DNA of 62,207 nt from a virus, in the IMG/VR virus record IMGVR_UViG_3300033141_002292, positions 1 through 62,207 of that record; one strand, 5' to 3'. This document shows, one piece after another, positions 1-62,207 of the stretch. The notes beneath the pieces are model-generated. The model made no database searches, was not told the DNA's origin, and was given only the letters and a program-made list of their open reading frames with translations. Each line of letters begins with the position of its first letter. Position 1 is the stretch's first letter. A program made the position numbers and the translations under genes.

Positions 1-114
1 GAGGCGGCTTGTGAGGGGACCGACGACCATCATTTGATTGGAAACGCTACGGCCGAGGTCGACATGACCGGCGCTTCGATCTCTACAATGATCTGCGGGA
101 GGGTTTATCGCGAC
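1..114. repeat. Terminal direct repeat, left copy (assembly overlap)
   Basis: These 114 bases are identical to 62094-62207. A coding frame runs straight through the join, so this is most simply the overlap of a circular or circularly permuted genome cut at an arbitrary point, not a true short terminal repeat. Confidence 0.95.
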
Positions 115-222
115 ACCGGAGACACATGGGCGGGAAGCGGAGTTACTGGGCCGATGCTTCACGAACTCGACTTCCACGTCCTCGAGGATGCGCGAGGCTC
201 TAGACAGGAATGGATAAAATAG
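1..222 (+). CDS. Virion protein with head-fibre-like N-terminus, C-terminal part (continues from 61554)
   Basis: This is the C-terminal 73 codons of the gene that starts at 61554. The frame is open from base 1 and continues exactly across the terminal overlap; the whole protein is about 253 aa. This part is rich in alternating hydrophobic residues and looks like the end of a beta-sandwich. It stops at 220-222, just before the extended -10 promoter of the next gene. Function is not established; the position between the large terminase and the portal suggests a capsid decoration or fibre protein. Confidence 0.8.
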   Translation, partial: EAACEGTDDHHLIGNATAEVDMTGASISTMICGRVYRDTGDTWAGSGVTGPMLHELDFHVLEDARGSRQEWIK

Positions 223-227
223 AACTG

Positions 228-236
228 TGCTATTCT
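228..236 (+). promoter_or_regulatory. Extended -10 promoter (TGC TATTCT), 6 nt before the start codon
   Basis: TGC TATTCT ends at 236 and ATG begins at 243, with no ribosome-binding site between. A transcript starting 6-7 nt after the -10 would begin at the ATG (leaderless). No good -35 is visible at the usual distance. Confidence 0.55.
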
Positions 237-242
237 CGCCTC

Positions 243-653
243 ATGAGATTTGATTCATACATCACAGCCGTCAATGGAGCGACCACGGCCGACCCTCGAA
301 TGGGTGCATCACCGGCCACCGTTCCGAATACTCACATCGTCAACATCCGAGAGCATGACAAGGACACAGGGCGCCTAGCATCTCGGCTGATCATCGGGTT
401 GGAAGCGCCGGCGGGCGAGACTGTGGATCTTCAACTCTATCTCCTCGACAGCGCCGATGAAGACGCGGCTCCGGCTGCTCGTCATTGGTATCTGTGTGGC
501 ACGATCTCTGGTCTCGCAGGTGGAGCACTGAATCAAACCAGACTTTCGATAGCGGCGGAAGCAGTGGCAGGCGGTGGGCTGCTTTACGTTCGAGTGACAG
601 CCGAAACCATCTCAGCAGACCGACAAATTGCAATTAGAATAGCATCAGCTTAG
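243..653 (+). CDS. Small virion-type beta protein, unknown
   Basis: A 136-aa protein I do not recognise. It is rich in small residues and beta-strand-like alternation, with no membrane segment or catalytic motif. I chose ATG 243 rather than the in-frame ATG at 210 because 210 lies inside the previous gene, while 243 sits 6 nt after an extended -10 as in other genes here. It lies between the two proteins that share a head-fibre-like N-terminus and just before the portal gene, so a capsid accessory role is likely but unproven. Confidence 0.65.
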   Translation: MRFDSYITAVNGATTADPRMGASPATVPNTHIVNIREHDKDTGRLASRLIIGLEAPAGETVDLQLYLLDSADEDAAPAARHWYLCGTISGLAGGALNQTRLSIAAEAVAGGGLLYVRVTAETISADRQIAIRIASA

Positions 654-664
654 GAGCGAGAATA

Positions 665-1588
665 ATGGCAACGCATCTGGTACTTGAGACATTTGAGGGC
701 GTTTACGATAACCAATCATGGCGAATCAGAGCCGGTGAGATCGTCGACGACACAAGGGTTCCAGTCGCGGCGCTGAAGCCTTATGGGCTTTCGTATGTGA
801 CCTATGCAGCCGGCCTGCAAACGGCTATCAATGCCTACAACGAGCAGCACGGACGGGACGACGTCCCGCCTTCGATGTGGCCGATGCTCGAGGCCTACGA
901 CGTGATCCCGACTGCCACGGCCTTGCAGGGCAGGACCACGGTAACAGAGGCTGATATCTCGGCGATCGAGGCGACTGAAATCTCGAACGAGGGCGTTGCA
1001 GCTTGCGTGATTGCCATTCAAGCCGGGCAACCAACCACGCTCGACACCTTTACGGTCGGCGCCGATATCTACGAGGTCGACGGAGCTGGTGTGAACATCA
1101 ACTTCGCGCTCGCTGGCTCGGCTGAACTCACTCTCGATGCCCTCCTCGCTGCTGCGGTAGCGAGTGGAACCGAAAACCTCTACTGGGACAAACTCACGGC
1201 AACCACGCTTAGAATCAGGACTGCCGATGCGCCCCAGGGGAACATTGTCGGAGCCGATCCAAGCATCGTGCTCGATTCTTCATCGATGGCCAACTGGAGC
1301 TTCGACACCGGAGACATCAATATGAACACCCTGGCCGGCGTCGCGTTGGCCGCGGTTCAATCTGCTACTGCTCAGATCACGATCACGACCGCGATGATCA
1401 CGGCCACGCTCCACCATCTCTCATTCACGTTCACCCCGACCAAGTTCGTTTACTCGGCAGTGACCTCGGCAGGCGTTCCCGTGGCATGGACTGCTGACGC
1501 CCTGGTTATCACCGGCGACGACATCGTTCTAACCCTCGGCACCGACCTGGCAAACACCGACGTGTTGACGGTCACCGCTTCCGAGTAG
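665..1588 (+). CDS. Virion protein, paralogue of the 61554 product at its N-terminus
   Basis: A 307-aa protein. Residues 1-80 match the N-terminus of the protein starting at 61554 (shared pattern LVLE-F-G-Y-W-R, then a VPV--LK-YGL stretch and a PPS--P-LE ending). The middle has an FTVGADIYEVDG-type beta segment resembling the beta modules of the tail sheath and of the 10055 product. The C-terminus looks like an Ig/TIG-like beta sandwich. A good ribosome-binding site (AGGAG) lies 8 nt before ATG. Position between terminase and portal fits a head fibre or decoration protein. The assignment rests on composition and location. Confidence 0.6.
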   Translation: MATHLVLETFEGVYDNQSWRIRAGEIVDDTRVPVAALKPYGLSYVTYAAGLQTAINAYNEQHGRDDVPPSMWPMLEAYDVIPTATALQGRTTVTEADISAIEATEISNEGVAACVIAIQAGQPTTLDTFTVGADIYEVDGAGVNINFALAGSAELTLDALLAAAVASGTENLYWDKLTATTLRIRTADAPQGNIVGADPSIVLDSSSMANWSFDTGDINMNTLAGVALAAVQSATAQITITTAMITATLHHLSFTFTPTKFVYSAVTSAGVPVAWTADALVITGDDIVLTLGTDLANTDVLTVTASE

Positions 1589-1615
1589 GCCTGGAAAGCT
1601 CGTGGGTTGCTGACG

Positions 1616-1624
1616 TGGTAGACT
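1616..1624 (+). promoter_or_regulatory. Extended -10 promoter (TGG TAGACT) for portal
   Basis: TGG TAGACT ends 7 nt before the portal ATG at 1632, and no ribosome-binding site is present. It matches the other candidate leaderless starts in this genome. Confidence 0.5.
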
Positions 1625-1631
1625 CCGAGCT

Positions 1632-3278
1632 ATGGCGATCCTAGACTTTCTCAAACCGAAAAATAATGAACCGGCATCAGCTCCGATGCTCCCGCAGGTG
1701 CCGTTACGCCAGCTTATCGACGGCGAGAGGCGAGCTGAGCTCCTTGTGCTCCTATCCCATCTTCGAGGCTCTCAGCATACGCACAAACGCTACGACTGGG
1801 ACGCACGGCTGATATTCGGAAGCGATAGCCTCGTCGACGTTCCGATCGATCAATACGTCCCGATGAAACGCCGTCAGCCCTGCGTTTCCCTCCGGCTCGG
1901 AAAGGTAATCGTCAAGCGTTTGACGACGATGGTTTTCGGCCACGACCGCTTCCCGATGCTGACTATCAACGGTGACGCGGAGGCCGAAGACTTCGTCCAA
2001 GAGCTCGCCAAAATGTCCAAGCTCCGAACGAAGATGGTTGAGGCCAGGGACAAGGGCGGGGCCTGCGGATCGGTGATCCTTTCGTGGGGTTTTGTCGACG
2101 GCAAGCCGGTGATTGATGTTCATTCGGCGCCGCTGATTGACGTACTTGAATGGGCGGATTTCGAGAATCGAAAACCCGGGAAGGTCCTCAAAGCCTACGA
2201 CTTCAGAAAACAGGTTTACAGGCCCGACGGAAGGCCCGAGACAAAGACATTTTGGCAGGTTCGATACTGGGATGAAGAAGTCGATATCTCGTGGGAGCCG
2301 ATCCCTGACGACGTTGCAGCTACAACAGGCTGGCAATCATGGCCCTCGAAAACAATCAGGCACGGGCACGGATCATGCCCAATGATCTGGGTTCAGAATA
2401 TCGCCGATTCGGACGAGACCGATGGGATTTGTGATGCCGATGGACAGCACGCGGACTTCGACGAGATGGACCGGTTAGCGAGCGCCACCGAGCGAGGGAC
2501 GATCCTCAACGTCGATCCGACTCTCGTGATTCGAGACCACAAAGGCAAAGACGAAACCGTCATCAGGAAGGGCTCTGGGACGGTCATTTATTCACCTGGT
2601 GGAGCCGAGTATCTCGAGCTTAACGGGTCGGCTGTCGAGGCGTCGAAGTCTCTCCTGCAATCCATCAAACAAAGCGAACTCGACGAGGCCGAGGTTGTGC
2701 TTCTTGACCCTGAGAAGCTCAGCGGAGCCGGAGTGTCAGCGGCAGCCCTCAAAGTCCGCTACGCCCCGATGCTGGCCAAGTGCGACCTCCTTCGAGACCA
2801 ATATGGAGAGGCGATCATCGAGGTGCTCCGGGTCATGCTCGAGACAGCGAAGCGGCTTCAAGAGGTCTCCGTCGACGAAGAGGGCGTCAGGTATTGGTCG
2901 AAGGTTGAGATGGAGCCAAGGATCGAGCGAGTGGAGCCCGAGGAGGGCGAAGAAGCCGGCGTTCTGCTCGTTGAGCGCACTCCTGGGACGAGCGAGAATA
3001 TCAGCTTGAAATGGCCGCCATACTTCCCCGCGACGTGGCAGGATATGAAGGACGGCGTTGAGACCGCGAAGAACGCCACGGGCGGACAGCAACTTCTTTC
3101 GCAGAGGGCTGGCGTTGAGCTTATCGCACCTATGCTTGATATTGACGATGTAGACGACGAACTCGGACGCATCGAAGAGGACCAGAACGCTCAGAGCGAT
3201 CGGGCGAAGGCCATGCTCGAACTCGGTGCGCCGGAACCTCCAGGTAATCCGGTTGATGAGGACGATGAAGAGGAGTAA
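1632..3278 (+). CDS. Portal protein
   Basis: A 548-aa protein with the layout of phage portal proteins: an N-terminal receptor-like part, a central alpha/beta region with the FGSDSLVDVP and KVIVKRL stretches, a long helical part with the conserved SGxxxxALK-type segment (SGAGVSAAALKVRY), and an acidic C-terminal tail rich in D and E. Twelve copies would form the DNA channel at the capsid vertex and the docking point for terminase. It follows the terminase genes in the circular order, as expected. It starts at ATG 1632 with no ribosome-binding site (see the promoter at 1616). Confidence 0.85.
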   Translation: MAILDFLKPKNNEPASAPMLPQVPLRQLIDGERRAELLVLLSHLRGSQHTHKRYDWDARLIFGSDSLVDVPIDQYVPMKRRQPCVSLRLGKVIVKRLTTMVFGHDRFPMLTINGDAEAEDFVQELAKMSKLRTKMVEARDKGGACGSVILSWGFVDGKPVIDVHSAPLIDVLEWADFENRKPGKVLKAYDFRKQVYRPDGRPETKTFWQVRYWDEEVDISWEPIPDDVAATTGWQSWPSKTIRHGHGSCPMIWVQNIADSDETDGICDADGQHADFDEMDRLASATERGTILNVDPTLVIRDHKGKDETVIRKGSGTVIYSPGGAEYLELNGSAVEASKSLLQSIKQSELDEAEVVLLDPEKLSGAGVSAAALKVRYAPMLAKCDLLRDQYGEAIIEVLRVMLETAKRLQEVSVDEEGVRYWSKVEMEPRIERVEPEEGEEAGVLLVERTPGTSENISLKWPPYFPATWQDMKDGVETAKNATGGQQLLSQRAGVELIAPMLDIDDVDDELGRIEEDQNAQSDRAKAMLELGAPEPPGNPVDEDDEEE

Positions 3279-3288
3279 TTGCCCTTCG

Positions 3289-3317
3289 TTGCACGTCTAA
3301 TCTCATTATCGTATGAT
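3289..3317 (+). promoter_or_regulatory. Sigma70-type promoter TTGCAC-17-TATGAT
   Basis: A -35 (TTGCAC, 3289-3294), 17-bp spacer and -10 (TATGAT, 3312-3317) lie just downstream of the portal stop. The transcript would carry a leader of roughly 120 nt before the methyltransferase gene. Confidence 0.6.
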
Positions 3318-3350
3318 GTCCATGTCACGCGATGTCTTGAAAGGAGCAAA

Positions 3351-3386
3351 TTGATCACAACTTTTCGGTTTCCACCTCGTCGATGA
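3351..3386 (+). CDS. Possible 11-residue leader peptide
   Basis: An AAGGAG box (3341-3346) is followed after four bases by TTG and an 11-codon frame (MITTFRFPPRR) that stops at 3386. Its codons cover the 5' arm of the long hairpin at 3366-3432, so its translation would open that stem. The TTG start and the short length make this speculative. Confidence 0.25.
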   Translation: MITTFRFPPRR

Positions 3387-3432
3387 GCGTGACAACCCAT
3401 CAACCTTTCAAGGCTTGATGAGGTGGAAACCG
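3366..3432 (+). promoter_or_regulatory. Long leader hairpin upstream of the ParB/Dam gene
   Basis: A perfect 13-bp inverted repeat pairs 3366-3378 with 3420-3432. Inside the loop a second stem forms from CATCAA-CCTT and AAGG-c-TTGATG. It lies in the 5' leader between the promoter at 3289 and the start at 3447. It could be an attenuator, an RNA switch or part of an autoregulatory site. Confidence 0.55.
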
Positions 3433-3446
3433 GCCTTTCGGGGATT

Positions 3447-4526
3447 ATGATGAAAATAGATTCTGAATTTCACGATCTCATCTCACCGCTTTCCGACGAA
3501 GAAAAGAATCAACTCGAGGCAAACATACTTGCCGACGGCATTCGCGATCCTCTCGTCATCTGGAATGACACCCTCGTCGATGGGCACCATAGATACGAAA
3601 TAGCCAAACGGCATAACCTCACATACCGCACCGTCGAACTCAACCGCGATACTCGAGATGACGTCATGCTTTGGATGATCGATAACCAGGGCGGACGCCG
3701 CAACCTCTCGACCTATGCCAGGGGAGAACTCGGCCTGAAGTACCTTGAGATCGAGTCTCGGCTCGCTAAGGATAGGATGCTCGCAGGCAAAGCTGACCCT
3801 AGGCAGAATTCTGCCCAGGGTAGTCCCGACACTAACAAAGCAGCCGAGCGAGCCGCCAAGACCGTTGACATGTCCCGAGACACCCTTAGCCGAGTGAAGT
3901 ATCTCAACGAGCACGCTGACGATGAGACGAAGACAAAACTACGCTCTAATGAAACATCGATTAATCAAGAATATACAAGATTACGGTTACGCGAAAACAG
4001 CCCACCGTTAGCGAGCAAGCCTCATATTGCTCATAACAGCGGCAATAACGAATGGTACACACCGGCTCGGTTCATCGAGTCTGCCCGAACAGTGATGGGT
4101 TCCATCGACACCGACCCGGCATCGAGTGAGGTAGCGAATGCCGTTGTCGAGGCCGAGACGTACTACACCGAAGAGACAGACGGTCGTGACAAGGTCTGGA
4201 ATGGGAACGTTTGGATGAATCCTCCGTATGCACAACCGCTCATCGGTGACTTCTGTCGAGGAATCGCTGAGCAATACAAGGCCGGCAGCATCAAGCAGGC
4301 ATGCGTTCTTGTGAACAATGCCACGGAAACAGCTTGGTTTTCTGACCTCTTTTCTGCATGCTCGGCAGTCTGCTTCGTTCGTTCAAGGATTCGATTTATT
4401 GATCAAGGAGGCGAAGAATCGGGCTCACCATTACAAGGCCAGGCGGTTGTTTATTGCGGGTATAATGCATCAGGTTTCGTGGATGAGTTCAAGGCTCACG
4501 GAACGTGTATGATTAAGCCGGAATGA
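3447..4526 (+). CDS. ParB-like domain fused to Dam-type DNA N6-adenine methyltransferase
   Basis: A 359-aa two-domain protein. The N-terminus (about 1-90) is a ParB/Srx-like domain: a DGIRDPLVIW segment, then LVDGHHRYEIA. It is followed by a helical region (90-190) with a possible helix-turn-helix. The C-terminal half is a phage Dam-type adenine methyltransferase: NNEWYTP, IDTDPAS near residue 222 and the catalytic NPPY motif at about 258-261. It should methylate adenine in DNA, probably in a sequence-specific way. I chose ATG 3447 (ATG 3450 is equally possible) rather than the GTG at 3423 because the latter lies in the hairpin. The gene interrupts the portal/head block and has its own promoter, so it looks like an inserted accessory module. 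No cognate endonuclease is evident. Confidence 0.85.
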   Translation: MMKIDSEFHDLISPLSDEEKNQLEANILADGIRDPLVIWNDTLVDGHHRYEIAKRHNLTYRTVELNRDTRDDVMLWMIDNQGGRRNLSTYARGELGLKYLEIESRLAKDRMLAGKADPRQNSAQGSPDTNKAAERAAKTVDMSRDTLSRVKYLNEHADDETKTKLRSNETSINQEYTRLRLRENSPPLASKPHIAHNSGNNEWYTPARFIESARTVMGSIDTDPASSEVANAVVEAETYYTEETDGRDKVWNGNVWMNPPYAQPLIGDFCRGIAEQYKAGSIKQACVLVNNATETAWFSDLFSACSAVCFVRSRIRFIDQGGEESGSPLQGQAVVYCGYNASGFVDEFKAHGTCMIKPE

Positions 4527-4945
4527 AGACACGCCACAGAAATACTAGTTCAAAAGCGAACAAGATGCGCTGGAACTGCGAGAAGGACGGTTGTTTCAAT
4601 GTGAAGCATCGTTTGAAGCTCGAGATATTCGCTGAGTGTTTCGGCGGCAATATCATGATGTCCGACGTCGATGGCGAGGTTGAAAGAAATGGCCAGTGGT
4701 TGCGTATCGAATGGAAGAACCCAGGCGTCGGGCTGCCTGTCGGTCAACGCATCAATTACGAGCGGCTCTCAAGGGATACACCGACAGCCATTTTCATTGT
4801 CAATGGAGACGCCGAGACGATGAAAGTTGATTCGTTCGGGATTTATCGAAAAGGGAAATACCATCCGGACGAAGGACATAGCTTGGATGAACTCAAAGCA
4901 CGATTCGTCAGATGGTATGACTGGGTCGATAAGGCGAGACGATAA
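4523..4945 (+). CDS. Putative PD-(D/E)XK-type small nuclease
   Basis: A 140-aa protein overlapping the methyltransferase stop by ATGA, so it is translationally coupled. The segment SDVDGEVERNGQWLRIEWK has the D...ExK spacing of the PD-(D/E)XK nuclease core, after a helical basic N-terminus with two Cys (RWNCEKDGC). It could be a Holliday-junction- or VRR-NUC-like nuclease, or the partner of the methyltransferase. The fold assignment is inference from one motif. Confidence 0.5.
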   Translation: MKTRHRNTSSKANKMRWNCEKDGCFNVKHRLKLEIFAECFGGNIMMSDVDGEVERNGQWLRIEWKNPGVGLPVGQRINYERLSRDTPTAIFIVNGDAETMKVDSFGIYRKGKYHPDEGHSLDELKARFVRWYDWVDKARR

Positions 4946-5988
4946 TGCCCGACCTCATAGCAGCCGACGAAGCGATCGGAAGGTTCCTCACCCGAACCGA
5001 CCGCCTCATCACACTGACCGATAGAAATGGCCGACGAGCAGCCCGTGAACTTCTCGCGGTCCTCGCCGAGGCCGATAGGTCCCTTGCCCATCGACTTGAA
5101 CTCTGGACGAGCCTGAACGGTGGCGGGGAGATGAGGTTCACAGAGGCCTCGATGCTCGTCTACCGGGAGCAGATGAGAGTTGTCACCGAGTTCGTCGAAC
5201 AACGCCTCCTCGGGCTCACCTCGGAGCAGGCTTTCGCGGCGTCGATGATAGCCCTGAAGCGAACCGTCGCGCTCACCAGACAGCTCGAATTCGCATTCAC
5301 GGGGATCACGGTTCCCCTCAGAGTCAACGAAGCTCTCATCATGCGGCTTCAGCCCTCGCTCCTCGCTCGGCATGCCACCTCGGTTGATCGGTACGGCCAG
5401 GCGATGATCGCCGAAATGCAGCGGCGGATGGCCGAGGGGCTCCTCGAAGGCGTCAGCCAGAGAGAGATGACCAACAGGCTCGTAGCGATGCGGGGACCTC
5501 AGGGGTTGGTATCCCTCAGAGCCTTCGAGATGCAGCCTGGGATGGTCGTCAGGACGCAAGAGGCGATGATCCCTGAAGGGCTGTTCGTCGCCAAGAGATT
5601 CTGGGCTTGGCGGATCGTCCGTACCGAGGTCGCTGAGGCTCAGAACGCCACCGCTCAAGAGGAATACTACGAAGCCCGCGAGGAACTCCCGGATATGCAG
5701 CGGAAGATCCTCGCCATCCTGGACAACCGAACCGCCCAAGACTCCCTCGGCGTTCACGGCCAAGTGAGAGCTCTCGATAAGCCGTTTCTGGACGGTGCCG
5801 GGCGTTCCTATATGCGCCCCCCGTCACGCCCAAACGACCGTGAAACTCTCGTCCCATGGCGTCCACATTGGTCTAGTACCCCACGATCTCGGCCTCTGTC
5901 GGCGTCCGAACGCGAACGAATCTGGACGAGAAATGAGCGCTGGCAGGCGGATCGGGCGAGGAGAAGAGCCCGGGCAAAACGCGGCTGA
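4945..5988 (+). CDS. Head morphogenesis protein (SPP1 gp7 / Mu gpF-like)
   Basis: A 347-aa, mostly helical protein. The C-terminal half has the family signature: RIVRTEVAEAQNA, then LDNRTAQDSLGVHGQVR and a PPSRPNDRETLVPW ending that corresponds to the usual RTC...C...HG...PP-HPNCRC, but with the Cys residues replaced. Members are minor head proteins associated with the portal. Starts at a TAATG overlap with the previous gene. The tail end is Arg-rich. Confidence 0.75.
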   Translation: MPDLIAADEAIGRFLTRTDRLITLTDRNGRRAARELLAVLAEADRSLAHRLELWTSLNGGGEMRFTEASMLVYREQMRVVTEFVEQRLLGLTSEQAFAASMIALKRTVALTRQLEFAFTGITVPLRVNEALIMRLQPSLLARHATSVDRYGQAMIAEMQRRMAEGLLEGVSQREMTNRLVAMRGPQGLVSLRAFEMQPGMVVRTQEAMIPEGLFVAKRFWAWRIVRTEVAEAQNATAQEEYYEAREELPDMQRKILAILDNRTAQDSLGVHGQVRALDKPFLDGAGRSYMRPPSRPNDRETLVPWRPHWSSTPRSRPLSASERERIWTRNERWQADRARRRARAKRG

Positions 5989-6018
5989 GATCTTTTTTTC
6001 GGATTATGATGATTTTTC

Positions 6019-6047
6019 TTTCCGCTGTACGTTTTGCCGCGTATACT
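6019..6047 (+). promoter_or_regulatory. Rightward promoter with embedded palindromic operator (O1)
   Basis: The -35 is TTTCCG (6019-6024), spacer 17, -10 TATACT (6042-6047). The 16-bp operator at 6028-6043 matches the best palindrome at 13 of 16 positions and fills the spacer. It would drive the accessory island from 6091. Confidence 0.65.
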
Positions 6048-6090
6048 TAATAGTGTTCCGAGGGGGACAGGGAAAGTGAAAGGAAAGAAA

Positions 6091-6420
6091 ATGTCATATC
6101 AGATCAGAGAGAACACCCAAGTAATTATCGTGAGCGACGCCGAAAAAACGGCGACTGATTATTTCGAGGAAGGCTTCTTGGAAGACTTCATGGCATGGCT
6201 CGAAGACTCGCCCGACTTCGAGCTCGAGTATGGAAACGACCTCCAGAGTTCATTGGCCGGTTGGATTTTCGGCGATGACAAGCTCGAGGCCACCGAGCCT
6301 TTCGACCTCGACGCCGACAGAGCCATCCACCAGTTTGGGAAGATCGATTCTTGGACCTATATCCTTCGCCAAAAACTCTTTGAGCTTTGCGCTTGCGAGC
6401 TCGAAATTAACGTCGAATAG
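6091..6420 (+). CDS. Acidic hypothetical protein
   Basis: A 109-aa very acidic protein of unknown function. No membrane segment, Cys cluster or catalytic motif. ATG 6091 is preceded by the GAAAGGAAAG ribosome-binding leader typical of the early-type genes here. It is first in the island behind promoter O1. A small acidic early protein could be a DNA mimic, but nothing in the sequence proves it. Confidence 0.65.
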   Translation: MSYQIRENTQVIIVSDAEKTATDYFEEGFLEDFMAWLEDSPDFELEYGNDLQSSLAGWIFGDDKLEATEPFDLDADRAIHQFGKIDSWTYILRQKLFELCACELEINVE

Positions 6421-6494
6421 GTCGAAACGGGCTCCGGCCCGTCCGTGTCTGTAGGCACGCTGATGAGACCTGAAAGTGAAAGGAAAGAGAGAGA

Positions 6495-7739
6495 ATGGAC
6501 GACCAAAAAGACGAGACCTACAAGATTCCGAATGAGAACCTTCCGGCCCTCGACGCGGCCATCGCGAAGCTCAACAAAAAGGCCGACAAGCTGGGCTGTT
6601 TTCCGGTGTCATACGACGTCACCGGGACGGTCAAAGAAGAGATCAAAGACGACAAGGGCGAGGTCATTGGCTATCGCCTCTATAGCCTCGTCGCTATCGA
6701 TGGTGAAGCTCCTAAGATTCCAGGTTGGAGTTTTGAAGGCATCGTAGCCTTCTCCGATCCTGCCGTCGACGGTTTCATCCTCCGAATGGCACCAAGTGCC
6801 GAGGATCTTGACCGCAGTTTCCGAGCAGGGATCACCGCCGATCCTCGTCGTTGTGACCACTGTGGTACCCAGCGGAATAGGCGAGAGACCTTCGTCGTCC
6901 GCAGTGATGACGGGCTCTACCACCTCGTGGGCCGGACCTGTCTCAAGGACTTCACGGGCCATAGCAATCCCCAGGCGATCGCGAGCTATTTCACGATGCT
7001 CGATGACCTCCTCGTTGCCCTCGGCGATGATGAGACCGGCTTCGGTGCGTGCGGATATGTCGCTCCGCTCCTCGAAATCCTCGGCTTCATGGCCGTCGTG
7101 GTCGCGCTCGCTCGGCTCGATGGGTTCATGAGTAAACGTGAATCCCTTGCCCGCTACGACAACCCAGTCCCCACGGCTTCAACGGCCTGGGAGCTTTGCA
7201 GCCCATGGAGTAAAGAGGGCAAAAAAGAATCAAAACGATTTCACGAGGAGGAACTCACGGACGCCGACAGCGCAAAGGCCGAGAAGATCATCGCCTTTCT
7301 TCCGACCATGTGGGCGCAGGACGAAGACGAACTCTCCGATTTTATCCTCAATCTCAGAAATTCCGTATCAACCGATCTCGTCTCAGGACGGACAAGTGGC
7401 ATCGTGGCTGCCGGGTATGTCTGCTACGAACGCGAGATGAACGATAAGGCTCGCGAGAAGCTCGGCGATAAACTCCGTGGCTCTGAGCACCAAGGACAGC
7501 CGAAGCAGCGCCTCACGCTCGAGCTCACCGTTCACAGCGTGAGATTCATCGAAGGTCCCTACGGCTCCACGGCACTCACGAAGCTCCACGACGCCGACTT
7601 CAACTCCTACTGTTGGTTCAATTCCGGCTCCACGGAGCTCGAGGTCAACGAGACCTACCGACTCAAAGGGACGGTCAAGAAACACGACTCTTACAATGGG
7701 ATCAACGAGACGCACCTGAGCCGCTGCAAAGTACTTTAG
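6495..7739 (+). CDS. Zinc-finger plus OB-fold-like protein, unknown
   Basis: A 414-aa protein. Around residues 116-160 it has CDHCGTQRNRRETFVV followed by VGRTCLKDF, a pattern seen in phage and plasmid hypothetical proteins that I read as a zinc-binding module. The central part is helical with one hydrophobic stretch. The C-terminal 75 residues (LTLELTV...YRLKGTVKKHD...ETHLSRCKVL) look like an OB fold. It may bind nucleic acid. The start is ATG 6495 after GAAAGGAAAGAGA. It belongs to the operator-controlled island. Confidence 0.65.
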   Translation: MDDQKDETYKIPNENLPALDAAIAKLNKKADKLGCFPVSYDVTGTVKEEIKDDKGEVIGYRLYSLVAIDGEAPKIPGWSFEGIVAFSDPAVDGFILRMAPSAEDLDRSFRAGITADPRRCDHCGTQRNRRETFVVRSDDGLYHLVGRTCLKDFTGHSNPQAIASYFTMLDDLLVALGDDETGFGACGYVAPLLEILGFMAVVVALARLDGFMSKRESLARYDNPVPTASTAWELCSPWSKEGKKESKRFHEEELTDADSAKAEKIIAFLPTMWAQDEDELSDFILNLRNSVSTDLVSGRTSGIVAAGYVCYEREMNDKAREKLGDKLRGSEHQGQPKQRLTLELTVHSVRFIEGPYGSTALTKLHDADFNSYCWFNSGSTELEVNETYRLKGTVKKHDSYNGINETHLSRCKVL

Positions 7740-7755
7740 GGAAAGGAAAGAGATC

Positions 7756-7953
7756 ATGAACAACCGAGAACAGGAACTAGTCGACGAAATCATCCTCGTA
7801 GCCGTCAACCAGGGCGACTTCTACCCAAGCGACCCCGAGGGCTCCGTAGACGAGGCCTTCGAGCAATGGGTGACGCAGCTCCGCCGAGAATGGGACGGGC
7901 GAGACCTCCGGGGAGCAGCCATCAAAGAGGTAAAGGAGCAGTGGAAGTCATGA
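7756..7953 (+). CDS. Small hypothetical protein
   Basis: 65 aa, acidic and helical, not recognised. Preceded by GGGAAAGGAAAGAG. Its stop overlaps the next start by ATGA. Confidence 0.55.
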   Translation: MNNREQELVDEIILVAVNQGDFYPSDPEGSVDEAFEQWVTQLRREWDGRDLRGAAIKEVKEQWKS

Positions 7954-8129
7954 GCAAATTGCTCGACGAGCACTTTGATAGAGTGGTTGAGAACGGCGTC
8001 ACATTCTACATTCCAAGGACCGAGGATGCTCATGGGCACGTCAAATCCACGGGTGTTTGCCCCGTATGCAGCACGCGGACGATAACCGGCGGTCGCTGCC
8101 TTAGTTGTGATTGGAGGATTCCATCATGA
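7950..8129 (+). CDS. Small zinc-ribbon protein
   Basis: 59 aa with a C-terminal CPVC...CLSCDW pair of Cys knuckles. ATG 7950 overlaps the upstream stop (ATGA), which decides the start against an upstream in-frame ATG lying within the previous gene. Function unknown. Confidence 0.6.
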   Translation: MSKLLDEHFDRVVENGVTFYIPRTEDAHGHVKSTGVCPVCSTRTITGGRCLSCDWRIPS

Positions 8130-8296
8130 AGATCATGATCGCAGAAACGATTTTGAACCATTGGCTTGTCACCATCGACGGCGATGAGATAGGTGAATTC
8201 AAATCCTACGATATCGCCTGTCTTATGATGCGATCCGAGGCCTTCACGAAAGCCGTGGAGCAGAAGCTTTTGGACGCAGAAATCGAGGTCGAGTGA
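8126..8296 (+). CDS. Small hypothetical protein
   Basis: 56 aa, alpha/beta in appearance (IDGDEIGEFKSYDIA), not recognised. Coupled by an ATGA overlap with the gene before it. Confidence 0.5.
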   Translation: MKIMIAETILNHWLVTIDGDEIGEFKSYDIACLMMRSEAFTKAVEQKLLDAEIEVE

Positions 8297-8514
8297 TGAG
8301 TAACCCCGGCGAGACATTGGGCGAGGCATTGAAGGCCCGAGGACTTCGCCACCGCCCCGGAAAAGTCCACGGGAAAAGAGAAATCTACGAAGCTGAAACG
8401 GGCCGGGTGCTTGGCGACTTCAACGCCCGCGAAGGCTGGACGCTGATCGCCGATATGCGGATTGATGACAGCTTTGAGATCGTGCGAGAAATCGAAAGGA
8501 TCAACCATGGATAA
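8296..8514 (+). CDS. Small hypothetical protein
   Basis: 72 aa, not recognised. The TGATG junction puts the start at ATG 8296, one base inside the previous stop. Confidence 0.5.
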   Translation: MSNPGETLGEALKARGLRHRPGKVHGKREIYEAETGRVLGDFNAREGWTLIADMRIDDSFEIVREIERINHG

Positions 8515-8683
8515 CATCATCATTCACCGACCGAGCAAAGCGAAGACCACGACCACCGACGGATTGACGGTCGAGCACATTTTTCCGTGTGATATGTGTT
8601 CCGAAGTTGCGCGCCACACCTCGCCAGACGACGGAGCTCGACTATGCGATATTTGCTGGGAGATAGAACAGGACGTACTTTGA
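8507..8683 (+). CDS. Small Cys-rich (zinc-knuckle) protein
   Basis: 58 aa with CDMC and CDIC knuckles about 20 residues apart, typical of a treble-clef or ribbon zinc site. Starts at ATG 8507, overlapping the previous stop, and couples to the next gene by TGATG. Confidence 0.55.
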   Translation: MDNIIIHRPSKAKTTTTDGLTVEHIFPCDMCSEVARHTSPDDGARLCDICWEIEQDVL

Positions 8684-8979
8684 TGGACAATCCCTTCGGC
8701 CTCGGAGTAGAAACCCTTTCCAGGAAGCTCTCGAAGCACCACGGCCAATGGAACGCCGCGAAGGCCATCCACAACCTCGACACGGGCGACGTCACCAACC
8801 ACCGGGCTCGAGACAGCTCATTTCGTCGGTGTATTTCATGGCTCTATCCGCATAAGTCAGCGGCCATAATTTCGGATTTTGAATATCCTGTTTTGCCGCG
8901 ATGGATCAACGGCGAGTCCTCATCAAATCCCTACGATCTGTCTTTTGGGCCAAGGAAAGGCGGCCATCATGCCGACTAA
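8683..8979 (+). CDS. Hypothetical protein
   Basis: 98 aa. The first half reads like a small helical domain (LSRKLSKHHGQWNAAKAIHNL). Starts at ATG 8683 in a TGATG overlap and overlaps the DUF5131 start by 11 nt. Not recognised. Confidence 0.45.
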   Translation: MDNPFGLGVETLSRKLSKHHGQWNAAKAIHNLDTGDVTNHRARDSSFRRCISWLYPHKSAAIISDFEYPVLPRWINGESSSNPYDLSFGPRKGGHHAD

Positions 8980-9709
8980 AATCGAATGGGCCACGGAGAC
9001 CTGGAACCCGGTCACCGGCTGCTCAAAGACGAGCCCGGGATGTGACAATTGCTACGCCGAGAGGATGCCAAAGCGCCTCGCGGGTCGCTGTGGGTACCCT
9101 GCAGTGCCGAATAGTTTCGATGTCACGTTGCATCCAAACCGCCTCGAGCAACCGTTGAAATGGAAGCCATCTCGCCGGGTGTTCGTCTGCTCGATGGGTG
9201 ATCTCTTTCATGAGGATGTTCCCTTCAAATACATCACTGAGATTTTTAGCGTGATGGCGCGATGTCCTCATCACGTTTTCCAGGTGCTGACCAAGCGGCC
9301 TGCCCGGGCTCTTGAGTGGTTTGGTTATCCGAGTGATTTCAACCTTGAGCCTCTCCCTAACATCTGGTTTGGCGTCACAACTGAGGACCAACAGCGAGCA
9401 GATGAGCGCGTTCCGCTGCTCCTTCAGATCCCGGCTGCCGTTCGATTTGTTTCGGCGGAGCCGATGCTTGGCCCGGTTGACATGCGTCCATTGCACGACC
9501 ATTGGAGCGAGGGCTCCGGACGACTCGTGGACTGGGTGATCTGTGGTGCCGAAACCGGTCCAGGAACTCGCCCCATGGATCTGGAATGGGCTCGGAACCT
9601 TCGTGATCAATGCGCCTCAGCGGGCGTCCCTTTCTTTTTCAAAAAGGACAGTAGCGGAGGCCGAACGATCGACGGCGATACCCACGAAGCTTGCCCCGTC
9701 TTGAAATAA
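8969..9709 (+). CDS. DUF5131 (Gp37/Gp68) family protein
   Basis: A 246-aa protein of the phage Gp37/Gp68 family. It opens with the family signature KIEWATETWNPVTGCSKTSPGC then DNCYAER (Cys 18, 25 and 28), followed by FVCSMGDLFHEDVP, FQVLTKRP and NIWFGVTTE blocks, and a C-terminal VICGAETGPGTRPM. The family is radical-SAM-like in its Cys spacing and barrel-type repeats; its substrate is not established. ATG 8969 is chosen because the family signature starts three residues later. Its stop overlaps the -35 region of the repressor promoter. Confidence 0.85.
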   Translation: MPTKIEWATETWNPVTGCSKTSPGCDNCYAERMPKRLAGRCGYPAVPNSFDVTLHPNRLEQPLKWKPSRRVFVCSMGDLFHEDVPFKYITEIFSVMARCPHHVFQVLTKRPARALEWFGYPSDFNLEPLPNIWFGVTTEDQQRADERVPLLLQIPAAVRFVSAEPMLGPVDMRPLHDHWSEGSGRLVDWVICGAETGPGTRPMDLEWARNLRDQCASAGVPFFFKKDSSGGRTIDGDTHEACPVLK

Positions 9710-9729
9710 TCCGCGTCAAAACGTACACT
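9701..9729 (+). promoter_or_regulatory. Repressor promoter with embedded operator (O2)
   Basis: TTGAAA (9701-9706), 17-bp spacer, TACACT (9724-9729), then 6 nt to ATG 9736. The operator occupies 9710-9725 (13 of 16 matches to the best palindrome). This implies autoregulation of a leaderless repressor mRNA. Confidence 0.75.
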
Positions 9730-9735
9730 CAAGAC

Positions 9736-10032
9736 ATGCCTCGAAAATCAGACAGAACATCGAAGGAAGGCCACGAGCTTTACAGGACATTGAAAGACAA
9801 CATCACCTCTCGGCTGTCTTGCCTCGGCGTTTCAGCCTATATCGCAAGCCGTGAATCAGGCCACAATCGAACATGGATCAGCGATTCTTTTAGGCGTTCT
9901 TCTGGCGTTTCGTTGGTTTGGTTGGCCGATATATCGAAGGTGCTGAACGTTCCGCCGGGTGACCTTCTCAAGCCTCAAGAGTTGTTTGCTCCCGGCAAAT
10001 ACCCAATCCCGGAGTGGCTGGAGCAATCTTAA
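9736..10032 (+). CDS. Cro/CI-type helix-turn-helix regulator
   Basis: A 98-aa DNA-binding protein. Residues about 12-80 form an XRE-type helix-turn-helix domain (AYIASRESGHNRTWISDSFRR as helices 2-3, then VSLVWLADISKVLNVPPGDLL). It has no protease or large dimerisation domain, so it resembles Cro or a short repressor. Its promoter contains the palindrome that recurs at six other promoters, making it the best candidate for the phage-wide regulator. No ribosome-binding site precedes the ATG. Confidence 0.85.
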   Translation: MPRKSDRTSKEGHELYRTLKDNITSRLSCLGVSAYIASRESGHNRTWISDSFRRSSGVSLVWLADISKVLNVPPGDLLKPQELFAPGKYPIPEWLEQS

Positions 10033-10039
10033 GAGTCTG

Positions 10040-10048
10040 TGCTATCCT
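10040..10048 (+). promoter_or_regulatory. Extended -10 promoter (TGC TATCCT), 6 nt before ATG
   Basis: TGC TATCCT ends 6 nt before ATG 10055, with no ribosome-binding site. One of the clearest members of the leaderless set. Confidence 0.6.
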
Positions 10049-10054
10049 CGCCCT

Positions 10055-10792
10055 ATGTCGAAGCTCGTAACCGTCTCAGGAATTCTCACCGTCGAAGCTG
10101 ACACCGTTGTCACGGGGCAAGGTGTCGATGCTCGGCAAATCGCTCTCGGGCCTGGTAACTCGGCTCTGGGCGCGAAATATTACCAGGCTGTAACGAGCAC
10201 TCAGATCGATCTTGCAACCGCTGGCCTCGTCGGTGCGGCCTTCGAGGACCTCGACGTTATCGACGAGCTCACGAGGGTTGATCTTCTCTACATCAGAACA
10301 ACCGCCGAGATCGCAGTCAGGCTCTATGCCGTTCCCGCTTCGGCTGTTGCGGTGGCAGGGGTATTCCCGACCACATTCGCAGGTGCCGAAACACTGATCA
10401 CGACCATCGACGGGACGGCTGTAACCACGACGTTCCTCATCGGTGACCAGTCAGCCGCTCAGTGCGTCGCGCGCATCAATGCAGCGATGGCGCTGACAGG
10501 GATTGCAACGCCTCGGGCGAACGTTGTAGGTGGCCAGGTTTGTCTCGATGGGGTCTCCACTGCGGTGGGTTCCTCTGGCGATGGGCAGTTCGCTGCCTTC
10601 ACAGGGACGGGCGCCGCTCAACTCGGTCTCGATGCCGGAAGTTCACCGACGATCACGAACGCGCAGGGCCAAGACATCCATGTGAGCGGGCTTGCGGTTT
10701 TGGAGTTCCCGTCGACTGGTGATAATGTGCTCACGAACGTATCTATTAGCGGTGTTGCTACTGTTGACGTGCTCGCCGCAGGTCGATCCTAA
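10055..10792 (+). CDS. Virion structural protein with sheath-like beta module
   Basis: A 245-aa protein of beta character. Residues about 110-190 carry an ITTIDGTAVTTTF...INAAM...G...AAQLGLD module of the type also present twice in the tail sheath (22606). ATG 10055 is favoured over longer in-frame starts inside the repressor gene. It lies at the head of the scaffold/capsid block, so it is probably a capsid-associated or fibre protein. Exact role unknown. Confidence 0.6.
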   Translation: MSKLVTVSGILTVEADTVVTGQGVDARQIALGPGNSALGAKYYQAVTSTQIDLATAGLVGAAFEDLDVIDELTRVDLLYIRTTAEIAVRLYAVPASAVAVAGVFPTTFAGAETLITTIDGTAVTTTFLIGDQSAAQCVARINAAMALTGIATPRANVVGGQVCLDGVSTAVGSSGDGQFAAFTGTGAAQLGLDAGSSPTITNAQGQDIHVSGLAVLEFPSTGDNVLTNVSISGVATVDVLAAGRS

Positions 10793-10815
10793 AAAGGATC
10801 AAGGAGAAAAACACA

Positions 10816-11475
10816 ATGGCATCCACCGTAAAAGCCGAACTGGACAAAGCAAATCCGAACAACGTGGCCGATCTTTTTCGCCTCGCGAAAATCGGTTCAG
10901 GCTTGGCCGTCACACCTCGAAGCGAGCTCGTAACCGTGGCATCCCATCTTGGCACTCTCAGCCAGCCAGCGGCGGCGATTCTTCACTGCTACGCGACCGT
11001 TGGAACTACGATGGGCGTCATGCATCCAGTGGCTTCCCTGACCACACCTTCGACGACCGAGTGCGCAGTCAACGAGGCCGGCCAAGTCGAGTTCGCCGCT
11101 GGTGATGCCGTTACGGCCGCCGAGGTAACCTATGTTCCGATCGAGGAAGATCTGATCACCGAGACCATCCCAGTCACGGCTGGCGGGCTCGGTACGTTCA
11201 ACGCGTCGAAATCCTGCGCGCAACTCGTGAGTGCAACCCTCAACTCGCCGGCGTCAGTTGCTGGCCTGAATACCGCTCTCGATAGAGGCACGCTCATCGG
11301 TGTGCTCGCCACCACGCAATGTGCGGTTCAGTTCGCTGGAACGACCGTTCAATTCTACGCCACGGACGCCGGCTCTGTCTGCACTGCTGACGTCGTTTAT
11401 CACGCGTTTCCGGGCGTTGGGACCGGAAGCAAGACAGCTCTCGGCGATCGCCTTGATGCAACCTACACCCCGTAA
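10816..11475 (+). CDS. Virion structural protein, unknown
   Basis: A 219-aa protein rich in A, T, V and G, with no recognised motif. A clear ribosome-binding site (AAGGAG) lies 10 nt before ATG. It sits directly before the scaffold, where decoration or minor capsid proteins are common. Confidence 0.6.
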   Translation: MASTVKAELDKANPNNVADLFRLAKIGSGLAVTPRSELVTVASHLGTLSQPAAAILHCYATVGTTMGVMHPVASLTTPSTTECAVNEAGQVEFAAGDAVTAAEVTYVPIEEDLITETIPVTAGGLGTFNASKSCAQLVSATLNSPASVAGLNTALDRGTLIGVLATTQCAVQFAGTTVQFYATDAGSVCTADVVYHAFPGVGTGSKTALGDRLDATYTP

Positions 11476-11499
11476 ATCAATAACCAAAAAGGAGACACC

Positions 11500-12210
11500 A
11501 TGACAACGCCCGCAATCCCAGAAGGCGACGGCGTACAACCGCCTATTCCTGCGCCGCCAACGAATGCAGCCCCTGCACCGGCTCCTCCGGTCGATGAGGG
11601 CTTGAGGTTCACCCGTGAAGCCCTCGATCAAAGGCTTACCCGTGAGCGCAATAAAGCCCAGGCCGACGTGCTCAAATCCATGGGTTTCGACTCTCAAGAA
11701 AAATACGACGAATGGAAGGCGTCATACGATGAATCCGAGGCCGCAAAGGTGCAGGCTGAGCGAGAAAAGCTGAGCGAGATCGAGCGGTACAAGGCCGAGC
11801 TCGCCGACAGCGCCAAGGCCCTATCAGAGGCCAAAGCGGCCAATGAAGTTGCTCAAGCACAGGTCGAAGCCGCCAAAATCGAAGCTCATCTCAACGCTCT
11901 TTTCGCCCAAAACAAGATCAGTAATTCATCCTATGGAATGTTCAAGTTCGAGGAGAAGATCAAAGGGCTCGCCAGCGGCGAAGAACTCAATGAGCAGGAA
12001 TTTATCAACGAGTTGCTCGCCGATCCTCGAGAGGCAATAGCGCTCGGAGTAGCCGATCCCAATGCTCCACCTATGAAGATTCCTGCTACCACTGCACCGT
12101 CGAAAGATGGCCCGGCTCCGAAGGCTCCGGGGGCAGAAACGGCTAAGCATGCCTCCGAAATGACCGCTGATGAATGGACCGCATTTAAGCACAACAATCA
12201 CATCTCATAA
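11500..12210 (+). CDS. Scaffolding protein
   Basis: A 236-aa protein with the profile of phage scaffolds: a Pro/Ala-rich flexible N-terminus (1-35), a long charged coiled coil (about 40-135: LTRERNKAQADVLKSMGF...KVQAEREKLSEIERYKAEL), a short C-terminal helical part and a Pro/Ala linker near 200. It lies directly upstream of the major capsid gene, as usual. A ribosome-binding site AAGGAG precedes ATG. No head-maturation protease gene is seen nearby. Confidence 0.8.
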   Translation: MTTPAIPEGDGVQPPIPAPPTNAAPAPAPPVDEGLRFTREALDQRLTRERNKAQADVLKSMGFDSQEKYDEWKASYDESEAAKVQAEREKLSEIERYKAELADSAKALSEAKAANEVAQAQVEAAKIEAHLNALFAQNKISNSSYGMFKFEEKIKGLASGEELNEQEFINELLADPREAIALGVADPNAPPMKIPATTAPSKDGPAPKAPGAETAKHASEMTADEWTAFKHNNHIS

Positions 12211-12345
12211 TCCGCATCAACTTGCATCTAGTGATATCGATGGTTTATTCTCGTCGTGAAGAGGAAGCCTGACGCGACGCCGGCGGTTAACGGGCGAGGG
12301 CGATAAATCCTCAGTGAAGTCGACTGCAACTGTAGGAGGAATATC
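12211..12345 (+). promoter_or_regulatory. Long structured leader of the capsid gene
   Basis: These 135 bases contain possible -10 elements (TGA TATCGA at 12228 and a TTTATTCT box near 12244), then about 100 nt with GC-rich self-complementary stretches (a CGCCGGCG core, and CAGT...AGTCGACT...ACTG nested pairs), ending in AGGAGG before GTG 12346. It is the longest leader in the structural block and may tune capsid expression. Confidence 0.45.
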
Positions 12346-13734
12346 GTGGCTGTATCACTCGTGGGTCTCAATCCACACCTGGCAAATTTGATTCAATCTG
12401 GAACGATCGAGCGTATCGTTCATGAAGCGCTCGTCGCTGAAACGCTCTATCGAACCGATGTGAAGCCCGAGATTTTCGGGGCTGGCATCGGAGAAACGAA
12501 ATTCATCACGCGACACGGCCTTCTGCCCGTGTCGATCGCGCCGTTGGACCCAAGCGTTGATCCGACTCCAAAGAACTACACGACAGAGGCGTTCACAACC
12601 GAGCTCCGAAAATATGGGGATACGGTCGATGCGTATCTACCTCACGACTACGTCGGCGTAGTCAAGGAATCAGCGGTCAAGGCGCGAGCTATCGCCATCA
12701 ACGCCGCCCAGACGATCGATCGCCTGGCACGTTCCGTTCAGTACCGAGCCTATTTCGCTGGCAATACCGTCGTGACGGCTATCGCGGCCATCGGTGCAAA
12801 CCAGATCCATCTCGCATCCTTGAACGGCTTCACGGTCGTGAATAGCGCCGCAAATGGCCGCCCCGTTGCGGTCAGCGCTGCCGATCCTCTCGCGGTCACT
12901 TTCGGGGGAACCGAGCCCACGAGAAACATCACTGCTTTCACGGCTGATGATCCGGCAGCTCCTCTTGGGTCTGGGTGGGTAACGCTCTCCGCTACCCTCA
13001 CCGTTGGGCTCACTGCTCGCGAAGCTGTGCTCGCCAACAACCGATCCACCATCATCTTCGCCGGTGGCGGAAACAACGTCGACGCAATCGGAGCTGGCGA
13101 CACACTGACGATGACTGACATCATCAACGCCGCGACTACTCTCAGGACCTCGCCGAAGGTACCGACGTTCGGCCGTGGCCTGTACCACGCTCACATTTCG
13201 CCGGCTGGTGAAGGTCAACTGCTCCTCGATCCACTCGTTCGCGGAATGGTTCAGACCGACGATATCCCAGAACTCTACAAGAACGCGGCCATCGGCGCGC
13301 TCGGTGGATCGTTGCTGCTCCGCAACTCTGAATCACCCGATTCGGTCAACGCTGGAACGCTCGTTTCGTCCGGTGCTGGCGATTCATTCGTGGCTCCCGA
13401 GGTCGGCGGTGAGGTCATCAACAACGCAGGCATCAGGCTCGGCTATACGCTCGTTTACGGTGAGGGCATGTGCTACGAGGAGTACCAACCTCCGGGCGCC
13501 ACCTCTCCCGGCGTGAGCATTTCAAGAGAAACCGTTGCAGAGCCTGCGATGTCGAGCGGGGTTTCGCTGAACACCGACAGAATCGACTTCATCATCCGAC
13601 CGCCCCTCGGTCGCCTGAATGATGAGCACGCGTTCTCCTGGAAATTCGTCGGCGATTTCGTTTGCCCGACTGATACCGTCACCCAGGCCGCGCGCTATCG
13701 CCGTGCCGTCATGATCTGCCACGCCATCGGATAA
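12346..13734 (+). CDS. Major capsid protein
   Basis: A 462-aa protein following the scaffold, with an HK97-like distribution of segments: an N-terminal helix region, a TELRKYGDTVDAYLP stretch, a P-domain-like middle (GDTLTMTDIINAATTLR, then YHAHISP) and a C-terminal beta-rich part. Assigned by position, size and composition. Starts at GTG 12346 behind a strong AGGAGG box. Confidence 0.8.
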   Translation: MAVSLVGLNPHLANLIQSGTIERIVHEALVAETLYRTDVKPEIFGAGIGETKFITRHGLLPVSIAPLDPSVDPTPKNYTTEAFTTELRKYGDTVDAYLPHDYVGVVKESAVKARAIAINAAQTIDRLARSVQYRAYFAGNTVVTAIAAIGANQIHLASLNGFTVVNSAANGRPVAVSAADPLAVTFGGTEPTRNITAFTADDPAAPLGSGWVTLSATLTVGLTAREAVLANNRSTIIFAGGGNNVDAIGAGDTLTMTDIINAATTLRTSPKVPTFGRGLYHAHISPAGEGQLLLDPLVRGMVQTDDIPELYKNAAIGALGGSLLLRNSESPDSVNAGTLVSSGAGDSFVAPEVGGEVINNAGIRLGYTLVYGEGMCYEEYQPPGATSPGVSISRETVAEPAMSSGVSLNTDRIDFIIRPPLGRLNDEHAFSWKFVGDFVCPTDTVTQAARYRRAVMICHAIG

Positions 13735-13746
13735 ACATTTCGCCTG

Positions 13747-13755
13747 TGCTATGCT
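13747..13755 (+). promoter_or_regulatory. Extended -10 promoter (TGC TATGCT), 6 nt before ATG
   Basis: TGC TATGCT ends exactly 6 nt before ATG 13762, with no ribosome-binding site. Confidence 0.55.
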
Positions 13756-13761
13756 CACGGC

Positions 13762-14325
13762 ATGGTGAAGAGAAAACTACCTAGGGCAAAACCTAAACAA
13801 CCCGTCAGCGTCAATGATCCATCTGATTTCGGAGACCTCGGCCCAATAGAGGCCGCTCCTGACGACGTTCGTCACGTAAAAACAGCCGAGGTTATCGCTG
13901 ATGACCACGGCGATTCAGAGCCGAAAGAGCAACCGAAACCGAAGAAGATCACTCTGAAACCGGACGATATCCTTGCGGCGATTCTCAACGGTGATGCCTC
14001 AGGACTCCCGATGAGAAAGGGCTTCTCGCCCGTGCTTCGAGGAAGTGAAATTGTCTTAGCCGGAGAGGGCTCTAAGATCACCGTTGCCCTGGCTGGCTAT
14101 GCCGTGAACTGTGAACTCGTCTCAGAGGTCCGGTTGGTAGGCTGGAGCGTTCAAGGGGCGGCCGTAGAACTCGTCGATAGATGGCGCTTGATGAATAACG
14201 TTAAGATGGCGGTCGGTGGTCGGGTCATCGAACTCAAGAAAAACAAGGAATTTTTCGGTCACCAGATCAACGTCGAAAGGCTGAAACAGGCCGGCGGGAT
14301 CGTGATCCCAATAGGTCAGAAGTAA
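13762..14325 (+). CDS. Capsid-proximal hypothetical protein
   Basis: 187 aa. The first 75 residues are basic then acidic and look disordered (KPKQP, PKEQPKPKK). The rest is a compact alpha/beta domain. Its location between capsid and connector genes suggests a head-completion or stabilising role. Not recognised as a family. Confidence 0.6.
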   Translation: MVKRKLPRAKPKQPVSVNDPSDFGDLGPIEAAPDDVRHVKTAEVIADDHGDSEPKEQPKPKKITLKPDDILAAILNGDASGLPMRKGFSPVLRGSEIVLAGEGSKITVALAGYAVNCELVSEVRLVGWSVQGAAVELVDRWRLMNNVKMAVGGRVIELKKNKEFFGHQINVERLKQAGGIVIPIGQK

Positions 14326-14331
14326 TCCACG

Positions 14332-14727
14332 ATGGCGCTCACTGAAACAGAGGGCTCTTTGGTCCGTCGCTACCTCGGTTACCCAAACTGGGAAAACCTC
14401 GCACTGGCATGGGGCTTGAGCTTCCCGACAGCGATTGAGCCGAGCTACTACATTAACAACGCGATGGACCGGATCACGGACGAGGGAGAAGCGCTTATCC
14501 GCCGTGACCTTCGAGAGCTCCAGACCATAGAAAACCAGATAAGCGAAGCAAGGTGCCGGCTCAAGGCCGTAAAGATCGGTGATATCACTTTGAACTCAGA
14601 AGAAATCCCAGCGCTCCGTGGTGAAATGAACCATTGGAAAAACCAACTTGCTGATGATTTCGGATCAATTCTCAACCCATTTAGAAAAAACGTCGGCGGG
14701 TCGCGTAACGGCTCAGTCGTCGGATAA
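14332..14727 (+). CDS. Head-tail connector (adaptor-like) protein
   Basis: 131 aa, mainly helical, opening with TETEGSLVRRYLGYP. An RRYLGYP-like start is common in phage head-tail adaptor or completion proteins. It lies right after the capsid region. Family assignment is from this motif and position. Confidence 0.55.
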   Translation: MALTETEGSLVRRYLGYPNWENLALAWGLSFPTAIEPSYYINNAMDRITDEGEALIRRDLRELQTIENQISEARCRLKAVKIGDITLNSEEIPALRGEMNHWKNQLADDFGSILNPFRKNVGGSRNGSVVG

Positions 14728-14736
14728 GGAACGAAA

Positions 14737-15174
14737 ATGACCAAGGCAAATTCCTGGGAAGAAGGACTCCTCGACCTCCTGTTCATGAACGACGACTTTC
14801 TCGAAGTCGGAAACGCAGGCGGGCTACTCCAGAGCTCGGCCGATGGCGATCTGTTCGTCTCGCTCCACACTGGAGACCCTGGCGAAGCCGGCGATCAAGA
14901 AACCAGCGAAATCACCTACACCTCTTACGCTCGCGTATCCGTCGCTCGTGATGGTGCTGCTTGGGTAAGGACCGGCTCATCCGTCAGTCCGAACGCGGCA
15001 ATAACTTTTCCCGCAGGAACGGGCGGGAGTGGCACGGCGACGCACTTCGGCATCGGAACGCTGACTTCCGGAACAGGGACACTGCTGTATTCCGGGACCG
15101 TTACGCCGAACATCGTCTGCGGTTCAGGAGTGACACCACAACTCACCACGGCCACCGCAGTCACTGAAGACTAG
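14737..15174 (+). CDS. Phage virion protein (LHTGDPG...TSYARV family)
   Basis: 145 aa with a helical N-terminus (LLDLLFMNDDF) and a beta domain carrying LFVSLHTGDPGEAGDQETSE then YTSYARVSVAR, a signature of a widespread family usually annotated as phage tail-fibre or structural protein. It likely folds as a small beta sandwich attached to the virion. A weak ribosome-binding site (AAGGAA) precedes ATG. Confidence 0.65.
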   Translation: MTKANSWEEGLLDLLFMNDDFLEVGNAGGLLQSSADGDLFVSLHTGDPGEAGDQETSEITYTSYARVSVARDGAAWVRTGSSVSPNAAITFPAGTGGSGTATHFGIGTLTSGTGTLLYSGTVTPNIVCGSGVTPQLTTATAVTED

Positions 15175-15182
15175 GCCGAACA

Positions 15183-18100
15183 GTGGCGACTGAAAGACAG
15201 CCGCCAGATGCTGTTCTGGCATCAACCAATTATTCAACTCTCAACGTTGGTGACATCGACGAAGATCCCGATAGCCCTGACGGGTCATGGGGAGCATGGG
15301 ACGGTCGCGGCGATACTATTTGCGGCACCTCGTTTGGAACGCCCACTGGAACACCAAACGAGGGCGCCGAACTCCAAGAATTTCGGGTTCTAGCCAGGAA
15401 AACCGCGAGCGGAACAGTCGATCCGACATATTCGCTCGAACTCTGGGAGGATGGCGGACAGGTCAGTGTCCTTGCTACCGGAACCTTAACCGATTCAGAC
15501 CTAGATCCTGGAACAGTCATCGGAGGACTGTGGGATGCAACCTCGCTCGGGACTGCTGACGGCAGTTTGGTCGAGTGTTATTTCATCCAAACCAATGGCG
15601 GCGATGGCGGTTCAACTCGGCGAGGGATCGAAGTTGGTGCCGTCGAGTGGAATGTTGACTATTCCGCAGCGGCAACGCCGGGTGCCGGGGAATCTGATGG
15701 GACCTCTGAAGCTCTAGCCACCGGCGCTTCAACAGCGGTAGCCCCTGGCATATCAGCCGGCACCTCGACATCTGAAGCGACCGGAGAAGCGACGGCTGAA
15801 TCGGTTGGAGCAGATGCCGACGGAACCTCGGCATCGCTTGCGACCGGAGAGGCGATATTAAACGCCGTTGGCTCAAGCGATGGAACCTCAACCACGCTCG
15901 GAACCGGGCTATCGACTGCTGCTGCTGACGGCGATGCACCTGGCACGAGTGAAGCTCTGGCAACTGGCGAATCGACGGTTGAAAGCGATGGCTTGGCTGA
16001 AGGCACCTCAACCGCCACGGCGATCGGCGCTTCATCTGCTTTCACGGTTGGAGACAGCGACGGAACCTCAACAGCCACGTCCGTGGGTCTCGCCGTTACT
16101 ATGGGCGAAGGGCTCAGCGACGGCACCTCAACGGCTGATGCAGTCGGAGCAGCGACTGCTGACGCTGACGGCTCAAGCGTCGGAACTTCCACCGCAACTG
16201 CCACCGGAGAGGCTACCAGCGAGGCCGAGGGCTCAATCACGGGGCTATCGACTTCCGGCGCGACTGGAACGTCAGAGGCCGACGCCGTTGGGTCCAGTGA
16301 CGGCACTTCCACCGCGGACGCCACCGGATTAGCCGTTACCCTCGGAGCAGGCTCATCAGACGGGACCTCGACCGCCACGGCTCAAGGCGTATCGACTGCC
16401 GATGCTGCCGGCACGAGTTCTGGAACTTCGACATCCAATGCTGTTGGGGCGTCCACGAGCACCACGGTCGGGACAAGCACCGGAGCTTCCACGGCGCTAG
16501 CAGTCGCGAGTTTAGAGGGCTCAGTCGGAGTGTCCGACGGCACCTCTACAGCAACGGCAACAGGACTCTCAACGGCTGATAGCACCGGAGCTTCGACGGG
16601 CACGTCAACCGCCTCAGCAACCGGCCTCTCAGTATCAGATAGCGTCGGAACCTCCACGGGAACCTCAACGGCTACGGCTGCCGGACTCTCTGTCGTTATC
16701 GGAACCGGTTCATCGGCCGGAACATCGACATCGCTTGCAACTGGCCTCTCGCAGGCCGAGAGCGACGGAACCTCAACGGGTACTTCCACGTCACTGGCGA
16801 CTGGAGTAGCCCTGAACGAGGCCGTGGGGGCATCAGTCGGCACCTCAACGGCCGCTGCCATTGCAAGCGCTTTCGGATCTGTCGGTTTCTCGGCTGGAAC
16901 CTCGATAGCAGCGGCGTTCATCACGGCGATCGTTAGCTCCGTTGGATTCTCTGCCGGAGCATCAACAGTCGTTGCTGAAGGGGTTTCTGATGTCGCCTCT
17001 GAAGGGCTTTCTGATGGCGCTGCAATCGTTGCCGGGGTCGGTGATTCAACGGTAGCGCCCTATCGATTATGGCCTCCGGCTGATATCGAGATCGACGCAT
17101 CGTTGGCAGAGATTGAGATAGTCGCGGCCGTCGCTTCAACTGTCCCGAAAAACGCGGAGTTAGCTTCAATGCCTATTTCTATCGAGGCTTCCATCACTGA
17201 CATTGTCTCGATTGAAGCTTCCATTTCGTCGTTTACGCAAACGATTTTACTGTCTAATGGTGCCTCAATTGGTGATTCGATTTCGATCGCTATCGGCGAG
17301 TCATACGCCGAGACCGTCGGCGTCAGTGACGGCACCTCAACGGTCACGGCTGTTGTGGCCACGTCGGAAGGCGTCGGCGTATCTGACGGCACCTCAACGG
17401 TCGCCGCGACAGGTGCATCGTTGTTTGTTGCCACCGGAACTTCCGCAGGGACCTCGACGGCAACAGCATTCACCTCATCTGAAGGCGTCGGCGTATCTGA
17501 CGGCACTTCAACTGCTCTTGCCGTTGGAACTGGGATATTTGTTTCAGAGGGCTCTTCTGTTGGCACCTCAACGTCACTGGCTGTCGGAGCCTCGGCTGTT
17601 GTTTCAGTCGGCGTTTCGACTGGCACGTCAACATCAGTTGCAACGGGCGGATCGACGTTTGTTTCTGTTGGCACATCAGACGGAGTTTCAACATCGATAG
17701 CCGTCGGCGCATCTTCCGCGGCCTCATTGGGCTCCTCGATTGGCACCTCGACATCATTGGCAATCGGCGAGTCGTCTGCGGTTTCGGTGGGTGCATCAGC
17801 CGGAGCCTCGGCAGTCACCGCTGAAGCAGGATATTCAGGCATTTCGATTGGAACTTCGACGGCAACCGCGATCGGCTTGTCATCAGTTGCTTCCGTCGGC
17901 GTCAGTGACGGCACCTCAACCGCCACAGCGATCGCTACGGCATCAGAGGGCGTCGGCGTCAGTGATGGCACCTCAACAGCAACTGCAATCGGCGTATCCA
18001 CTGCGGTTTCAGAGGGGATATCTGATGGGGCTTCAACTGCGGTTTCCATCGGTGAATCAACTGCGGTATCGGCTGGCATATCAAATGGAACATCGACAGC

Positions 18101-20495
18101 AATCGGCGAAGCAGGTGCTTCGGTCGGCGTATCAGACGGGACCTCGACGGCCGACGCTATAGGTGAATCAACAGCCGTTTCAGTGGCAACGTCGGACGGA
18201 ACTTCAACCTCGGTCGCAATTGGCGAATCCACGGCCGCTTCAGTAGCAACTTCCGTCGGTACTTCTACGGCGTTAGCAATCGGCACTTCGGTCGGCGTTT
18301 CAGTCGGCACATCTGATGGAACTTCGACATCGATCGCCGTTGGAGAGTCTGAAAGCGACGCTGTCGGGACATCGGCCGGGACCTCAACATCCGTCGCAGT
18401 GGGCGAATCTACAGCGGTGTCCGATGGCGTATCAGACGGAACCTCGACAGTGACGGCTATATCGGCAACGACTGGCGTTGGCGTATCAGACGGTACGTCA
18501 ACAGCCGTTGCAATCGGTGAGGCAACAGCAACAACGGTCGGAACCTCTGACGGCGTATCAACCTCAATAGCTGTCGGTGAGGCATCAGCAACGGCCGTCG
18601 GCGTCAGCGATGGAACTTCAACAGCAACGGCAATCGGTGCAGCATCAGTCGGCGTATCCGATGGAACGTCTACAGCGACCGCTGTAGGCGAGTCATCCGT
18701 CGATTCGGTAGGGCTCTCAGATGGGACGTCAACGTCTACAGCGATCGGTGCGTCAACGGCTGTTTCGGTGGCAACGTCAACTGGAACATCGACATCGACA
18801 GCAATCGGAGAATCTTCGGCGCTTTCAGCGGGCTCTTCGGTTGGTACGTCAACATCGCTTGCAACCGGAGAATCGACCGCAGTTTCAGTCGGTGCATCTG
18901 ATGGCACCTCGACATCCACGGCAGTCGGCGAGTCAACAGCGGCATCAGCAGGCACATCAGTTGGCACCTCAACGTCGCTCGCAGTCGCTTCGTCAACCGG
19001 CTCTGTCGGAGTATCCAACGGTACTTCAACGGTGTTCGGAGCCAACTTCACGCCCTATGAGCCGGTCGGTAGTCCTCAGTTCTGGGGTACTCAGCGCGTC
19101 GATTTCAACAATGTTCTGAACTACGACTACGACGAGGCCTTCTCTTTCTCCACCTGGGTAAAGGGCTCCGTCGACTACGACCAAGAAGGTATGGTAATCG
19201 GGAAATACAACTATTCCGATCGCGGCTATCAACTCCGGTTCAACAATGACACCGGGCTGATCACCATCCTGATCTCTTCAAGTTCCGGGAATAGAATTGA
19301 TGTCGAATACACCGCGTCTGGCATCGCGAATGATAACGGCTGGCATCATATAGCGTTTGCTTATGACGGCTCAGAGGCGGCTTCAGGCGTTACCCTATGG
19401 GTCGATGGTAGTTCTGTGAGTCTCTCGACAAACACGGATACACTTAGCGCGACGATCGTTCATTCGGACGACTTGCTTATAGGGATGCACCCCGGTGATT
19501 CTTACGGGTTCGTGGGCCGTGTTTGCAACACCGCTTCGTGGAGTTCAGAGATCACCGACGACGATGTAACGCTCCTCTACACTCACTCCGCGTCTGCCGA
19601 TGACGTTGACGCGTCCAGTCTAGAGGCATGGTGGCACTTGGACGAATATGACGCCGCTTACCCGACGTTCACCGACGAGAGCAGCAATGGCTACGACGGC
19701 ACGCTCTCGTCGTCTCACGACGGGCTTATCACCACGGACGCCCCTGGATTGAGTTACGTAGCAGACCACGCGATGGCTTTTACTGCCGAGGAGCAATCAG
19801 TTAAAACTAGCGACCGATTTGATTTGGGCGAAACCGACGAGATCTCTGTGTCGATTTGGTTCCGAACGGCGCGCACTGTCTCCGGCGAACAAATGATTTT
19901 GTCAAAAGGTCAGTATGACTCCGACGCTGGATATTATTTTTATCTCGTGGTCGATGAAACCAACGATACGCTCTACGTTGAAGTCCAGGCCAATGGATCG
20001 ACCACGGTACGAAAAGCCTATGCTCAGGCTTCAGTCGGGACCTGGTCTGATGACGACTGGCATCATTTGGTCGCGACCTATGCGCCAGATAGCGACACAG
20101 AATTTACGGCAACCATCTACGTCGACGGAAGCTCAGAAAGCGTCACCGAAGAGGAGAACGACTCGTTCTCGGGTGCCAGTTACGGCAACGGCGATGGGTT
20201 CACCGTCGGTGCGAGTGACACTGGACCGTCGTATGAAAATACGTTTGGTGGAGAACTTTGTGAAATGCAATGGTGGCTTGAGGATTCAGGTGTATTGACC
20301 TCTGGAGACGCGACCGCCCTCTATAATAGCGGCGTCCCTCACGATAACCTTTACACAACCCTAGGTATTCCGACCATGTGGTACAGACTTGGCTCACAAG
20401 ATGTATTTTTCTACGTTTACAGCAGAGGATATGCCACCGATGACGCCTATATGGTGAGTATGTCATCTGGTAACATAGTGGAGGTGAGTTTTTAA
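15183..20495 (+). CDS. Giant repeat-containing fibre with C-terminal LamG domains
   Basis: A 1770-aa protein. Residues 1-165 form a beta-rich head domain (probable virion attachment). Residues about 170-620 and 705-1287 are two blocks of a roughly 20-residue repeat with core SDGTSTATA(I/V)G, about 50 copies in all. A non-repeat linker (about 623-705) contains alternating EIDAS/EIEIVA strands. Two concanavalin-like LamG modules follow (about 1290-1525 and 1530-1770), each with a WHH(I/L)A/VA-type strand and an LY-(T/N)-S-type end. It probably forms a long surface fibre that binds host glycans. It starts at GTG 15183, 8 nt after the previous stop, without an evident ribosome-binding site. The same repeat and LamG modules occur in the gene at 37302. 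Confidence 0.8.
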   Translation: MATERQPPDAVLASTNYSTLNVGDIDEDPDSPDGSWGAWDGRGDTICGTSFGTPTGTPNEGAELQEFRVLARKTASGTVDPTYSLELWEDGGQVSVLATGTLTDSDLDPGTVIGGLWDATSLGTADGSLVECYFIQTNGGDGGSTRRGIEVGAVEWNVDYSAAATPGAGESDGTSEALATGASTAVAPGISAGTSTSEATGEATAESVGADADGTSASLATGEAILNAVGSSDGTSTTLGTGLSTAAADGDAPGTSEALATGESTVESDGLAEGTSTATAIGASSAFTVGDSDGTSTATSVGLAVTMGEGLSDGTSTADAVGAATADADGSSVGTSTATATGEATSEAEGSITGLSTSGATGTSEADAVGSSDGTSTADATGLAVTLGAGSSDGTSTATAQGVSTADAAGTSSGTSTSNAVGASTSTTVGTSTGASTALAVASLEGSVGVSDGTSTATATGLSTADSTGASTGTSTASATGLSVSDSVGTSTGTSTATAAGLSVVIGTGSSAGTSTSLATGLSQAESDGTSTGTSTSLATGVALNEAVGASVGTSTAAAIASAFGSVGFSAGTSIAAAFITAIVSSVGFSAGASTVVAEGVSDVASEGLSDGAAIVAGVGDSTVAPYRLWPPADIEIDASLAEIEIVAAVASTVPKNAELASMPISIEASITDIVSIEASISSFTQTILLSNGASIGDSISIAIGESYAETVGVSDGTSTVTAVVATSEGVGVSDGTSTVAATGASLFVATGTSAGTSTATAFTSSEGVGVSDGTSTALAVGTGIFVSEGSSVGTSTSLAVGASAVVSVGVSTGTSTSVATGGSTFVSVGTSDGVSTSIAVGASSAASLGSSIGTSTSLAIGESSAVSVGASAGASAVTAEAGYSGISIGTSTATAIGLSSVASVGVSDGTSTATAIATASEGVGVSDGTSTATAIGVSTAVSEGISDGASTAVSIGESTAVSAGISNGTSTAIGEAGASVGVSDGTSTADAIGESTAVSVATSDGTSTSVAIGESTAASVATSVGTSTALAIGTSVGVSVGTSDGTSTSIAVGESESDAVGTSAGTSTSVAVGESTAVSDGVSDGTSTVTAISATTGVGVSDGTSTAVAIGEATATTVGTSDGVSTSIAVGEASATAVGVSDGTSTATAIGAASVGVSDGTSTATAVGESSVDSVGLSDGTSTSTAIGASTAVSVATSTGTSTSTAIGESSALSAGSSVGTSTSLATGESTAVSVGASDGTSTSTAVGESTAASAGTSVGTSTSLAVASSTGSVGVSNGTSTVFGANFTPYEPVGSPQFWGTQRVDFNNVLNYDYDEAFSFSTWVKGSVDYDQEGMVIGKYNYSDRGYQLRFNNDTGLITILISSSSGNRIDVEYTASGIANDNGWHHIAFAYDGSEAASGVTLWVDGSSVSLSTNTDTLSATIVHSDDLLIGMHPGDSYGFVGRVCNTASWSSEITDDDVTLLYTHSASADDVDASSLEAWWHLDEYDAAYPTFTDESSNGYDGTLSSSHDGLITTDAPGLSYVADHAMAFTAEEQSVKTSDRFDLGETDEISVSIWFRTARTVSGEQMILSKGQYDSDAGYYFYLVVDETNDTLYVEVQANGSTTVRKAYAQASVGTWSDDDWHHLVATYAPDSDTEFTATIYVDGSSESVTEEENDSFSGASYGNGDGFTVGASDTGPSYENTFGGELCEMQWWLEDSGVLTSGDATALYNSGVPHDNLYTTLGIPTMWYRLGSQDVFFYVYSRGYATDDAYMVSMSSGNIVEVSF
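15690..19050 (+). repeat. Coding tandem repeats (SDGTSTATAxG unit, about 60 bp)
   Basis: About 50 degenerate in-frame copies, most near 60 bp and some shorter, in two blocks split at about 17050-17310. The repeats keep several other frames open, giving long shadow frames on both strands. Confidence 0.9.
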
Positions 20496-20789
20496 ATGGC
20501 GGATCTACGAGTAAATGATGTCGGCGTTTCCATCGAGGTCAAACTTAGCGAGGACGTGGGCGACGCAACCACGCTCGAGCTGCTTCTGTTGTCGCCATAC
20601 GATACGCCAAAATCGCTTACGGCATCGCTGGACGATAGCGATTCACCTCGGCTCGTAAAATACATTACCGAGGACGGCGATTTCGATATTTCTGGCCGAT
20701 GGCAATGCCAGATCAGGGTCGTTCAATTCGGTATGGATCGAAGAAGCTCGTCCTTCATCATCACCGTGGAAAGAGCTCTCGATGCCTAA
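20496..20789 (+). CDS. Small Ig-like/BppU-type beta protein
   Basis: 97 aa with the run of a small beta sandwich: a VSIEVKLSEDVGDATTLELLL opening, a central YITEDGDFDISGRWQCQI and a closing strand. This resembles N-terminal BppU/Ig-like domains of phage tail-associated proteins. A strong GGAGGTGA box within the end of the fibre gene lies before ATG. It is likely a fibre-associated or neck accessory protein. Confidence 0.55.
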   Translation: MADLRVNDVGVSIEVKLSEDVGDATTLELLLLSPYDTPKSLTASLDDSDSPRLVKYITEDGDFDISGRWQCQIRVVQFGMDRRSSSFIITVERALDA

Positions 20790-21354
20790 TCCACGAGGAC
20801 AATATCCGCCGCTCAACGATGCCGATATTCATGAGATCGATGAAACCTCATCATGCAACCTTGTCGAAAGCCTCGGTGGATGCGTCGACGATATCCGTCA
20901 GATAGCGACCGACCTTGGTGCTAGGCCTCACACCTATCATTCTATCAAGGTGCAGTGGAGCGGCGGTGAACTCGGCCGAGGCGAGCCGGAAGTAATCAGC
21001 GAAACGGCGATCCTCCCAACGCCGAGGACCGAGACCAGCGGGATCGATCGGAAGCTCGAGGCAGGTGGAATAGCAGAGCGCGGAGATGTCACTTTGACCG
21101 GCATCTCACCACGGTTCACCGAGGATGAGATTGACGAGCTCTTCGGCGCCACCGTCGAGGCCGGCTTTGAGGTGTTCATAGAGCAGCGGATCGATCTTCG
21201 TGATGGGGTGACCCGTCGACGTCGTTTCGTCCTTGCTCCTCGAGCACCGGAGCGACGCCCGACGCGGACTGATTGGAAGGTCTTCCTGCGGAAGGCTGAC
21301 GGCAATCGACTGCGTGATGGTCAGGTTCGTAAGGCTCGGGAGCAGGTCTGGTAA
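20782..21354 (+). CDS. Neck/connector-type virion protein
   Basis: 190 aa. The C-terminal half (GVTRRRRFVLAPRAPERRPTRTDWKVFLRKADG) is typical of a family found next to gp10-like proteins in contractile phages. It overlaps the previous gene by 8 nt and abuts the next by TAATG. A head-tail joining role is inferred from neighbours. Confidence 0.5.
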   Translation: MPNPRGQYPPLNDADIHEIDETSSCNLVESLGGCVDDIRQIATDLGARPHTYHSIKVQWSGGELGRGEPEVISETAILPTPRTETSGIDRKLEAGGIAERGDVTLTGISPRFTEDEIDELFGATVEAGFEVFIEQRIDLRDGVTRRRRFVLAPRAPERRPTRTDWKVFLRKADGNRLRDGQVRKAREQVW

Positions 21355-21845
21355 TGACCATCAAGATCAGCATCAGAGATTTTGCCGGCAAAGTCGAAGC
21401 GCTTGGGCCAGAGCTCGAAGCCGCTGCTCTCCGTGGTATCTACTCGGCAGCTTTGAGGCTCGAAGGTATGGTTGTTGATTCTATCGCTGCCACGACGCCC
21501 TACCCGCCTCAAGACACGGGCGAGCTTTCTCGGTCCGTAACGACCACGAAGAAGAAAAACGGCGCCACGGTCCAAGCTAACGCGCCTCATGCACCATTTA
21601 TGGAATACGGAACACGACCACACTTCCCGCCGCTGCAACCCCTTGCTGAATGGGCCTATAGAAAGGGCCTTGCAGACAGCGAAGAAGAAGCGATGGGCGT
21701 TGCGCTTGCAGTGGCCAGGAAGATCGCGAAAAAAGGGATTGCCCCTCGGTTTTTCATGAAGCGAGCCATTGAGGAACTCGAGCGACAACACATCGTTGAA
21801 AAAGAAATCATCCACGAACTCAAGACCTCGGGACTTCTGACATAA
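21354..21845 (+). CDS. HK97 gp10-like tail completion protein
   Basis: 163 aa. It has the hallmark of the gp10/virion morphogenesis family: an N-terminal long helix, PYPPQDTGELSRSV (the usual P-xDTG-L--S), then NAPHAPFMEYGTRPH and a C-terminal RFFMKRAIEE helix. It acts at the head-tail interface. Position between connector and tail terminator fits. Confidence 0.8.
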   Translation: MTIKISIRDFAGKVEALGPELEAAALRGIYSAALRLEGMVVDSIAATTPYPPQDTGELSRSVTTTKKKNGATVQANAPHAPFMEYGTRPHFPPLQPLAEWAYRKGLADSEEEAMGVALAVARKIAKKGIAPRFFMKRAIEELERQHIVEKEIIHELKTSGLLT

Positions 21846-21855
21846 CGGAGGAATC

Positions 21856-22542
21856 ATGGCAGTCGGCGACATCATTTCAACAGGTGCCCCATCGATGCCC
21901 GAGGCGCTTCCCGGGCTTATGGGGCCGACGGTAGCGATGAGAGAAGCTCTTGCTGCCTATCTCCTCGGGATAACTTTTCGCGTTGCAGGCGGTGACGATA
22001 TGAGGGACTCGGTCTTCAAGCTCGAGGAAGCCCTCGACCACTTCCCGAGGCCGAGCGAAACCCTGAATTATCCGTGCACCTCAATCGAGGAAATGGCCGA
22101 GACATCTAACGATCAGCCGATCTCTCCAGCACCGCTCGAGGATACCTTGGGCACCTTCGATTCGATGATCGGGTGGACTGGTGCCGATCCTCAAACCTGT
22201 CTTTGGGTGGTCGGCGAAGCTGAGACGATGTTTCAGCTCGACTTCTGGTGTGATCGTGACCCGGATCGGCAGGCCATCGAGGGACAACTAGCCAACATTT
22301 TCAGCCCGGAAGAGGGCTGTTCAGGCGTGGTCCTCGAGGCTCCTGAACTCTATTTCGGACAGGATTGTGAGTTTTCTCTTCTCTCGCAGCGGTTTGATGA
22401 TTCAGGGCTATTCTCAGAGCGTAATGAGCTTCGGCTTCGGTGTGTTATCGAGGCATCCTGCGCCATCGTAGCGCTCAGGAAAGTGATCTTGATGAAGCCA
22501 ACGACGACCGTTGATGCTGTTGATCCACGCGACCCCTCTTAA
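21856..22542 (+). CDS. Tail terminator-like protein
   Basis: 228 aa. Alpha/beta protein placed between the gp10-like gene and the sheath, where tail terminators sit in myophages. A central FQLDFWCDRDPDRQAIEGQLANIF segment is like the core strand-helix of the family. A good ribosome-binding site (GGAGG) is present. Identification is mainly positional. Confidence 0.6.
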   Translation: MAVGDIISTGAPSMPEALPGLMGPTVAMREALAAYLLGITFRVAGGDDMRDSVFKLEEALDHFPRPSETLNYPCTSIEEMAETSNDQPISPAPLEDTLGTFDSMIGWTGADPQTCLWVVGEAETMFQLDFWCDRDPDRQAIEGQLANIFSPEEGCSGVVLEAPELYFGQDCEFSLLSQRFDDSGLFSERNELRLRCVIEASCAIVALRKVILMKPTTTVDAVDPRDPS

Positions 22543-22570
22543 TAGCCGTTCAGCGAACATCCCATCGGTG

Positions 22571-22579
22571 TGCTAGTCT
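22571..22579 (+). promoter_or_regulatory. Extended -10 promoter (TGC TAGTCT) for sheath, with leader
   Basis: TGC TAGTCT ends at 22579. Unlike its relatives it is followed by about 20 nt of leader with a strong GAGGAGG before GTG 22606. Confidence 0.5.
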
Positions 22580-22605
22580 CCTCCGTATACGAGGAGGTTC
22601 CTATA

Positions 22606-24792
22606 GTGCCTTTTGTTCGACGCTCTACGACGACACCAACGACCGAACAACTAACGGCGATCGAGCAGACATGGATCATCGATCGCACCCCACAAACACC
22701 CTCTCAAGGCGCCGGATGGGGCGTGCTTTTGACGGTCGCTGAATTCGAGGACGGCGCATTCAATACGCCGACTGAGGTTTACGGAAACACGCACCTCGAA
22801 TCAGACTTCGGTGGGTTCGGTTACTCATACGGATCGCTCGAGCATCAAAACCCATGTGCTCGACAGCACCTCGCCGAATTCTGGAACGGCAATGGATGGA
22901 TGAAACTTGCAGGCCTCAAACCTTCGAGGCGCGTGATCAGCCGGGTTGACACTTCGGTCGGTGACGTTCGATTCTCCATCGCTGCGGCGCTTCGCTCTGA
23001 TGCCGCTCCGTTCGACCTGGCCAACGCTGCTCAACTCTCGGTTACGACCGACGTAGGTGGACCTGAGAACTCGACAGCCCTCGCCGCCGTGGTAGCCACG
23101 GTTGCCGGCTCTGGCTTGGCGGTTTCGTTCACAGGTGGCGAGCAGATTACTATCCAGGTCGATGCGATCCCGGCAATCACCATCACGTTCCAGGCTGCCG
23201 ACACCACGTCAACCCTCGTCGCGGCTCGAATCAACTCATTCATGGGGTATGCGTGCGCAGTCGAAAATACTGGAGAGGTCGACCTTTCCGGAATCCAACT
23301 CGGCACCGGCGGGAATCTCACTCTTGCCGACATCACCGCAGGAACCTTGGTCGATATTGGACACGCAGCCGGCGACACCTCGGGAACAGGTAACGTGGTC
23401 AACGCGGCCGCAGTTACAGGAGCCGAGGCTGTGACACTGATTGAGTCAGCCGGAATCCTCGGCGACGATGCTCTCGCCAGCGTCGACGCCGTGACCGGCC
23501 AGGTCGTTGTTTATCGCTCTGGTAGTTCAACCGGGACGATTCAGATTGATGACGTCGCCGGAACAATGGCGACGCTGATGGGCTTCACGACAGCCACCAC
23601 GATCACCGCAAACGTCGGCGCTGCTTTCAGCGTCAACGCCGGAACGAGGGTTCAGAACGCCGGTGGTGACGAATGGGTAGCAATGCGCACGCTGAGCTGG
23701 CCCGAGGGCACCGTTGCAGCTCCCAACGACGCTACGCAAGACGTAGAGATCAGGCCGGCTAACGACGTCGGTACCCTCGGCAGTGAGACCGCTGGAAACG
23801 TCAATGTCCTCGTCGATATGCCCACGGATCGAATGGTTGAGGTCACGAACCCGGCCAACGTATCTGCGGCGCTCACCGAGCCTCAAATCGATGCCGCCTA
23901 TGCTGACGCCTGGGATGCCACGCTCAATCAAGAGCTCAAGGCTGCTCGAGAGGTCAATGTTTCGCTCTGCGCTCGCCGAAGCGACGCGGTCGTAAGGCAG
24001 GGACGCCAGAACGCCATCGACGCATCAGATAACGGCTGCTATGGCAGGAAGTTCGTCACCGGGAGCACGCTCGGCACCACGTCGGCAGCGGCTATCACTG
24101 CCGTTGCAAACTTCCGCTCTGACCGAGTCTTCTATTCTCACCGAGGCTTCCTCCAGACCTTCCCGGAGATCGCGAAACTGGGCACGGCTGGCGGCGTTGG
24201 CTTCACGGCATCCGGACAGCTTACGATCCGAGCCGATGGGCCTCTCGCCTATCTCCGATGCGCCATGAATCCAGAGGAAAACATCGGGCAAGACACCGGA
24301 AAGCTGACCTTCCTCGACGGCCTCGAGGTCGTATCGGAAACGTACAACTACGCACTCTACGTCGCGTTCAAAGCTGCCGGGCTCTGTGTTCCGAAGGTCG
24401 AAAAAGGCGGCGCTCTCACGTTCCAATCCGACGTAACTTCGAGCCTGAACGCTGGACGCACCACGCAGAAACGCCGGTCTTTCGCGGACTACTCGCAAGA
24501 CTCTCTTGCACTCGTGCTCGAGCCCTACTCAAAGAAGCTCGGCACCGATGCTCGACGAGCCGGAGCCCTGGCCGCTCAGGTCTCATTGCTCGAAGATTGG
24601 ATGAGCCGGAAGGACCCGAACGGCCAACGAATCAAGGACTATTCGATTAACGAAAGCACCTCGAACAATCCCAACTGGGAAGCTCTCGGTATTTTCGCCT
24701 GGCAAACTAGAATCGATATGCTTTCGAGCATGGACACGATGATCGTAGACACCGAGGTCGGCGAAGGCGTCATCATCGCCACAGTTCAATAA
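22606..24792 (+). CDS. Contractile tail sheath protein
   Basis: 728 aa. N-terminal and C-terminal parts carry the sheath core: a TWIIDRTPQTPSQGAGWGVLL opening and, at the end, RFNEAR-like helices (LGTDARRAGALAAQVSLLEDW) then NPNWEALGIFAWQTRIDML. The middle contains two inserted beta modules (about 165-250 and 290-350: VDAIPAITITF...INSFM, and a VVYRSGSSTGTIQI type). The start is GTG 22606 after GAGGAGG. It is followed by the tube gene, which confirms a myovirus-type tail. Confidence 0.85.
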   Translation: MPFVRRSTTTPTTEQLTAIEQTWIIDRTPQTPSQGAGWGVLLTVAEFEDGAFNTPTEVYGNTHLESDFGGFGYSYGSLEHQNPCARQHLAEFWNGNGWMKLAGLKPSRRVISRVDTSVGDVRFSIAAALRSDAAPFDLANAAQLSVTTDVGGPENSTALAAVVATVAGSGLAVSFTGGEQITIQVDAIPAITITFQAADTTSTLVAARINSFMGYACAVENTGEVDLSGIQLGTGGNLTLADITAGTLVDIGHAAGDTSGTGNVVNAAAVTGAEAVTLIESAGILGDDALASVDAVTGQVVVYRSGSSTGTIQIDDVAGTMATLMGFTTATTITANVGAAFSVNAGTRVQNAGGDEWVAMRTLSWPEGTVAAPNDATQDVEIRPANDVGTLGSETAGNVNVLVDMPTDRMVEVTNPANVSAALTEPQIDAAYADAWDATLNQELKAAREVNVSLCARRSDAVVRQGRQNAIDASDNGCYGRKFVTGSTLGTTSAAAITAVANFRSDRVFYSHRGFLQTFPEIAKLGTAGGVGFTASGQLTIRADGPLAYLRCAMNPEENIGQDTGKLTFLDGLEVVSETYNYALYVAFKAAGLCVPKVEKGGALTFQSDVTSSLNAGRTTQKRRSFADYSQDSLALVLEPYSKKLGTDARRAGALAAQVSLLEDWMSRKDPNGQRIKDYSINESTSNNPNWEALGIFAWQTRIDMLSSMDTMIVDTEVGEGVIIATVQ

Positions 24793-24811
24793 TCACTGAG
24801 GAGGCTAGAAA

Positions 24812-25246
24812 ATGGCTAACCGGAAACTCAAAGGATCGAACACCTCGGTGAACGTAGTATCAGCGTTGACGGGGCTTCGAGTCGAATTCACGGATATCAA
24901 GGACTGCACCATCACGTTCGATCGCGATGTGACGTCTGAGGGCTACCTCGGGCAAAACACCGAGCAAAAGAGTTCTGACTTCAAGGGCGTTTCGTTCAAA
25001 TTCACCGCTCATGCTCGGCAAAAAGCAATTCTCAATCTCATCCATCTGATCAATCAAATCACCCGCGGTCTCTCGGTCGATTCAGTCCAGATCGTCACGA
25101 CCCTTCGGTTCCCTGACGGCATCAAACGAGTCGTCATCCCAAGCGCCGAGTTCGGCAACCTCGAGGTCGGCATCGGTGGAAAGGCGGAATTCGTTTCGTT
25201 CCCGTTCGAGGGCTCTGCCGACGATTATCAGATCTTGGAGGCGTAA
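24812..25246 (+). CDS. Tail tube protein
   Basis: 144 aa, about the usual size for small myophage tube proteins, directly after the sheath and before the chaperone. Beta-rich with a central helix (ARQKAILNLIHLINQITRG). It builds the inner tube through which DNA passes. GGAGG box before ATG. Confidence 0.8.
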   Translation: MANRKLKGSNTSVNVVSALTGLRVEFTDIKDCTITFDRDVTSEGYLGQNTEQKSSDFKGVSFKFTAHARQKAILNLIHLINQITRGLSVDSVQIVTTLRFPDGIKRVVIPSAEFGNLEVGIGGKAEFVSFPFEGSADDYQILEA

Positions 25247-25260
25247 GCCGTATCATCATA

Positions 25261-25319
25261 TCCAGGGCCAGCAAGGCGGGGTGGTGTCTCCTCCCGTTGT
25301 GGCCTTGTGAAGCCCTGGA
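25261..25319 (+). promoter_or_regulatory. Nested hairpin between tube and chaperone genes
   Basis: TCCAGGGC (25261-25268) pairs with GCCCTGGA (25312-25319), and inside it CAAGGC (25272-25277) pairs with GCCTTG (25302-25307), with further GGGG/CCC pairing at the tip. There is no T-run after it, so it is not a standard terminator. It may reduce chaperone expression relative to the tube or protect the mRNA end. Confidence 0.6.
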
Positions 25320-25350
25320 CCTAACACAACCTCTCACAACGGAGGATAGA

Positions 25351-25866
25351 ATGGAGAACACGATGGATAAAGAAAAAGCACCTGCAACGCCAGAATTCGC
25401 GCCATCAGTCATCGATCAAATCATGGCCAGGGCGAGCACCTCGAGTCAGGAAGGGCCGGGCGAGCTCAGAGGGCGTGGTTGCACGGTAATGATCGTTCCG
25501 GAGCAATGCCGACCCGGCTACCTCACCGAGCCCATTAAGGTCGGTATCTCAGAGCTCACCAGTAATGAAGAACTCGACGCCTATCGAGAATTTGGCGGTA
25601 TCAAGGTCGACGTCAACGCAGACGGCGAGGCCGAGGTTGAGAGCAAAGAGGCCTCCGTCCCTCAGCAAGCTCTCGCCGTATCATTGGCGAAGGGAGCGAT
25701 CCGGACGGTCAACGATCGGAAGCTCACCCGGGATGAACGCCGCGTCATGTGGGAGATCCTCGGCATGACTGGAAGGCTCGCTCTCGGGATGGCCTATATG
25801 GCTCATTGTTCGGGCGCTGCCGGGGGTTTTCTCGAGCGCTCGATGGCCTCAATCGAGGTTTGGTAG
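25351..25866 (+). CDS. Tail assembly chaperone, short form
   Basis: 171 aa. Position between tube and tape measure, plus a downstream -1 frame, identifies the G-type tail assembly chaperone, which coats the tape measure during tail assembly. ATG 25351 follows GGAGG; ATG 25363 is an alternative. It terminates at 25866 unless ribosomes slip at 25824-25830. Confidence 0.75.
   Translation: MENTMDKEKAPATPEFAPSVIDQIMARASTSSQEGPGELRGRGCTVMIVPEQCRPGYLTEPIKVGISELTSNEELDAYREFGGIKVDVNADGEAEVESKEASVPQQALAVSLAKGAIRTVNDRKLTRDERRVMWEILGMTGRLALGMAYMAHCSGAAGGFLERSMASIEVW
25824..25857 (+). promoter_or_regulatory. Programmed -1 frameshift site
   Basis: The heptamer G GGT TTT (25824-25830) is in the zero frame as ggG GGT TTT, a canonical X XXY YYZ slippery site. 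A 6-bp hairpin (CTCGAT 25839-25844 with ATCGAG 25852-25857) starts 8 nt downstream. Slippage joins the frame ending at 25866 to the frame ending at 26135. Confidence 0.75.
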
Positions 25867-26135
25867 CGCGAAATGACTCAGATATGGCTGCCGGGTTTCA
25901 ACTCTATATCCTCTGGTTTTCAATTATTCGAGACTGGGAACAGTGGCGCCCAAGGATGGTCAGTGACATCTTCAAACGAACTGCGTGGATCTGTCGATAC
26001 AGTCGAAGCGTTGGGTTTAGGGAGGCGATGGGAATGAAAGCTTGGGAACGCAATCGGTTCATGGACGCCCTTCAAGAACTCATCGAAGAAGAGACGAGCA
26101 AGGGCGGGATTTCGTCGGAGATGCTCGATGATTAA
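25830..26135 (+). CDS. Tail assembly chaperone, frameshift extension (T domain)
   Basis: The -1 frame after the slippery site adds about 101 residues, making a G-T-type fusion of about 261 aa. The extension is helical (LYILWFSIIRDWEQWRP, MDALQELIEEE) and is thought in other phages to contact the tape measure. An in-frame ATG at 25884 could also allow separate initiation, but no ribosome-binding site is seen. Confidence 0.7.
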   Translation, partial: SRALDGLNRGLVARNDSDMAAGFQLYILWFSIIRDWEQWRPRMVSDIFKRTAWICRYSRSVGFREAMGMKAWERNRFMDALQELIEEETSKGGISSEMLDD

Positions 26136-26454
26136 CCCATGGACAGTCCTCGGTGTAAAACCCGGCGACACAGAGGCCGACCTAGCCCGAGCCTATCGCC
26201 GAAAGATGTTCGATGCTCATCCGGATCGTGGCGGTGACCCTGCGAAAGCAAAGTTGCTGGCCAAGATCTACGAGGGCTTCAAAGGGCTCCTCCGGGACGA
26301 TGGGCACGGTACGAAAAGGATCGTGCTGCCGACTCCGAGGCCAATATTTAGAAGCGGTCCGCAGTTCGTTATTCACGTCACTCAAGGCCATGGCGTCTCA
26401 GCCACATTCACCTCCTCGACTACGTCATCAGGGTTTTATCCGCCATCGTGGTAA
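26128..26454 (+). CDS. J-domain (DnaJ-like) protein
   Basis: 108 aa. The N-terminal 60 residues are a J domain: NPWTVLGVKPGDTEADLARAY, the HPD tripeptide at 31-33 needed to stimulate DnaK, DRGGDPAKAKLLAKIYEGF. The C-terminal 45 residues are Ser/Thr/Pro-rich. It overlaps the chaperone extension and precedes the tape measure, so it may recruit host Hsp70 to tape-measure folding. That use is inference. Confidence 0.8.
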   Translation: MINPWTVLGVKPGDTEADLARAYRRKMFDAHPDRGGDPAKAKLLAKIYEGFKGLLRDDGHGTKRIVLPTPRPIFRSGPQFVIHVTQGHGVSATFTSSTTSSGFYPPSW

Positions 26455-26457
26455 GCT
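26449..26457 (+). promoter_or_regulatory. Extended -10 promoter (TGG TAAGCT), 6 nt before ATG
   Basis: TGG TAAGCT overlaps the J-protein stop and ends 6 nt before the tape-measure ATG at 26464. No ribosome-binding site. Confidence 0.5.
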
Positions 26458-26463
26458 GGCCTC

Positions 26464-28539
26464 ATGGCCGATTATGATGTCAAAGCAAAACTAGAACTCG
26501 ACGCAAAGAAGCTCAAGAAGGAAGCCGCCAAGGCCGCCAAGGCCATCAAAAAGATCGAGTCTGAACTCGAACGAACGCGGAACAAGGGGCAAGCTGCATT
26601 GAACTCACTCGGCTCGGCCTTCAGCGGGCTCGGCCGAAGCATGCGAGGATCTCGGCTCGGTCTCGGTCGTATGGTCACCGGGCTCGTTGGTATCGGAGTC
26701 ACCTATTTCGGCATCCGAGCGGTTGGCGGTGCGATCCGGGACATCGCCGGGTACGCTGGAGAAGCCAACGCATCAGTCGAAAACCTCACGCTCTCTCTTG
26801 GTACGATCATGGCCGAGATCGAGGGGATTTCATTCGGCGAAGCTCAGACACAAGCTCACGGTCTTTACCGACAGATTCAGGACATCGCCATCGTGAGCCC
26901 AGGAACGGCCAAGGAGGTCGCCGACGTCTTCACTATGGCCTATGGACCCATGAGGCGAGCCGGTCAGTCGATGGACGACATCTTGAGACTCTCGCAGAAT
27001 GCTCTCAGTGTCGCCGCTGCTATGCGGATCGACCTACCGCAGGTCTCTCGAGACATTTCGATGATGGCGTCAGGTGTCGCGGGAACCGACGTCAAAACGT
27101 TCCGACTCCTGAAGTCGATGGGGATGATCACGAAGACCACCAAAGAATGGAACGAGATGGCGCTCGCTAATCCGACGGCCGCCGCTGCGGAGCTCACCAG
27201 GATCTTCGAGCAACTCGGTGGTCCGGCTGCTGAGGCTTTCGGGAATACGTGGGCCGGTGTCTCCTCGGCCTTCGGCGACCTCGTCCAAAATTTCGCGCGG
27301 ATCTTTGGAGGCGCTGCCTTCGAGCGCACCAAGGGAGCGCTCAAGTCGGTCAACGATTTCCTCCTGAAATACCGACGCAACCTTGAGAATGTGATGGAAT
27401 TCCTCGGCGAGAAGGTTGGCAACGTTTTCGGCCGAGTCTTCACGAAAATGGGCGAGGTATTTATCGGAATCACCAGCAACCTCGACGAGTTCGCCATCAA
27501 GATCGATACCGCGATCGCCAAGATCAAAGAGTTCCTCCCGGCCTTCAAAAAGATCGCGATTGGGATGGCTGCCGGGACGATAGGGATGAAAATTCTTGGG
27601 ACGGGCCTTTCTGTTATGGGTGCTGCTCTCATGGGGCTTTCCAGCCTTAGCGGACTTGGCGCACTTGGAATAGGAGCAGCCGGAGCCGGTGGAGCCGCTG
27701 CAACGGCCGTGGGTGGCGCTGGAGCCGTTGCTGGAGGCACGGGCATTGGTGCCGCTCTTGCCGCTGCCGGGGCGGCCCTCATGACCATAGTACCTATCGT
27801 GCTCGGCGTGGCCGGTGTGTTTACCGTTGTCGGGGCTTCTATTTATGCAATCTTCGACGACGCCAGCGAGGCAGTAATAGCGCTTTTCGAGCCGATATGG
27901 GGTGATCTCCAAGAGATCGGTTTGAATCTAATGGCTTTCTTCGGGTCAGTCTGGGAGCTTCTAGGCCCGATCTTCGGCATACTTGGCGCGGGCATCGTCA
28001 CACTTTCAGGAATAATTTTGCGTTTGTTGGTATCAGCCATTCGTGGTGCGAGCGAAACTTTGATGTGGTTTGGGGATGCGATCGAAATGGCCGCTGACGC
28101 CATCGGACCACCGCTTCAAATTGCCGCTGAACATATCGTTTTGTTTGGTAATGAGATTGCGAACTTCCTCGACGGGCCGTTCAGAACGTTCGCTCGTGTT
28201 TTTTCTTCGGTTGGTTTTACAGTGACACTCCCGAACTATGGAGCAGTAGAGAGGGCTCCAGACGGACCGGTTACAGGGTTGATTTCTGGTGTCCTTGATG
28301 AAGCACGCGCGGCCTTCGATGAGGTTCCTGAATCCCTTCGACCATCCGAAGAAGGAACCGGAGTAGCACCCCCCGGTCGCCCCGGAACCAACGTCGACAT
28401 GAGGGGCTCGAGAATCACCGTAAAACAGGAATTCAGAGAAGCCGATCCCGATCGAATTTGGATGCAATTTGTCGACGGGCTTTCGAGGGAGGCGGTGATT
28501 CGGACTCAGAGCGGTCTATTAAATCCACTCACCAGATGA
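26464..28539 (+). CDS. Tape measure protein
   Basis: 691 aa. An N-terminal coiled coil (LDAKKLKKEAAKAAKAIKKI), a TMP core region with SPGTAKEVADVFTMAYGPM and an LPQVSRDISMMASG stretch, then a hydrophobic Gly/Ala-rich central part with several membrane-like helices (about 360-480), ending in a DMRGSRITVKQEF-type tail. It sets tail length; short for the class, implying a tail of roughly 100 nm at the usual about 1.5 Angstrom per residue. Predicted leaderless. Confidence 0.85.
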   Translation: MADYDVKAKLELDAKKLKKEAAKAAKAIKKIESELERTRNKGQAALNSLGSAFSGLGRSMRGSRLGLGRMVTGLVGIGVTYFGIRAVGGAIRDIAGYAGEANASVENLTLSLGTIMAEIEGISFGEAQTQAHGLYRQIQDIAIVSPGTAKEVADVFTMAYGPMRRAGQSMDDILRLSQNALSVAAAMRIDLPQVSRDISMMASGVAGTDVKTFRLLKSMGMITKTTKEWNEMALANPTAAAAELTRIFEQLGGPAAEAFGNTWAGVSSAFGDLVQNFARIFGGAAFERTKGALKSVNDFLLKYRRNLENVMEFLGEKVGNVFGRVFTKMGEVFIGITSNLDEFAIKIDTAIAKIKEFLPAFKKIAIGMAAGTIGMKILGTGLSVMGAALMGLSSLSGLGALGIGAAGAGGAAATAVGGAGAVAGGTGIGAALAAAGAALMTIVPIVLGVAGVFTVVGASIYAIFDDASEAVIALFEPIWGDLQEIGLNLMAFFGSVWELLGPIFGILGAGIVTLSGIILRLLVSAIRGASETLMWFGDAIEMAADAIGPPLQIAAEHIVLFGNEIANFLDGPFRTFARVFSSVGFTVTLPNYGAVERAPDGPVTGLISGVLDEARAAFDEVPESLRPSEEGTGVAPPGRPGTNVDMRGSRITVKQEFREADPDRIWMQFVDGLSREAVIRTQSGLLNPLTR

Positions 28540-28565
28540 TAGCAATTGTCCTCTTACGCGATAAA

Positions 28566-28574
28566 TGATATATA
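28566..28574 (+). promoter_or_regulatory. Extended -10 promoter (TGA TATATA), 6 nt before ATG
   Basis: TGA TATATA ends 6 nt before the HNH ATG at 28581, without a ribosome-binding site, so the gene appears to be transcribed on its own. Confidence 0.5.
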
Positions 28575-28580
28575 CCAGTA

Positions 28581-29249
28581 ATGACTATAAAACTAGAGAC
28601 TGGATTGGTTCTCGGGAAACTCACGATCACAGAAGACCTTCAGCGCAGAAGTCGCCATGGCGATAGGGTCTGGAGTGCAATCTGTGAATGCGGAATCATC
28701 ATAGAGGATACGGCATGCCACTTAAGAAAAAGAACATCATGTGGCTCACATATATGCAGAAAAATCAGAAGTGACACAAATGGCGGCTATGCACCAAACG
28801 ATGCAAGCAAGAGGATTCCTGAATATGGAATTTGGAGACTAATAAAACAGCGCTGTTGCAACAAAAACAATCCCGCGTTCGCTGATTATGGTGGTCGTGG
28901 GATATTCGTTTGTGATGAATGGATTCACAATTTCAAAGCTTTCATCGATGACATGGGAAGAAGACCAACGAAAGACCACCAAATAGAAAGAATCGATAAT
29001 TATGGACCGTATTCAAAACAAAACTGCAAATGGGCTACTCGTTTCGAGCAAGGATGTAACAAGCGAAATAATATATGGATGGAATGCAATGGAAAACGAC
29101 TGATTTTGGCCGAATGGTCAAGACAAACAGGGTTGCCTGAGAAAATGCTTCAGAATAGAAAGAGGGCTGGATGGTCTGATAATCGAGCATTGACTACGAT
29201 ACCAAAATCTGATCATCGTCGAAAAAAAATCATTTTGAATTTGCCGTAA
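28581..29249 (+). CDS. HNH-family homing endonuclease-like protein
   Basis: 222 aa. An N-terminal Cys-containing module (CECG...CGSHIC) is followed by the typical phage HNH core: YGIWRLIKQRC, YGGRGIFVCDEWI-NF--FIDDMGRRP, IERIDNYGPYSKQNCKWAT and NKRNN, then a C-terminal helix-turn-helix-like part (LAEWSRQTGLPEKMLQNRK). It is visibly more A/T-rich than the flanking genes, has its own promoter and lies between functional blocks, as expected for a mobile free-standing endonuclease. Confidence 0.8.
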   Translation: MTIKLETGLVLGKLTITEDLQRRSRHGDRVWSAICECGIIIEDTACHLRKRTSCGSHICRKIRSDTNGGYAPNDASKRIPEYGIWRLIKQRCCNKNNPAFADYGGRGIFVCDEWIHNFKAFIDDMGRRPTKDHQIERIDNYGPYSKQNCKWATRFEQGCNKRNNIWMECNGKRLILAEWSRQTGLPEKMLQNRKRAGWSDNRALTTIPKSDHRRKKIILNLP

Positions 29250-29289
29250 TTCTTGTCTTTTCTAGTCTTGTCGAATCGGTCCCTGTAAG

Positions 29290-29785
29290 TTCATGTCTAG
29301 TCCTGCTTGGTGCCCTACGATCACGAAAGCAACCGCAGGGCTTCTTTTCTCATCCCGTCGTGTCGAATCCTGTCGAGTCGCATCTTGTCCAGTCCCGTCT
29401 CGTCCCGTTAAATCGTGTCTGGTCCGGCCCCATCGCATCTCGTCTAATCATGCTTGGCACCCCACCGCAACGAAAGCCACGGGGCATCGGGTCTTGTCTC
29501 GTCCAGTCACGTCGCGTCACGCCTGGTCTCGTCCGGTCTTGTCAGGTCCCGTCAAGCCTGGCACCCCTGAACCCCGAAAGAGGTCTAAGGGTATCGAGTC
29601 TTTTCTTGTCCCGTCTCATCACGTCGTGTCTCGTCCGGTCCCGTCACGTCCCGTCACGTCTCGTCAGGTATTGGAGCCCAACCAAAGTTTCACGTTTGGC
29701 CGGGCCTCTTGTCGCGTCTTGTCCGGTCTTGTCAGATCCTGTCACGTCTAATCAAGTCCGATCTCGGCTCGTCCGTTCATGTAAA
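29290..29785. repeat. Pentamer/hairpin array 1
   Basis: Strictly phased NNRTC pentamers (GTC or ATC every 5 bases) in runs of about 15-20, broken by four roughly 40-nt units near 29307, 29452, 29556 and 29671. Those units carry complementary arms, and three of the four have a CGAAAG centre. The plus strand is pyrimidine-rich and poor in A. No convincing gene is present. Confidence 0.85.
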
Positions 29786-30325
29786 TCATGAAAGTAGCAG
29801 CCACTCAGCGAGCAACCCTTTATCAGCGGACTCCCCCTTGTCCGCAAGTTTTTGAATCGTTTTCGGCTTCGACGCCGCTTGAATTAGATGTGCATGAACC
29901 GCCAGAGAATTCGCCCGTGATCGTTCACCGGTGGAGAGCTCGCTCATGTCAGCGCTTGCAACCACGACGCTCGCAGTCTTCGCCCTTCGGCCGGCCCTGC
30001 ATATCTCGGCCTCTGTCCTCTCAAGTCGCTCTCTGGCGTCGAGGCACTTGATACGGCCTTCTTTCCTAACCCGTTGCCAGAGCACTAGATGCTTCCTCAA
30101 AACGTGCTTGATGGCCGAGTTGAGCATTCCGTACCCCTGGCCGCTCGGGTCGACCTTTTGAAGATCCCCTGGCCAGTCCTCATCGACAATGAAGTCGCCA
30201 GGTGTCCCGACCTCGAGGACGCGGATAAACCGCGAAGTCTTCGGCCCGGAATTCCCGTAGACCGGGCCTTCGTAACCATCCTCTGAAATCTCATTTAGTC
30301 TTTCGACTACTTCCTCTTGGCTCAT
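29786..30325 (-). CDS. Hypothetical protein between repeat arrays
   Basis: 179 aa, not recognised. A mixed N-terminus (EEVVERLNEISEDGYEGPVYG), a DPSGQGYGMLNSAIKHVLRKHL helix and a charged C-terminal helical half. A GAAAGGAAAGAAA leader precedes ATG, as in other early-type genes. It is the second gene of the leftward unit driven from 31824-31796 and is flanked on both sides by repeat arrays. Confidence 0.65.
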   Translation of the reverse strand: MSQEEVVERLNEISEDGYEGPVYGNSGPKTSRFIRVLEVGTPGDFIVDEDWPGDLQKVDPSGQGYGMLNSAIKHVLRKHLVLWQRVRKEGRIKCLDARERLERTEAEICRAGRRAKTASVVVASADMSELSTGERSRANSLAVHAHLIQAASKPKTIQKLADKGESADKGLLAEWLLLS

Positions 30326-30349
30326 TTTCTTTCCTTTCTAGGCAAATGA

Positions 30350-30745
30350 TTTTCGTGTCGGGTCAGTTCTAATCGTGTCCTGTCAAGTCAGGTCTTGTCA
30401 TGTCGTGTCGCGTTTGGTGCTCCCTGCGACCGAAAGATCACGGGGAGCTTCTTGTCTCGCCGGGTCCGGTTTCGTCGTGTCGAATCATGTCGCATCGTGT
30501 CTCGTCGGGTCATGTCGATTTCGGAGCCCGACCAAGTTTTCAAGCTTGACCGGGCCTCTTGTCTCGTCTTGTCGGGTCCGGTCTTGTCGCGTCTCGTCTC
30601 GTCCGGTCGCGTCTTGTCATGTCGCATCGTGCTTGGAGCCCACGGCCACCGAAAGGCAACCGTGGGCCTCTTGTCTTGTCGTGTCTCGTCCTGTCGAGTC
30701 ACGTCTTGTCAAGTCCTGTCGCGCCGGGTCGTGCCGTGTCGCGTC
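30350..30745. repeat. Pentamer/hairpin array 2
   Basis: Same build as array 1: NNRTC pentamers with three hairpin units. Arms are GCTCCC 30419-30424 with GGGAGC 30443-30448; GAGCCCG 30524-30530 with CGGGcCTC 30551-30558; GAGCCCACGG 30636-30645 with CCGTGGGcCTC 30660-30670. Confidence 0.85.
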
Positions 30746-30749
30746 CATG

Positions 30750-31376
30750 TTATTCAATGATCTCAAATTTAAAGTTCTCAACCCGGAAGATCCCATGATC
30801 GCCGCCATTGGTCCCGGGCCTATTACAGCCGATTCCGACTTGGTAGCCGGCAGTTTCCAGGGTTTCGCTGATCATCTCAGGGTGCTCGATGATATCGGCA
30901 TCGACGACCATGAACCCGATCGCGATATTCCACGGCGGATCGATCTCAGGGAAACATCGAGGCACCCTCTTTGAGCCGCCTCTTGTCCCGTCGCTTGGTA
31001 CGGAAATCGTTCGACCGATCACGTCATCGATATGAACCGGCTCAAGCTTCTTACTTTCATCGTTGATGGCGTAGACCAACGTTTCCGGCGCTGTCGGGTC
31101 GGTCATGATCCCGCTCTTGAATCGTGCGGTGAAAGTCGACCTGTTCTTACCGGGGACCTTGTCGTTTCGGAGCTTCGAGGCCTGCTCCATGCCGAGCTTG
31201 AAGGCGATCGGCGGAACCAAAACCAGGTCGTCTTTGTTGATGTGACACCGTTCTCGCCAGCACCTCTTATCCTGCGCCTCTGCCGATTCCTTTCCCTTTC
31301 GCGGGCTCTGAAACATGCGCCCGAATGTCAGTGTGGTTAGTCCGATAATGTCCGCGCTAAAGATTCCTCTTCTCAT
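30750..31376 (-). CDS. Hypothetical protein between repeat arrays
   Basis: 208 aa, not recognised. N-terminal RRGIFSADIIGLTTLTFGRMF looks like a hydrophobic helix. The body has an alpha/beta character with a VLVPPIAFKLGMEQASKL stretch and a C-terminal HGIFRVENFKFEI strand. A GAAAGGAAAGAGC leader precedes ATG. First gene of the leftward unit, about 410 nt downstream of its promoter, with array 3 forming the leader. Confidence 0.65.
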   Translation of the reverse strand: MRRGIFSADIIGLTTLTFGRMFQSPRKGKESAEAQDKRCWRERCHINKDDLVLVPPIAFKLGMEQASKLRNDKVPGKNRSTFTARFKSGIMTDPTAPETLVYAINDESKKLEPVHIDDVIGRTISVPSDGTRGGSKRVPRCFPEIDPPWNIAIGFMVVDADIIEHPEMISETLETAGYQVGIGCNRPGTNGGDHGIFRVENFKFEIIE

Positions 31377-31404
31377 CTTGCTCTTTCCTTTCGTTAGTTA
31401 AAAA

Positions 31405-31680
31405 ACTTCAATTCGCGTCCTGTCAGATCCGGTGCCGTCCTGTCACGTCTAGTCGGGTCAGTTTGGAGCCCACAACCACCGAAAGATAGCTGTGGGCCTC
31501 GTGTCGTGTCGCGTCACGTCCGGTCGGTCCGAATCTGATCTTGTCAAGTCACGTCGGGTCCTGTCAGGTCCCGTCTGGTCCCGTCTGGTTTGGAGCCCTC
31601 GCCGACCGAAAGATCAGCGGAGGCCTCTTGTCTTGTCGTGTCTCGTCCTGTCTCGTCGTGTCTCGTCACGTCGATTCTTT
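31405..31680. repeat. Pentamer/hairpin array 3
   Basis: NNRTC pentamers with two hairpin units, 31466-31500 (GAGCCCACA with TGTGGGcCTC) and about 31592-31627 (GAGCCCTCGC with GCgGAGGcCTC). Changes on one arm are largely matched on the other when units are compared. It lies within the predicted 5' leader of the leftward transcript. Confidence 0.85.
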
Positions 31681-31795
31681 CCAAAAATGGTGGCCCTCAG
31701 CGGTCAACTTCGAGGTTGTTGGCTGCGACACCGTCCCGCTTCGGACCATAAAAATGTTGTTTTGTCTCCTCTTAGTTTCCGGTGTCGCAATTCTG

Positions 31796-31824
31796 ACTAT
31801 ACGCGTTGACGCGTACCGTAGCAA
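31796..31824 (-). promoter_or_regulatory. Leftward promoter with perfect palindromic operator (O3)
   Basis: On the minus strand TTGCTA (31824-31819), 17-bp spacer, TATAGT (31801-31796). The perfect palindrome TACGCGT-TG-ACGCGTA occupies 31800-31815. It drives the two leftward genes through array 3. Confidence 0.75.
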
Positions 31825-31839
31825 GCTTTTTTTTCGCTG

Positions 31840-31848
31840 TGATATCCT
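31840..31848 (+). promoter_or_regulatory. Extended -10 promoter (TGA TATCCT), 6 nt before ATG
   Basis: TGA TATCCT ends 6 nt before ATG 31855 without a ribosome-binding site. The 11-mer TGTGATATCCT is identical to that before the small terminase gene. Confidence 0.6.
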
Positions 31849-31854
31849 CCAACC

Positions 31855-32919
31855 ATGAGCGAACCTCTTTCCATCGTCGAAACCACAGGGTCCGAACGCG
31901 GCGTTGAGCTAAACAATAGAGCCCTTCCTTTTAAGGGCGTTTCCTTCGCGGGCGAACAGCGATCCGAGAAGACAAACTACCCCGGAAATCCAGTCTCAAC
32001 GCTTCAGGTCCTCGGACCAAATGAACTCCCGACTGAAATGCAGGGCCGATGGAAAGATCAATTTCTTTACGGGATGGTTACGCTCACAGGCTGGGATGCA
32101 ATCGTCTCCGATGGTGAGCACCCGTCGGCCGAGCAGCTCGTAAAAATCTTCCATATCCTTCGCCGATCCGGGAACCTGCTCGAGGTGCGGTGGGGGCCGG
32201 AGATTCGCCGTGGCATCCTGAAACGGTTCGATCCTATCTATGACCGTGTCGACGCTGTTCGCTGGAATATGACCTTCGAGTGGACCCAATTCGGGACCGC
32301 TCAAGCGAGCCAATTCACCGGCGTTCAGCCGACGGAATCGATGTCGGCCGAACTCGCTGCAACCCTCGCCGCGCTCAACGACCTCACCTCGGGCATGCCT
32401 CAGATTATGTACCCGACCTTCGCCGATGACCTGCTCGAGCTTCAAGGCCTGATCATGGTCGCCGCCATCGCCCTCATGGAAGCCAACGCGGAAGTTCAGG
32501 GCACCCCGGAGGTTACTCAAGATGAATTCCAAGGCGTCGCTTCAAGAGCGGCCGACGTCGTTGCAAGCTGCGAGGTCATGCGGCAAGCGTTGGACGTCCC
32601 TGGAACCGAACTCGTGCCTACTGACGACGTCTCAAGCGTGCTCGCTGGCAGCACCTGGTCGAAGGACACGATGAAAGCCCTCGTCGAACTCGCTGTGGCC
32701 GCTGTGAGGACTCGCGAAATGATCAGGAACAGAACGGTTTCAGAATACCTTGCCGACATTAGGCTAAGAGAGAGTCAAACACTCCGAGACGTCTCCAGAG
32801 AATACTACGGCGCCGCTGACGACTGGACGATCATTGCCAACGCTAACGGGCTCATCGGCAGCATCCACGACGCCGGAACCCGTATCCTTGTTCCTCGGCA
32901 ATCATGGAGCACCTCTTGA
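31855..32919 (+). CDS. Tail/baseplate protein with C-terminal LysM-like domain
   Basis: 354 aa. N-terminal half resembles phage tail hub adaptor proteins (beta segments around KGVSFAGEQRSEKTNYPGNP and ILRRSGNLLEVRWGPEIRRG). The C-terminal 55 residues are LysM-like: SQTLRDVSREYYGAADDW, IIANANGL, GTRILVP. It is comparable in place and layout to T4 gp53 or Mu-type adaptor proteins that link tube and baseplate. Confidence 0.7.
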   Translation: MSEPLSIVETTGSERGVELNNRALPFKGVSFAGEQRSEKTNYPGNPVSTLQVLGPNELPTEMQGRWKDQFLYGMVTLTGWDAIVSDGEHPSAEQLVKIFHILRRSGNLLEVRWGPEIRRGILKRFDPIYDRVDAVRWNMTFEWTQFGTAQASQFTGVQPTESMSAELAATLAALNDLTSGMPQIMYPTFADDLLELQGLIMVAAIALMEANAEVQGTPEVTQDEFQGVASRAADVVASCEVMRQALDVPGTELVPTDDVSSVLAGSTWSKDTMKALVELAVAAVRTREMIRNRTVSEYLADIRLRESQTLRDVSREYYGAADDWTIIANANGLIGSIHDAGTRILVPRQSWSTS

Positions 32920-34688
32920 GCACATATCGCCCATCGGCCTCTGTTCGTCTTCAAATCCGGTGCGAGGAATTCGATGACACGAGCACCCTAGAGGGGTTGC
33001 TGCCATCGGGAGATCCTGAAGCGTCCCTACCTGATCAAACATTCGAGGCTCCACCACAAGCGACCTCGGCCAGCGGAGACGACAGCACGGCCACGAGGCT
33101 TGAACGGAACCTAGAGCGCCGGCGAACTCTGGAAGGTCGACGTTCAAACATCTCACCGGAGGAATACCGATCGCAGAATGCCGAGCTCATCAGTGAAGAA
33201 CAGGACATCCTTGAGGACATCCGCCAAGCTGACGAAGAGTCTCTCGGTAGCGGTCCTGAGAGTATCGAGGGCTCGCCTCCGGACGACCTAACAGTGATAG
33301 GTTCAATCAACCCTCTGAACGTCATGATCGAGCGCAACGGGCTGTCCCAGGCCGACACTGCAACCATTGAATTACGGTGGAAGGACGCCCCTCTTGACCC
33401 GAGAATAATCCGTTCCGCTCATGTTCAGATCACTCTCGGAGTCGTCAGGCCTGAAGAATTTGAGGCCGGGATGTCAGCGAGCGATTCGACACGCGCTGAC
33501 GGCTTACTCCGCTCTGTTGTCCATGCTGGCGGTGAACGAGGAACGACTGAATTCCTCGGGTTTGTGGACTCTTGGCAGGTCAAATATTCTTCATTCGGCG
33601 ACATTATCACGCTCGAATGCCGGGATATGTCTGCCAATTTGAGAGATCTAAACCTCGGCACCGATGAAATTATCGATCTGACGCTTCCCATCGACCTCGG
33701 GATTGAACATTTTCTCACCCGACTCGGCCCGACGGTGCGAGGGATCGAGGTTGAATATCTGATCGATGGCGACGTGCCTACTCCTGGCGATACGTTCCCA
33801 CAACGACGACGCCCACGACGAGGAGCTCGCGCTCGACGAGGCCGAACTACAGGCGACAAGATGAGCGCCTGGGACCACATCACCGACGTCGTGAGAGCTC
33901 TTGGTTTCATCCCGATCATGCGAGGGTTCAGGTTGGTCATCATCGAGCCCAGAACGCTCTATGAAACTGTCGGCGTTACCAGGATGGTCTACGGTCGCAA
34001 CCTCGAAGAACTCTCATTCAGCCGGGCTCTCATGGGCGTGAAGGTCCCGACGATCGAGGTGCGTTGCTACGATTCGGAGACAGGGCGAACGCGGTGGGCT
34101 CGCTATCCCGTAGCCGACGGGCAGCGCTCTAATGGCGTTATGGGTATCGACCCTCAACCGAGGCCGTCTCGAGCCAACGAGGTGCCACCGAGCGGATCGA
34201 CGCCCACCGAGACGATCCGGATCATGTCGGTCACCAGCGTCAACGATCCCGCGACCCTAGAGCGCATCGCCCGCAACGCCTTTGAACAGCTTGGTCGCCA
34301 AGAGATCGAGGGCAACTTCTCGACAGCCGATGCATGGAGTTATGACCGGCCCGAGGCAACCGCTGACCTCCTCGCGCTCGACGCTGGCGACCCTGTTGAG
34401 CTCCTCATGACCGCAGCCGACTCCGGAGACGAGCCCGTGGTTGATGCCGGCGAAGCTCCTACCACCGCTCAAATTCAGGCAATGACCCGAGCTCGACGCC
34501 GAGACTATTTGATCGATATTGGATGGACCGAGGACGTTGCCGAGAGGTTCGCAGCGCTTCAGGATGCTACCGGGTTTCAACTCGTTTTTCGGGTGCAGAA
34601 GGCCATGATCAAATACGCTGCAACGACTGGAATGAAGATCGACGTGGACTTCATCAACTACATTACAGTGCGAGAGGATGCGTCATGA
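32904..34688 (+). CDS. Baseplate hub protein (gpD/gp27-like)
   Basis: 594 aa. Beta-rich hub-type protein with a charged coiled linker near 70-110 (RLERNLERRRTLEGRRSN), an INPLNVMIERNGLSQADTATIELRW segment, an FLGFVDSW strand and a WDHITDVVRALGFIP segment, all in the style of late control D/hub proteins. Overlaps the LysM protein by 16 nt and precedes the spike-like gene. Confidence 0.7.
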   Translation: MEHLLSTYRPSASVRLQIRCEEFDDTSTLEGLLPSGDPEASLPDQTFEAPPQATSASGDDSTATRLERNLERRRTLEGRRSNISPEEYRSQNAELISEEQDILEDIRQADEESLGSGPESIEGSPPDDLTVIGSINPLNVMIERNGLSQADTATIELRWKDAPLDPRIIRSAHVQITLGVVRPEEFEAGMSASDSTRADGLLRSVVHAGGERGTTEFLGFVDSWQVKYSSFGDIITLECRDMSANLRDLNLGTDEIIDLTLPIDLGIEHFLTRLGPTVRGIEVEYLIDGDVPTPGDTFPQRRRPRRGARARRGRTTGDKMSAWDHITDVVRALGFIPIMRGFRLVIIEPRTLYETVGVTRMVYGRNLEELSFSRALMGVKVPTIEVRCYDSETGRTRWARYPVADGQRSNGVMGIDPQPRPSRANEVPPSGSTPTETIRIMSVTSVNDPATLERIARNAFEQLGRQEIEGNFSTADAWSYDRPEATADLLALDAGDPVELLMTAADSGDEPVVDAGEAPTTAQIQAMTRARRRDYLIDIGWTEDVAERFAALQDATGFQLVFRVQKAMIKYAATTGMKIDVDFINYITVREDAS

Positions 34689-35398
34689 GGCGAGGCATCG
34701 ACATCGCCCGCATCCGTGAATCGATGGCCGCTCCCGGCATGGATCAACGATGTTGGGTTTGTATGGGCAGAATCGACGACGATCCCGACGCTGCGGTGTG
34801 GGACGACGTTCTTGGGTGGCTCTGCGACGTCACAGCCGTTTCAGGACCTCTCGCGGGCTCATTGCTGCCATTGGCCTGCCGGGTTGTTTCGATCGCTCAA
34901 GGCGACGATAGCGGCATTCATAGCCCGCCTCGAAAGGGTGGGCTCGTCGTCGTCATGTTTCCTTCTGGCGATCCGAATGAGGACTCGATCATCGTCGGTT
35001 CCCTTCACAACACTGATGACGCCGGAGCGCCTGCCACGGTGAACGGCGAGGAGATCGATGAAGACTTCGCCGCTGAAACCTTCATCTACGCGCTACCCGA
35101 CTTCGACCTCGAGCAGGAATGGCGGAACGCTCGAATCACGGCCGGAGAGATGATCCTCGGCAAAGAAGACGCCGATCAGCCATACATGCGAGGCGATGAC
35201 TTCGCTGATGCTATCGAGGATATCGTTGACGCGATCGGCTCCTTTGCTCAGTCCATTGCCACAGCAACAGCGGCTCCTCCGAATGCTGCCCTGACAGTCG
35301 CCGATGTTCTCCTCGCCTATGCACCTCTCGAAATCGCCATCGTTCAATTCAAGGGTGCTCGAGAAGGCTATCTCTCGACAAGAATCAAAGGAGACTAA
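34685..35398 (+). CDS. Baseplate spike-like protein (OB domain)
   Basis: 237 aa. After an N-terminal helix it has an OB-fold-like domain with RKGGLVVVMFPSGDPNEDSIIVGSLHN, the pattern of gpV/gp5 spike proteins. ATG 34685 overlaps the hub stop (ATGA), which decides the start. It lacks a long beta-helix, so a separate tip protein may exist or the spike is short. Confidence 0.65.
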   Translation: MRRGIDIARIRESMAAPGMDQRCWVCMGRIDDDPDAAVWDDVLGWLCDVTAVSGPLAGSLLPLACRVVSIAQGDDSGIHSPPRKGGLVVVMFPSGDPNEDSIIVGSLHNTDDAGAPATVNGEEIDEDFAAETFIYALPDFDLEQEWRNARITAGEMILGKEDADQPYMRGDDFADAIEDIVDAIGSFAQSIATATAAPPNAALTVADVLLAYAPLEIAIVQFKGAREGYLSTRIKGD

Positions 35399-35401
35399 AC
35401 C

Positions 35402-36154
35402 ATGGCAACCCTCGTTTCATGGGCTCAGACGACGCTCAACACGGTCGATCTCGTCCTCGGGAAAGAACCAGAGCACCTCGACCCGGCTGGTATTAGCGAC
35501 GGCCTCAACCTGGACAACTACGCCGTCATGGGGCCAACGACCCCCTACCCGGTGAGGCTCCTTCAATACGTGGAATACATCGCAGACAATACGCTCCGGC
35601 TCTGGTTTGATGGCGAGCTCGTGCCCGGCGAAACCTACGAGGTTCAAGCCTCGGGCCTCCTGGCCTATGACGGAACACCGTTCACACCCAACCCGATGCT
35701 CGCCGAGTTCACGGCCTATGGCGCTGACGTTCCGGTCGTGCCTATTCGATTCGACAAAACGGATTCATTTGATCTCGCAAATCCTCAGCTTGAGCGCGAT
35801 TCTCAGGGACATTCCATGGGAACGCTATCGGTTGACGAACAGGGCGATCTGACCGTCGAGGGACGTCGAGCGAGCTTACGAAAACGGGTTCTTCGTCGAT
35901 GCACCTCGAGGCCGGGTGGTTTTGCTCACCTCGAAAACTACGGGCTCCGCATCGACTCAAAGACGCTCATCAGGCCGGCTGACCTCCGACGTCTTCAGCA
36001 GGATGCCGAGGCGCAGGTGTCGATGGAACCCGACGTTGTTTCCGTACGTGCTATCGTGAGACAACTGGCCACGGGTGGTGCGTGGTTGACCCTCAAGGTC
36101 CGAGCTCAGTACGGAGAGATCGACGTTGAGACCACCATTGGAGGCGATGAATAA
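35402..36154 (+). CDS. Baseplate wedge protein with gpW/gp25-like C-terminal domain
   Basis: 250 aa. The N-terminal 110 residues form a separate beta domain. The C-terminal part (about 115-250) has the gp25/gpW layout: DSFDLANPQLERDSQG, RKRVLRRCTSRPGGFAHLENYGLRI, then a helix and an EPDVVSVRAIVRQL strand. A fusion of an extra beta domain to the wedge protein is somewhat unusual. Confidence 0.65.
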   Translation: MATLVSWAQTTLNTVDLVLGKEPEHLDPAGISDGLNLDNYAVMGPTTPYPVRLLQYVEYIADNTLRLWFDGELVPGETYEVQASGLLAYDGTPFTPNPMLAEFTAYGADVPVVPIRFDKTDSFDLANPQLERDSQGHSMGTLSVDEQGDLTVEGRRASLRKRVLRRCTSRPGGFAHLENYGLRIDSKTLIRPADLRRLQQDAEAQVSMEPDVVSVRAIVRQLATGGAWLTLKVRAQYGEIDVETTIGGDE

Positions 36155-37281
36155 TGGCGGATCTTCCTAGCAGAGCTCAGCTTTTCGAGGTTGGAGCAAA
36201 CGACCTCTTAGTCCGAGCTGAAACCAGGCCAGTCGGCCAACGAATCACCCCGGAGCAGGTCAGCATTCCCGGCAGCGATGTGAATCTTATCTTCGGTGGC
36301 GCGAGCGCTATGGCCGAAGAAATCATTCGGCAGCATGCTCGAGATGTTTCCGATCTGACCCTCGACGGAGCCGAAGGGAAAGCACTTGATCGCCTCGTCG
36401 CAGATCGATACTCGCCTTCCATCGTCCGAAAAGATGCCTCTCCGGCTTACATATCGCTCTCGTTCACGCGGACAAGCGCCGCAGCAGGGGCCGTGAATTA
36501 CGATGCCGGTAGCGTCGTGGAGACCACGGGCGGGGCAAGGTTCGCGACTCAAGCCGTGGCCGCTTTTGGCGCTTCGTCATTGGGGCCGGTGGTCGTCTCA
36601 GGCCGAGCCGTCAACGCAGGTCCGAGCGGGAACGTAGCCATCGGAACCGTGACTAAATTCGTCACCGCGAAGACCGACTCAACGATGTTGGTGACCAATA
36701 CCGCAGTTGGCGCCGGCGGTGACTACACCGAGAGTGATTCGTCGCTGAAGTCTAGAGCTCGTGCCTTCTTCCCGAACGCTCGACGAGGAACCGTCGAAGC
36801 AATCATGAACGGGGCTCTCTCGGTTCCAGGCGTCCAACAGGCTGCCGTTTACGAGCTCCTTCAAGCGCCGCTAATGGTCCCGTCTGGGTTCATGACGTGC
36901 TTCGTTGCCGACTCGAACGGCCAGTCAAATTCGTTGCTCAATGCTGCCGTGGAGCTCGCTCTTTTCGAGTATCGGGGCGGTGGTGTTTGGGTGACTGTCT
37001 ACGGCGGAACCCCAGTTTACCAGTCCATTCAACTTGACCTCTCATACAACGCAGGGATCGACACCGTGGCAGCCTGGTCGAACGTAAGAGCAGCCGTCAT
37101 CGCCGTTGTGAACGCTCTGGCACCTGGAAAGATGCTTGAGGTATCCATGATCACCGCAGCGGCTCGCCTGGTGACTGGTGTGATCGTCGAAGATGACGCC
37201 GTTGTGGTCCCGGCAGGCGACGTGGTGCCGACAGGAGGCCAAGTTATCAGGACTAGAGCCGATCTCGTCACCCCCGCGTGA
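36154..37281 (+). CDS. Baseplate J-like protein
   Basis: 375 aa. It matches baseplate J/gp47 proteins: a helical N-terminus with LDRLVADRYSP, a YDAGSVVETTGGARFATQAV strand region, GGDYTESDSSLKSRARAFF, GTVEAIMNGALSVPGVQQAAVYE and a C-terminal domain with PVYQSIQLDLSY. It forms the baseplate wedges. Confidence 0.8.
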   Translation: MADLPSRAQLFEVGANDLLVRAETRPVGQRITPEQVSIPGSDVNLIFGGASAMAEEIIRQHARDVSDLTLDGAEGKALDRLVADRYSPSIVRKDASPAYISLSFTRTSAAAGAVNYDAGSVVETTGGARFATQAVAAFGASSLGPVVVSGRAVNAGPSGNVAIGTVTKFVTAKTDSTMLVTNTAVGAGGDYTESDSSLKSRARAFFPNARRGTVEAIMNGALSVPGVQQAAVYELLQAPLMVPSGFMTCFVADSNGQSNSLLNAAVELALFEYRGGGVWVTVYGGTPVYQSIQLDLSYNAGIDTVAAWSNVRAAVIAVVNALAPGKMLEVSMITAAARLVTGVIVEDDAVVVPAGDVVPTGGQVIRTRADLVTPA

Positions 37282-37285
37282 GCCG

Positions 37286-37294
37286 TGCTATCCT
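37286..37294 (+). promoter_or_regulatory. Extended -10 promoter (TGC TATCCT), 7 nt before GTG
   Basis: TGC TATCCT ends 7 nt before GTG 37302. No ribosome-binding site. Confidence 0.55.
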
Positions 37295-37301
37295 CTGAGC
37301 C

Positions 37302-40300
37302 GTGGCCAAACTATCACAAGATGATCTCCTAGATGTTCTCCGGGCTTCCGCCGACGACGCCTATATCGAGCCTCTTGAAACCGTCGACGATGGAGCCGGA
37401 TTTGACCTCCATCGCGCCATCGCGGCGATATTTGCTCGAGCATCAGAGGCCGTCGATACCAACACGCAGGCGATGTATCTCTACCCTCACTCGGAGCAGA
37501 CGTCGGCGCCGGCAGGTGGCGGTGTTCAAGCTTCAGGAAACCTGCTGATCGTCAGAACAGCACCCACCGATGGCGAGATCATTCTGACTGAAGGCGAGCT
37601 CCTCGTCGTGCTTCTCACGACTCTTGATGCCGAGATAATCGTCGAGGCCGAACTCGAGGTCGCTACCAGCACCACGTTTTCTGCGGGCGTCGGTGGGCCT
37701 CTAAGCGTTCCAGTCCGTGCGGTTCGAGTCGGATACCACGGAAATCTACCGACCTCAGAGAGCCGATACGCCATCGCTAAACAGCTCACGACGATGACGT
37801 TGACCGGCATGACCTCGACGATCGCGAACTACGTCACCGACACCGGGCTCAACGACACTTTTGAAGAGGCCTCGGTAGGTGCTTGGCTGCGGTTCACTTC
37901 CGGCCCCAACGTCGGGACAGGCCCGAGGCTCATCCTCTCTTTCGATGCCTCAACCTCGACGGTGATCGTTGACGGCTCGGCCCTCGTGGCCAGCGTTGTC
38001 AACGACGGCGAGATCGTGGATTTGAGCACCATCGGTTTTGCTCCGGTGATCGACAGCGAGCTCTCAAGCGGCGTTTCCCCCATGCTCGACATGCTCGGCG
38101 CCGGCCGTGACATGGGCCGAGAGCCAACCGAAACTGACGACGAGTATCGTGAGCGCCTTCGATACCTCCCTGACATTGTCTCCCCCAACGCGCTCTATCG
38201 GGCCGCCTCCCGTATCCTGACGCCGTTGAGCATCAGGTTCCGCCTGCTTGAAGCTCGAAGCACTGACGATTTTACCGGCGGCGCCTGGGACGTCATGGCC
38301 TACGATGACCCAGCATTTTACAACTGGGTTCTCGGTCGTCAAAACTTCTTCCAAGGCGACGCCTTTGAATATCGCGGTTTCTACCTCGTGATCGAACGTC
38401 AATGGTACGGCGACTTCGGAGCCCCGTTCGACTCATGGCCAGCGGCATCGCCTAATCATCCGTCGAATGCCTGGGATTGGATGGCCTATGACGGCTATCC
38501 CCTTGGTTTCGCGAACGACCTGGACAGAACCATCGTCGAAGTTGAAAAAGCCCGCATGGGCGGCGTCCCTTGGCTCTTGGTCCTCGCTGCGTCATTTGGC
38601 AGTTACGGTGCCTCAGCCGGCTCATCGACAGTATTGGCGTTATCGCCCGTTTCTTCGTTCGGCGCCTCAGCCGGCACCTCAACCGTCATCGCTGTGGGAG
38701 AATCAACATCTGAGGCCGATGGCATATCAGATGGAACCTCCACATCCACCGCCGTCGGGGAGTCGACATTCGAAGCTGCCGGATTATCTGATGGTATTTC
38801 GACGGTTACTGGCATTGCCACTTCGGTGGCCGTGGGTGCGTCAGACGGCACCTCGACAGCAATCGCCGAATCTGCATTCATAATGTCGAAATCTATCGAC
38901 GTATGGGAAAGCTCAAGAATCGATTTCGACAACAATCTCGGCTTTGATTATGACGAAGCCTTCTCGTTTTCTTTCTGGTTTCGTCCAAAAACTGAACGAG
39001 GAAGCGGTCTTCGTGAATTGCTTGAGAAATGGGACAGCGGATCAACTCGCGGATACCAACTGAACTGGGACCAGGGAACAGGAAACGTTCAATTCCTCTT
39101 GAGCAACGGGCCAAGCAACCAGATCGATGTTGACTTCACCGACGCCGCGCTTGGAAATTCAGATTCTTGGCACCATATCGCGGTCTCTTATGATGGCTCA
39201 GAGGCGGCCTCCGGCATCAGTATTTACATTGACAACTCATCAAGATCACTCGCGACAAACGCAGATACCTTGAGCGCAACGACTTTGAACACCGAAGATC
39301 TCGCGTTTTCAAATGTCTTGTCAGGATGCGTCGGTCGATTCTGCAACGGTGCTTTTTGGTCAAAGGAAATTAGCTCGGTCGAGGTGACATCGCTTTACAA
39401 CAGTGCCCTGCCAACATCAATCTCCGACAATGAGTCATGGTGGAAACTCGGCGAGGGCGACGCACCCGGTTCCATCCTCGACTCAAGCGGAAATGGGATA
39501 ACAGGGACAGGCGGCGGCCATGATGGCCTCTTCGTCGACGATTGCCCAGGTTACGATTATTCAAATTCTCACGGTCTCAGATTCGATGGAAACGCCTATG
39601 TCGACATAGGCGATCATTTCGACCTGGCAAGTTCATCGGCCGATTTCTCTGGCTCTATTTGGTTCAAGACAACGACGAAAACCTCAACACGTATGACGTT
39701 CTTCTCAAAAGCAGAAGACGCTGATCCGGAGCAAGTATCTTACACGGCACACATGTACACATTCGGTGGGTATGATTATTTCAGGGTTGCTTTACATGCT
39801 GATATATATGACAGAGTTGGGCGATATCGAGCGCCAGAGGGAACATACACAGATGGGCAATGGCATCATTTCGCATGCTCGTATGAGAACGAATCATATA
39901 CTGAGTTTACTGTTCGCATGTTCCTCGATGGCCAAGAGGTAACGGTCGCAGAAGACCAAAATGACAGCTTTGAATTTGTGTATTATGGGAACACTAGCCC
40001 ATTGCTTATTGGCGCAATTGATGAAGAATCTTCGATAAGCGAATATTTCTACGGCGAACTCAAAGAATTCTATTTTATTATGAGCAACGTAGCCGCCAAT
40101 AACTTGACCCTTGCCAACGCACGAAAATATTACGGTCACGGAATACCACCTGAAAATGTCTATCCTGGAATGAGCCCCCATCTCTACTTCCGCCTCGGGA
40201 CGGGAGACACCTACGACGAGGCAACCACGCGCGGTCGGGCATACGACTACGACGGCACCATGAACGGAATGTCCGACACCGACCTCCTCGACGACGCCAT

Positions 40301-41726
40301 TACGAAGCAGACGATCGGGTGGTCCTCAGTCTTCGACGGGACGGATGATTGCATCACAATGGGGGATGTTCTCGATAAAGAACTCGCTGATCCCATCTCG
40401 ATTTTAGCGTGGATGAAATTAAGCGGTGGCGGGACAGCAAAGGTAATTCTAGGCAAAACCATTGCAGGAGAACAGGGTTATCAATTTGGTTATCATTCTG
40501 GCAATCAATTTATAGGAAAACTAAAGGGAGCGACTGGACAGATATACGTGCGGTGGCTGATTACTCTTGATTCAAACTGGCATCATGCCTGTTTTGCGTA
40601 TGATGGATCTGGAAATGCCAGTGGATGTGCTTGTTATTGCGACGGTGTGCTTCTTTCAATGGATACGATTGTTGATACATTAGCAGGCACAATGGCGACA
40701 TCCGGACCATTTATGATTGGTGGTCTTCAAAGCTCTTCGACCCCAAATAGTCCGTTCAACGGGAATCTTGCGTATGTTGGTCTGTTTGAAAGAGAACTTA
40801 CACAGGCCGAGGTTTTCGAGGCAATCTTTACGCCGAATCTAAACGCCCATTCGCAGGAATCAGACCTCGAGGGCTTCTGGAAATGCGGACAAGAAGACGA
40901 CCACCCGACGGTTATTGACTATGGTTCAGGCGGTAATAACGGCACCATGACCAACATGGTCGCCGGGGATATCGTCAACGAATTCCCGAAAGCTCCCTGG
41001 CTTGACACCTCATCGGCCCTTGACGGAACGAACGACACCATCACGATGGGCGATGTGCTCGACAGGCTTCACACTGAAGCTTTCTCGATTTCCGCATGGT
41101 TCAAAACCGATTCAGCATCAGTGCTTCAAGGGATCGTGGCGAAGAGATCGACGGCCGGGGACACCCCAGGATATGCGATGAACTGGGACGGGGCGAACAG
41201 TCGATTCGACGTCTACCTTGTGAGCACGGCCTCAAACCTCATACATGCAACGTTCGCCGATACAATAGATACCGCCTGGCACCACGTCGTGATGACCTAT
41301 AACGGAGGCTATGACATTACCGATGTTCTCCTTTATGTCGACGGGGTTTCGTTGACGCGAGCCACCCAATCGAACGCGCTCTCGGCAACGATGGCCAACT
41401 CGGCACCGTTGCTGATCAGCGGGGAAAACAGTTCGTCCTCACCGACGAATCCCTTCGACGGCAATGTCTGCGGAATTGATATCTTCGATGACGATCTCTC
41501 GCAGGATCAAGTTGACGAACTCTTCGGTGTTGGGATGCCTCGAGACACCAGAATCCACACCGAGACTTTGGCCGGCAACCAGGACGGTAAATGGAACTGC
41601 GGCACAGATGATACCTACGATGAGACCACGGACCGCTCAACAGGCGGAAGCGATGGAACGTTGACGAATATGGCGGAAGAAGACTTCGAGCTTTACGATG
41701 CGCCTCTAGCGTTTGGAGATTTATAA
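37302..41726 (+). CDS. Baseplate-linked fibre: baseplate-like N-terminus, GTST repeats and LamG modules
   Basis: 1474 aa. The N-terminus (1-430) looks like a second baseplate wedge-type protein (LTEGELLVVLLTTLDAEIIVEA, GHGR-like MLGAGRDMGREPTETDDEYRERLRYLP). Residues about 430-530 hold five copies of the SDGTSTxxAxG repeat found in the 15183 gene. From about 540 there are four LamG-like modules with WHH(I/V/A) motifs, one nearly matching the first LamG of the 15183 protein. Likely a receptor-binding fibre attached to the baseplate. Parts of the LamG region (about 39700-40150 and 40430-40800) are visibly A/T-richer. Confidence 0.75.
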   Translation: MAKLSQDDLLDVLRASADDAYIEPLETVDDGAGFDLHRAIAAIFARASEAVDTNTQAMYLYPHSEQTSAPAGGGVQASGNLLIVRTAPTDGEIILTEGELLVVLLTTLDAEIIVEAELEVATSTTFSAGVGGPLSVPVRAVRVGYHGNLPTSESRYAIAKQLTTMTLTGMTSTIANYVTDTGLNDTFEEASVGAWLRFTSGPNVGTGPRLILSFDASTSTVIVDGSALVASVVNDGEIVDLSTIGFAPVIDSELSSGVSPMLDMLGAGRDMGREPTETDDEYRERLRYLPDIVSPNALYRAASRILTPLSIRFRLLEARSTDDFTGGAWDVMAYDDPAFYNWVLGRQNFFQGDAFEYRGFYLVIERQWYGDFGAPFDSWPAASPNHPSNAWDWMAYDGYPLGFANDLDRTIVEVEKARMGGVPWLLVLAASFGSYGASAGSSTVLALSPVSSFGASAGTSTVIAVGESTSEADGISDGTSTSTAVGESTFEAAGLSDGISTVTGIATSVAVGASDGTSTAIAESAFIMSKSIDVWESSRIDFDNNLGFDYDEAFSFSFWFRPKTERGSGLRELLEKWDSGSTRGYQLNWDQGTGNVQFLLSNGPSNQIDVDFTDAALGNSDSWHHIAVSYDGSEAASGISIYIDNSSRSLATNADTLSATTLNTEDLAFSNVLSGCVGRFCNGAFWSKEISSVEVTSLYNSALPTSISDNESWWKLGEGDAPGSILDSSGNGITGTGGGHDGLFVDDCPGYDYSNSHGLRFDGNAYVDIGDHFDLASSSADFSGSIWFKTTTKTSTRMTFFSKAEDADPEQVSYTAHMYTFGGYDYFRVALHADIYDRVGRYRAPEGTYTDGQWHHFACSYENESYTEFTVRMFLDGQEVTVAEDQNDSFEFVYYGNTSPLLIGAIDEESSISEYFYGELKEFYFIMSNVAANNLTLANARKYYGHGIPPENVYPGMSPHLYFRLGTGDTYDEATTRGRAYDYDGTMNGMSDTDLLDDAITKQTIGWSSVFDGTDDCITMGDVLDKELADPISILAWMKLSGGGTAKVILGKTIAGEQGYQFGYHSGNQFIGKLKGATGQIYVRWLITLDSNWHHACFAYDGSGNASGCACYCDGVLLSMDTIVDTLAGTMATSGPFMIGGLQSSSTPNSPFNGNLAYVGLFERELTQAEVFEAIFTPNLNAHSQESDLEGFWKCGQEDDHPTVIDYGSGGNNGTMTNMVAGDIVNEFPKAPWLDTSSALDGTNDTITMGDVLDRLHTEAFSISAWFKTDSASVLQGIVAKRSTAGDTPGYAMNWDGANSRFDVYLVSTASNLIHATFADTIDTAWHHVVMTYNGGYDITDVLLYVDGVSLTRATQSNALSATMANSAPLLISGENSSSSPTNPFDGNVCGIDIFDDDLSQDQVDELFGVGMPRDTRIHTETLAGNQDGKWNCGTDDTYDETTDRSTGGSDGTLTNMAEEDFELYDAPLAFGDL

Positions 41727-43250
41727 ATGGCACTTCAAGGATCAGTACCAATCACCACGCTCGAGAGAGCCGTATCAACCGACGTTGTCACGAGCGACGA
41801 CCTTATCAATCGGTCGTTGGCCGAGTTCGTGAAGTGCTTCGCGAGGACATCAGAGGCCGGCGGGAGCGCCTCGGTGAGAGACCATATGGTCTCAGCTCTT
41901 CGCGTGACTCAAAGCGGTAGTGTTTTACAGATTCAGCCTGGGATTCTTGCGCAAGATGTTGCAGCGAACCCTCCGGATGTTCCGGCGGCTGGGACCTTCG
42001 ATAGCCACTATCGATTCGGCATCCAGTTCGCTCAAGCAGCGCTTTCAGACCCCTGGGACGCAGCGGATCGTTGGTGGCTACTCCAGGCCCGCGTGGTGCG
42101 CGTAACGACGCTCTCAGAGCAGCGAGACATCTTCAATCCGACGCTCACGACCTTCGCCCTCTCCGGGGCATCCCTCGATAAGCGCTATGAATCGCGAGTT
42201 GAAACCGATTGGAAGGCCGGCACCTCGACGACGGCCGCCTCTGCTGACCTCGGCTATGCTCCGATCGCTGCGGTCTGGAGGCCATCAGGAGGCGGTGCAA
42301 TCACTGACGCCGATATCATTCAACTGGCCATTCAGTTCGACGATCTGACGAGCGTTCATACAGACAATGAGATCGCGAGCAGGTCATTGATGAAGCTTCA
42401 ATGCGGCGACGGAATGAACGTTCCATCGTCAGATTGTTTTTTTGCTTTTGCTGCCGAAATCAGAGGACTGCAACTTTTCGCAGAGGCAAACACGGCAGTA
42501 TCGCTTCGCTCAGCCACATTTGTCGACCCTGGTGATATTGCATCGATCGGAACTGACGATCTTTGGTGGTATGTTTATCTGGCAGCTCAAAGCGGTATTC
42601 TCCCGTCGAACATGTACACAAATATCGATCACCGTGGCGCGATCATCGTTTCAAGAACGCCACCAAACGATTTCGGATCAAACAGTTCAACAATTACGAT
42701 TCCGGACCCAATAAACATAGCTGTTCCTGGTAACGGAGCTGCGTTTGTTGGGTGTTTCCGGGCGTCAGGAACAGGATCAAATATTCATTACATAAACATT
42801 AGCAAGGATGGCGAAGGAATCATCGATAGAGTTTCAGGCATGGTTTCCCAATTGAACCAGACTCAACAATACGGCCAGGTCTCATCACCGTACAACTGGG
42901 CAACGTCTGGGCCTGGCTCCACAGAGTTCCTGCCGTTTGGTTGTCATTATAAAATGCGACTCAGAACGGACGGGCTTGATGTCGCTTCTACGGCCCTAGC
43001 CATTGGTTGGAGGTTTGACTTTCCAGGCGACAGCCAAGACGTATCTGATGAGGTAATGATGGGATGCCGCGATATAGGCATGCTGTATTTCGATCTACAC
43101 CCTGTCGATGGATACTCAGGTGCAAATTTGACCGTGACGATAACGGCGAGAACATTAAATATTTACATTGGTTCAACGGGGGCATTGCCCAACGCTGACG
43201 GCGGAACCAATTCATACCAACTCGATTGCGTCGGCATCCGCCTAATTTGA
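41727..43250 (+). CDS. Tail fibre or baseplate-associated structural protein
   Basis: 507 aa. N-terminal 200 residues describe a virion-attachment-like domain (SVRDHMVSALRVTQSGSVLQIQPG, YRFGIQFAQ). The C-terminal part is beta-rich. It starts directly after the stop of the previous fibre. No enzymatic motif. Probably the partner fibre or a fibre tip. Confidence 0.6.
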   Translation: MALQGSVPITTLERAVSTDVVTSDDLINRSLAEFVKCFARTSEAGGSASVRDHMVSALRVTQSGSVLQIQPGILAQDVAANPPDVPAAGTFDSHYRFGIQFAQAALSDPWDAADRWWLLQARVVRVTTLSEQRDIFNPTLTTFALSGASLDKRYESRVETDWKAGTSTTAASADLGYAPIAAVWRPSGGGAITDADIIQLAIQFDDLTSVHTDNEIASRSLMKLQCGDGMNVPSSDCFFAFAAEIRGLQLFAEANTAVSLRSATFVDPGDIASIGTDDLWWYVYLAAQSGILPSNMYTNIDHRGAIIVSRTPPNDFGSNSSTITIPDPINIAVPGNGAAFVGCFRASGTGSNIHYINISKDGEGIIDRVSGMVSQLNQTQQYGQVSSPYNWATSGPGSTEFLPFGCHYKMRLRTDGLDVASTALAIGWRFDFPGDSQDVSDEVMMGCRDIGMLYFDLHPVDGYSGANLTVTITARTLNIYIGSTGALPNADGGTNSYQLDCVGIRLI

Positions 43251-43256
43251 CCCCTA

Positions 43257-43265
43257 TGTTACCCT
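43257..43265 (+). promoter_or_regulatory. Extended -10 promoter (TGT TACCCT)
   Basis: TGT TACCCT is followed by a 24-nt leader with GAAAGG before ATG 43290. Confidence 0.4.
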
Positions 43266-43289
43266 GGACGGAGCATAGAAAGGGCTCCC

Positions 43290-43964
43290 ATGGCTGACAT
43301 CGACGACACCTCACCGGCAATCCCAAGCCCGCACCCGACACCAATACCATCAACCCCCAACGAACTCGCCATAGTTGTGGCGAAGATCGATGACCGTACC
43401 CGACTGATGATCGAGCGCTACCTCCCGAGAGTGGAAGAGACAGCCCTCGAGGCCCGTGACGGCGTCATGGAGCTCAAGGGCCGGGTTAGTCACCTGGAAG
43501 CCACGCCCGAGCACGAGTGCGATGAGAAGGAGCGTCAGCGTCGACAGGACGAGGGCATTCAAAAATCGAAGGTTTCATCGATCACGGCCGAGGGCGATAT
43601 CAAAGGGCTCCACACCTTCAGAAATTGGCTCATCGGAATCATCGTTCTCGTCGTGGGAAGCGCCGGAGGATTCGCCGTCCATTCGAGCACAGCGGACACC
43701 TCGCATGATGAGCGCCTCGATGCCACCCGCTCCGATGTCGACCGCCACGAAAACATCATCGCCGACCTCCCAAGAAAGGCTGACTTCGAGCGCATCAACG
43801 AGGCCGTCAAAGCCATCCCGACAGAGGTTCAAAAGCTCAAGGCCGCACCTGCGACGGCCCTCGAGGTCGAAGAAGCCGCCTCCGAATTACCGCTCAAGCC
43901 CCATGAACTCGAAGCCCTCCGGACGATCCTAAAGCGAGCTCACGGGCGCGAAAACGGTGAATAG
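43290..43964 (+). CDS. Single-pass membrane protein with coiled coil (lysis region)
   Basis: 224 aa. Pro-rich start, a charged coiled coil (about 25-95), one transmembrane helix (about 108-130, FRNWLIGIIVLVVGSAGGF), then a charged C-terminal coiled coil. The layout resembles inner-membrane spanin subunits or XhlA-like proteins. Placed just before the holin-like gene, so a role in lysis is plausible. Confidence 0.55.
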   Translation: MADIDDTSPAIPSPHPTPIPSTPNELAIVVAKIDDRTRLMIERYLPRVEETALEARDGVMELKGRVSHLEATPEHECDEKERQRRQDEGIQKSKVSSITAEGDIKGLHTFRNWLIGIIVLVVGSAGGFAVHSSTADTSHDERLDATRSDVDRHENIIADLPRKADFERINEAVKAIPTEVQKLKAAPATALEVEEAASELPLKPHELEALRTILKRAHGRENGE

Positions 43965-43998
43965 AACTATCCCCCCGGATGCCTCGGCTACCGGGTGC

Positions 43999-44020
43999 GA
44001 GGTCGCCTTCGGGCGGCCTC
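43999..44020 (+). terminator. UUCG-tetraloop hairpin (possible terminator)
   Basis: GAGGTCGCC (43999-44007), TTCG loop, GGCGGCCTC (44012-44020): nine pairs including one T-G. No T-run follows, so it may be an mRNA end or stabiliser rather than a strong intrinsic terminator. Confidence 0.5.
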
Positions 44021-44029
44021 AGCGTTATC

Positions 44030-44038
44030 TGGTATCCT
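44030..44038 (+). promoter_or_regulatory. Extended -10 promoter (TGG TATCCT)
   Basis: TGG TATCCT is followed by 24 nt containing AGGAGG before ATG 44063; it would drive the lysis-type genes separately. Confidence 0.5.
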
Positions 44039-44062
44039 GAGCGCCGATTAAAGGAGGAACGA

Positions 44063-44860
44063 ATGGAAGGCATCATTACCGCGATAGAAAACAATCAGTG
44101 GCAGGTCCTCACCGGGCTCGTGCTCCTGCTCGTCACGGCTCTCGTTCGAGACGTCAGCACGCGGGCGAAGGTCACCGGATTGGCTGCAAAGCTCATCTCA
44201 GCAATCAGCTCATACCTCAGCGGCATCGCCGTGCTGCTCCCTGTGGTCCCTGTTTGGTGGCACGCTGCTCTGATAGCTCTTGGCACCCCGCTCGCTTCGC
44301 AGGGTCTAAGGGACCTTCTCGTTGATTTGGTTGGAAGATTGATCAAGCGGAAGAAAGCTCTCCCTGTAGTCGTCGTGGTTCTGCTCACCCCGAGCTGCAC
44401 GATCCACAAAGCCCAAATCGCCACCCAAACAGCGCTCACGTCAGTTGCTGAGGGCGTTGACGCTGGTGATCGGCTTGTGGCCCGCATGATTCCCGGAGCC
44501 GCTGACGAGGCAATAGCAACAGCTCGGGTACGAATGGGGAATTGCATAGAGGGATGCGATGCGCTCGCCTATTACCACGAGGAGATGGAGCCCTGGCGAA
44601 ATGCCGTCGATGGGTTTGAAATCGTCGTAGCCTCACTGCTCGTCGTTCAAGAGCTCGTCGAGGTGTGGATCGCCACCGGGACGCTCAGTGAATCGGCTGG
44701 TGACTTCTGCGAAGAGCTCGGCGACACGACCGGGGCAGCCATGGACCTACTCGGCGTTATCGGAGTCGATCTCCCGCCATTGCTCGAGGCTGTACCACGG
44801 ACCGTCGACATTCTTTGCAATCTGATCGCAGTCAATATCGATCCAGAGGGAGGCGAATAA
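44063..44860 (+). CDS. Holin-like domain fused to a lipoprotein-like domain
   Basis: 265 aa. Residues 1-93 hold two hydrophobic helices (about 14-29 and 48-73), like a small holin. Residues 95-112 then read exactly as a lipoprotein signal: KRKK, a run of V/L, and LTPSC with Cys 112. The remainder (113-265) is a soluble, mostly helical domain. This could be a fused holin and outer-membrane spanin, or two products made from one frame. ATG 44063 has AGGAGG. A membrane lysis role is inferred from layout and neighbours. Confidence 0.55.
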   Translation: MEGIITAIENNQWQVLTGLVLLLVTALVRDVSTRAKVTGLAAKLISAISSYLSGIAVLLPVVPVWWHAALIALGTPLASQGLRDLLVDLVGRLIKRKKALPVVVVVLLTPSCTIHKAQIATQTALTSVAEGVDAGDRLVARMIPGAADEAIATARVRMGNCIEGCDALAYYHEEMEPWRNAVDGFEIVVASLLVVQELVEVWIATGTLSESAGDFCEELGDTTGAAMDLLGVIGVDLPPLLEAVPRTVDILCNLIAVNIDPEGGE

Positions 44861-44861
44861 A

Positions 44862-45071
44862 ATGGCGAAAAGCATCGGTCTAGAAGCAACAATGGTCGCT
44901 CTCCAGCTCGGAGCCGCTGTTGGTCAGTTGGTCATCGAGGCCATCGCGAATGATGACGTTGAGACGCTCAAAAAAGTAAATGAACTCTTCCCTAGGGGCC
45001 ACGACCTTCGGGCTATGGTGGCATTGGCGGCCGCTGATGAGAGAGCTCGACAGCAACTCGCAAACCTCTAG
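44862..45071 (+). CDS. Small hypothetical protein
   Basis: 69 aa, helical, with an N-terminal hydrophobic/amphipathic half and charged end. Follows the holin-like gene by one base. Function unknown; possibly lysis-associated. Confidence 0.55.
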   Translation: MAKSIGLEATMVALQLGAAVGQLVIEAIANDDVETLKKVNELFPRGHDLRAMVALAAADERARQQLANL

Positions 45072-45278
45072 ATGGAGTCATCAATGCTCATCGTGGACAA
45101 GCTCGATATGATAATCGCGGAACTTCAAATTATGAATGAGCGTCTGACTGTGCTCGAGGGGAACTCGACGATGATCTGCAATGCCTACAGCGGCATCAAT
45201 CAGCGCCTCGCCGCGCTCGAGCAACGGACTATCAAATCGCTGACGCCGACTCCTGCGCCCATCGATTCGCCGTTTTAA
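45072..45278 (+). CDS. Small coiled-coil protein
   Basis: 68 aa with heptad-like leucines (LDMIIAELQIMNERLTVLE) and a Pro-rich end. It starts directly after the previous stop and overlaps the convergent leftward operon by 4 nt. No terminator is seen at the convergence. Confidence 0.55.
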   Translation: MESSMLIVDKLDMIIAELQIMNERLTVLEGNSTMICNAYSGINQRLAALEQRTIKSLTPTPAPIDSPF

Positions 45279-46030
45279 TCGATCCAGTCGAAGGGATCGA
45301 CGCCGGTCTTGTAGTTGTAATTCATAACAGATTCACGGATGTCATCGATTGACCAGAATGGGAATTTGAATTGATTATCGCGGTCTTTTCGGTCGGCGTT
45401 CTTCTCTCGAAGCCATGCGATCCACTTGCTCCAGAGCGCTCCTTTTGGCGTGATAACCCAATGCCCGCCCGTGTCACGGGGGCCGTCAAAGAACCGAACC
45501 CAGGGATTGAACGTGGAATGCCCGGCAGTGACATGGCCAACGACTCGGCAAGATACGAGCCCCCAAGTGCCCAGATATTCGCGAAGCTCGTTGGCAAAAC
45601 CACCGTCACCTCCGACGGTGTTTTCCGGGTCTTGGTCATCGGATATTATCATGTCATCGTCTCGGGCGGTGCTACATGCATAGAGCGGCACCACGACGTT
45701 TTCCGTGCAAGTATGCTCGCAGGCATCGGCGAGTTCGGTCAAATCATGGCCGCCGAGGCTAAACCCGAGCTGAATGCCGGTTTTCCAGCCGTGGCAGAAA
45801 AATGCAACGGTTTCTAAAAGCCCACCTCGATAAAATTCTTCTTCAATCGCCGTAGTGACGTCAATCCTCATGTCTTCCCTGCTTTGGGTGATATCGATGG
45901 GATGAATCGCGCTAGGTGGGATGCCATGCTCTCGCGCGAACCCTTCGGCCTCCGGTTTGAAAGCGCCGGTGTAGTCGGCTCGTTTCACATTGCGGTCAGG
46001 GGTGAAGACGACGCCTCTCATGCGTTTCAT
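45275..46030 (-). CDS. Caspase-like (clan CD / CHAT-type) cysteine peptidase candidate
   Basis: 251 aa. Two blocks fit clan CD peptidases: a hydrophobic strand ending in His-Gly (TVAFFCHG, His 80) and, 39 residues on, a hydrophobic strand ending in Ala-Cys (VVVPLYACSTA, Cys 119). A later GHVTAGHSTFNPWVRFF block is also conserved-looking. Such proteases cleave specific proteins; the target is unknown. It is the last gene of the leftward operon and overlaps the DnaQ gene by ATGA. An alpha/beta hydrolase is an alternative reading, but no G-x-S-x-G nucleophile is present. Confidence 0.6.
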   Translation of the reverse strand: MKRMRGVVFTPDRNVKRADYTGAFKPEAEGFAREHGIPPSAIHPIDITQSREDMRIDVTTAIEEEFYRGGLLETVAFFCHGWKTGIQLGFSLGGHDLTELADACEHTCTENVVVPLYACSTARDDDMIISDDQDPENTVGGDGGFANELREYLGTWGLVSCRVVGHVTAGHSTFNPWVRFFDGPRDTGGHWVITPKGALWSKWIAWLREKNADRKDRDNQFKFPFWSIDDIRESVMNYNYKTGVDPFDWID

Positions 46031-46791
46031 CGACTTGGGAACCTCCCATTAAGAGCGCCCAGCACGATATCCAACGTTTCATTCGAGAAGCTTTGCCGGA
46101 GCATCCATCGCAAGTATCCGTGCTCGTTATCTGACAGGTAATACAGTGTGGAGCCCTTGTGTTTTCCGAAGCCGATGGCGACCTCGTCGTCAACCCAAAT
46201 GAGCTTACCGTCAAGCGTTACCCGGTCGCCGAGGCACCACTTTGAGAGTTCGTCGACATCACGCGGGAGAACATCCTCATAGTGCGCCAGTTGCGCCTCT
46301 AGAACGTCGATCGTTGCCTCCACGTCTCCCATTGCGTCGTGGGCCTCGGTGTGCTCACGGCCACAATAGAGCTTCAGCGCGCCCGCTAGATTCCTCGGCT
46401 CCATGCGGTGAAAGATCTCCATAGCATCGATGACCCTCCGGCCGGTCATGTCGAAAGTCGTTCCGGCGCGCTGATACTCGGCCTGCAACATCGGGATATC
46501 AAAGCCCATCACGTTGAAACCACCGAGGTCAGAATCACCGATGAAGTTATCGATCTCCCCATGGGTCGCACCATGGAATTTCGGGCTGTCCTTCACGTCC
46601 TCATCGGTAATACCGTGTACGTCCGTTGCGCCCTGAGGGATAGGAACGCCGGGGTTGATGAGAATCTCAACCCCGATCTCGAGCCCATCGGCTGTGAGTT
46701 TCCTGGCGGCAAACTGAACGATCCGATCCTTCTCGGTGTCTATGCCCGTCGTTTCAAGATCGAAAATTACGAGTGGTTTTTCAAGCTTCAT
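46027..46791 (-). CDS. DnaQ-like 3'-5' exonuclease with C-terminal ExoX-like domain
   Basis: 254 aa. The DEDD exonuclease motifs are clear: FDLETTGID near the N-terminus, an NVMGFDIPML block and HDAMGDVEAT (DEDDh type). The last 60 residues, with FGKHKGSTLYYL then YLRWML, match the C-terminal domain of exonuclease-X-like phage proteins. It probably degrades or proofreads DNA during replication or recombination. Start preceded by GAAAGGAAAGAC. Confidence 0.85.
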   Translation of the reverse strand: MKLEKPLVIFDLETTGIDTEKDRIVQFAARKLTADGLEIGVEILINPGVPIPQGATDVHGITDEDVKDSPKFHGATHGEIDNFIGDSDLGGFNVMGFDIPMLQAEYQRAGTTFDMTGRRVIDAMEIFHRMEPRNLAGALKLYCGREHTEAHDAMGDVEATIDVLEAQLAHYEDVLPRDVDELSKWCLGDRVTLDGKLIWVDDEVAIGFGKHKGSTLYYLSDNEHGYLRWMLRQSFSNETLDIVLGALNGRFPSR

Positions 46792-46915
46792 TAGTCTTTC
46801 CTTTCATTCTCCGTGCATTGGTCGCTGCCCGTCGGCACTTGCCGGAGCAGTAAATCTGATGAGATAGGTCCGTTTTGAATTCCGTACCGCACCGGCAACG
46901 GCGCTTATATTTCAT
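46781..46915 (-). CDS. Very small zinc-knuckle protein
   Basis: 44 aa, basic, with CRCG near the N-terminus and CSGKC 16 residues later, a likely zinc site. GAGGAAAG precedes the ATG at 46915. It overlaps the next gene upstream and the DnaQ start downstream. Too short for usual gene callers. Confidence 0.6.
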   Translation of the reverse strand: MKYKRRCRCGTEFKTDLSHQIYCSGKCRRAATNARRMKGKTNEA

Positions 46916-47108
46916 CTTTCCTCAGCACCCTAGCGGTTCGTGTGACCAACTCGAGCGCGCACATGATGTCAACGAAATCAGCCTTTGGCAGCTTGAATTC
47001 GTGCCATTCTGTCGTGCCGATGCGAGCAAAGGTGAACCTGAAGAATTCTTCGTCTTCAATGCAGTGCATCAGGATATTCCCGACGGTGGATGTTGTTTCA
47101 TTTTTCAT
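46905..47108 (-). CDS. Small hypothetical protein
   Basis: 67 aa, alpha/beta (EEFFRFTFARIGTTEWHEFKLP then a helix). ATG 47108 forms an ATGA overlap with the ASCH stop, so the longer frame upstream is not used. Unknown function. Confidence 0.55.
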   Translation of the reverse strand: MKNETTSTVGNILMHCIEDEEFFRFTFARIGTTEWHEFKLPKADFVDIMCALELVTRTARVLRKDEI

Positions 47109-47565
47109 CGAGCCGCTCCTTGAAAAGCTCAGTGACCGCATCAGCGGCCTCGGCCAGGGTCTTATTGATGGCCTCCGGAACCCTCCAAAGCCCTTGGGTG
47201 CCTCGGCAGGGTATCGGATCGTCGAAGGCGATTGGGTCGGCGAGCTTCCATCCAACGGGGCCAAACCACCAAGGATCATCGTCTGGAATAACGGTTGTGT
47301 CATCGTAGAATCCAGTCACCCGGACCAACCCGACGATTCCGATTGGGCAAGACTTTGAATAGGGTGCGTCGTAGAGCCCTTCCTCTCGCATCCAATTCGC
47401 CGCCTCGTCGTCGTATTTCACCCCGGCATGAATGGCGATGTACTGCCCGATCACGCTTTCCCACGGCTTCCACGAGCGATTCTCGATACGTTTTGAGCCG
47501 TAAAGGATCGCGCTCGGCCATGGCCTATGAAGGGTAAGAACTCGGAATTCGGTTTGCATCGTCAT
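47098..47565 (-). CDS. ASCH-domain protein
   Basis: 155 aa. Starts with the ASCH/PUA-like signature LTLHRPWPSAILYGSKRIENRSW, then GQYIAIHAG, a CPIGIVGLVRV strand and a GLWRVP end. ASCH proteins bind RNA or modified nucleobases. Start after GGAAAGATG. Role in the phage unknown. Confidence 0.8.
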   Translation of the reverse strand: MTMQTEFRVLTLHRPWPSAILYGSKRIENRSWKPWESVIGQYIAIHAGVKYDDEAANWMREEGLYDAPYSKSCPIGIVGLVRVTGFYDDTTVIPDDDPWWFGPVGWKLADPIAFDDPIPCRGTQGLWRVPEAINKTLAEAADAVTELFKERLDEK

Positions 47566-47755
47566 CTTTCCTTTCCACGATCACCGCTCCAGACTGAAGC
47601 GGGCAGCACTTAGGGATGCTATTAAGCGCTCCGAGGTGATAATTGCGACCGATATCGACAAAAGGATCACCAGCCGCATTCCCGCGGAGCAGAATGCAGT
47701 CGACCCAGTCATACATAAATGGACATTCCAGGCACGAGTTGACTTTGATTTTCAT
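47525..47755 (-). CDS. Small Cys-rich protein
   Basis: 76 aa with CLECPFMYDWVDCILL and later KCC; likely zinc-binding. ATG 47755 follows GAAAGGAAAG. Overlaps the ASCH gene by about 40 nt. Confidence 0.55.
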   Translation of the reverse strand: MKIKVNSCLECPFMYDWVDCILLRGNAAGDPFVDIGRNYHLGALNSIPKCCPLQSGAVIVERKDDDANRIPSSYPS

Positions 47756-47766
47756 TCTTTCCTTTC

Positions 47767-48003
47767 CTATTCGTCCTCGTCCTCGTAATCCTCTGGGATG
47801 CAGTGATCCTCCCCAAACAACGACACAAGGACCTCCTGTTGACGCTCTGTGAGCTCGCGCGGGCAGTTGCCGTCCTTGTCCTTCTCGCGTTGGATGCACG
47901 AGTCACAGAGCCTCCGATACTGATTGATCTTGGTCAGCGGTGGGTGGCTACCGTGGGGCAACCAACCGCACTCGGAGCAGCTCCCTATGATCTTCTGAGG
48001 CAT
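47767..48003 (-). CDS. Small zinc-finger protein
   Basis: 78 aa with CSECGW and CDSC knuckles about 20 residues apart and an acidic end. TAATG coupling with the gene before it. Confidence 0.6.
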   Translation of the reverse strand: MPQKIIGSCSECGWLPHGSHPPLTKINQYRRLCDSCIQREKDKDGNCPRELTERQQEVLVSLFGEDHCIPEDYEDEDE

Positions 48004-48503
48004 TACAGTATTTCGAGTACTTCACGGCGCGAGCAGACAAGCTTGTCCTGGTCGAAAATTATCCGTCCCGAGCATGCTACTCGCGTTACAACGCCATCCT
48101 GCCCGCCGTATTTTTTAGCGTCGTCGAGTTCTAGGGACGCATGAAATCCAGAATTGCAGATGGATATTTTGCCGTCATACTCGAGGACATCCCCTGGTTT
48201 AATAAATTTTCCGTTCATGTCATGCCGCAACGTCCCATTCGTTGTCAGTACATGCCACGCCTTTATGGGTGAGTTGTGAGCAAGCTCTATTTCGCCGTAG
48301 CCGTTGCCGTTGCCGTAGCCATTGCCGTTGCCGTTGCCGTAGCCGGAGCCGTCGCCGTAGCCGTAGCCGTAGCCGTTGCCGTTGCCGTAGCCATTGCCGT
48401 AGCCGTAGCCGTTGCCGTAGCCGGAGCCGTTGCCGTAGCCGTTGCCGTTGCCGTAGCCGGAGCCGTTGCCGTAGCCGGAGCCGTTGCCGTTATTCAACCC
48501 CAT
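48003..48503 (-). CDS. DUF7666-like protein with GYGNG low-complexity N-terminus
   Basis: 166 aa. Residues about 3-70 are a run of GYGNG/GNGSG units. The C-terminal 95 residues (KAWHVLTTNGTLRHD, then a PGDVLEYDG and ICNSGFHASLELDDAKKYGG) match a phage domain of unknown function that I know as DUF7666. The start ATG 48503 overlaps the previous stop. Confidence 0.65.
   Translation of the reverse strand: MGLNNGNGSGYGNGSGYGNGNGYGNGSGYGNGYGYGNGYGNGNGYGYGYGDGSGYGNGNGNGYGNGNGYGEIELAHNSPIKAWHVLTTNGTLRHDMNGKFIKPGDVLEYDGKISICNSGFHASLELDDAKKYGGQDGVVTRVACSGRIIFDQDKLVCSRREVLEIL
48297..48490. repeat. Hexamer minisatellite (GCCGTA/GCCGTT on the plus strand)
   Basis: About 30 tandem hexamers of the form GCCGTA, GCCGTT or close variants encode the GYGNG tract on the minus strand. 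Because the unit is a multiple of three, gain or loss keeps frame. Confidence 0.9.
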
Positions 48504-48790
48504 GGCTGATCTCGCCAAGCACGCACGGCGTCGTCGGTACATTCGGCGAATGAATGCACGTCAATGGCCGTAAGGGATTTCACAACAGGAGAGACCCTAC
48601 ATGATTTCGATGGACCCCTGGCCGCCAGACCCAAGACCCCACCTATATCGCTTGACCAATAGACGCACATCTGGGCATCATCCAGCGTTACACGTGAGAG
48701 ATCATCGAGATCTTTCAGTGCAACGAGACCCATGAAAACGCCTTTTTTATCGGTAAAAATCACAACTGCTTTTTTCTTTGCCTTAGCCAT
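48494..48790 (-). CDS. DUF6948-like small protein
   Basis: 98 aa. GVFMGLVALKDLDDLSRVTLDDAQMCVYWSSD...LAARGP matches the layout of a small phage/bacterial family I know as DUF6948. AAGGAGC box before ATG 48790. Function unknown. Confidence 0.6.
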   Translation of the reverse strand: MAKAKKKAVVIFTDKKGVFMGLVALKDLDDLSRVTLDDAQMCVYWSSDIGGVLGLAARGPSKSCRVSPVVKSLTAIDVHSFAECTDDAVRAWRDQPWG

Positions 48791-48800
48791 ATTTTGCTCC

Positions 48801-49124
48801 TTATTCTTTCGTGATCTCCCATTCGTCATCGATCTTCGCGATAATCATTTCAGGGTACCCCCACGTCTTCGCCTTCCTCGGTCCCCATCGATTCCTTCGG
48901 TCCATGATGGCACCACATTCGCAATAACGGTTGAGCGTGAGAGCATCGCATGCCGGGCAATACCAGGGCCTTCTATCCCCGTGTTTTTCACATACCCCAT
49001 AGTGCGTTTTGACCGGCCAAGTCCCGTGGTCGCCGACCTGGAGCGATTTCTCGACCTTGCAGGTTCCGCGCTTCTGCTCCCGGCTAAACTCGTGGTAGAA
49101 CTTGCATGATATGCAGCTTTTCAC
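48801..49124 (-). CDS. Zinc-ribbon protein
   Basis: 107 aa with two Cys clusters: CISC...C...C near the N-terminus, and CPAC...CECG in the middle. Starts in an ATGA overlap with the upstream gene. Probably nucleic-acid or protein binding; unknown. Confidence 0.6.
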   Translation of the reverse strand: MKSCISCKFYHEFSREQKRGTCKVEKSLQVGDHGTWPVKTHYGVCEKHGDRRPWYCPACDALTLNRYCECGAIMDRRNRWGPRKAKTWGYPEMIIAKIDDEWEITKE

Positions 49125-49522
49125 GGCGATTCCTTTTCAAGCTTATGCATCGCCGCGGTCAGTACGTGCCTCGCTTCACCGACTTCTTTCGCCATTCCTT
49201 CGAGGCTGAATCTGAGCTTGTCGTCTTCAGCCCTTTTTGATTTCGTGATCAATGCCTTGAATTTATTTTGATACCGCTGAACCCATCCGCGTAACTTGCT
49301 TTTCAGAAAGCTCATGGACTCCTCGCGGAGCACAGCCCTCATCTCGTTGCTGATGCCGTCGAATGAGCATCGATGGCCGTCGTGAATTGCCGTTACGATG
49401 AGGCTGAGGTTGTCACCTCGCATCAGCGTCAATAGCCGTGCCCTAAGCTCATCCTCGAACCCTACGATTGATCTCGGTGTGAGTTCGCTGGTGTTAACGC
49501 AAAATGTCATACATGCGGTCAT
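49121..49522 (-). CDS. Hypothetical helical protein, first gene of leftward operon
   Basis: 133 aa, mostly helical and basic, not recognised. AAGGAGATG box 5 nt before ATG. First gene after promoter O4. Confidence 0.6.
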   Translation of the reverse strand: MTACMTFCVNTSELTPRSIVGFEDELRARLLTLMRGDNLSLIVTAIHDGHRCSFDGISNEMRAVLREESMSFLKSKLRGWVQRYQNKFKALITKSKRAEDDKLRFSLEGMAKEVGEARHVLTAAMHKLEKESP

Positions 49523-49544
49523 TGCTCATCTCCTTTCAATCCCA

Positions 49545-49574
49545 ACCATACGCGTCAACGCGTACAGAAATCAA
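49545..49574 (-). promoter_or_regulatory. Leftward promoter with palindromic operator (O4)
   Basis: On the minus strand TTGATT (49574-49569), 18-bp spacer, TATGGT (49550-49545). The perfect palindrome TACGCGT-CA-ACGCGTA lies at 49549-49564. It controls the leftward operon 49522-45275. Confidence 0.7.
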
Positions 49575-49594
49575 CAAAAAAAGATGTATAGGTC

Positions 49595-50352
49595 TTGACA
49601 CGGAGGCCGGTTTCGATCATGCATAAGGAAGTGGGTAACCCTTCCAGCTATCCACCAAAATCACAAACGCCACGAGCCTGTAGCCCTCGTGGCGTTTTTT
49701 TGTGCCCCAAATAAATATCTTGCTGAAAATAGAATCCTGAAGCATGATCGATCTACTCGACGGCTACACTCGCCGAGCTGGAAGAAATTTGAAACACCGA
49801 GATGAAATATCCCCGATATGGCCAATACGCTTGGCTGGCGGCGGACCATCGTCTTTTTACGGACGAGGTGCCATGGCCTAATCCATAGAGCGGTGGCCGA
49901 CGCCCTCCCAACACCTGAGGAAGCGTGACACCCCAAAGTACAAGGCTGCCGGAGGAGATGATCCCTGCCAGCCTGGAAATGGTGGCCCACCCGCTATTTC
50001 GTCCCGAGCCTGAGGGATAGGAAATAAAGGCGGCTGTGATTCGGCGGTATGGCATGTCAGAGCCCGGAATTTGAGGGGAGGGGAGGGCTTAGCTCTCTAA
50101 TTCTCAGTGCATTAAAACCATATTCTCTTGCCCTCTATGCTTTAAAAAATCCCTATCCACATCACGACGCTTGAGCTTTAGCTCAAGACGAGGAGCACGC
50201 CTCGGGCTCCGAAGCTTGTAGCGCGTAGCGCGGCTAAATCAGGGGTAGAGATTCTCTCTTCTATATAAGAATTTAACTATTCGTTTACCCTCAATGCTTT
50301 TAAAAAGCCCGCAAAAGACTCTCTTCTATATGGAAAAAATGAAGAAAAAAGC
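49595..50352. other. Non-coding control / possible origin region
   Basis: About 750 bp between the two operator promoters with no convincing gene. It holds a TTGACA box (49595), a GGAAG...CTTCC hairpin (49627-49645), a strong terminator (49665-49701), a perfect stem CTTGAGCT-TT-AGCTCAAG (50170-50187), two copies of a CCCTCWATGCTTTWAAAAA-type direct repeat (50131 and 50288) and two copies of CTCTCTTCTATATR (50254 and 50319). A 45-codon frame at 49744-49881 has no good start signal. Its A/T-rich right half could be an origin. Confidence 0.5.
49665..49701 (+). terminator. Rho-independent terminator
   Basis: A 12-bp stem (AAACGCCACGAG 49665-49676 with CTCGTGGCGTTT 49686-49697), 9-nt loop and T-run to 49701. 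It would end rightward transcripts in the control region. Confidence 0.85.
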
Positions 50353-50380
50353 TTGCCCTGTACGCGTCAAAGCGTATACC
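50353..50380 (+). promoter_or_regulatory. Rightward promoter with operator (O5)
   Basis: TTGCCC (50353-50358), 16-bp spacer, TATACC (50375-50380). Operator at 50361-50376 differs from the best palindrome at one position. Drives the replication genes from 50404. Confidence 0.7.
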
Positions 50381-50403
50381 TTGGGAGAAGAAAGGAAAGG
50401 TGC

Positions 50404-50766
50404 ATGACGACGGAGAAATCAACCAATTCGACAATCTTAAGCAGAATCCAGTCCCTAGCGGTCGATCGGGCGAAGGCCAAAGGTGAACTCAAGGAGGCGT
50501 CCAGTGAGCGCCTCAAGGCTGCCAAGGAGGCTCAAGCTGAGCTTGATGATGCCATCGAGGGTTCAAACGGCTGTGAGCCTGGCGATGTTCCGAAGTTCCT
50601 GGCGGTTATTCAGGACAAGTTCGCTTCGAAGCGTCACGTCGTAAATGAAACTCAAGAGGCCTATCGAGCAGCCAAGAGCCGTTTCGATGAGGCCGACGAG
50701 GATTTCTTTTCGGCCATCGAAGACTCGAAACAGGGTTCTTTATTCGATGAGGAGGGGTCATCATGA
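50404..50766 (+). CDS. Coiled-coil early protein with clamp-binding-like tail
   Basis: 120 aa, almost entirely charged coiled coil. It ends in QGSLF (110-114) followed by an acidic tail, close to the QL(S/D)LF beta-clamp-binding motif. ATG 50404 follows GAAAGGAAAGG and is chosen over the longer frame that starts inside the promoter. First gene of the replication operon. Clamp binding is inference. Confidence 0.6.
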   Translation: MTTEKSTNSTILSRIQSLAVDRAKAKGELKEASSERLKAAKEAQAELDDAIEGSNGCEPGDVPKFLAVIQDKFASKRHVVNETQEAYRAAKSRFDEADEDFFSAIEDSKQGSLFDEEGSS

Positions 50767-51041
50767 GTCAGCTAAGTAAGGACATTGAAACCAAATTTGA
50801 TGACGCCAGGTCGGAGACTGAAACGGCTCAGAACTCCGAAGAACCTCGGGTTGTCGCAGACTCGATCACCAAAGCGACCGTGCACCTCCACGACGTTGAG
50901 AGGCTCGTGGGACGCATGAAACCCGGGTTGTTGGCTGACGGCATCAATGCGCTTCTACGGGAGCAGAGCGGGCGCGTTCGTGAGCTCTTTTTGCGATCCA
51001 TGGGTGAAGGGCCGGCGACGAAGGGGAACGACAATCACTGA
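50763..51041 (+). CDS. Hypothetical protein of replication operon
   Basis: 92 aa, helical, not recognised. ATGA overlap with the gene before it. Confidence 0.55.
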   Translation: MSQLSKDIETKFDDARSETETAQNSEEPRVVADSITKATVHLHDVERLVGRMKPGLLADGINALLREQSGRVRELFLRSMGEGPATKGNDNH

Positions 51042-51083
51042 TCTCGGTCGCTGAAAGGAAAGGGAAAGGAAAGGAAAGGAAAG

Positions 51084-51677
51084 ATGAACGAAGAGCAGCG
51101 GGTCGCATTTTCACGATCAATCCTCAAAATCGCAGACGGGGTGCTTGGCGGTGAGCTCGAAGCTGGGGCCGTCATAGAGCGATTCAAGGCCGGCATCACC
51201 TGGCTGAAGAGAGTCGAGAAACCAACAGCAACCGGCTCCTCTCCACCTGAATCGGAGAGGCTCGGCCCGACGCCGGCTGAGGTTCGAGACATTTTTGATC
51301 ATTGGCAGAAAGCGACGAATCGGCCGACGGCTGTCCTCGACACAAAACGAAAAGGGATCATCCGGCGAGGCCTGGCGAACTTCTCGGCAGTCAAAATCAA
51401 GCACCTCGTAGCATGGTGCGCCCAAGATTCATTTTATTCCGGTGCGAACGATCGCAACAAACGATATGACTGGCTCGAGACGATGTTGAGATCTAATTCT
51501 CGGATCGAAGAGCTGCTCGAGCGCTCGGCCTGGGGGAACACGGTGTCGCTCGGCGACGATGATGGGTTGGAGCAGGCTAGGAAACGAAAACACCTCGAGA
51601 GGGAGTCACTTCAGGCACTAAAGGAGCATCGGACCGATGACTATAATCGACTTGAAGAAGAGCTTAAAAAGCTCTGA
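51084..51677 (+). CDS. Replication initiator / helicase-loader-like protein
   Basis: 197 aa. The central part (about 62-145: PAEVRDIFDHWQKATNR, then KRKGIIRRGLANFS and GANDRNKRYDWLETMLRSNSRIEELL) matches the conserved C-terminal module of phage replication proteins of the replisome-organiser type. The C-terminal end is a charged helix. The ribosome-binding leader is an unusual run of five AAAGG repeats before ATG 51084. It likely loads the host helicase at the origin. Confidence 0.7.
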   Translation: MNEEQRVAFSRSILKIADGVLGGELEAGAVIERFKAGITWLKRVEKPTATGSSPPESERLGPTPAEVRDIFDHWQKATNRPTAVLDTKRKGIIRRGLANFSAVKIKHLVAWCAQDSFYSGANDRNKRYDWLETMLRSNSRIEELLERSAWGNTVSLGDDDGLEQARKRKHLERESLQALKEHRTDDYNRLEEELKKL

Positions 51678-52191
51678 TGAATGGATCTGCCGGGTGCATC
51701 GCGAACACCTACTCACGGACCTCGGGCACTATCAAAGGCCGTCGCTTCCGGTGATGCCAGGTGCATTCGATGGGATGAGCGAAGAACACATCATCGGGCT
51801 CCTCAATTCGGCAGCGAGAAACGCGGAACAGAGGCAACGTGATAAGGACCTGCTCACATGGTTCGGAGCTTGGCGAAATGACGTGATGAAGCATGAAGCG
51901 CTCTGTGAAGGGAATATCCTTTTTTTGCTCCGGGCCGCTGGGCGATTTGTATCGATCGGCGACGATGAAACCGCCTGTAAACTGATGGCCTACGCCGGTG
52001 AGCAGTATGGATTTCACATCACCGAGGCCGACATGACAGAGGACGATCGTTCCGAGATCGCCCGAAGGTATTCCCGGTGTCGAGGAGCGATGTCGGACAA
52101 GCTTCTCGGTGGCAAGAAACCGACAAAAGCTGAAACCGAAAAGCCACCGGCACCGATTGGTTTGAGCGATATATTTAAGATGCACGAGTAG
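51637..52191 (+). CDS. Hypothetical replication-associated protein
   Basis: 184 aa, helical. Overlaps the initiator by 41 nt. Not recognised; position suggests a helicase-loader partner. Confidence 0.55.
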   Translation: MTIIDLKKSLKSSDEWICRVHREHLLTDLGHYQRPSLPVMPGAFDGMSEEHIIGLLNSAARNAEQRQRDKDLLTWFGAWRNDVMKHEALCEGNILFLLRAAGRFVSIGDDETACKLMAYAGEQYGFHITEADMTEDDRSEIARRYSRCRGAMSDKLLGGKKPTKAETEKPPAPIGLSDIFKMHE

Positions 52192-52197
52192 AGAGGT

Positions 52198-52530
52198 ATG
52201 ATGAAAAACGATAGATTCACAATTCGAGACGTCCGAAGGAAGATCGCGGCCGGAGAGCGACGAGCCCGATACGTCGAAAGCCAATTCGGGCAAGGTGCGC
52301 CGTCATCTGAAACCTATGCACGCGAGGAGCTTCTCTTCATCGAGGCGGCGATCCTCACGCTGAAATACTACGAGCTCTCGCTTAGCCCGGAGACGTCGAT
52401 CCCTCTCGCCCTCCGAGAACTCTTGGAGGAGATGGACAGGGTTGACATGCCAGGGCAGAATCCGGCGCATGACAAGCTTCAGAGGGCGTATATCAAGGCC
52501 CGGAGAATCCTCCGGGAATGGAGCGAATAA
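52198..52530 (+). CDS. Hypothetical helical protein
   Basis: 110 aa, basic N-terminus and helical body; not recognised. Start at ATG 52198 or the adjacent ATG 52201. Confidence 0.5.
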   Translation: MMKNDRFTIRDVRRKIAAGERRARYVESQFGQGAPSSETYAREELLFIEAAILTLKYYELSLSPETSIPLALRELLEEMDRVDMPGQNPAHDKLQRAYIKARRILREWSE

Positions 52531-52787
52531 TGGGCAGCAAAAGCAGAATGAACAGTCGGCGACGAAGCTATCGAAATCAGCAGATGGAGCGCCTAAGAGA
52601 TAACCTTGCCGAGTCATGGTGGATCATCGGTGCCATGCTTCAGCAGGCCGGAGGAAAGGCGGTGCTTGATCCGAAAGCGTTCGATTTGAAGGACGGGGAG
52701 CCCGAGATTAAAAGCCGAATCGAGGCCGACGGAATCATTCATTTAAGCTTGATAGGGTCCGCGTCAACGCGTACAATTGAGGAGTAA
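52530..52787 (+). CDS. Small hypothetical protein with internal promoter
   Basis: 85 aa with a very basic N-terminus (RMNSRRRSYRNQQMERLRDN). TAATG start. The O6 promoter and operator lie within its last codons. Confidence 0.5.
   Translation: MGSKSRMNSRRRSYRNQQMERLRDNLAESWWIIGAMLQQAGGKAVLDPKAFDLKDGEPEIKSRIEADGIIHLSLIGSASTRTIEE
52749..52777 (+). promoter_or_regulatory. Rightward promoter with operator (O6)
   Basis: TTGATA (52749-52754), 17-bp spacer, TACAAT (52772-52777), the best sigma70 match of the set. Operator at 52758-52773 differs from the palindrome at one position. Drives the recombination genes. Confidence 0.8.
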
Positions 52788-52814
52788 GGGAAAGGCAAGG
52801 AAAGGAAAGAGTCG

Positions 52815-53591
52815 ATGAATTTCGAGGAATATCGAAAGATTAATGCGATGAACTGGAGTTCGCTGAAAGATATGAATGTTTCAGCGCGACTCTATAAATG
52901 GCGGATCGATCACCCGAGACCTGAAACGCCGGCTCTGTCGATGGGCTCGGCGCTTCACACCGCGATTCTCGAGCCCGAAGAGTTTCTTCAGCGATACGTC
53001 ACCAGGCCGGCCGGCTTGGACTTCCGGACGAAGGCCGGCAAGGAATGGAAGGCCAGCGTTAGGGCCGACCAGGCCATTCTTACGGCCGATCAGGTTGATA
53101 CGATCTGGCAGTATGTCAAGGCGGTTTCGGAGCACGAGGAGGCATCCAGGCTGCTCGAGGGAACGCGGCGAGAGGAGACGGTCGCATGGACCATCGACAG
53201 CTTGGCTTGTAAAGGGCGAGTCGATGCAATCGGGCCGGACAAGATCATTGATCTCAAGTCGACGAGATCGCTCGAATGGTTCATGCGGGACGCCGTAAAG
53301 ATGCTTTATCATGGTCAATTGGCCTGGTATCGAGACGGGTGCTTTTTTTCAAAGCTGATACCAGAAGACTCTGAGGTTTATATCATCGCGACGGAGACGG
53401 CTGAGCCCTACGACGTCGGTGTTTTTCGGCTCGGACCGAGCGTGCTTAGGACGGGGCGAGAACTCTACACATCGCTCCTCGGCTATTGGCGCGAGTGCGA
53501 GCGATCAAATATTTGGCTCGGGCAGTACGCAGGGATTCAACCTTACGAGCTTCCACCATGGGCCGAGACCGGCGACGAGGAGGGATTCTAA
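52815..53591 (+). CDS. RecE-like PD-(D/E)XK exonuclease
   Basis: 258 aa. Early helical part with SWSSLK-type NWSSLKDM and LSMGSALHTAILEPEEF, then the nuclease core CKGRVDAIGPDKIIDLKST (D...DxK) and a QLAWYRDG helix. This is the layout of the phage PD-(D/E)XK exonuclease family (DUF3799, RecE-type). It resects DNA ends for the adjacent annealing protein. Leader AAAGGCAAGGAAAGGAAAG before ATG. Confidence 0.8.
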   Translation: MNFEEYRKINAMNWSSLKDMNVSARLYKWRIDHPRPETPALSMGSALHTAILEPEEFLQRYVTRPAGLDFRTKAGKEWKASVRADQAILTADQVDTIWQYVKAVSEHEEASRLLEGTRREETVAWTIDSLACKGRVDAIGPDKIIDLKSTRSLEWFMRDAVKMLYHGQLAWYRDGCFFSKLIPEDSEVYIIATETAEPYDVGVFRLGPSVLRTGRELYTSLLGYWRECERSNIWLGQYAGIQPYELPPWAETGDEEGF

Positions 53592-54382
53592 TGAGCGACG
53601 ATCACAAAACGATTACTGTTATCGAGACCGAGAACCACGAGATCATGCATCCCATGGTCGCTGCGGCGATGGCGCAAGCGCCGACCCCTGAGACGCTCCG
53701 AGAGCTCTTGAGAGTGCAGAGAGAATGGGAAGAGGGCGAGGCAAAAAAGGCCTACACAAGGGCTCTTGTTGGCCTTCATCGAGACCTGCCGGCGAGCATC
53801 GGGCGAGACAAATCAGTTGATTTCAAAAATACTCACTACAAATATTCTTCCCTGGCGAACGTCACGAATCAGGTCACCAGCATTCTGTCAGCTCATGGAT
53901 TTTCAAAATCTTGGGACCCGAGCACCTCGCAACATTCGGTTACGGTGACTTGTCGCCTCACCCATCAAGAGGGCCATAGCGAGTCGTGCACAATCTCATC
54001 GCCACCTGACAACAGCGGATCAAAGGGACCTTCGCAGGCAGTCGCGAGCACCATCACGCTGCTTCAGCGATACACGTTGCTCTCTATATTAGGCATCGCA
54101 ACCGCTGACATGGAGGAACCTCACGGACCGCGACCGACCAATAACCCAGGAGGGATCGACTCGGTTTTGAACTTGAAGGCAGCGGCTCACATTAGGGCGA
54201 AGCTCGGCGGGATTCACGACGCCGAGGAGCACGTAGGAAGCCCGGTGGAGAAGTGGACAGCGAACGACCTGGACTCCCTGAGAGAGTGGCTGAGGGCGAA
54301 GCTCTCCCCGAAGCCAGTGATCAGCGACCAAGAAGAACTTGAGCAGGAGATGGCGGAAGATGAGAAGGAGTTGTCCGAATGA
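53591..54382 (+). CDS. Erf-family single-strand annealing protein
   Basis: 263 aa. The ERF core is clear: helical start, KKAYTRALVGLHRDLP, YKYSSLANVTNQVTSILSAHGF-SKSW, VTVTCRLTHQEGH and PSQAVASTITLLQRYTLLSILGI. It anneals complementary strands in phage recombination together with the upstream exonuclease (TAATG overlap). Acidic C-terminal tail as in SSB partners. Confidence 0.85.
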   Translation: MSDDHKTITVIETENHEIMHPMVAAAMAQAPTPETLRELLRVQREWEEGEAKKAYTRALVGLHRDLPASIGRDKSVDFKNTHYKYSSLANVTNQVTSILSAHGFSKSWDPSTSQHSVTVTCRLTHQEGHSESCTISSPPDNSGSKGPSQAVASTITLLQRYTLLSILGIATADMEEPHGPRPTNNPGGIDSVLNLKAAAHIRAKLGGIHDAEEHVGSPVEKWTANDLDSLREWLRAKLSPKPVISDQEELEQEMAEDEKELSE

Positions 54383-54630
54383 AAACATACACAATCTACG
54401 GGAAAGTAACCGGTTTGAGATATCTTGGAGAGGTGCAGGCTTCTTCTCTTCGAGACGCAGAGGATAAAGCCATTTCGGCCTTTGCTGAAAATATGGTCAT
54501 TCAACTCTGTCATCAATGCGCGAGAGAATTTGATCCTGATGAGGTCTCAGGGTTCATGATTGAGGCTAACGAAGGCTCGGATCGTCTCGATTTCGATGGG
54601 GTTTATCACGAGAAGGCGGCCGAAGAATAG
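54379..54630 (+). CDS. Small hypothetical protein
   Basis: 83 aa, alpha/beta with a single CHQC. ATGA overlap with Erf. Unknown. Confidence 0.5.
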   Translation: MKTYTIYGKVTGLRYLGEVQASSLRDAEDKAISAFAENMVIQLCHQCAREFDPDEVSGFMIEANEGSDRLDFDGVYHEKAAEE

Positions 54631-54645
54631 GCCAAGGAGGCGACG

Positions 54646-54785
54646 ATGCGGGATGTATTACTTGCGGATATATAACCGACAGCCTATGCGGGCCGATGTG
54701 TCCAGACTGCGACGATCCGCTGACACAAGGGTTCGATACAAAGGTGTTCGGCATGGATGGCGGCTTGGAATGTCAGCCCGATTGA
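54646..54785 (+). pseudogene. Broken small zinc-ribbon gene (one-base frame break after the start)
   Basis: AAGGAGG (54634-54640) is followed by ATG 54646, but that frame stops after 9 codons. The -1 frame from about 54648 reads a clean zinc-ribbon protein, with CITCGYITD, CGPMCPDCDDP and a stop at 54783-54785, and has no start codon of its own. A missing base just after the ATG, a real frameshift or an assembly error would explain this. Confidence 0.5.
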
Positions 54786-54835
54786 CTACGTTTCAAGGTG
54801 GCTGGCGAAGCGGTTTAAAGCGGAGGAAAAAACGA

Positions 54836-55819
54836 ATGAATGACGGATCAAAGGCGATCAGCTTGATAGATAACGCCAGCCAAGCCCTGGCCGAGGCGAC
54901 CACGTTTCAAGAGGTCACTCACCTGATCGGGATGGCTGCGGCGGCGAAGGTCTATGCAAAACAGGTGAAATCATCTCAGGGCGTGATCGATCAGGCGACT
55001 GAGCTCAAAATACGTGGTGAACGTCGACTTGGCGAAATGTTGGGGGCGACCGAGCTTTCAAAAGGTGCCCTGAAAAAGGGCCAAAATCCCGCGATTCAAG
55101 CTGAGAACCCCGGGGTTAGGCTCGTTGACATTGGGATATCAAAAAAGGAAAGCTCGCAGGCTCAACGGCTTGCCTCGATTCCTTCCGAGGCATTCGAGGA
55201 GATCATTGCTACGGCCAAGGCTGGAGCGTTGAGCACGGCCAGGGTTCTAAAGGCCCACGAGGGCGTCGGTGATCGTCGCAAGGATGGGATCGACTTCTAT
55301 CCTACCCCGGAATGGTGCGTGCAACGCATGCTCGAGGCCTGCGGCGTAACAGGCGGTCTATGGCTGGAACCGGCTGTAGGGGACGGCTCGATAGTACGAG
55401 CGGTCAGCAAAGTCAGAGACGATGTCAGTTGGACTACGGTCGACATCAGGCCGGAATGCAAGGCCGACAAAACCGGTGATTTTCTTCATATGGGCTTCGG
55501 TGAGCGGTTCAACGCGATCATAACGAATCCCCCATATTCGCAGGCGTTGGAATTCGTCAAAATGGCTGTGACGAGGGCTGATGTCGTGGTCATGCTGTTG
55601 CGCCTTAATTGGCTCGCAAGCGCCGAGAGGTGCTCGTGGTTGCGCGCAAATATGCCCTCTGAGGTTTACGTGCTTCCGGACCGACCGAGCTTCGACGGTG
55701 AGAACACTGACGCCACCGATTACGCGTGGTTTGCGTGGCGCCGTGGGAGCCGAGAGCAGCATGCTAGGCTGATGATTCTCGAGACGACGCCGCTGAAAGA
55801 TCGAAGAGGCGGCCAATGA
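54836..55819 (+). CDS. DNA adenine-N6 methyltransferase
   Basis: 327 aa. A helical N-terminal part (about 1-130, including KIRGERRLGEML) precedes a Rossmann-type methyltransferase: YPTPEWCVQRML, LEPAVGDGS (SAM site) and TNPPY at 230-234 (catalytic). ATG 54836 follows CGGAGG; upstream in-frame codons are improbably basic and lie over the broken zinc gene. It is the second NPPY methyltransferase in the genome. Confidence 0.8.
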   Translation: MNDGSKAISLIDNASQALAEATTFQEVTHLIGMAAAAKVYAKQVKSSQGVIDQATELKIRGERRLGEMLGATELSKGALKKGQNPAIQAENPGVRLVDIGISKKESSQAQRLASIPSEAFEEIIATAKAGALSTARVLKAHEGVGDRRKDGIDFYPTPEWCVQRMLEACGVTGGLWLEPAVGDGSIVRAVSKVRDDVSWTTVDIRPECKADKTGDFLHMGFGERFNAIITNPPYSQALEFVKMAVTRADVVVMLLRLNWLASAERCSWLRANMPSEVYVLPDRPSFDGENTDATDYAWFAWRRGSREQHARLMILETTPLKDRRGGQ

Positions 55820-56067
55820 GACCCGCAAGATTAAAGGGAGAGTGGGTGATGCCTGTTGCTCCGGTGTGCAAACAATGCGGAACATCGATTGAGGCAGTAG
55901 CCTACATTGATGTATCCGAAGTATATTTTTTTTGGGATGAATGGTGTTCAAATTGCAATGAAACTTTTGATTCGGATTCCCGTTCTGATGACTGGGGTGA
56001 TTGGCCATTTGATGTTGATCTTGTTTCCACTGAAGATATTGAAGCTGCTGGGTTTAGGGTTGAGTGA
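55816..56067 (+). CDS. Small zinc-binding protein
   Basis: 83 aa with CKQC and CSNC knuckles and an acidic end. ATGA overlap with the methyltransferase; stop overlaps the next start. Confidence 0.55.
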   Translation: MRPARLKGEWVMPVAPVCKQCGTSIEAVAYIDVSEVYFFWDEWCSNCNETFDSDSRSDDWGDWPFDVDLVSTEDIEAAGFRVE

Positions 56068-56627
56068 TGTTTCATCCAGATAAAATCATAATTTTCTGCG
56101 TCTTCCTTTTGGCTATTTTCGTCACCTGGACTCTGTCGGTGCGAGCGTGCGAGAGCATAGCCTACGGCGATACACCGCTGATTTCGAGGGTGATGACGGC
56201 GATCTCAGCCCTTCGTCCGACGCTATCAGATGGCCGAGTCGGTGATCTCGCCACGGTCTTCGTCGATGCCGGTCAAGAGACCGAGATCGATCCACTGCTT
56301 CTCGTGGCACTCGCTCGGCGCGAAAGCGGTCTGAGGCCATCGGCCCGTGGCAACCTCGGAGAGATCGGGCTTCTGCAAGTCCATGGCGTCGGCCTGAAGC
56401 ATCGTCCAGAGGTCTGCGCGAGGTCTCTCACGACGGCTGATTGTCAGGTTAGAACCGGCGCGGCGTTCCTTCAATGGGTGCGTGCGAGTTGTCCGGGCTC
56501 AACATGGCGATGGGTCTGTTCCTATGCACGAAGCCATTGCTGCTCTGAAGAGGTGGCGCGGAACGACATCGGGACGAGGCGAGCTCACCGGTACCATCAG
56601 GAGATCGGAGGAAGAGAATGGGACTGA
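56067..56627 (+). CDS. Signal-anchored lytic transglycosylase (SLT-like)
   Basis: 186 aa. An N-terminal hydrophobic segment (about 7-24, IIIFCVFLLAIFVTWTLSV) acts as a signal peptide or anchor. The rest is a transglycosylase domain with LLVALARRESGLRPSARG (catalytic Glu 86) then EIGLLQVHG. It cleaves peptidoglycan glycan strands. It may be the phage endolysin, exported by the host Sec system, but it lies in the early-type operon far from the holin-like gene. Confidence 0.7.
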   Translation: MFHPDKIIIFCVFLLAIFVTWTLSVRACESIAYGDTPLISRVMTAISALRPTLSDGRVGDLATVFVDAGQETEIDPLLLVALARRESGLRPSARGNLGEIGLLQVHGVGLKHRPEVCARSLTTADCQVRTGAAFLQWVRASCPGSTWRWVCSYARSHCCSEEVARNDIGTRRAHRYHQEIGGREWD

Positions 56628-57160
56628 TATATCTGGCATCGCCGTATACACATGACAACGACAGAGTCGTTGAGGCTCGAGTCAAACTAGCGACGAAAGT
56701 GGCGGGAGAGTTGCTCAAGAGAGGGCACGTTGTTTTCTCGCCTATCACCCACTTTCATCCGATTGCAAAGGTTTGCGGTCTGCCGACTGACTGGGCGTTC
56801 TGGAAGAATATCGATGAGGTTTACATCAAGCTCTCTGACTATCTCTATGTGCTCATGCAAGACGGGTGGGAAGAGTCAGTTGGGGTTCAGGCTGAGATTG
56901 AAATCGCAAGAGAGCTTGGCAAGACAATCCGATACATCAACAAGGAGCGAGGCAACGAATATCGCCCGATAGGGCAGCTTGCAACCGTCGATGAAATCAT
57001 AATGTTGGAGAAGATCAAGGACCTCGTCGGCACGCAGCACACCGGCGAAGACCCCGTCAAAGCCGTTGGTCGTCTGATTGCCGAAGTTGCAAAGCTTCGT
57101 CTCGCACTGATCGATCTTGGTAAAGCCGTCGATTATTCGGACAAGGACATCCCATGGTGA
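56618..57160 (+). CDS. DUF1937 / nucleoside deoxyribosyltransferase-like protein
   Basis: 180 aa. Starts LIYLASPYTHDN, with VFSPITHFHPIA, DWAFWKNIDEVYIKLSDYLYVLMQDGWEESVGVQAEIEIA, the family pattern of DUF1937, related to nucleoside 2-deoxyribosyltransferases. May modify or salvage nucleotides. Followed by a helical extension. Confidence 0.75.
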   Translation: MGLIYLASPYTHDNDRVVEARVKLATKVAGELLKRGHVVFSPITHFHPIAKVCGLPTDWAFWKNIDEVYIKLSDYLYVLMQDGWEESVGVQAEIEIARELGKTIRYINKERGNEYRPIGQLATVDEIIMLEKIKDLVGTQHTGEDPVKAVGRLIAEVAKLRLALIDLGKAVDYSDKDIPW

Positions 57161-57342
57161 TATCCGAGGCGATGATGACGGAGAAATGCGGGATCTGCGG
57201 CGAAGTACATGAGCGCGGACTGAGACATTGTTTGGTGTGCGAAGACCTCGTAAGGGAAGAAGACATCGTGAGGCTTTATTGCAAGCGATGCGACGCTAAG
57301 CGAGTCAGAAGGCACTCATTTGATCGATGGTGGAGTTCATGA
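57154..57342 (+). CDS. Small zinc-finger protein
   Basis: 62 aa with CGIC, CLVC and CKRC knuckles. Overlaps both neighbours. Confidence 0.55.
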   Translation: MVISEAMMTEKCGICGEVHERGLRHCLVCEDLVREEDIVRLYCKRCDAKRVRRHSFDRWWSS

Positions 57343-57530
57343 TGGTAGTGCTGACTGTCGACGAGCGAGAGGCCTTTGAGGAGCGCGCGGCCATTATGGA
57401 GCATCATGGGGATTTGGACCGCAAGGAAGCTGAAAGGAAAGCCCTCGAGGACATCTTAAGGATTCGGGAAAGGAAAGAAAATGAACGTAAAAATCATCAT
57501 CAGCGGTTTTCTCAGCGGCTGGTTTTTTAA
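57339..57530 (+). CDS. Small charged helical protein
   Basis: 63 aa, highly charged helix. ATG 57339 or 57342. Its end contains the GGAAAGGAAAG leader of the next gene. Confidence 0.45.
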   Translation: MMVVLTVDEREAFEERAAIMEHHGDLDRKEAERKALEDILRIRERKENERKNHHQRFSQRLVF

Positions 57531-57672
57531 AATTGATCATGAAGAGTTCCAATCGATCATAGGCGATGGATATGAGTGGGCAGGGCCGTATGAGAGTCGT
57601 TGGGAGGCCGAGATTGTAGCCAAATCAGAGGCCTTAGAGATGATCGCCTCTGTGGAGGTAATAGATGAGTGA
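57481..57672 (+). CDS. Small hypothetical protein
   Basis: 63 aa with a hydrophobic N-terminal strand and aromatic residues; not recognised. GGAAAGGAAAGAAA before ATG. Confidence 0.5.
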   Translation: MNVKIIISGFLSGWFFKIDHEEFQSIIGDGYEWAGPYESRWEAEIVAKSEALEMIASVEVIDE

Positions 57673-58120
57673 TTCAACAGTGATCACATTTGAGGTTCCA
57701 GGGCCGGCCGTTGGAAAAAAGCTCAAGGCGTTTATCATCGGAAAGTACGCCAAGATCATCAACGAGCCGAAGAAAACCAAGCCCTACATGGACCTCGTTC
57801 GGACTATTGCCAAGCTCAACGCACCTCTGGAGCCGTGGCTTGGAGCGGTGGCGATAAGTATTGAATATATCATCGAGCCAACCAAGGGATGGAAGGCCGA
57901 GAAGAAGGCTCTCGCCCTATCCGGAAAGCTCTATGCGACGGTCAAGCCCGATGGGGACAACGTCTCTAAATCCGTCTGCGATGCCCTGTCTCAGGTGATT
58001 TACAAGGACGACTGTCAGATCGTGCAATACGTCATCACGAAGCGCTACGGAGCGGTGGCGAAGACCGTGGTCACCATCGAAGCGCTCGAGCATATCCCGA
58101 CGCAGCAGAAATTGATTTGA
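57665..58120 (+). CDS. rusA: RusA-like Holliday junction resolvase
   Basis: 151 aa. Family motifs: VPGPAVGKKLK near the start, KPDGDNVSKSVCDALSQVIYKDDCQIV with the catalytic Asp cluster. It cuts four-way DNA junctions made by Erf-type recombination or replication before packaging. Coupled to the gene before it by an 8-nt overlap. Confidence 0.85.
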   Translation: MSDSTVITFEVPGPAVGKKLKAFIIGKYAKIINEPKKTKPYMDLVRTIAKLNAPLEPWLGAVAISIEYIIEPTKGWKAEKKALALSGKLYATVKPDGDNVSKSVCDALSQVIYKDDCQIVQYVITKRYGAVAKTVVTIEALEHIPTQQKLI

Positions 58121-58136
58121 AAGGAAAGAAAGAGCC

Positions 58137-58328
58137 ATGATGAAAGAAAAGCAGATCGATATTTGCATCGAAGAGGCCGAGCGATTCATCAAGCGTGCGA
58201 ACGATTTGAAGCGACGTTTGAAAAATGATGACTATGCGTTTCTTGGGTCGGCAGAAGGCGGAGCCCTCAAACGGGCATCGATGGACCTCACCCGTGAGCT
58301 CGCGACGATGAGGAGCACGAAGAGATGA
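58137..58328 (+). CDS. Small hypothetical helical protein
   Basis: 63 aa, basic and helical. GAAAGGAAAGAAAG before ATG 58137 (58140 also possible). Confidence 0.5.
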   Translation: MMKEKQIDICIEEAERFIKRANDLKRRLKNDDYAFLGSAEGGALKRASMDLTRELATMRSTKR

Positions 58329-58522
58329 AAGTCAAAGGAAAGTGGGGCGCTCAATGCAGCGTCGAAGGGTGTCAGAAGAAGGTTGGATACCGCTGTGACT
58401 ACAAGGCGGAGGACAGCGAGATCATCGAGGTGTGCGACCAGATGATGTGCTCGAAACACGCGAAGCTCGTCCGGTTCAACGTGCACTATTGCCCGGAGCA
58501 TGCCGAGGGAGAAACACGATGA
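58325..58522 (+). CDS. Small zinc-binding protein
   Basis: 65 aa with spaced Cys/His (C-VEGC, CDQMMC, HYCPEH). ATGA overlap. Confidence 0.55.
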   Translation: MKVKGKWGAQCSVEGCQKKVGYRCDYKAEDSEIIEVCDQMMCSKHAKLVRFNVHYCPEHAEGETR

Positions 58523-58701
58523 CAAAGGGCGTAAAACGGATTCCGAGTTCATACAGGAAAGACGATGAGTCGATGGGCGATCGGGCCTTCCTGAGGCTCC
58601 TCACGGAGCGGATGAAAGAGCACGGCATACCGACCGGGAGCTGGAAGAACGAGATCAACTGTGATGCTCGGCGTTACGAGATCGAGAAGGGGGAGTTGTG
58701 A
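58519..58701 (+). CDS. Small hypothetical protein
   Basis: 60 aa, charged; ATG 58519 overlaps the previous stop. Unknown. Confidence 0.45.
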   Translation: MTKGVKRIPSSYRKDDESMGDRAFLRLLTERMKEHGIPTGSWKNEINCDARRYEIEKGEL

Positions 58702-58979
58702 CCGGTTCGATTCGGAAAGCGTTGCTCATGCTGGCCGCTCGATGGTTCTTCGACCCCAAGGACCTTCGAGCACTATCAGACGATGATCTTGAGGCCGGAC
58801 TGAACCTATACCCGTCGATGCAAAAGGCGATCAATGAGACGTCAGAGGCCTTGGGGCTGATATTCGAGACAGAGCTTGAAGAACGGGTGGGCCGGGCGAT
58901 CTCGAAAATCCGGAGCGCGGAAGGGATCGACCCGGACCAGATTGACCAGATTTTGGGAGTGGAAAGGGTGGATTTATGA
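58698..58979 (+). CDS. Small hypothetical helical protein
   Basis: 93 aa, helical, GTG start overlapping the previous stop (GTGA) behind a GGGGGAG run. Unknown. Confidence 0.5.
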   Translation: MTGSIRKALLMLAARWFFDPKDLRALSDDDLEAGLNLYPSMQKAINETSEALGLIFETELEERVGRAISKIRSAEGIDPDQIDQILGVERVDL

Positions 58980-59395
58980 CTATTGACCCGAGAATGATCG
59001 TTTTCCATTATGCCGATGGGGAGGTTCTGTTTAGCTGCAAGCATTGTAGCCACGACATTATTTTTGCCAAGGCGGATGCAATGCATGTCAGTTATTCGGA
59101 AAAAGGCCCGCCACCTTGCCCGAAGTGCGACCCGGTAGACTTTGGGGAGTGGAGTGGGAGAAGGAGCAATATGACATGGATGACAGAGATAAGCGACGAA
59201 GGAGAGCGTGCTCTCCGGACGATTGAAGAAGCCTTGAGGCCATATATCAGAAAAATGAATGGCAAGGTTCGATCGATAACATTAGACGAACCAATCAGTT
59301 TTATCATTGTCGATCTTGAGCTTGAAATTCCACTACCGGATTGCTTGACTGGGCCTGACACAACACGCGCGAAGTCACGCGCGCCCGTCGAATAA
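58976..59395 (+). CDS. Hypothetical protein with zinc knuckles
   Basis: 139 aa; CKHC and CPKC near residues 20-50, then an alpha/beta half. Last gene of the early operon, ending just before the terminase promoter. Confidence 0.55.
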   Translation: MTIDPRMIVFHYADGEVLFSCKHCSHDIIFAKADAMHVSYSEKGPPPCPKCDPVDFGEWSGRRSNMTWMTEISDEGERALRTIEEALRPYIRKMNGKVRSITLDEPISFIIVDLELEIPLPDCLTGPDTTRAKSRAPVE

Positions 59396-59401
59396 ACTTT
59401 A

Positions 59402-59435
59402 TCCGTTTTGACGCGTAGTCCTCCTGTGATATCCT
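59402..59435 (+). promoter_or_regulatory. Terminase promoter with operator over the -35 (O7)
   Basis: TTGACG (59408-59413), 16-bp spacer, TATCCT (59430-59435) with an upstream TG, then 6 nt to ATG 59442. The 16-bp operator (13 of 16 matches) lies at 59402-59417 and covers the -35. This links the late operon to the same regulator. Confidence 0.65.
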
Positions 59436-59441
59436 TGGCTT

Positions 59442-60002
59442 ATGGCCACGACAAAACAGGGCAAACCACACAAGCGACGCGGCAAATTACCGGTTGGAGC
59501 TGGTGGGAGTCGGACGACTGATGCGGAGAGGAATGAGCGGATTCGGATCGTTGAGTCGCTGATCGTCGCAGGCCGTGGTGGGTCGATTGAAGAGCTTCAG
59601 TTTGGGTTGGAGAAGAGCGGGCGGGAGAAGCTCCCATCGACGACGGTTCGCGGATATATGAAGATCGCCAAGGAGCGGCTGACCAGGGAAGACGACAGTA
59701 CACGGACAGCTCGGCGAGAGATCATGGTTAGGGCTCTGCTCAGCGATGCGGCCATCATATCCAGGAAGCTCGAGGAGGCAGGCGTTGAACCGCGGTGGTC
59801 GGACCGGATAGCCTGTTTGAAGCTCCTCGATGACGTGCTCGAGAAAGCTACTCCGATCGTTGGGCCAGTGATGCCTGATGATGACACCGAAGACCTCACC
59901 GATAAAACACCAGAGCAACTCGATAAGATGATCGCCGAGCTCGCCGAGAAGGCCGGTGGGTTCTCGAGTCTACTGCCGAAGCCTGATAAACCTGAGGCAT
60001 GA
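59442..60002 (+). CDS. Terminase small subunit (candidate)
   Basis: 186 aa. Basic N-terminus (KQGKPHKRRGK), a helix-turn-helix-like region (about 27-75, RNERIRIVESLIVAGRGGSIEEL) and helical C-terminal part. Directly upstream of and overlapping the large terminase by ATGA. It would recognise phage DNA for packaging. Leaderless by the promoter spacing. Confidence 0.7.
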   Translation: MATTKQGKPHKRRGKLPVGAGGSRTTDAERNERIRIVESLIVAGRGGSIEELQFGLEKSGREKLPSTTVRGYMKIAKERLTREDDSTRTARREIMVRALLSDAAIISRKLEEAGVEPRWSDRIACLKLLDDVLEKATPIVGPVMPDDDTEDLTDKTPEQLDKMIAELAEKAGGFSSLLPKPDKPEA

Positions 60003-61525
60003 ACGCGCCCTCTATCTCGCATGAAGCCGCCACAAAGCTGAAGCTGTACCAGGCGATGAAAGCCCGGCTCATCGCTGAGGCGAGGCGAGACCCGTCTGCA
60101 TTCATTGAGTACGTCCTTGCCAACGAAAAGACCGGGAAGGCCATCAAGAACGCTGATTTTCATAGGGAGTGGCAGGCCTTCCTCTCAGAGTGTCGGTGGG
60201 GCGTCATTATCGCGGCCGTAGAGCATGGGAAATCTATCCAAGTGAGTGTAGGGCGTATTTTATGGGAGATCGGGACAAATCCTGACCTGAGAATCCTGCT
60301 CATCGGGAGAAATGCAGCGGCGGCTGAGAAGTCACTTCGGCTCATCAAACAGCAAATTCTCTACAACAAACGGCTTCACGAGGTTTTTCCGAACCTTCGG
60401 AAGTCTGGCAGGAAGGGCGACCTCTGGACGAGCAGCGACATCGTTGTTGAGCGTGAGGGCTATTCAAGAGATCCGTCGATTCAAGCTCGTGGAATGGGTT
60501 CGCTCAGTATCCTCGGTTCAAGGCTCGATTTCGTGGTCTTCGATGACGGGCTCGATCTCGATAACACCCGGACCCAGTTGGCCCGCGATAAGGCCGAAGA
60601 CTGGTGGGACACAGTCGTTTTCAGTCGGCTCGTTGACGACTACGAAACCCAGACATTCGGGCGAGTGTTCGCCATCGGAACACCATTCGATAATGACGAT
60701 CTTCTTCACCGGCTCGCAGGGCGGAAGGGGTGGCGCCTTGCGCACTACTCAGCCGTTGAGAACCCGGACGATCCACCTGGACAGTGGCGACCAATATGGC
60801 CTCGTGTATGGCCGCTTCAGCGGCTTCTCGATAAGCGCGACGGGATGACGATCACCGCCTTCGCCCGAACGCTCCTTTGCAAGGTCCTCGACGACGCTAC
60901 CAGGCGTTTCAAGCTTGCATGGCTGAAGCACATGAAGTGGCTCGGGCGAGGTCGAACCTTCATGAGATCGGCGCCGACAGAGCACGGCAGGCCGATGAAG
61001 TGTTTCACCGGGCTCGACATCGGGATCGGGAAAAAGAAAACCGACGCCGAATCTGTTCTCACCACGCTAGCGGTCATGAAAAACGGTCGGCGGATCATCG
61101 TCGACATCGATTCAGGGCACTGGACGGGGCCGGAGATTCTCGACAAGTGCGAGCAAAAAGCCACCTGGTTTGATTGCGAGATCATGGTCGAGGGGAACGC
61201 AGCTCAGCGGTTCATTGCGGAATTTGCTGTCGCATATAAGGGGCTCTTCGCCACCGCAGTGAACACCGGAAAAGAGAAATGGTCCGATGTCTTCGGGGTC
61301 GAGTCGCTGGCCGTCCTGATGAAGCACGGGTTCTTCGTTGCGCCATCCGGTCCCGAGGGGAACGAGCCGCCTGCTGAGGTCGAAGAGCTCTGTCGTGAGT
61401 GCTACGACTTCAACCCTGAGCAGCACACCGGAGACCGCGTGATGAGCCTCTGGGTGGCGGACAAGGCTGTTAGGGAGCACCTGGCGCCAAGGACGGAGAG
61501 CGCGAGCGATCATGCCTATCGTTGA
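59999..61525 (+). CDS. Terminase large subunit
   Basis: 508 aa. ATPase: a Walker-A-like AAVEHGKS (Lys 78) and Walker B LDFVVFDD (about 177-183), with an IGTPFDNDD coupling-type motif. Nuclease: TGLDIGIG with later Asp residues (IIVDIDSG). It translocates and cuts DNA into the head. The Walker A is of the relaxed xxxxHGKS type found in some phage terminases. Confidence 0.85.
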   Translation: MNAPSISHEAATKLKLYQAMKARLIAEARRDPSAFIEYVLANEKTGKAIKNADFHREWQAFLSECRWGVIIAAVEHGKSIQVSVGRILWEIGTNPDLRILLIGRNAAAAEKSLRLIKQQILYNKRLHEVFPNLRKSGRKGDLWTSSDIVVEREGYSRDPSIQARGMGSLSILGSRLDFVVFDDGLDLDNTRTQLARDKAEDWWDTVVFSRLVDDYETQTFGRVFAIGTPFDNDDLLHRLAGRKGWRLAHYSAVENPDDPPGQWRPIWPRVWPLQRLLDKRDGMTITAFARTLLCKVLDDATRRFKLAWLKHMKWLGRGRTFMRSAPTEHGRPMKCFTGLDIGIGKKKTDAESVLTTLAVMKNGRRIIVDIDSGHWTGPEILDKCEQKATWFDCEIMVEGNAAQRFIAEFAVAYKGLFATAVNTGKEKWSDVFGVESLAVLMKHGFFVAPSGPEGNEPPAEVEELCRECYDFNPEQHTGDRVMSLWVADKAVREHLAPRTESASDHAYR

Positions 61526-61527
61526 TC

Positions 61528-61536
61528 TGTTATCCT
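61528..61536 (+). promoter_or_regulatory. Extended -10 promoter (TGT TATCCT)
   Basis: TGT TATCCT is followed by a short leader with GGAGG and ATG 61554. Confidence 0.45.
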
Positions 61537-61553
61537 CGTGACGGAGGAAAACG

Positions 61554-62207
61554 ATGGCTTCTTTCTTGGTTCTTGAAGGTTTCAAAGGCATCTACAACGG
61601 GACAACTTGGCGATTCAAGCCGGGGCAGTTGATCAGCGATTCAATCGTTCCGGTGACAGTGTTGAAGTCTTATGGACTCGCGGTTCTGGCCTTCGTCGAG
61701 TACCAGGAAACAGCGATCGCGGCGTTCAATGAAAAATACGGAAGTCATGCCGAGCCTCCATCGATCATGCCGATTCTCGAGAGTCATAGATATCAGGAAT
61801 TCTGGGAAGACCTTAGGGTCTCAGCGACGTTTCAGCGCGGTGGGGGGAACGATCCGAACCTCGTCCAATATCTCAACACCGGGTTCTTTTATACGTTTTC
61901 GCAGAATGACGAGCTCGGTTTTCAAACGCAGGTTCCCCATGCATGGAAGATCGGGACTAACCTCAGAATGCATCTACATTGGTGCACGCACACGAGGGGC
62001 GTCGCGGAAGGAACTCACACCGTTGCGTGGAAGGCCATCATCACGTTAGCCGGTGTCCATGGCGTGTTCCCGGCAGCAACCATCTACGATCTAGAGGCGG
62101 CTTGTGAGGGGACCGACGACCATCATTTGATTGGAAACGCTACGGCCGAGGTCGACATGACCGGCGCTTCGATCTCTACAATGATCTGCGGGAGGGTTTA
62201 TCGCGAC
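61554..62207 (+). CDS. Virion protein with head-fibre-like N-terminus (continues at base 1)
   Basis: N-terminal 218 codons; the frame continues at bases 1-222 for a total of about 253 aa. Residues 1-75 share the domain found in the 665-1588 protein. From about 85 it has a beta sandwich with a MHLHWCTHTRG strand (HxHW-like), seen in other phage surface proteins. GGAGG precedes ATG 61554. Likely capsid fibre or decoration. Confidence 0.7.
   Translation, partial: MASFLVLEGFKGIYNGTTWRFKPGQLISDSIVPVTVLKSYGLAVLAFVEYQETAIAAFNEKYGSHAEPPSIMPILESHRYQEFWEDLRVSATFQRGGGNDPNLVQYLNTGFFYTFSQNDELGFQTQVPHAWKIGTNLRMHLHWCTHTRGVAEGTHTVAWKAIITLAGVHGVFPAATIYDLEAACEGTDDHHLIGNATAEVDMTGASISTMICGRVYRD
62094..62207. 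repeat. Terminal direct repeat, right copy
   Basis: Identical to bases 1-114; marks the point where the circular genome was opened. Confidence 0.95.

Follow-up and report, generated by a model that had tools for sequence, protein, structure and literature searches.

What are three arrays of phased five-base units and hairpins doing around two leftward genes in a phage genome? The arrays lie in a 62,207-nt stretch of viral DNA (IMG/VR record IMGVR_UViG_3300033141_002292), here called the window, which carries portal, terminase, and tail genes. The original prediction knew of no named element with this build, which was a fair statement. The element is VIPR, a kind of system known since April 2026 from a preprint only (PMC13142463), and the window locus is a further member of that kind.

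As described in the preprint, VIPR combines Vipr, a RAMP protein encoded by phages, with the accessory gene vap and with vrRNAs, each with 9 to 16 pentamers in which the triplet GGY alternates with two variable bases (NN), followed by a structured 3' tail (PMC13142463). The main text admits "or a related consensus" besides GGY (PMC13142463). The vrRNAs are bound by Vipr and expressed at about 100 nt, their NN dinucleotides decode double-stranded DNA with one base skipped between them, and the function described is phage competition and transcriptional repression (PMC13142463). The same source splits VIPR into seven types and proposes it, with its gapped two-base code, as an ancestor of class 1 CRISPR effectors (PMC13142463).

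Our results indicated that positions 29250 to 31680 of the window, with the three arrays and both leftward genes, very probably form a phage-encoded VIPR locus, for which we infer RNA-guided interference with competitors. A Vipr homologue, an adjoining Vap, pentamers with variable NN, and a structured 3' tail were all found there; the literal GGY triplet was not, as the window units were GAY. Judged from its sequence, the locus is a divergent VIPR copy with a different repeat core, and its GAY core and hairpin tails may represent a variant of the system.

Layout of the locus, pentamer tracts, and hairpin tails

Profile comparisons, RNA folds, and structural models established a predicted Vipr gene, a predicted Vap gene, and nine tract-plus-tail units, all on one (leftward) strand. 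The features, in window coordinates, were as follows.

31796 to 31824, minus strand: promoter-like TTGCTA-17-TATAGT site lying upstream of the leftward locus (consensus match only, 9/12)
31590 to 31672, minus strand: putative vrRNA 1, 9 GACNN units (31672-31628) and hairpin tail (to 31590) (tract and fold)
31463 to 31585, minus strand: putative vrRNA 2, 17 units (31585-31501) and hairpin tail (tract and fold)
31415 to 31459, minus strand: tail-less tract of 9 units, vipr leader, then AACGAAAGGAAAGAGCAAG-ATG (sequence)
30750 to 31376, minus strand: predicted vipr gene, 208 aa, Cas7-like RAMP protein (profile and structure matches)
30633 to 30745, minus strand: putative vrRNA 3, 15 units (30745-30671) and hairpin tail (tract and fold)
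30521 to 30628, minus strand: putative vrRNA 4, 14 units (30628-30559) and hairpin tail (tract and fold)
30415 to 30516, minus strand: putative vrRNA 5, 13 units (30516-30452) and hairpin tail (tract and fold)
30355 to 30409, minus strand: tail-less tract of 11 units, vap leader, then AGAAAGGAAAGAAA-ATG (sequence)
29786 to 30325, minus strand: predicted vap gene, encoding a predicted DNA-binding protein of 179 aa, the VIPR-associated protein (family and profile comparison)
29668 to 29773, minus strand: putative vrRNA 6, 13 units (29773-29709) and hairpin tail (tract and fold)
29555 to 29665, minus strand: putative vrRNA 7, about 15 units and diverged hairpin tail (tract and fold)
29455 to 29553, minus strand: putative vrRNA 8, about 13 units and diverged hairpin tail (tract and fold)
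29307 to 29449, minus strand: putative vrRNA 9, about 20 units and hairpin tail (tract and fold)
29251 to 29277, minus strand: short downstream remnant, 6 units in phase (TC periodicity)

Promoter-like sites numbered 2 in the region and 0.9 in shuffles. An HNH endonuclease gene (28581-29249, plus strand; PHROG 374, E 3.8e-46) adjoined the array and was not obviously part of the system. Elsewhere in the window, we noted a GCCGTA hexamer repeat at 48294-48490, with 32 copies of the hexamer (period 18, 10.9 copies), and a protein at 3423-4526 (plus strand) with ParB-like N-terminal and DNA methyltransferase matches.

The presence of three phased arrays around two genes, with a strict five-base period, was borne out by the counts. 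Six GTCNN units in a row occurred 29 times on the plus strand of the window and 0 times on the minus strand, compared with 0.00 in dinucleotide-preserving shuffles. TC dinucleotides were strictly 5-periodic across the three arrays, and this periodicity was absent from both genes. Tract lengths had been put at 15 to 20 units in most cases; the actual range was 9 to 20. Read in the gene sense (minus strand), the unit was GAYNN, with G at position 1 in 148/152 units, A at position 2 in 144/152, C (128) or T (21) at position 3, and mixed bases at positions 4 and 5. The triplet was conserved, and NN was near-uniform.

The NN dinucleotides were hypervariable between vrRNAs. Within a locus, the last two to three units, often with NN = AA, and the adjoining tail were constant, and the upstream units varied; the tail itself was locus-specific. 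In addition to the nine tailed units, the two tail-less tracts stood directly before the ribosome-binding sites of both genes, and autoregulation by Vipr is possible there. Relatives such as L029 and L115 likewise had tail-less GAYNN tracts before vipr and vap. When NN frequencies were compared with codon frames, positions 1-2 fit best by likelihood, a result that base composition confounds; by the odds ratio, these positions were not favored. Rfam had no match within the window. A CRISPR array was rejected because the variable positions were NN inside pentamers, not contiguous unique spacers between identical repeats.

Nine hairpins were located at about 29307, 29455, 29555, 29668, 30415, 30521, 30633, 31463, and 31590, and seven of the nine had a CGAAAG center (CUUUCG on the minus strand), so that both counts in the original prediction held. 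Each tail had a 14-pair stem and a UUUC-type loop. Folding both strands gave a summed minimum free energy of about -181 kcal/mol for the minus strand versus about -123 kcal/mol for the plus strand; the minus-strand fold was stronger because A-C mismatches on the plus strand are G-U pairs on the minus strand. Paired cells amounted to 93.5% on the minus strand versus 69.9% on the plus strand. The proposed compensation of arm changes was confirmed, with changes on both sides at 12 of the 14 stem pairs and a covariation score that was reached by 0/500 shuffles. Because the tails paired best on the minus strand, the predicted RNA is read leftward, in the same orientation as both genes, and the G-U pairing and strand-specific covariation point to selection on RNA of one strand. 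The GAC-rich leftward transcript that had been predicted would fit this orientation. Searching other phages for the hairpin pattern was less productive, as all three IMG/VR matches were unrelated terminator-like hairpins without arrays.

Proteins encoded between the arrays

When the 208-aa and 179-aa ORFs were searched alone, neither had a Pfam match or a PHROG match below 0.001, and Pfam, NCBIfam, and PADLOC assigned no family. A profile built from 25 relatives of the 208-aa protein matched PDB chain 36pp_D, "SUSP1 Vipr protein" (hmmsearch, E 3.6e-10), and hhalign joined the family to the SUSP1 and LESphi2 Vipr proteins (prob 98.9, E 1e-17). The AlphaFold model of the 208-aa protein had a pLDDT of 94.1, and its best PDB matches in Foldseek were all Cas7/Csm3 RAMPs (E 6e-7, probability 1.00). 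By profile and predicted structure, the 208-aa protein is a member of the Vipr family and a Cas7-like RAMP protein. All 25 relatives matched PHROG 4652, annotated as unknown function (best E 6.2e-15), and this family could therefore be relabeled Vipr-like. In three relatives (L122, L073, and L118), the mechanically assigned starts of the vipr ORFs extended into the array, which produced spurious N-termini (TRQDKT, TGLDKTR) that are translated GACNN repeats; vipr start codons may be misannotated.

The 179-aa family was aligned to the SUSP1 and LESphi2 Vap proteins by hhalign (prob 95, E 3.9e-8). Its model gave weak winged-helix-like structure matches, including MarR/GntR/IclR-type regulators, none of which was significant. 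The 179-aa protein is probably DNA-binding.

Relatives, triplet diversity, and decoded targets

In IMG/VR, at least 120 stretches of eight GTCNN units were found. Among the matches listed, dozens of loci had GTCNN tracts that were broken by constant spacers and flanked genes of about 500 to 650 bp. Clustering of the genes near arrays, again among the matches listed, gave a family with the 208-aa protein (n = 46) and a family with the 179-aa protein (n = 25); both lay mostly between arrays, and the 179-aa family adjoined GACNN arrays in all of its 25 loci. Among these matches, the two families recurred together across dozens of contigs as a conserved gene pair interspersed with GACNN arrays, which answered the earlier proposal to look for recurrence in other phages. 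The window locus was identified independently, with raw sequence as the starting point, and the VIPR build is common in uncultivated phages.

The fixed triplet varied between clades. In the gene sense, close relatives had 2047 GAC, 171 GAT, and 56 AAC units. Seven distant relatives (L059, L063, L097, L098, L108, L121, and L035), with vipr and the units on the strand opposite to those of the window, had gene-sense GTYNN units (351 GTC, 55 GTT, and 4 ATC). The degenerate pyrimidine stayed at triplet position 3 and tracked the orientation of vipr. The core was CGC in a Paracoccus relative (CGCNN; L172, 5840-6660) and CTC/GTC in two cyanobacteria (CTC/GTCNN; L162, 6560-6690, and L170, 5860-5930). 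There is about an even chance that different Vipr clades have come to read different fixed triplets (GGY in SUSP1, GAY in the window, GTY in the distant group, CGC in Paracoccus, and CTC/GTC in cyanobacteria) under an unchanged two-base code. Phages would then hold mutually orthogonal guide alphabets, and the window locus, with its nine guides and hairpin tails, would be a variant with a Vipr that does not load GGY guides.

Decoding was applied to relatives with a named host, and targets were found for guides of the Paracoccus litorisediminis relative (L172). After a single decoding by the published 1-nt skip (NNx), tract B (CGCNN) was compared with 298 genomes from the family of the host. Sixteen genomes matched at two or fewer mismatches, three of them at 20/20, compared with 2 for the reversed pattern; random sequence would be expected to give about 0.002 matches at 20/20 and 3.6 at two mismatches. 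We inspected one perfect match (L179) and one match with a single mismatch (L177). Both lay in the gene for the large subunit of a phage terminase, and the skipped base fell on the wobble position. Several matches with two mismatches were clearly chance. In most of 19 genomes, tract C matched a conserved gene for a serine recombinase; the 2 mismatches both fell in the single non-CGC unit, and its canonical units matched at 18/18. The 1-nt-skip rule, which here found targets in prophage terminase and recombinase genes, thus extends to a clade whose core is other than GGY. Given the triplet differences between clades and working decoding outside GGY, the triplet specificity of Vipr proteins is directly testable.

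Other searches yielded no targets. Eight-unit cores of the window tracts at 31585, 30745, 29553, and 30516 matched 14, 13, 16, and 21 stretches in IMG/VR, where rivals are possibly unsampled; we regard these matches as chance because none extended into neighboring units. Only chance matches were obtained for two other GACNN systems (L045 and L111) in IMG/VR, and the same was true of an Accumulibacter relative whose units mix GGC and GAC. An excess of 1-nt-skip matches between all tracts and the loci in hand was discarded because a single low-complexity tract (L070) produced it. Guides decoded to peptides had no match in PHROGs; positive-control peptides were missed too, so this method was without power.

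Since the four scanned window guides had no target, we infer the role of the window locus, which would be RNA-guided DNA binding and repression of competing phages. Following the published system, the leftward transcript would be cut into about nine vrRNAs, and Vipr subunits would polymerize on the GAY-NN tract with one subunit per pentamer. Each exposed NN would pair with two target bases, one target base would be skipped, and one window vrRNA would address one target of about 25 to 60 bp. The Vipr-vrRNA complex on double-stranded DNA would block transcription and thereby repress genes carried by rival phages or other mobile elements, with Vap, a probable DNA-binding protein, as a presumed helper. 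The small processed RNAs that had been suggested for these arrays would correspond to vrRNAs, and the idea of an R-loop-forming region came close because, in the published mechanism, an RNA guide directs binding to double-stranded DNA.

Alternative readings and comparison with known systems

TRAP (trp RNA-binding attenuation protein) is an 11-mer ring protein whose sites are NAG triplets with two-base spacers and a period of five. In a comparable manner, Vipr or Vap might simply bind the GACNN leaders of their own mRNAs, the arrays being an RNA or DNA landing strip that has no guide role. The tail-less tracts directly before both window genes, and in many relatives, fit this idea, as does the TRAP-like geometry of a triplet with two free bases. 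We consider it improbable, as NN varies strongly from one vrRNA to the next, the constant handle units and the structured tails stand apart from mRNA leaders, and guides of the Paracoccus relative have decoded targets. Moreover, SUSP1 Vipr was guide-loaded by experiment (PMC13142463). An autoregulatory landing strip could coexist with guide function.

The iteron-like periodicity, together with the ParB-like/methyltransferase gene of the phage, would suit a DNA-level nucleoprotein site (origin, partition, or packaging) made of 5-bp iterons. Selection on the RNA of one strand, a degenerate pyrimidine that follows gene orientation, and a linked protein that is an RNA-binding Cas7-type RAMP make such a site very unlikely. 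The origin or partition site and the helix-face (10 bp) phasing of the original prediction accordingly found no support, as the 5-nt period belongs to RNA units linked to the gene of a Cas7-like protein. Least of all do we credit an assembly artefact or neutral simple-repeat expansion; the arrays have a low-complexity look, and Tandem Repeats Finder reported short arrays, but the recurrence of the layout and of both gene families in dozens of independent contigs and in genomes refutes an artefact, and the triplet is conserved while NN is nearly uniform.

The window locus shares features with several known systems. TRAP sites share the triplet plus two bases and the period of five, but the window has GAY rather than NAG, a Cas7 RAMP rather than the TRAP fold, and hypervariable NN with tails. 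Among class 1 CRISPR effectors, the Cas7/Csm3 backbone subunits resemble the window Vipr in their RAMP fold and glycine-rich loop. Unlike class 1 CRISPR systems, the window had neither a CRISPR array nor contiguous spacers, no further cas gene was recognized among the ORFs checked, and its 5-nt unit with a fixed triplet differs from the 6-nt periodicity of those effectors. Pseudomonas phage vB_Pae_LESphi2 (OQ594955.1) has Vipr beside Vap, as in the window, with GGYNN-type tracts upstream; its core is GGC/GGG-rich, and its vipr and vap are contiguous with no array between them, unlike those of the window.

The SUSP1 system (Escherichia phage, type II, KT454805.2; PMC13142463) is phage-encoded, as is that of the window. 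In both, the small Vipr RAMP and Vap genes share one strand, the pentamer tracts combine a conserved triplet with free NN, and the 3' tail is structured. The two differ in core (GGY in SUSP1, with GGC/GGT in 34/40 units, versus GAY), in number (4 vrRNAs versus nine with tails plus two tail-less tracts), and in tail (one that includes a pseudoknot versus a single 14-pair hairpin), and the homology between their Vipr proteins was detected by profile only. The degenerate third-position pyrimidine of the window GAY resembles that of the published GGY.
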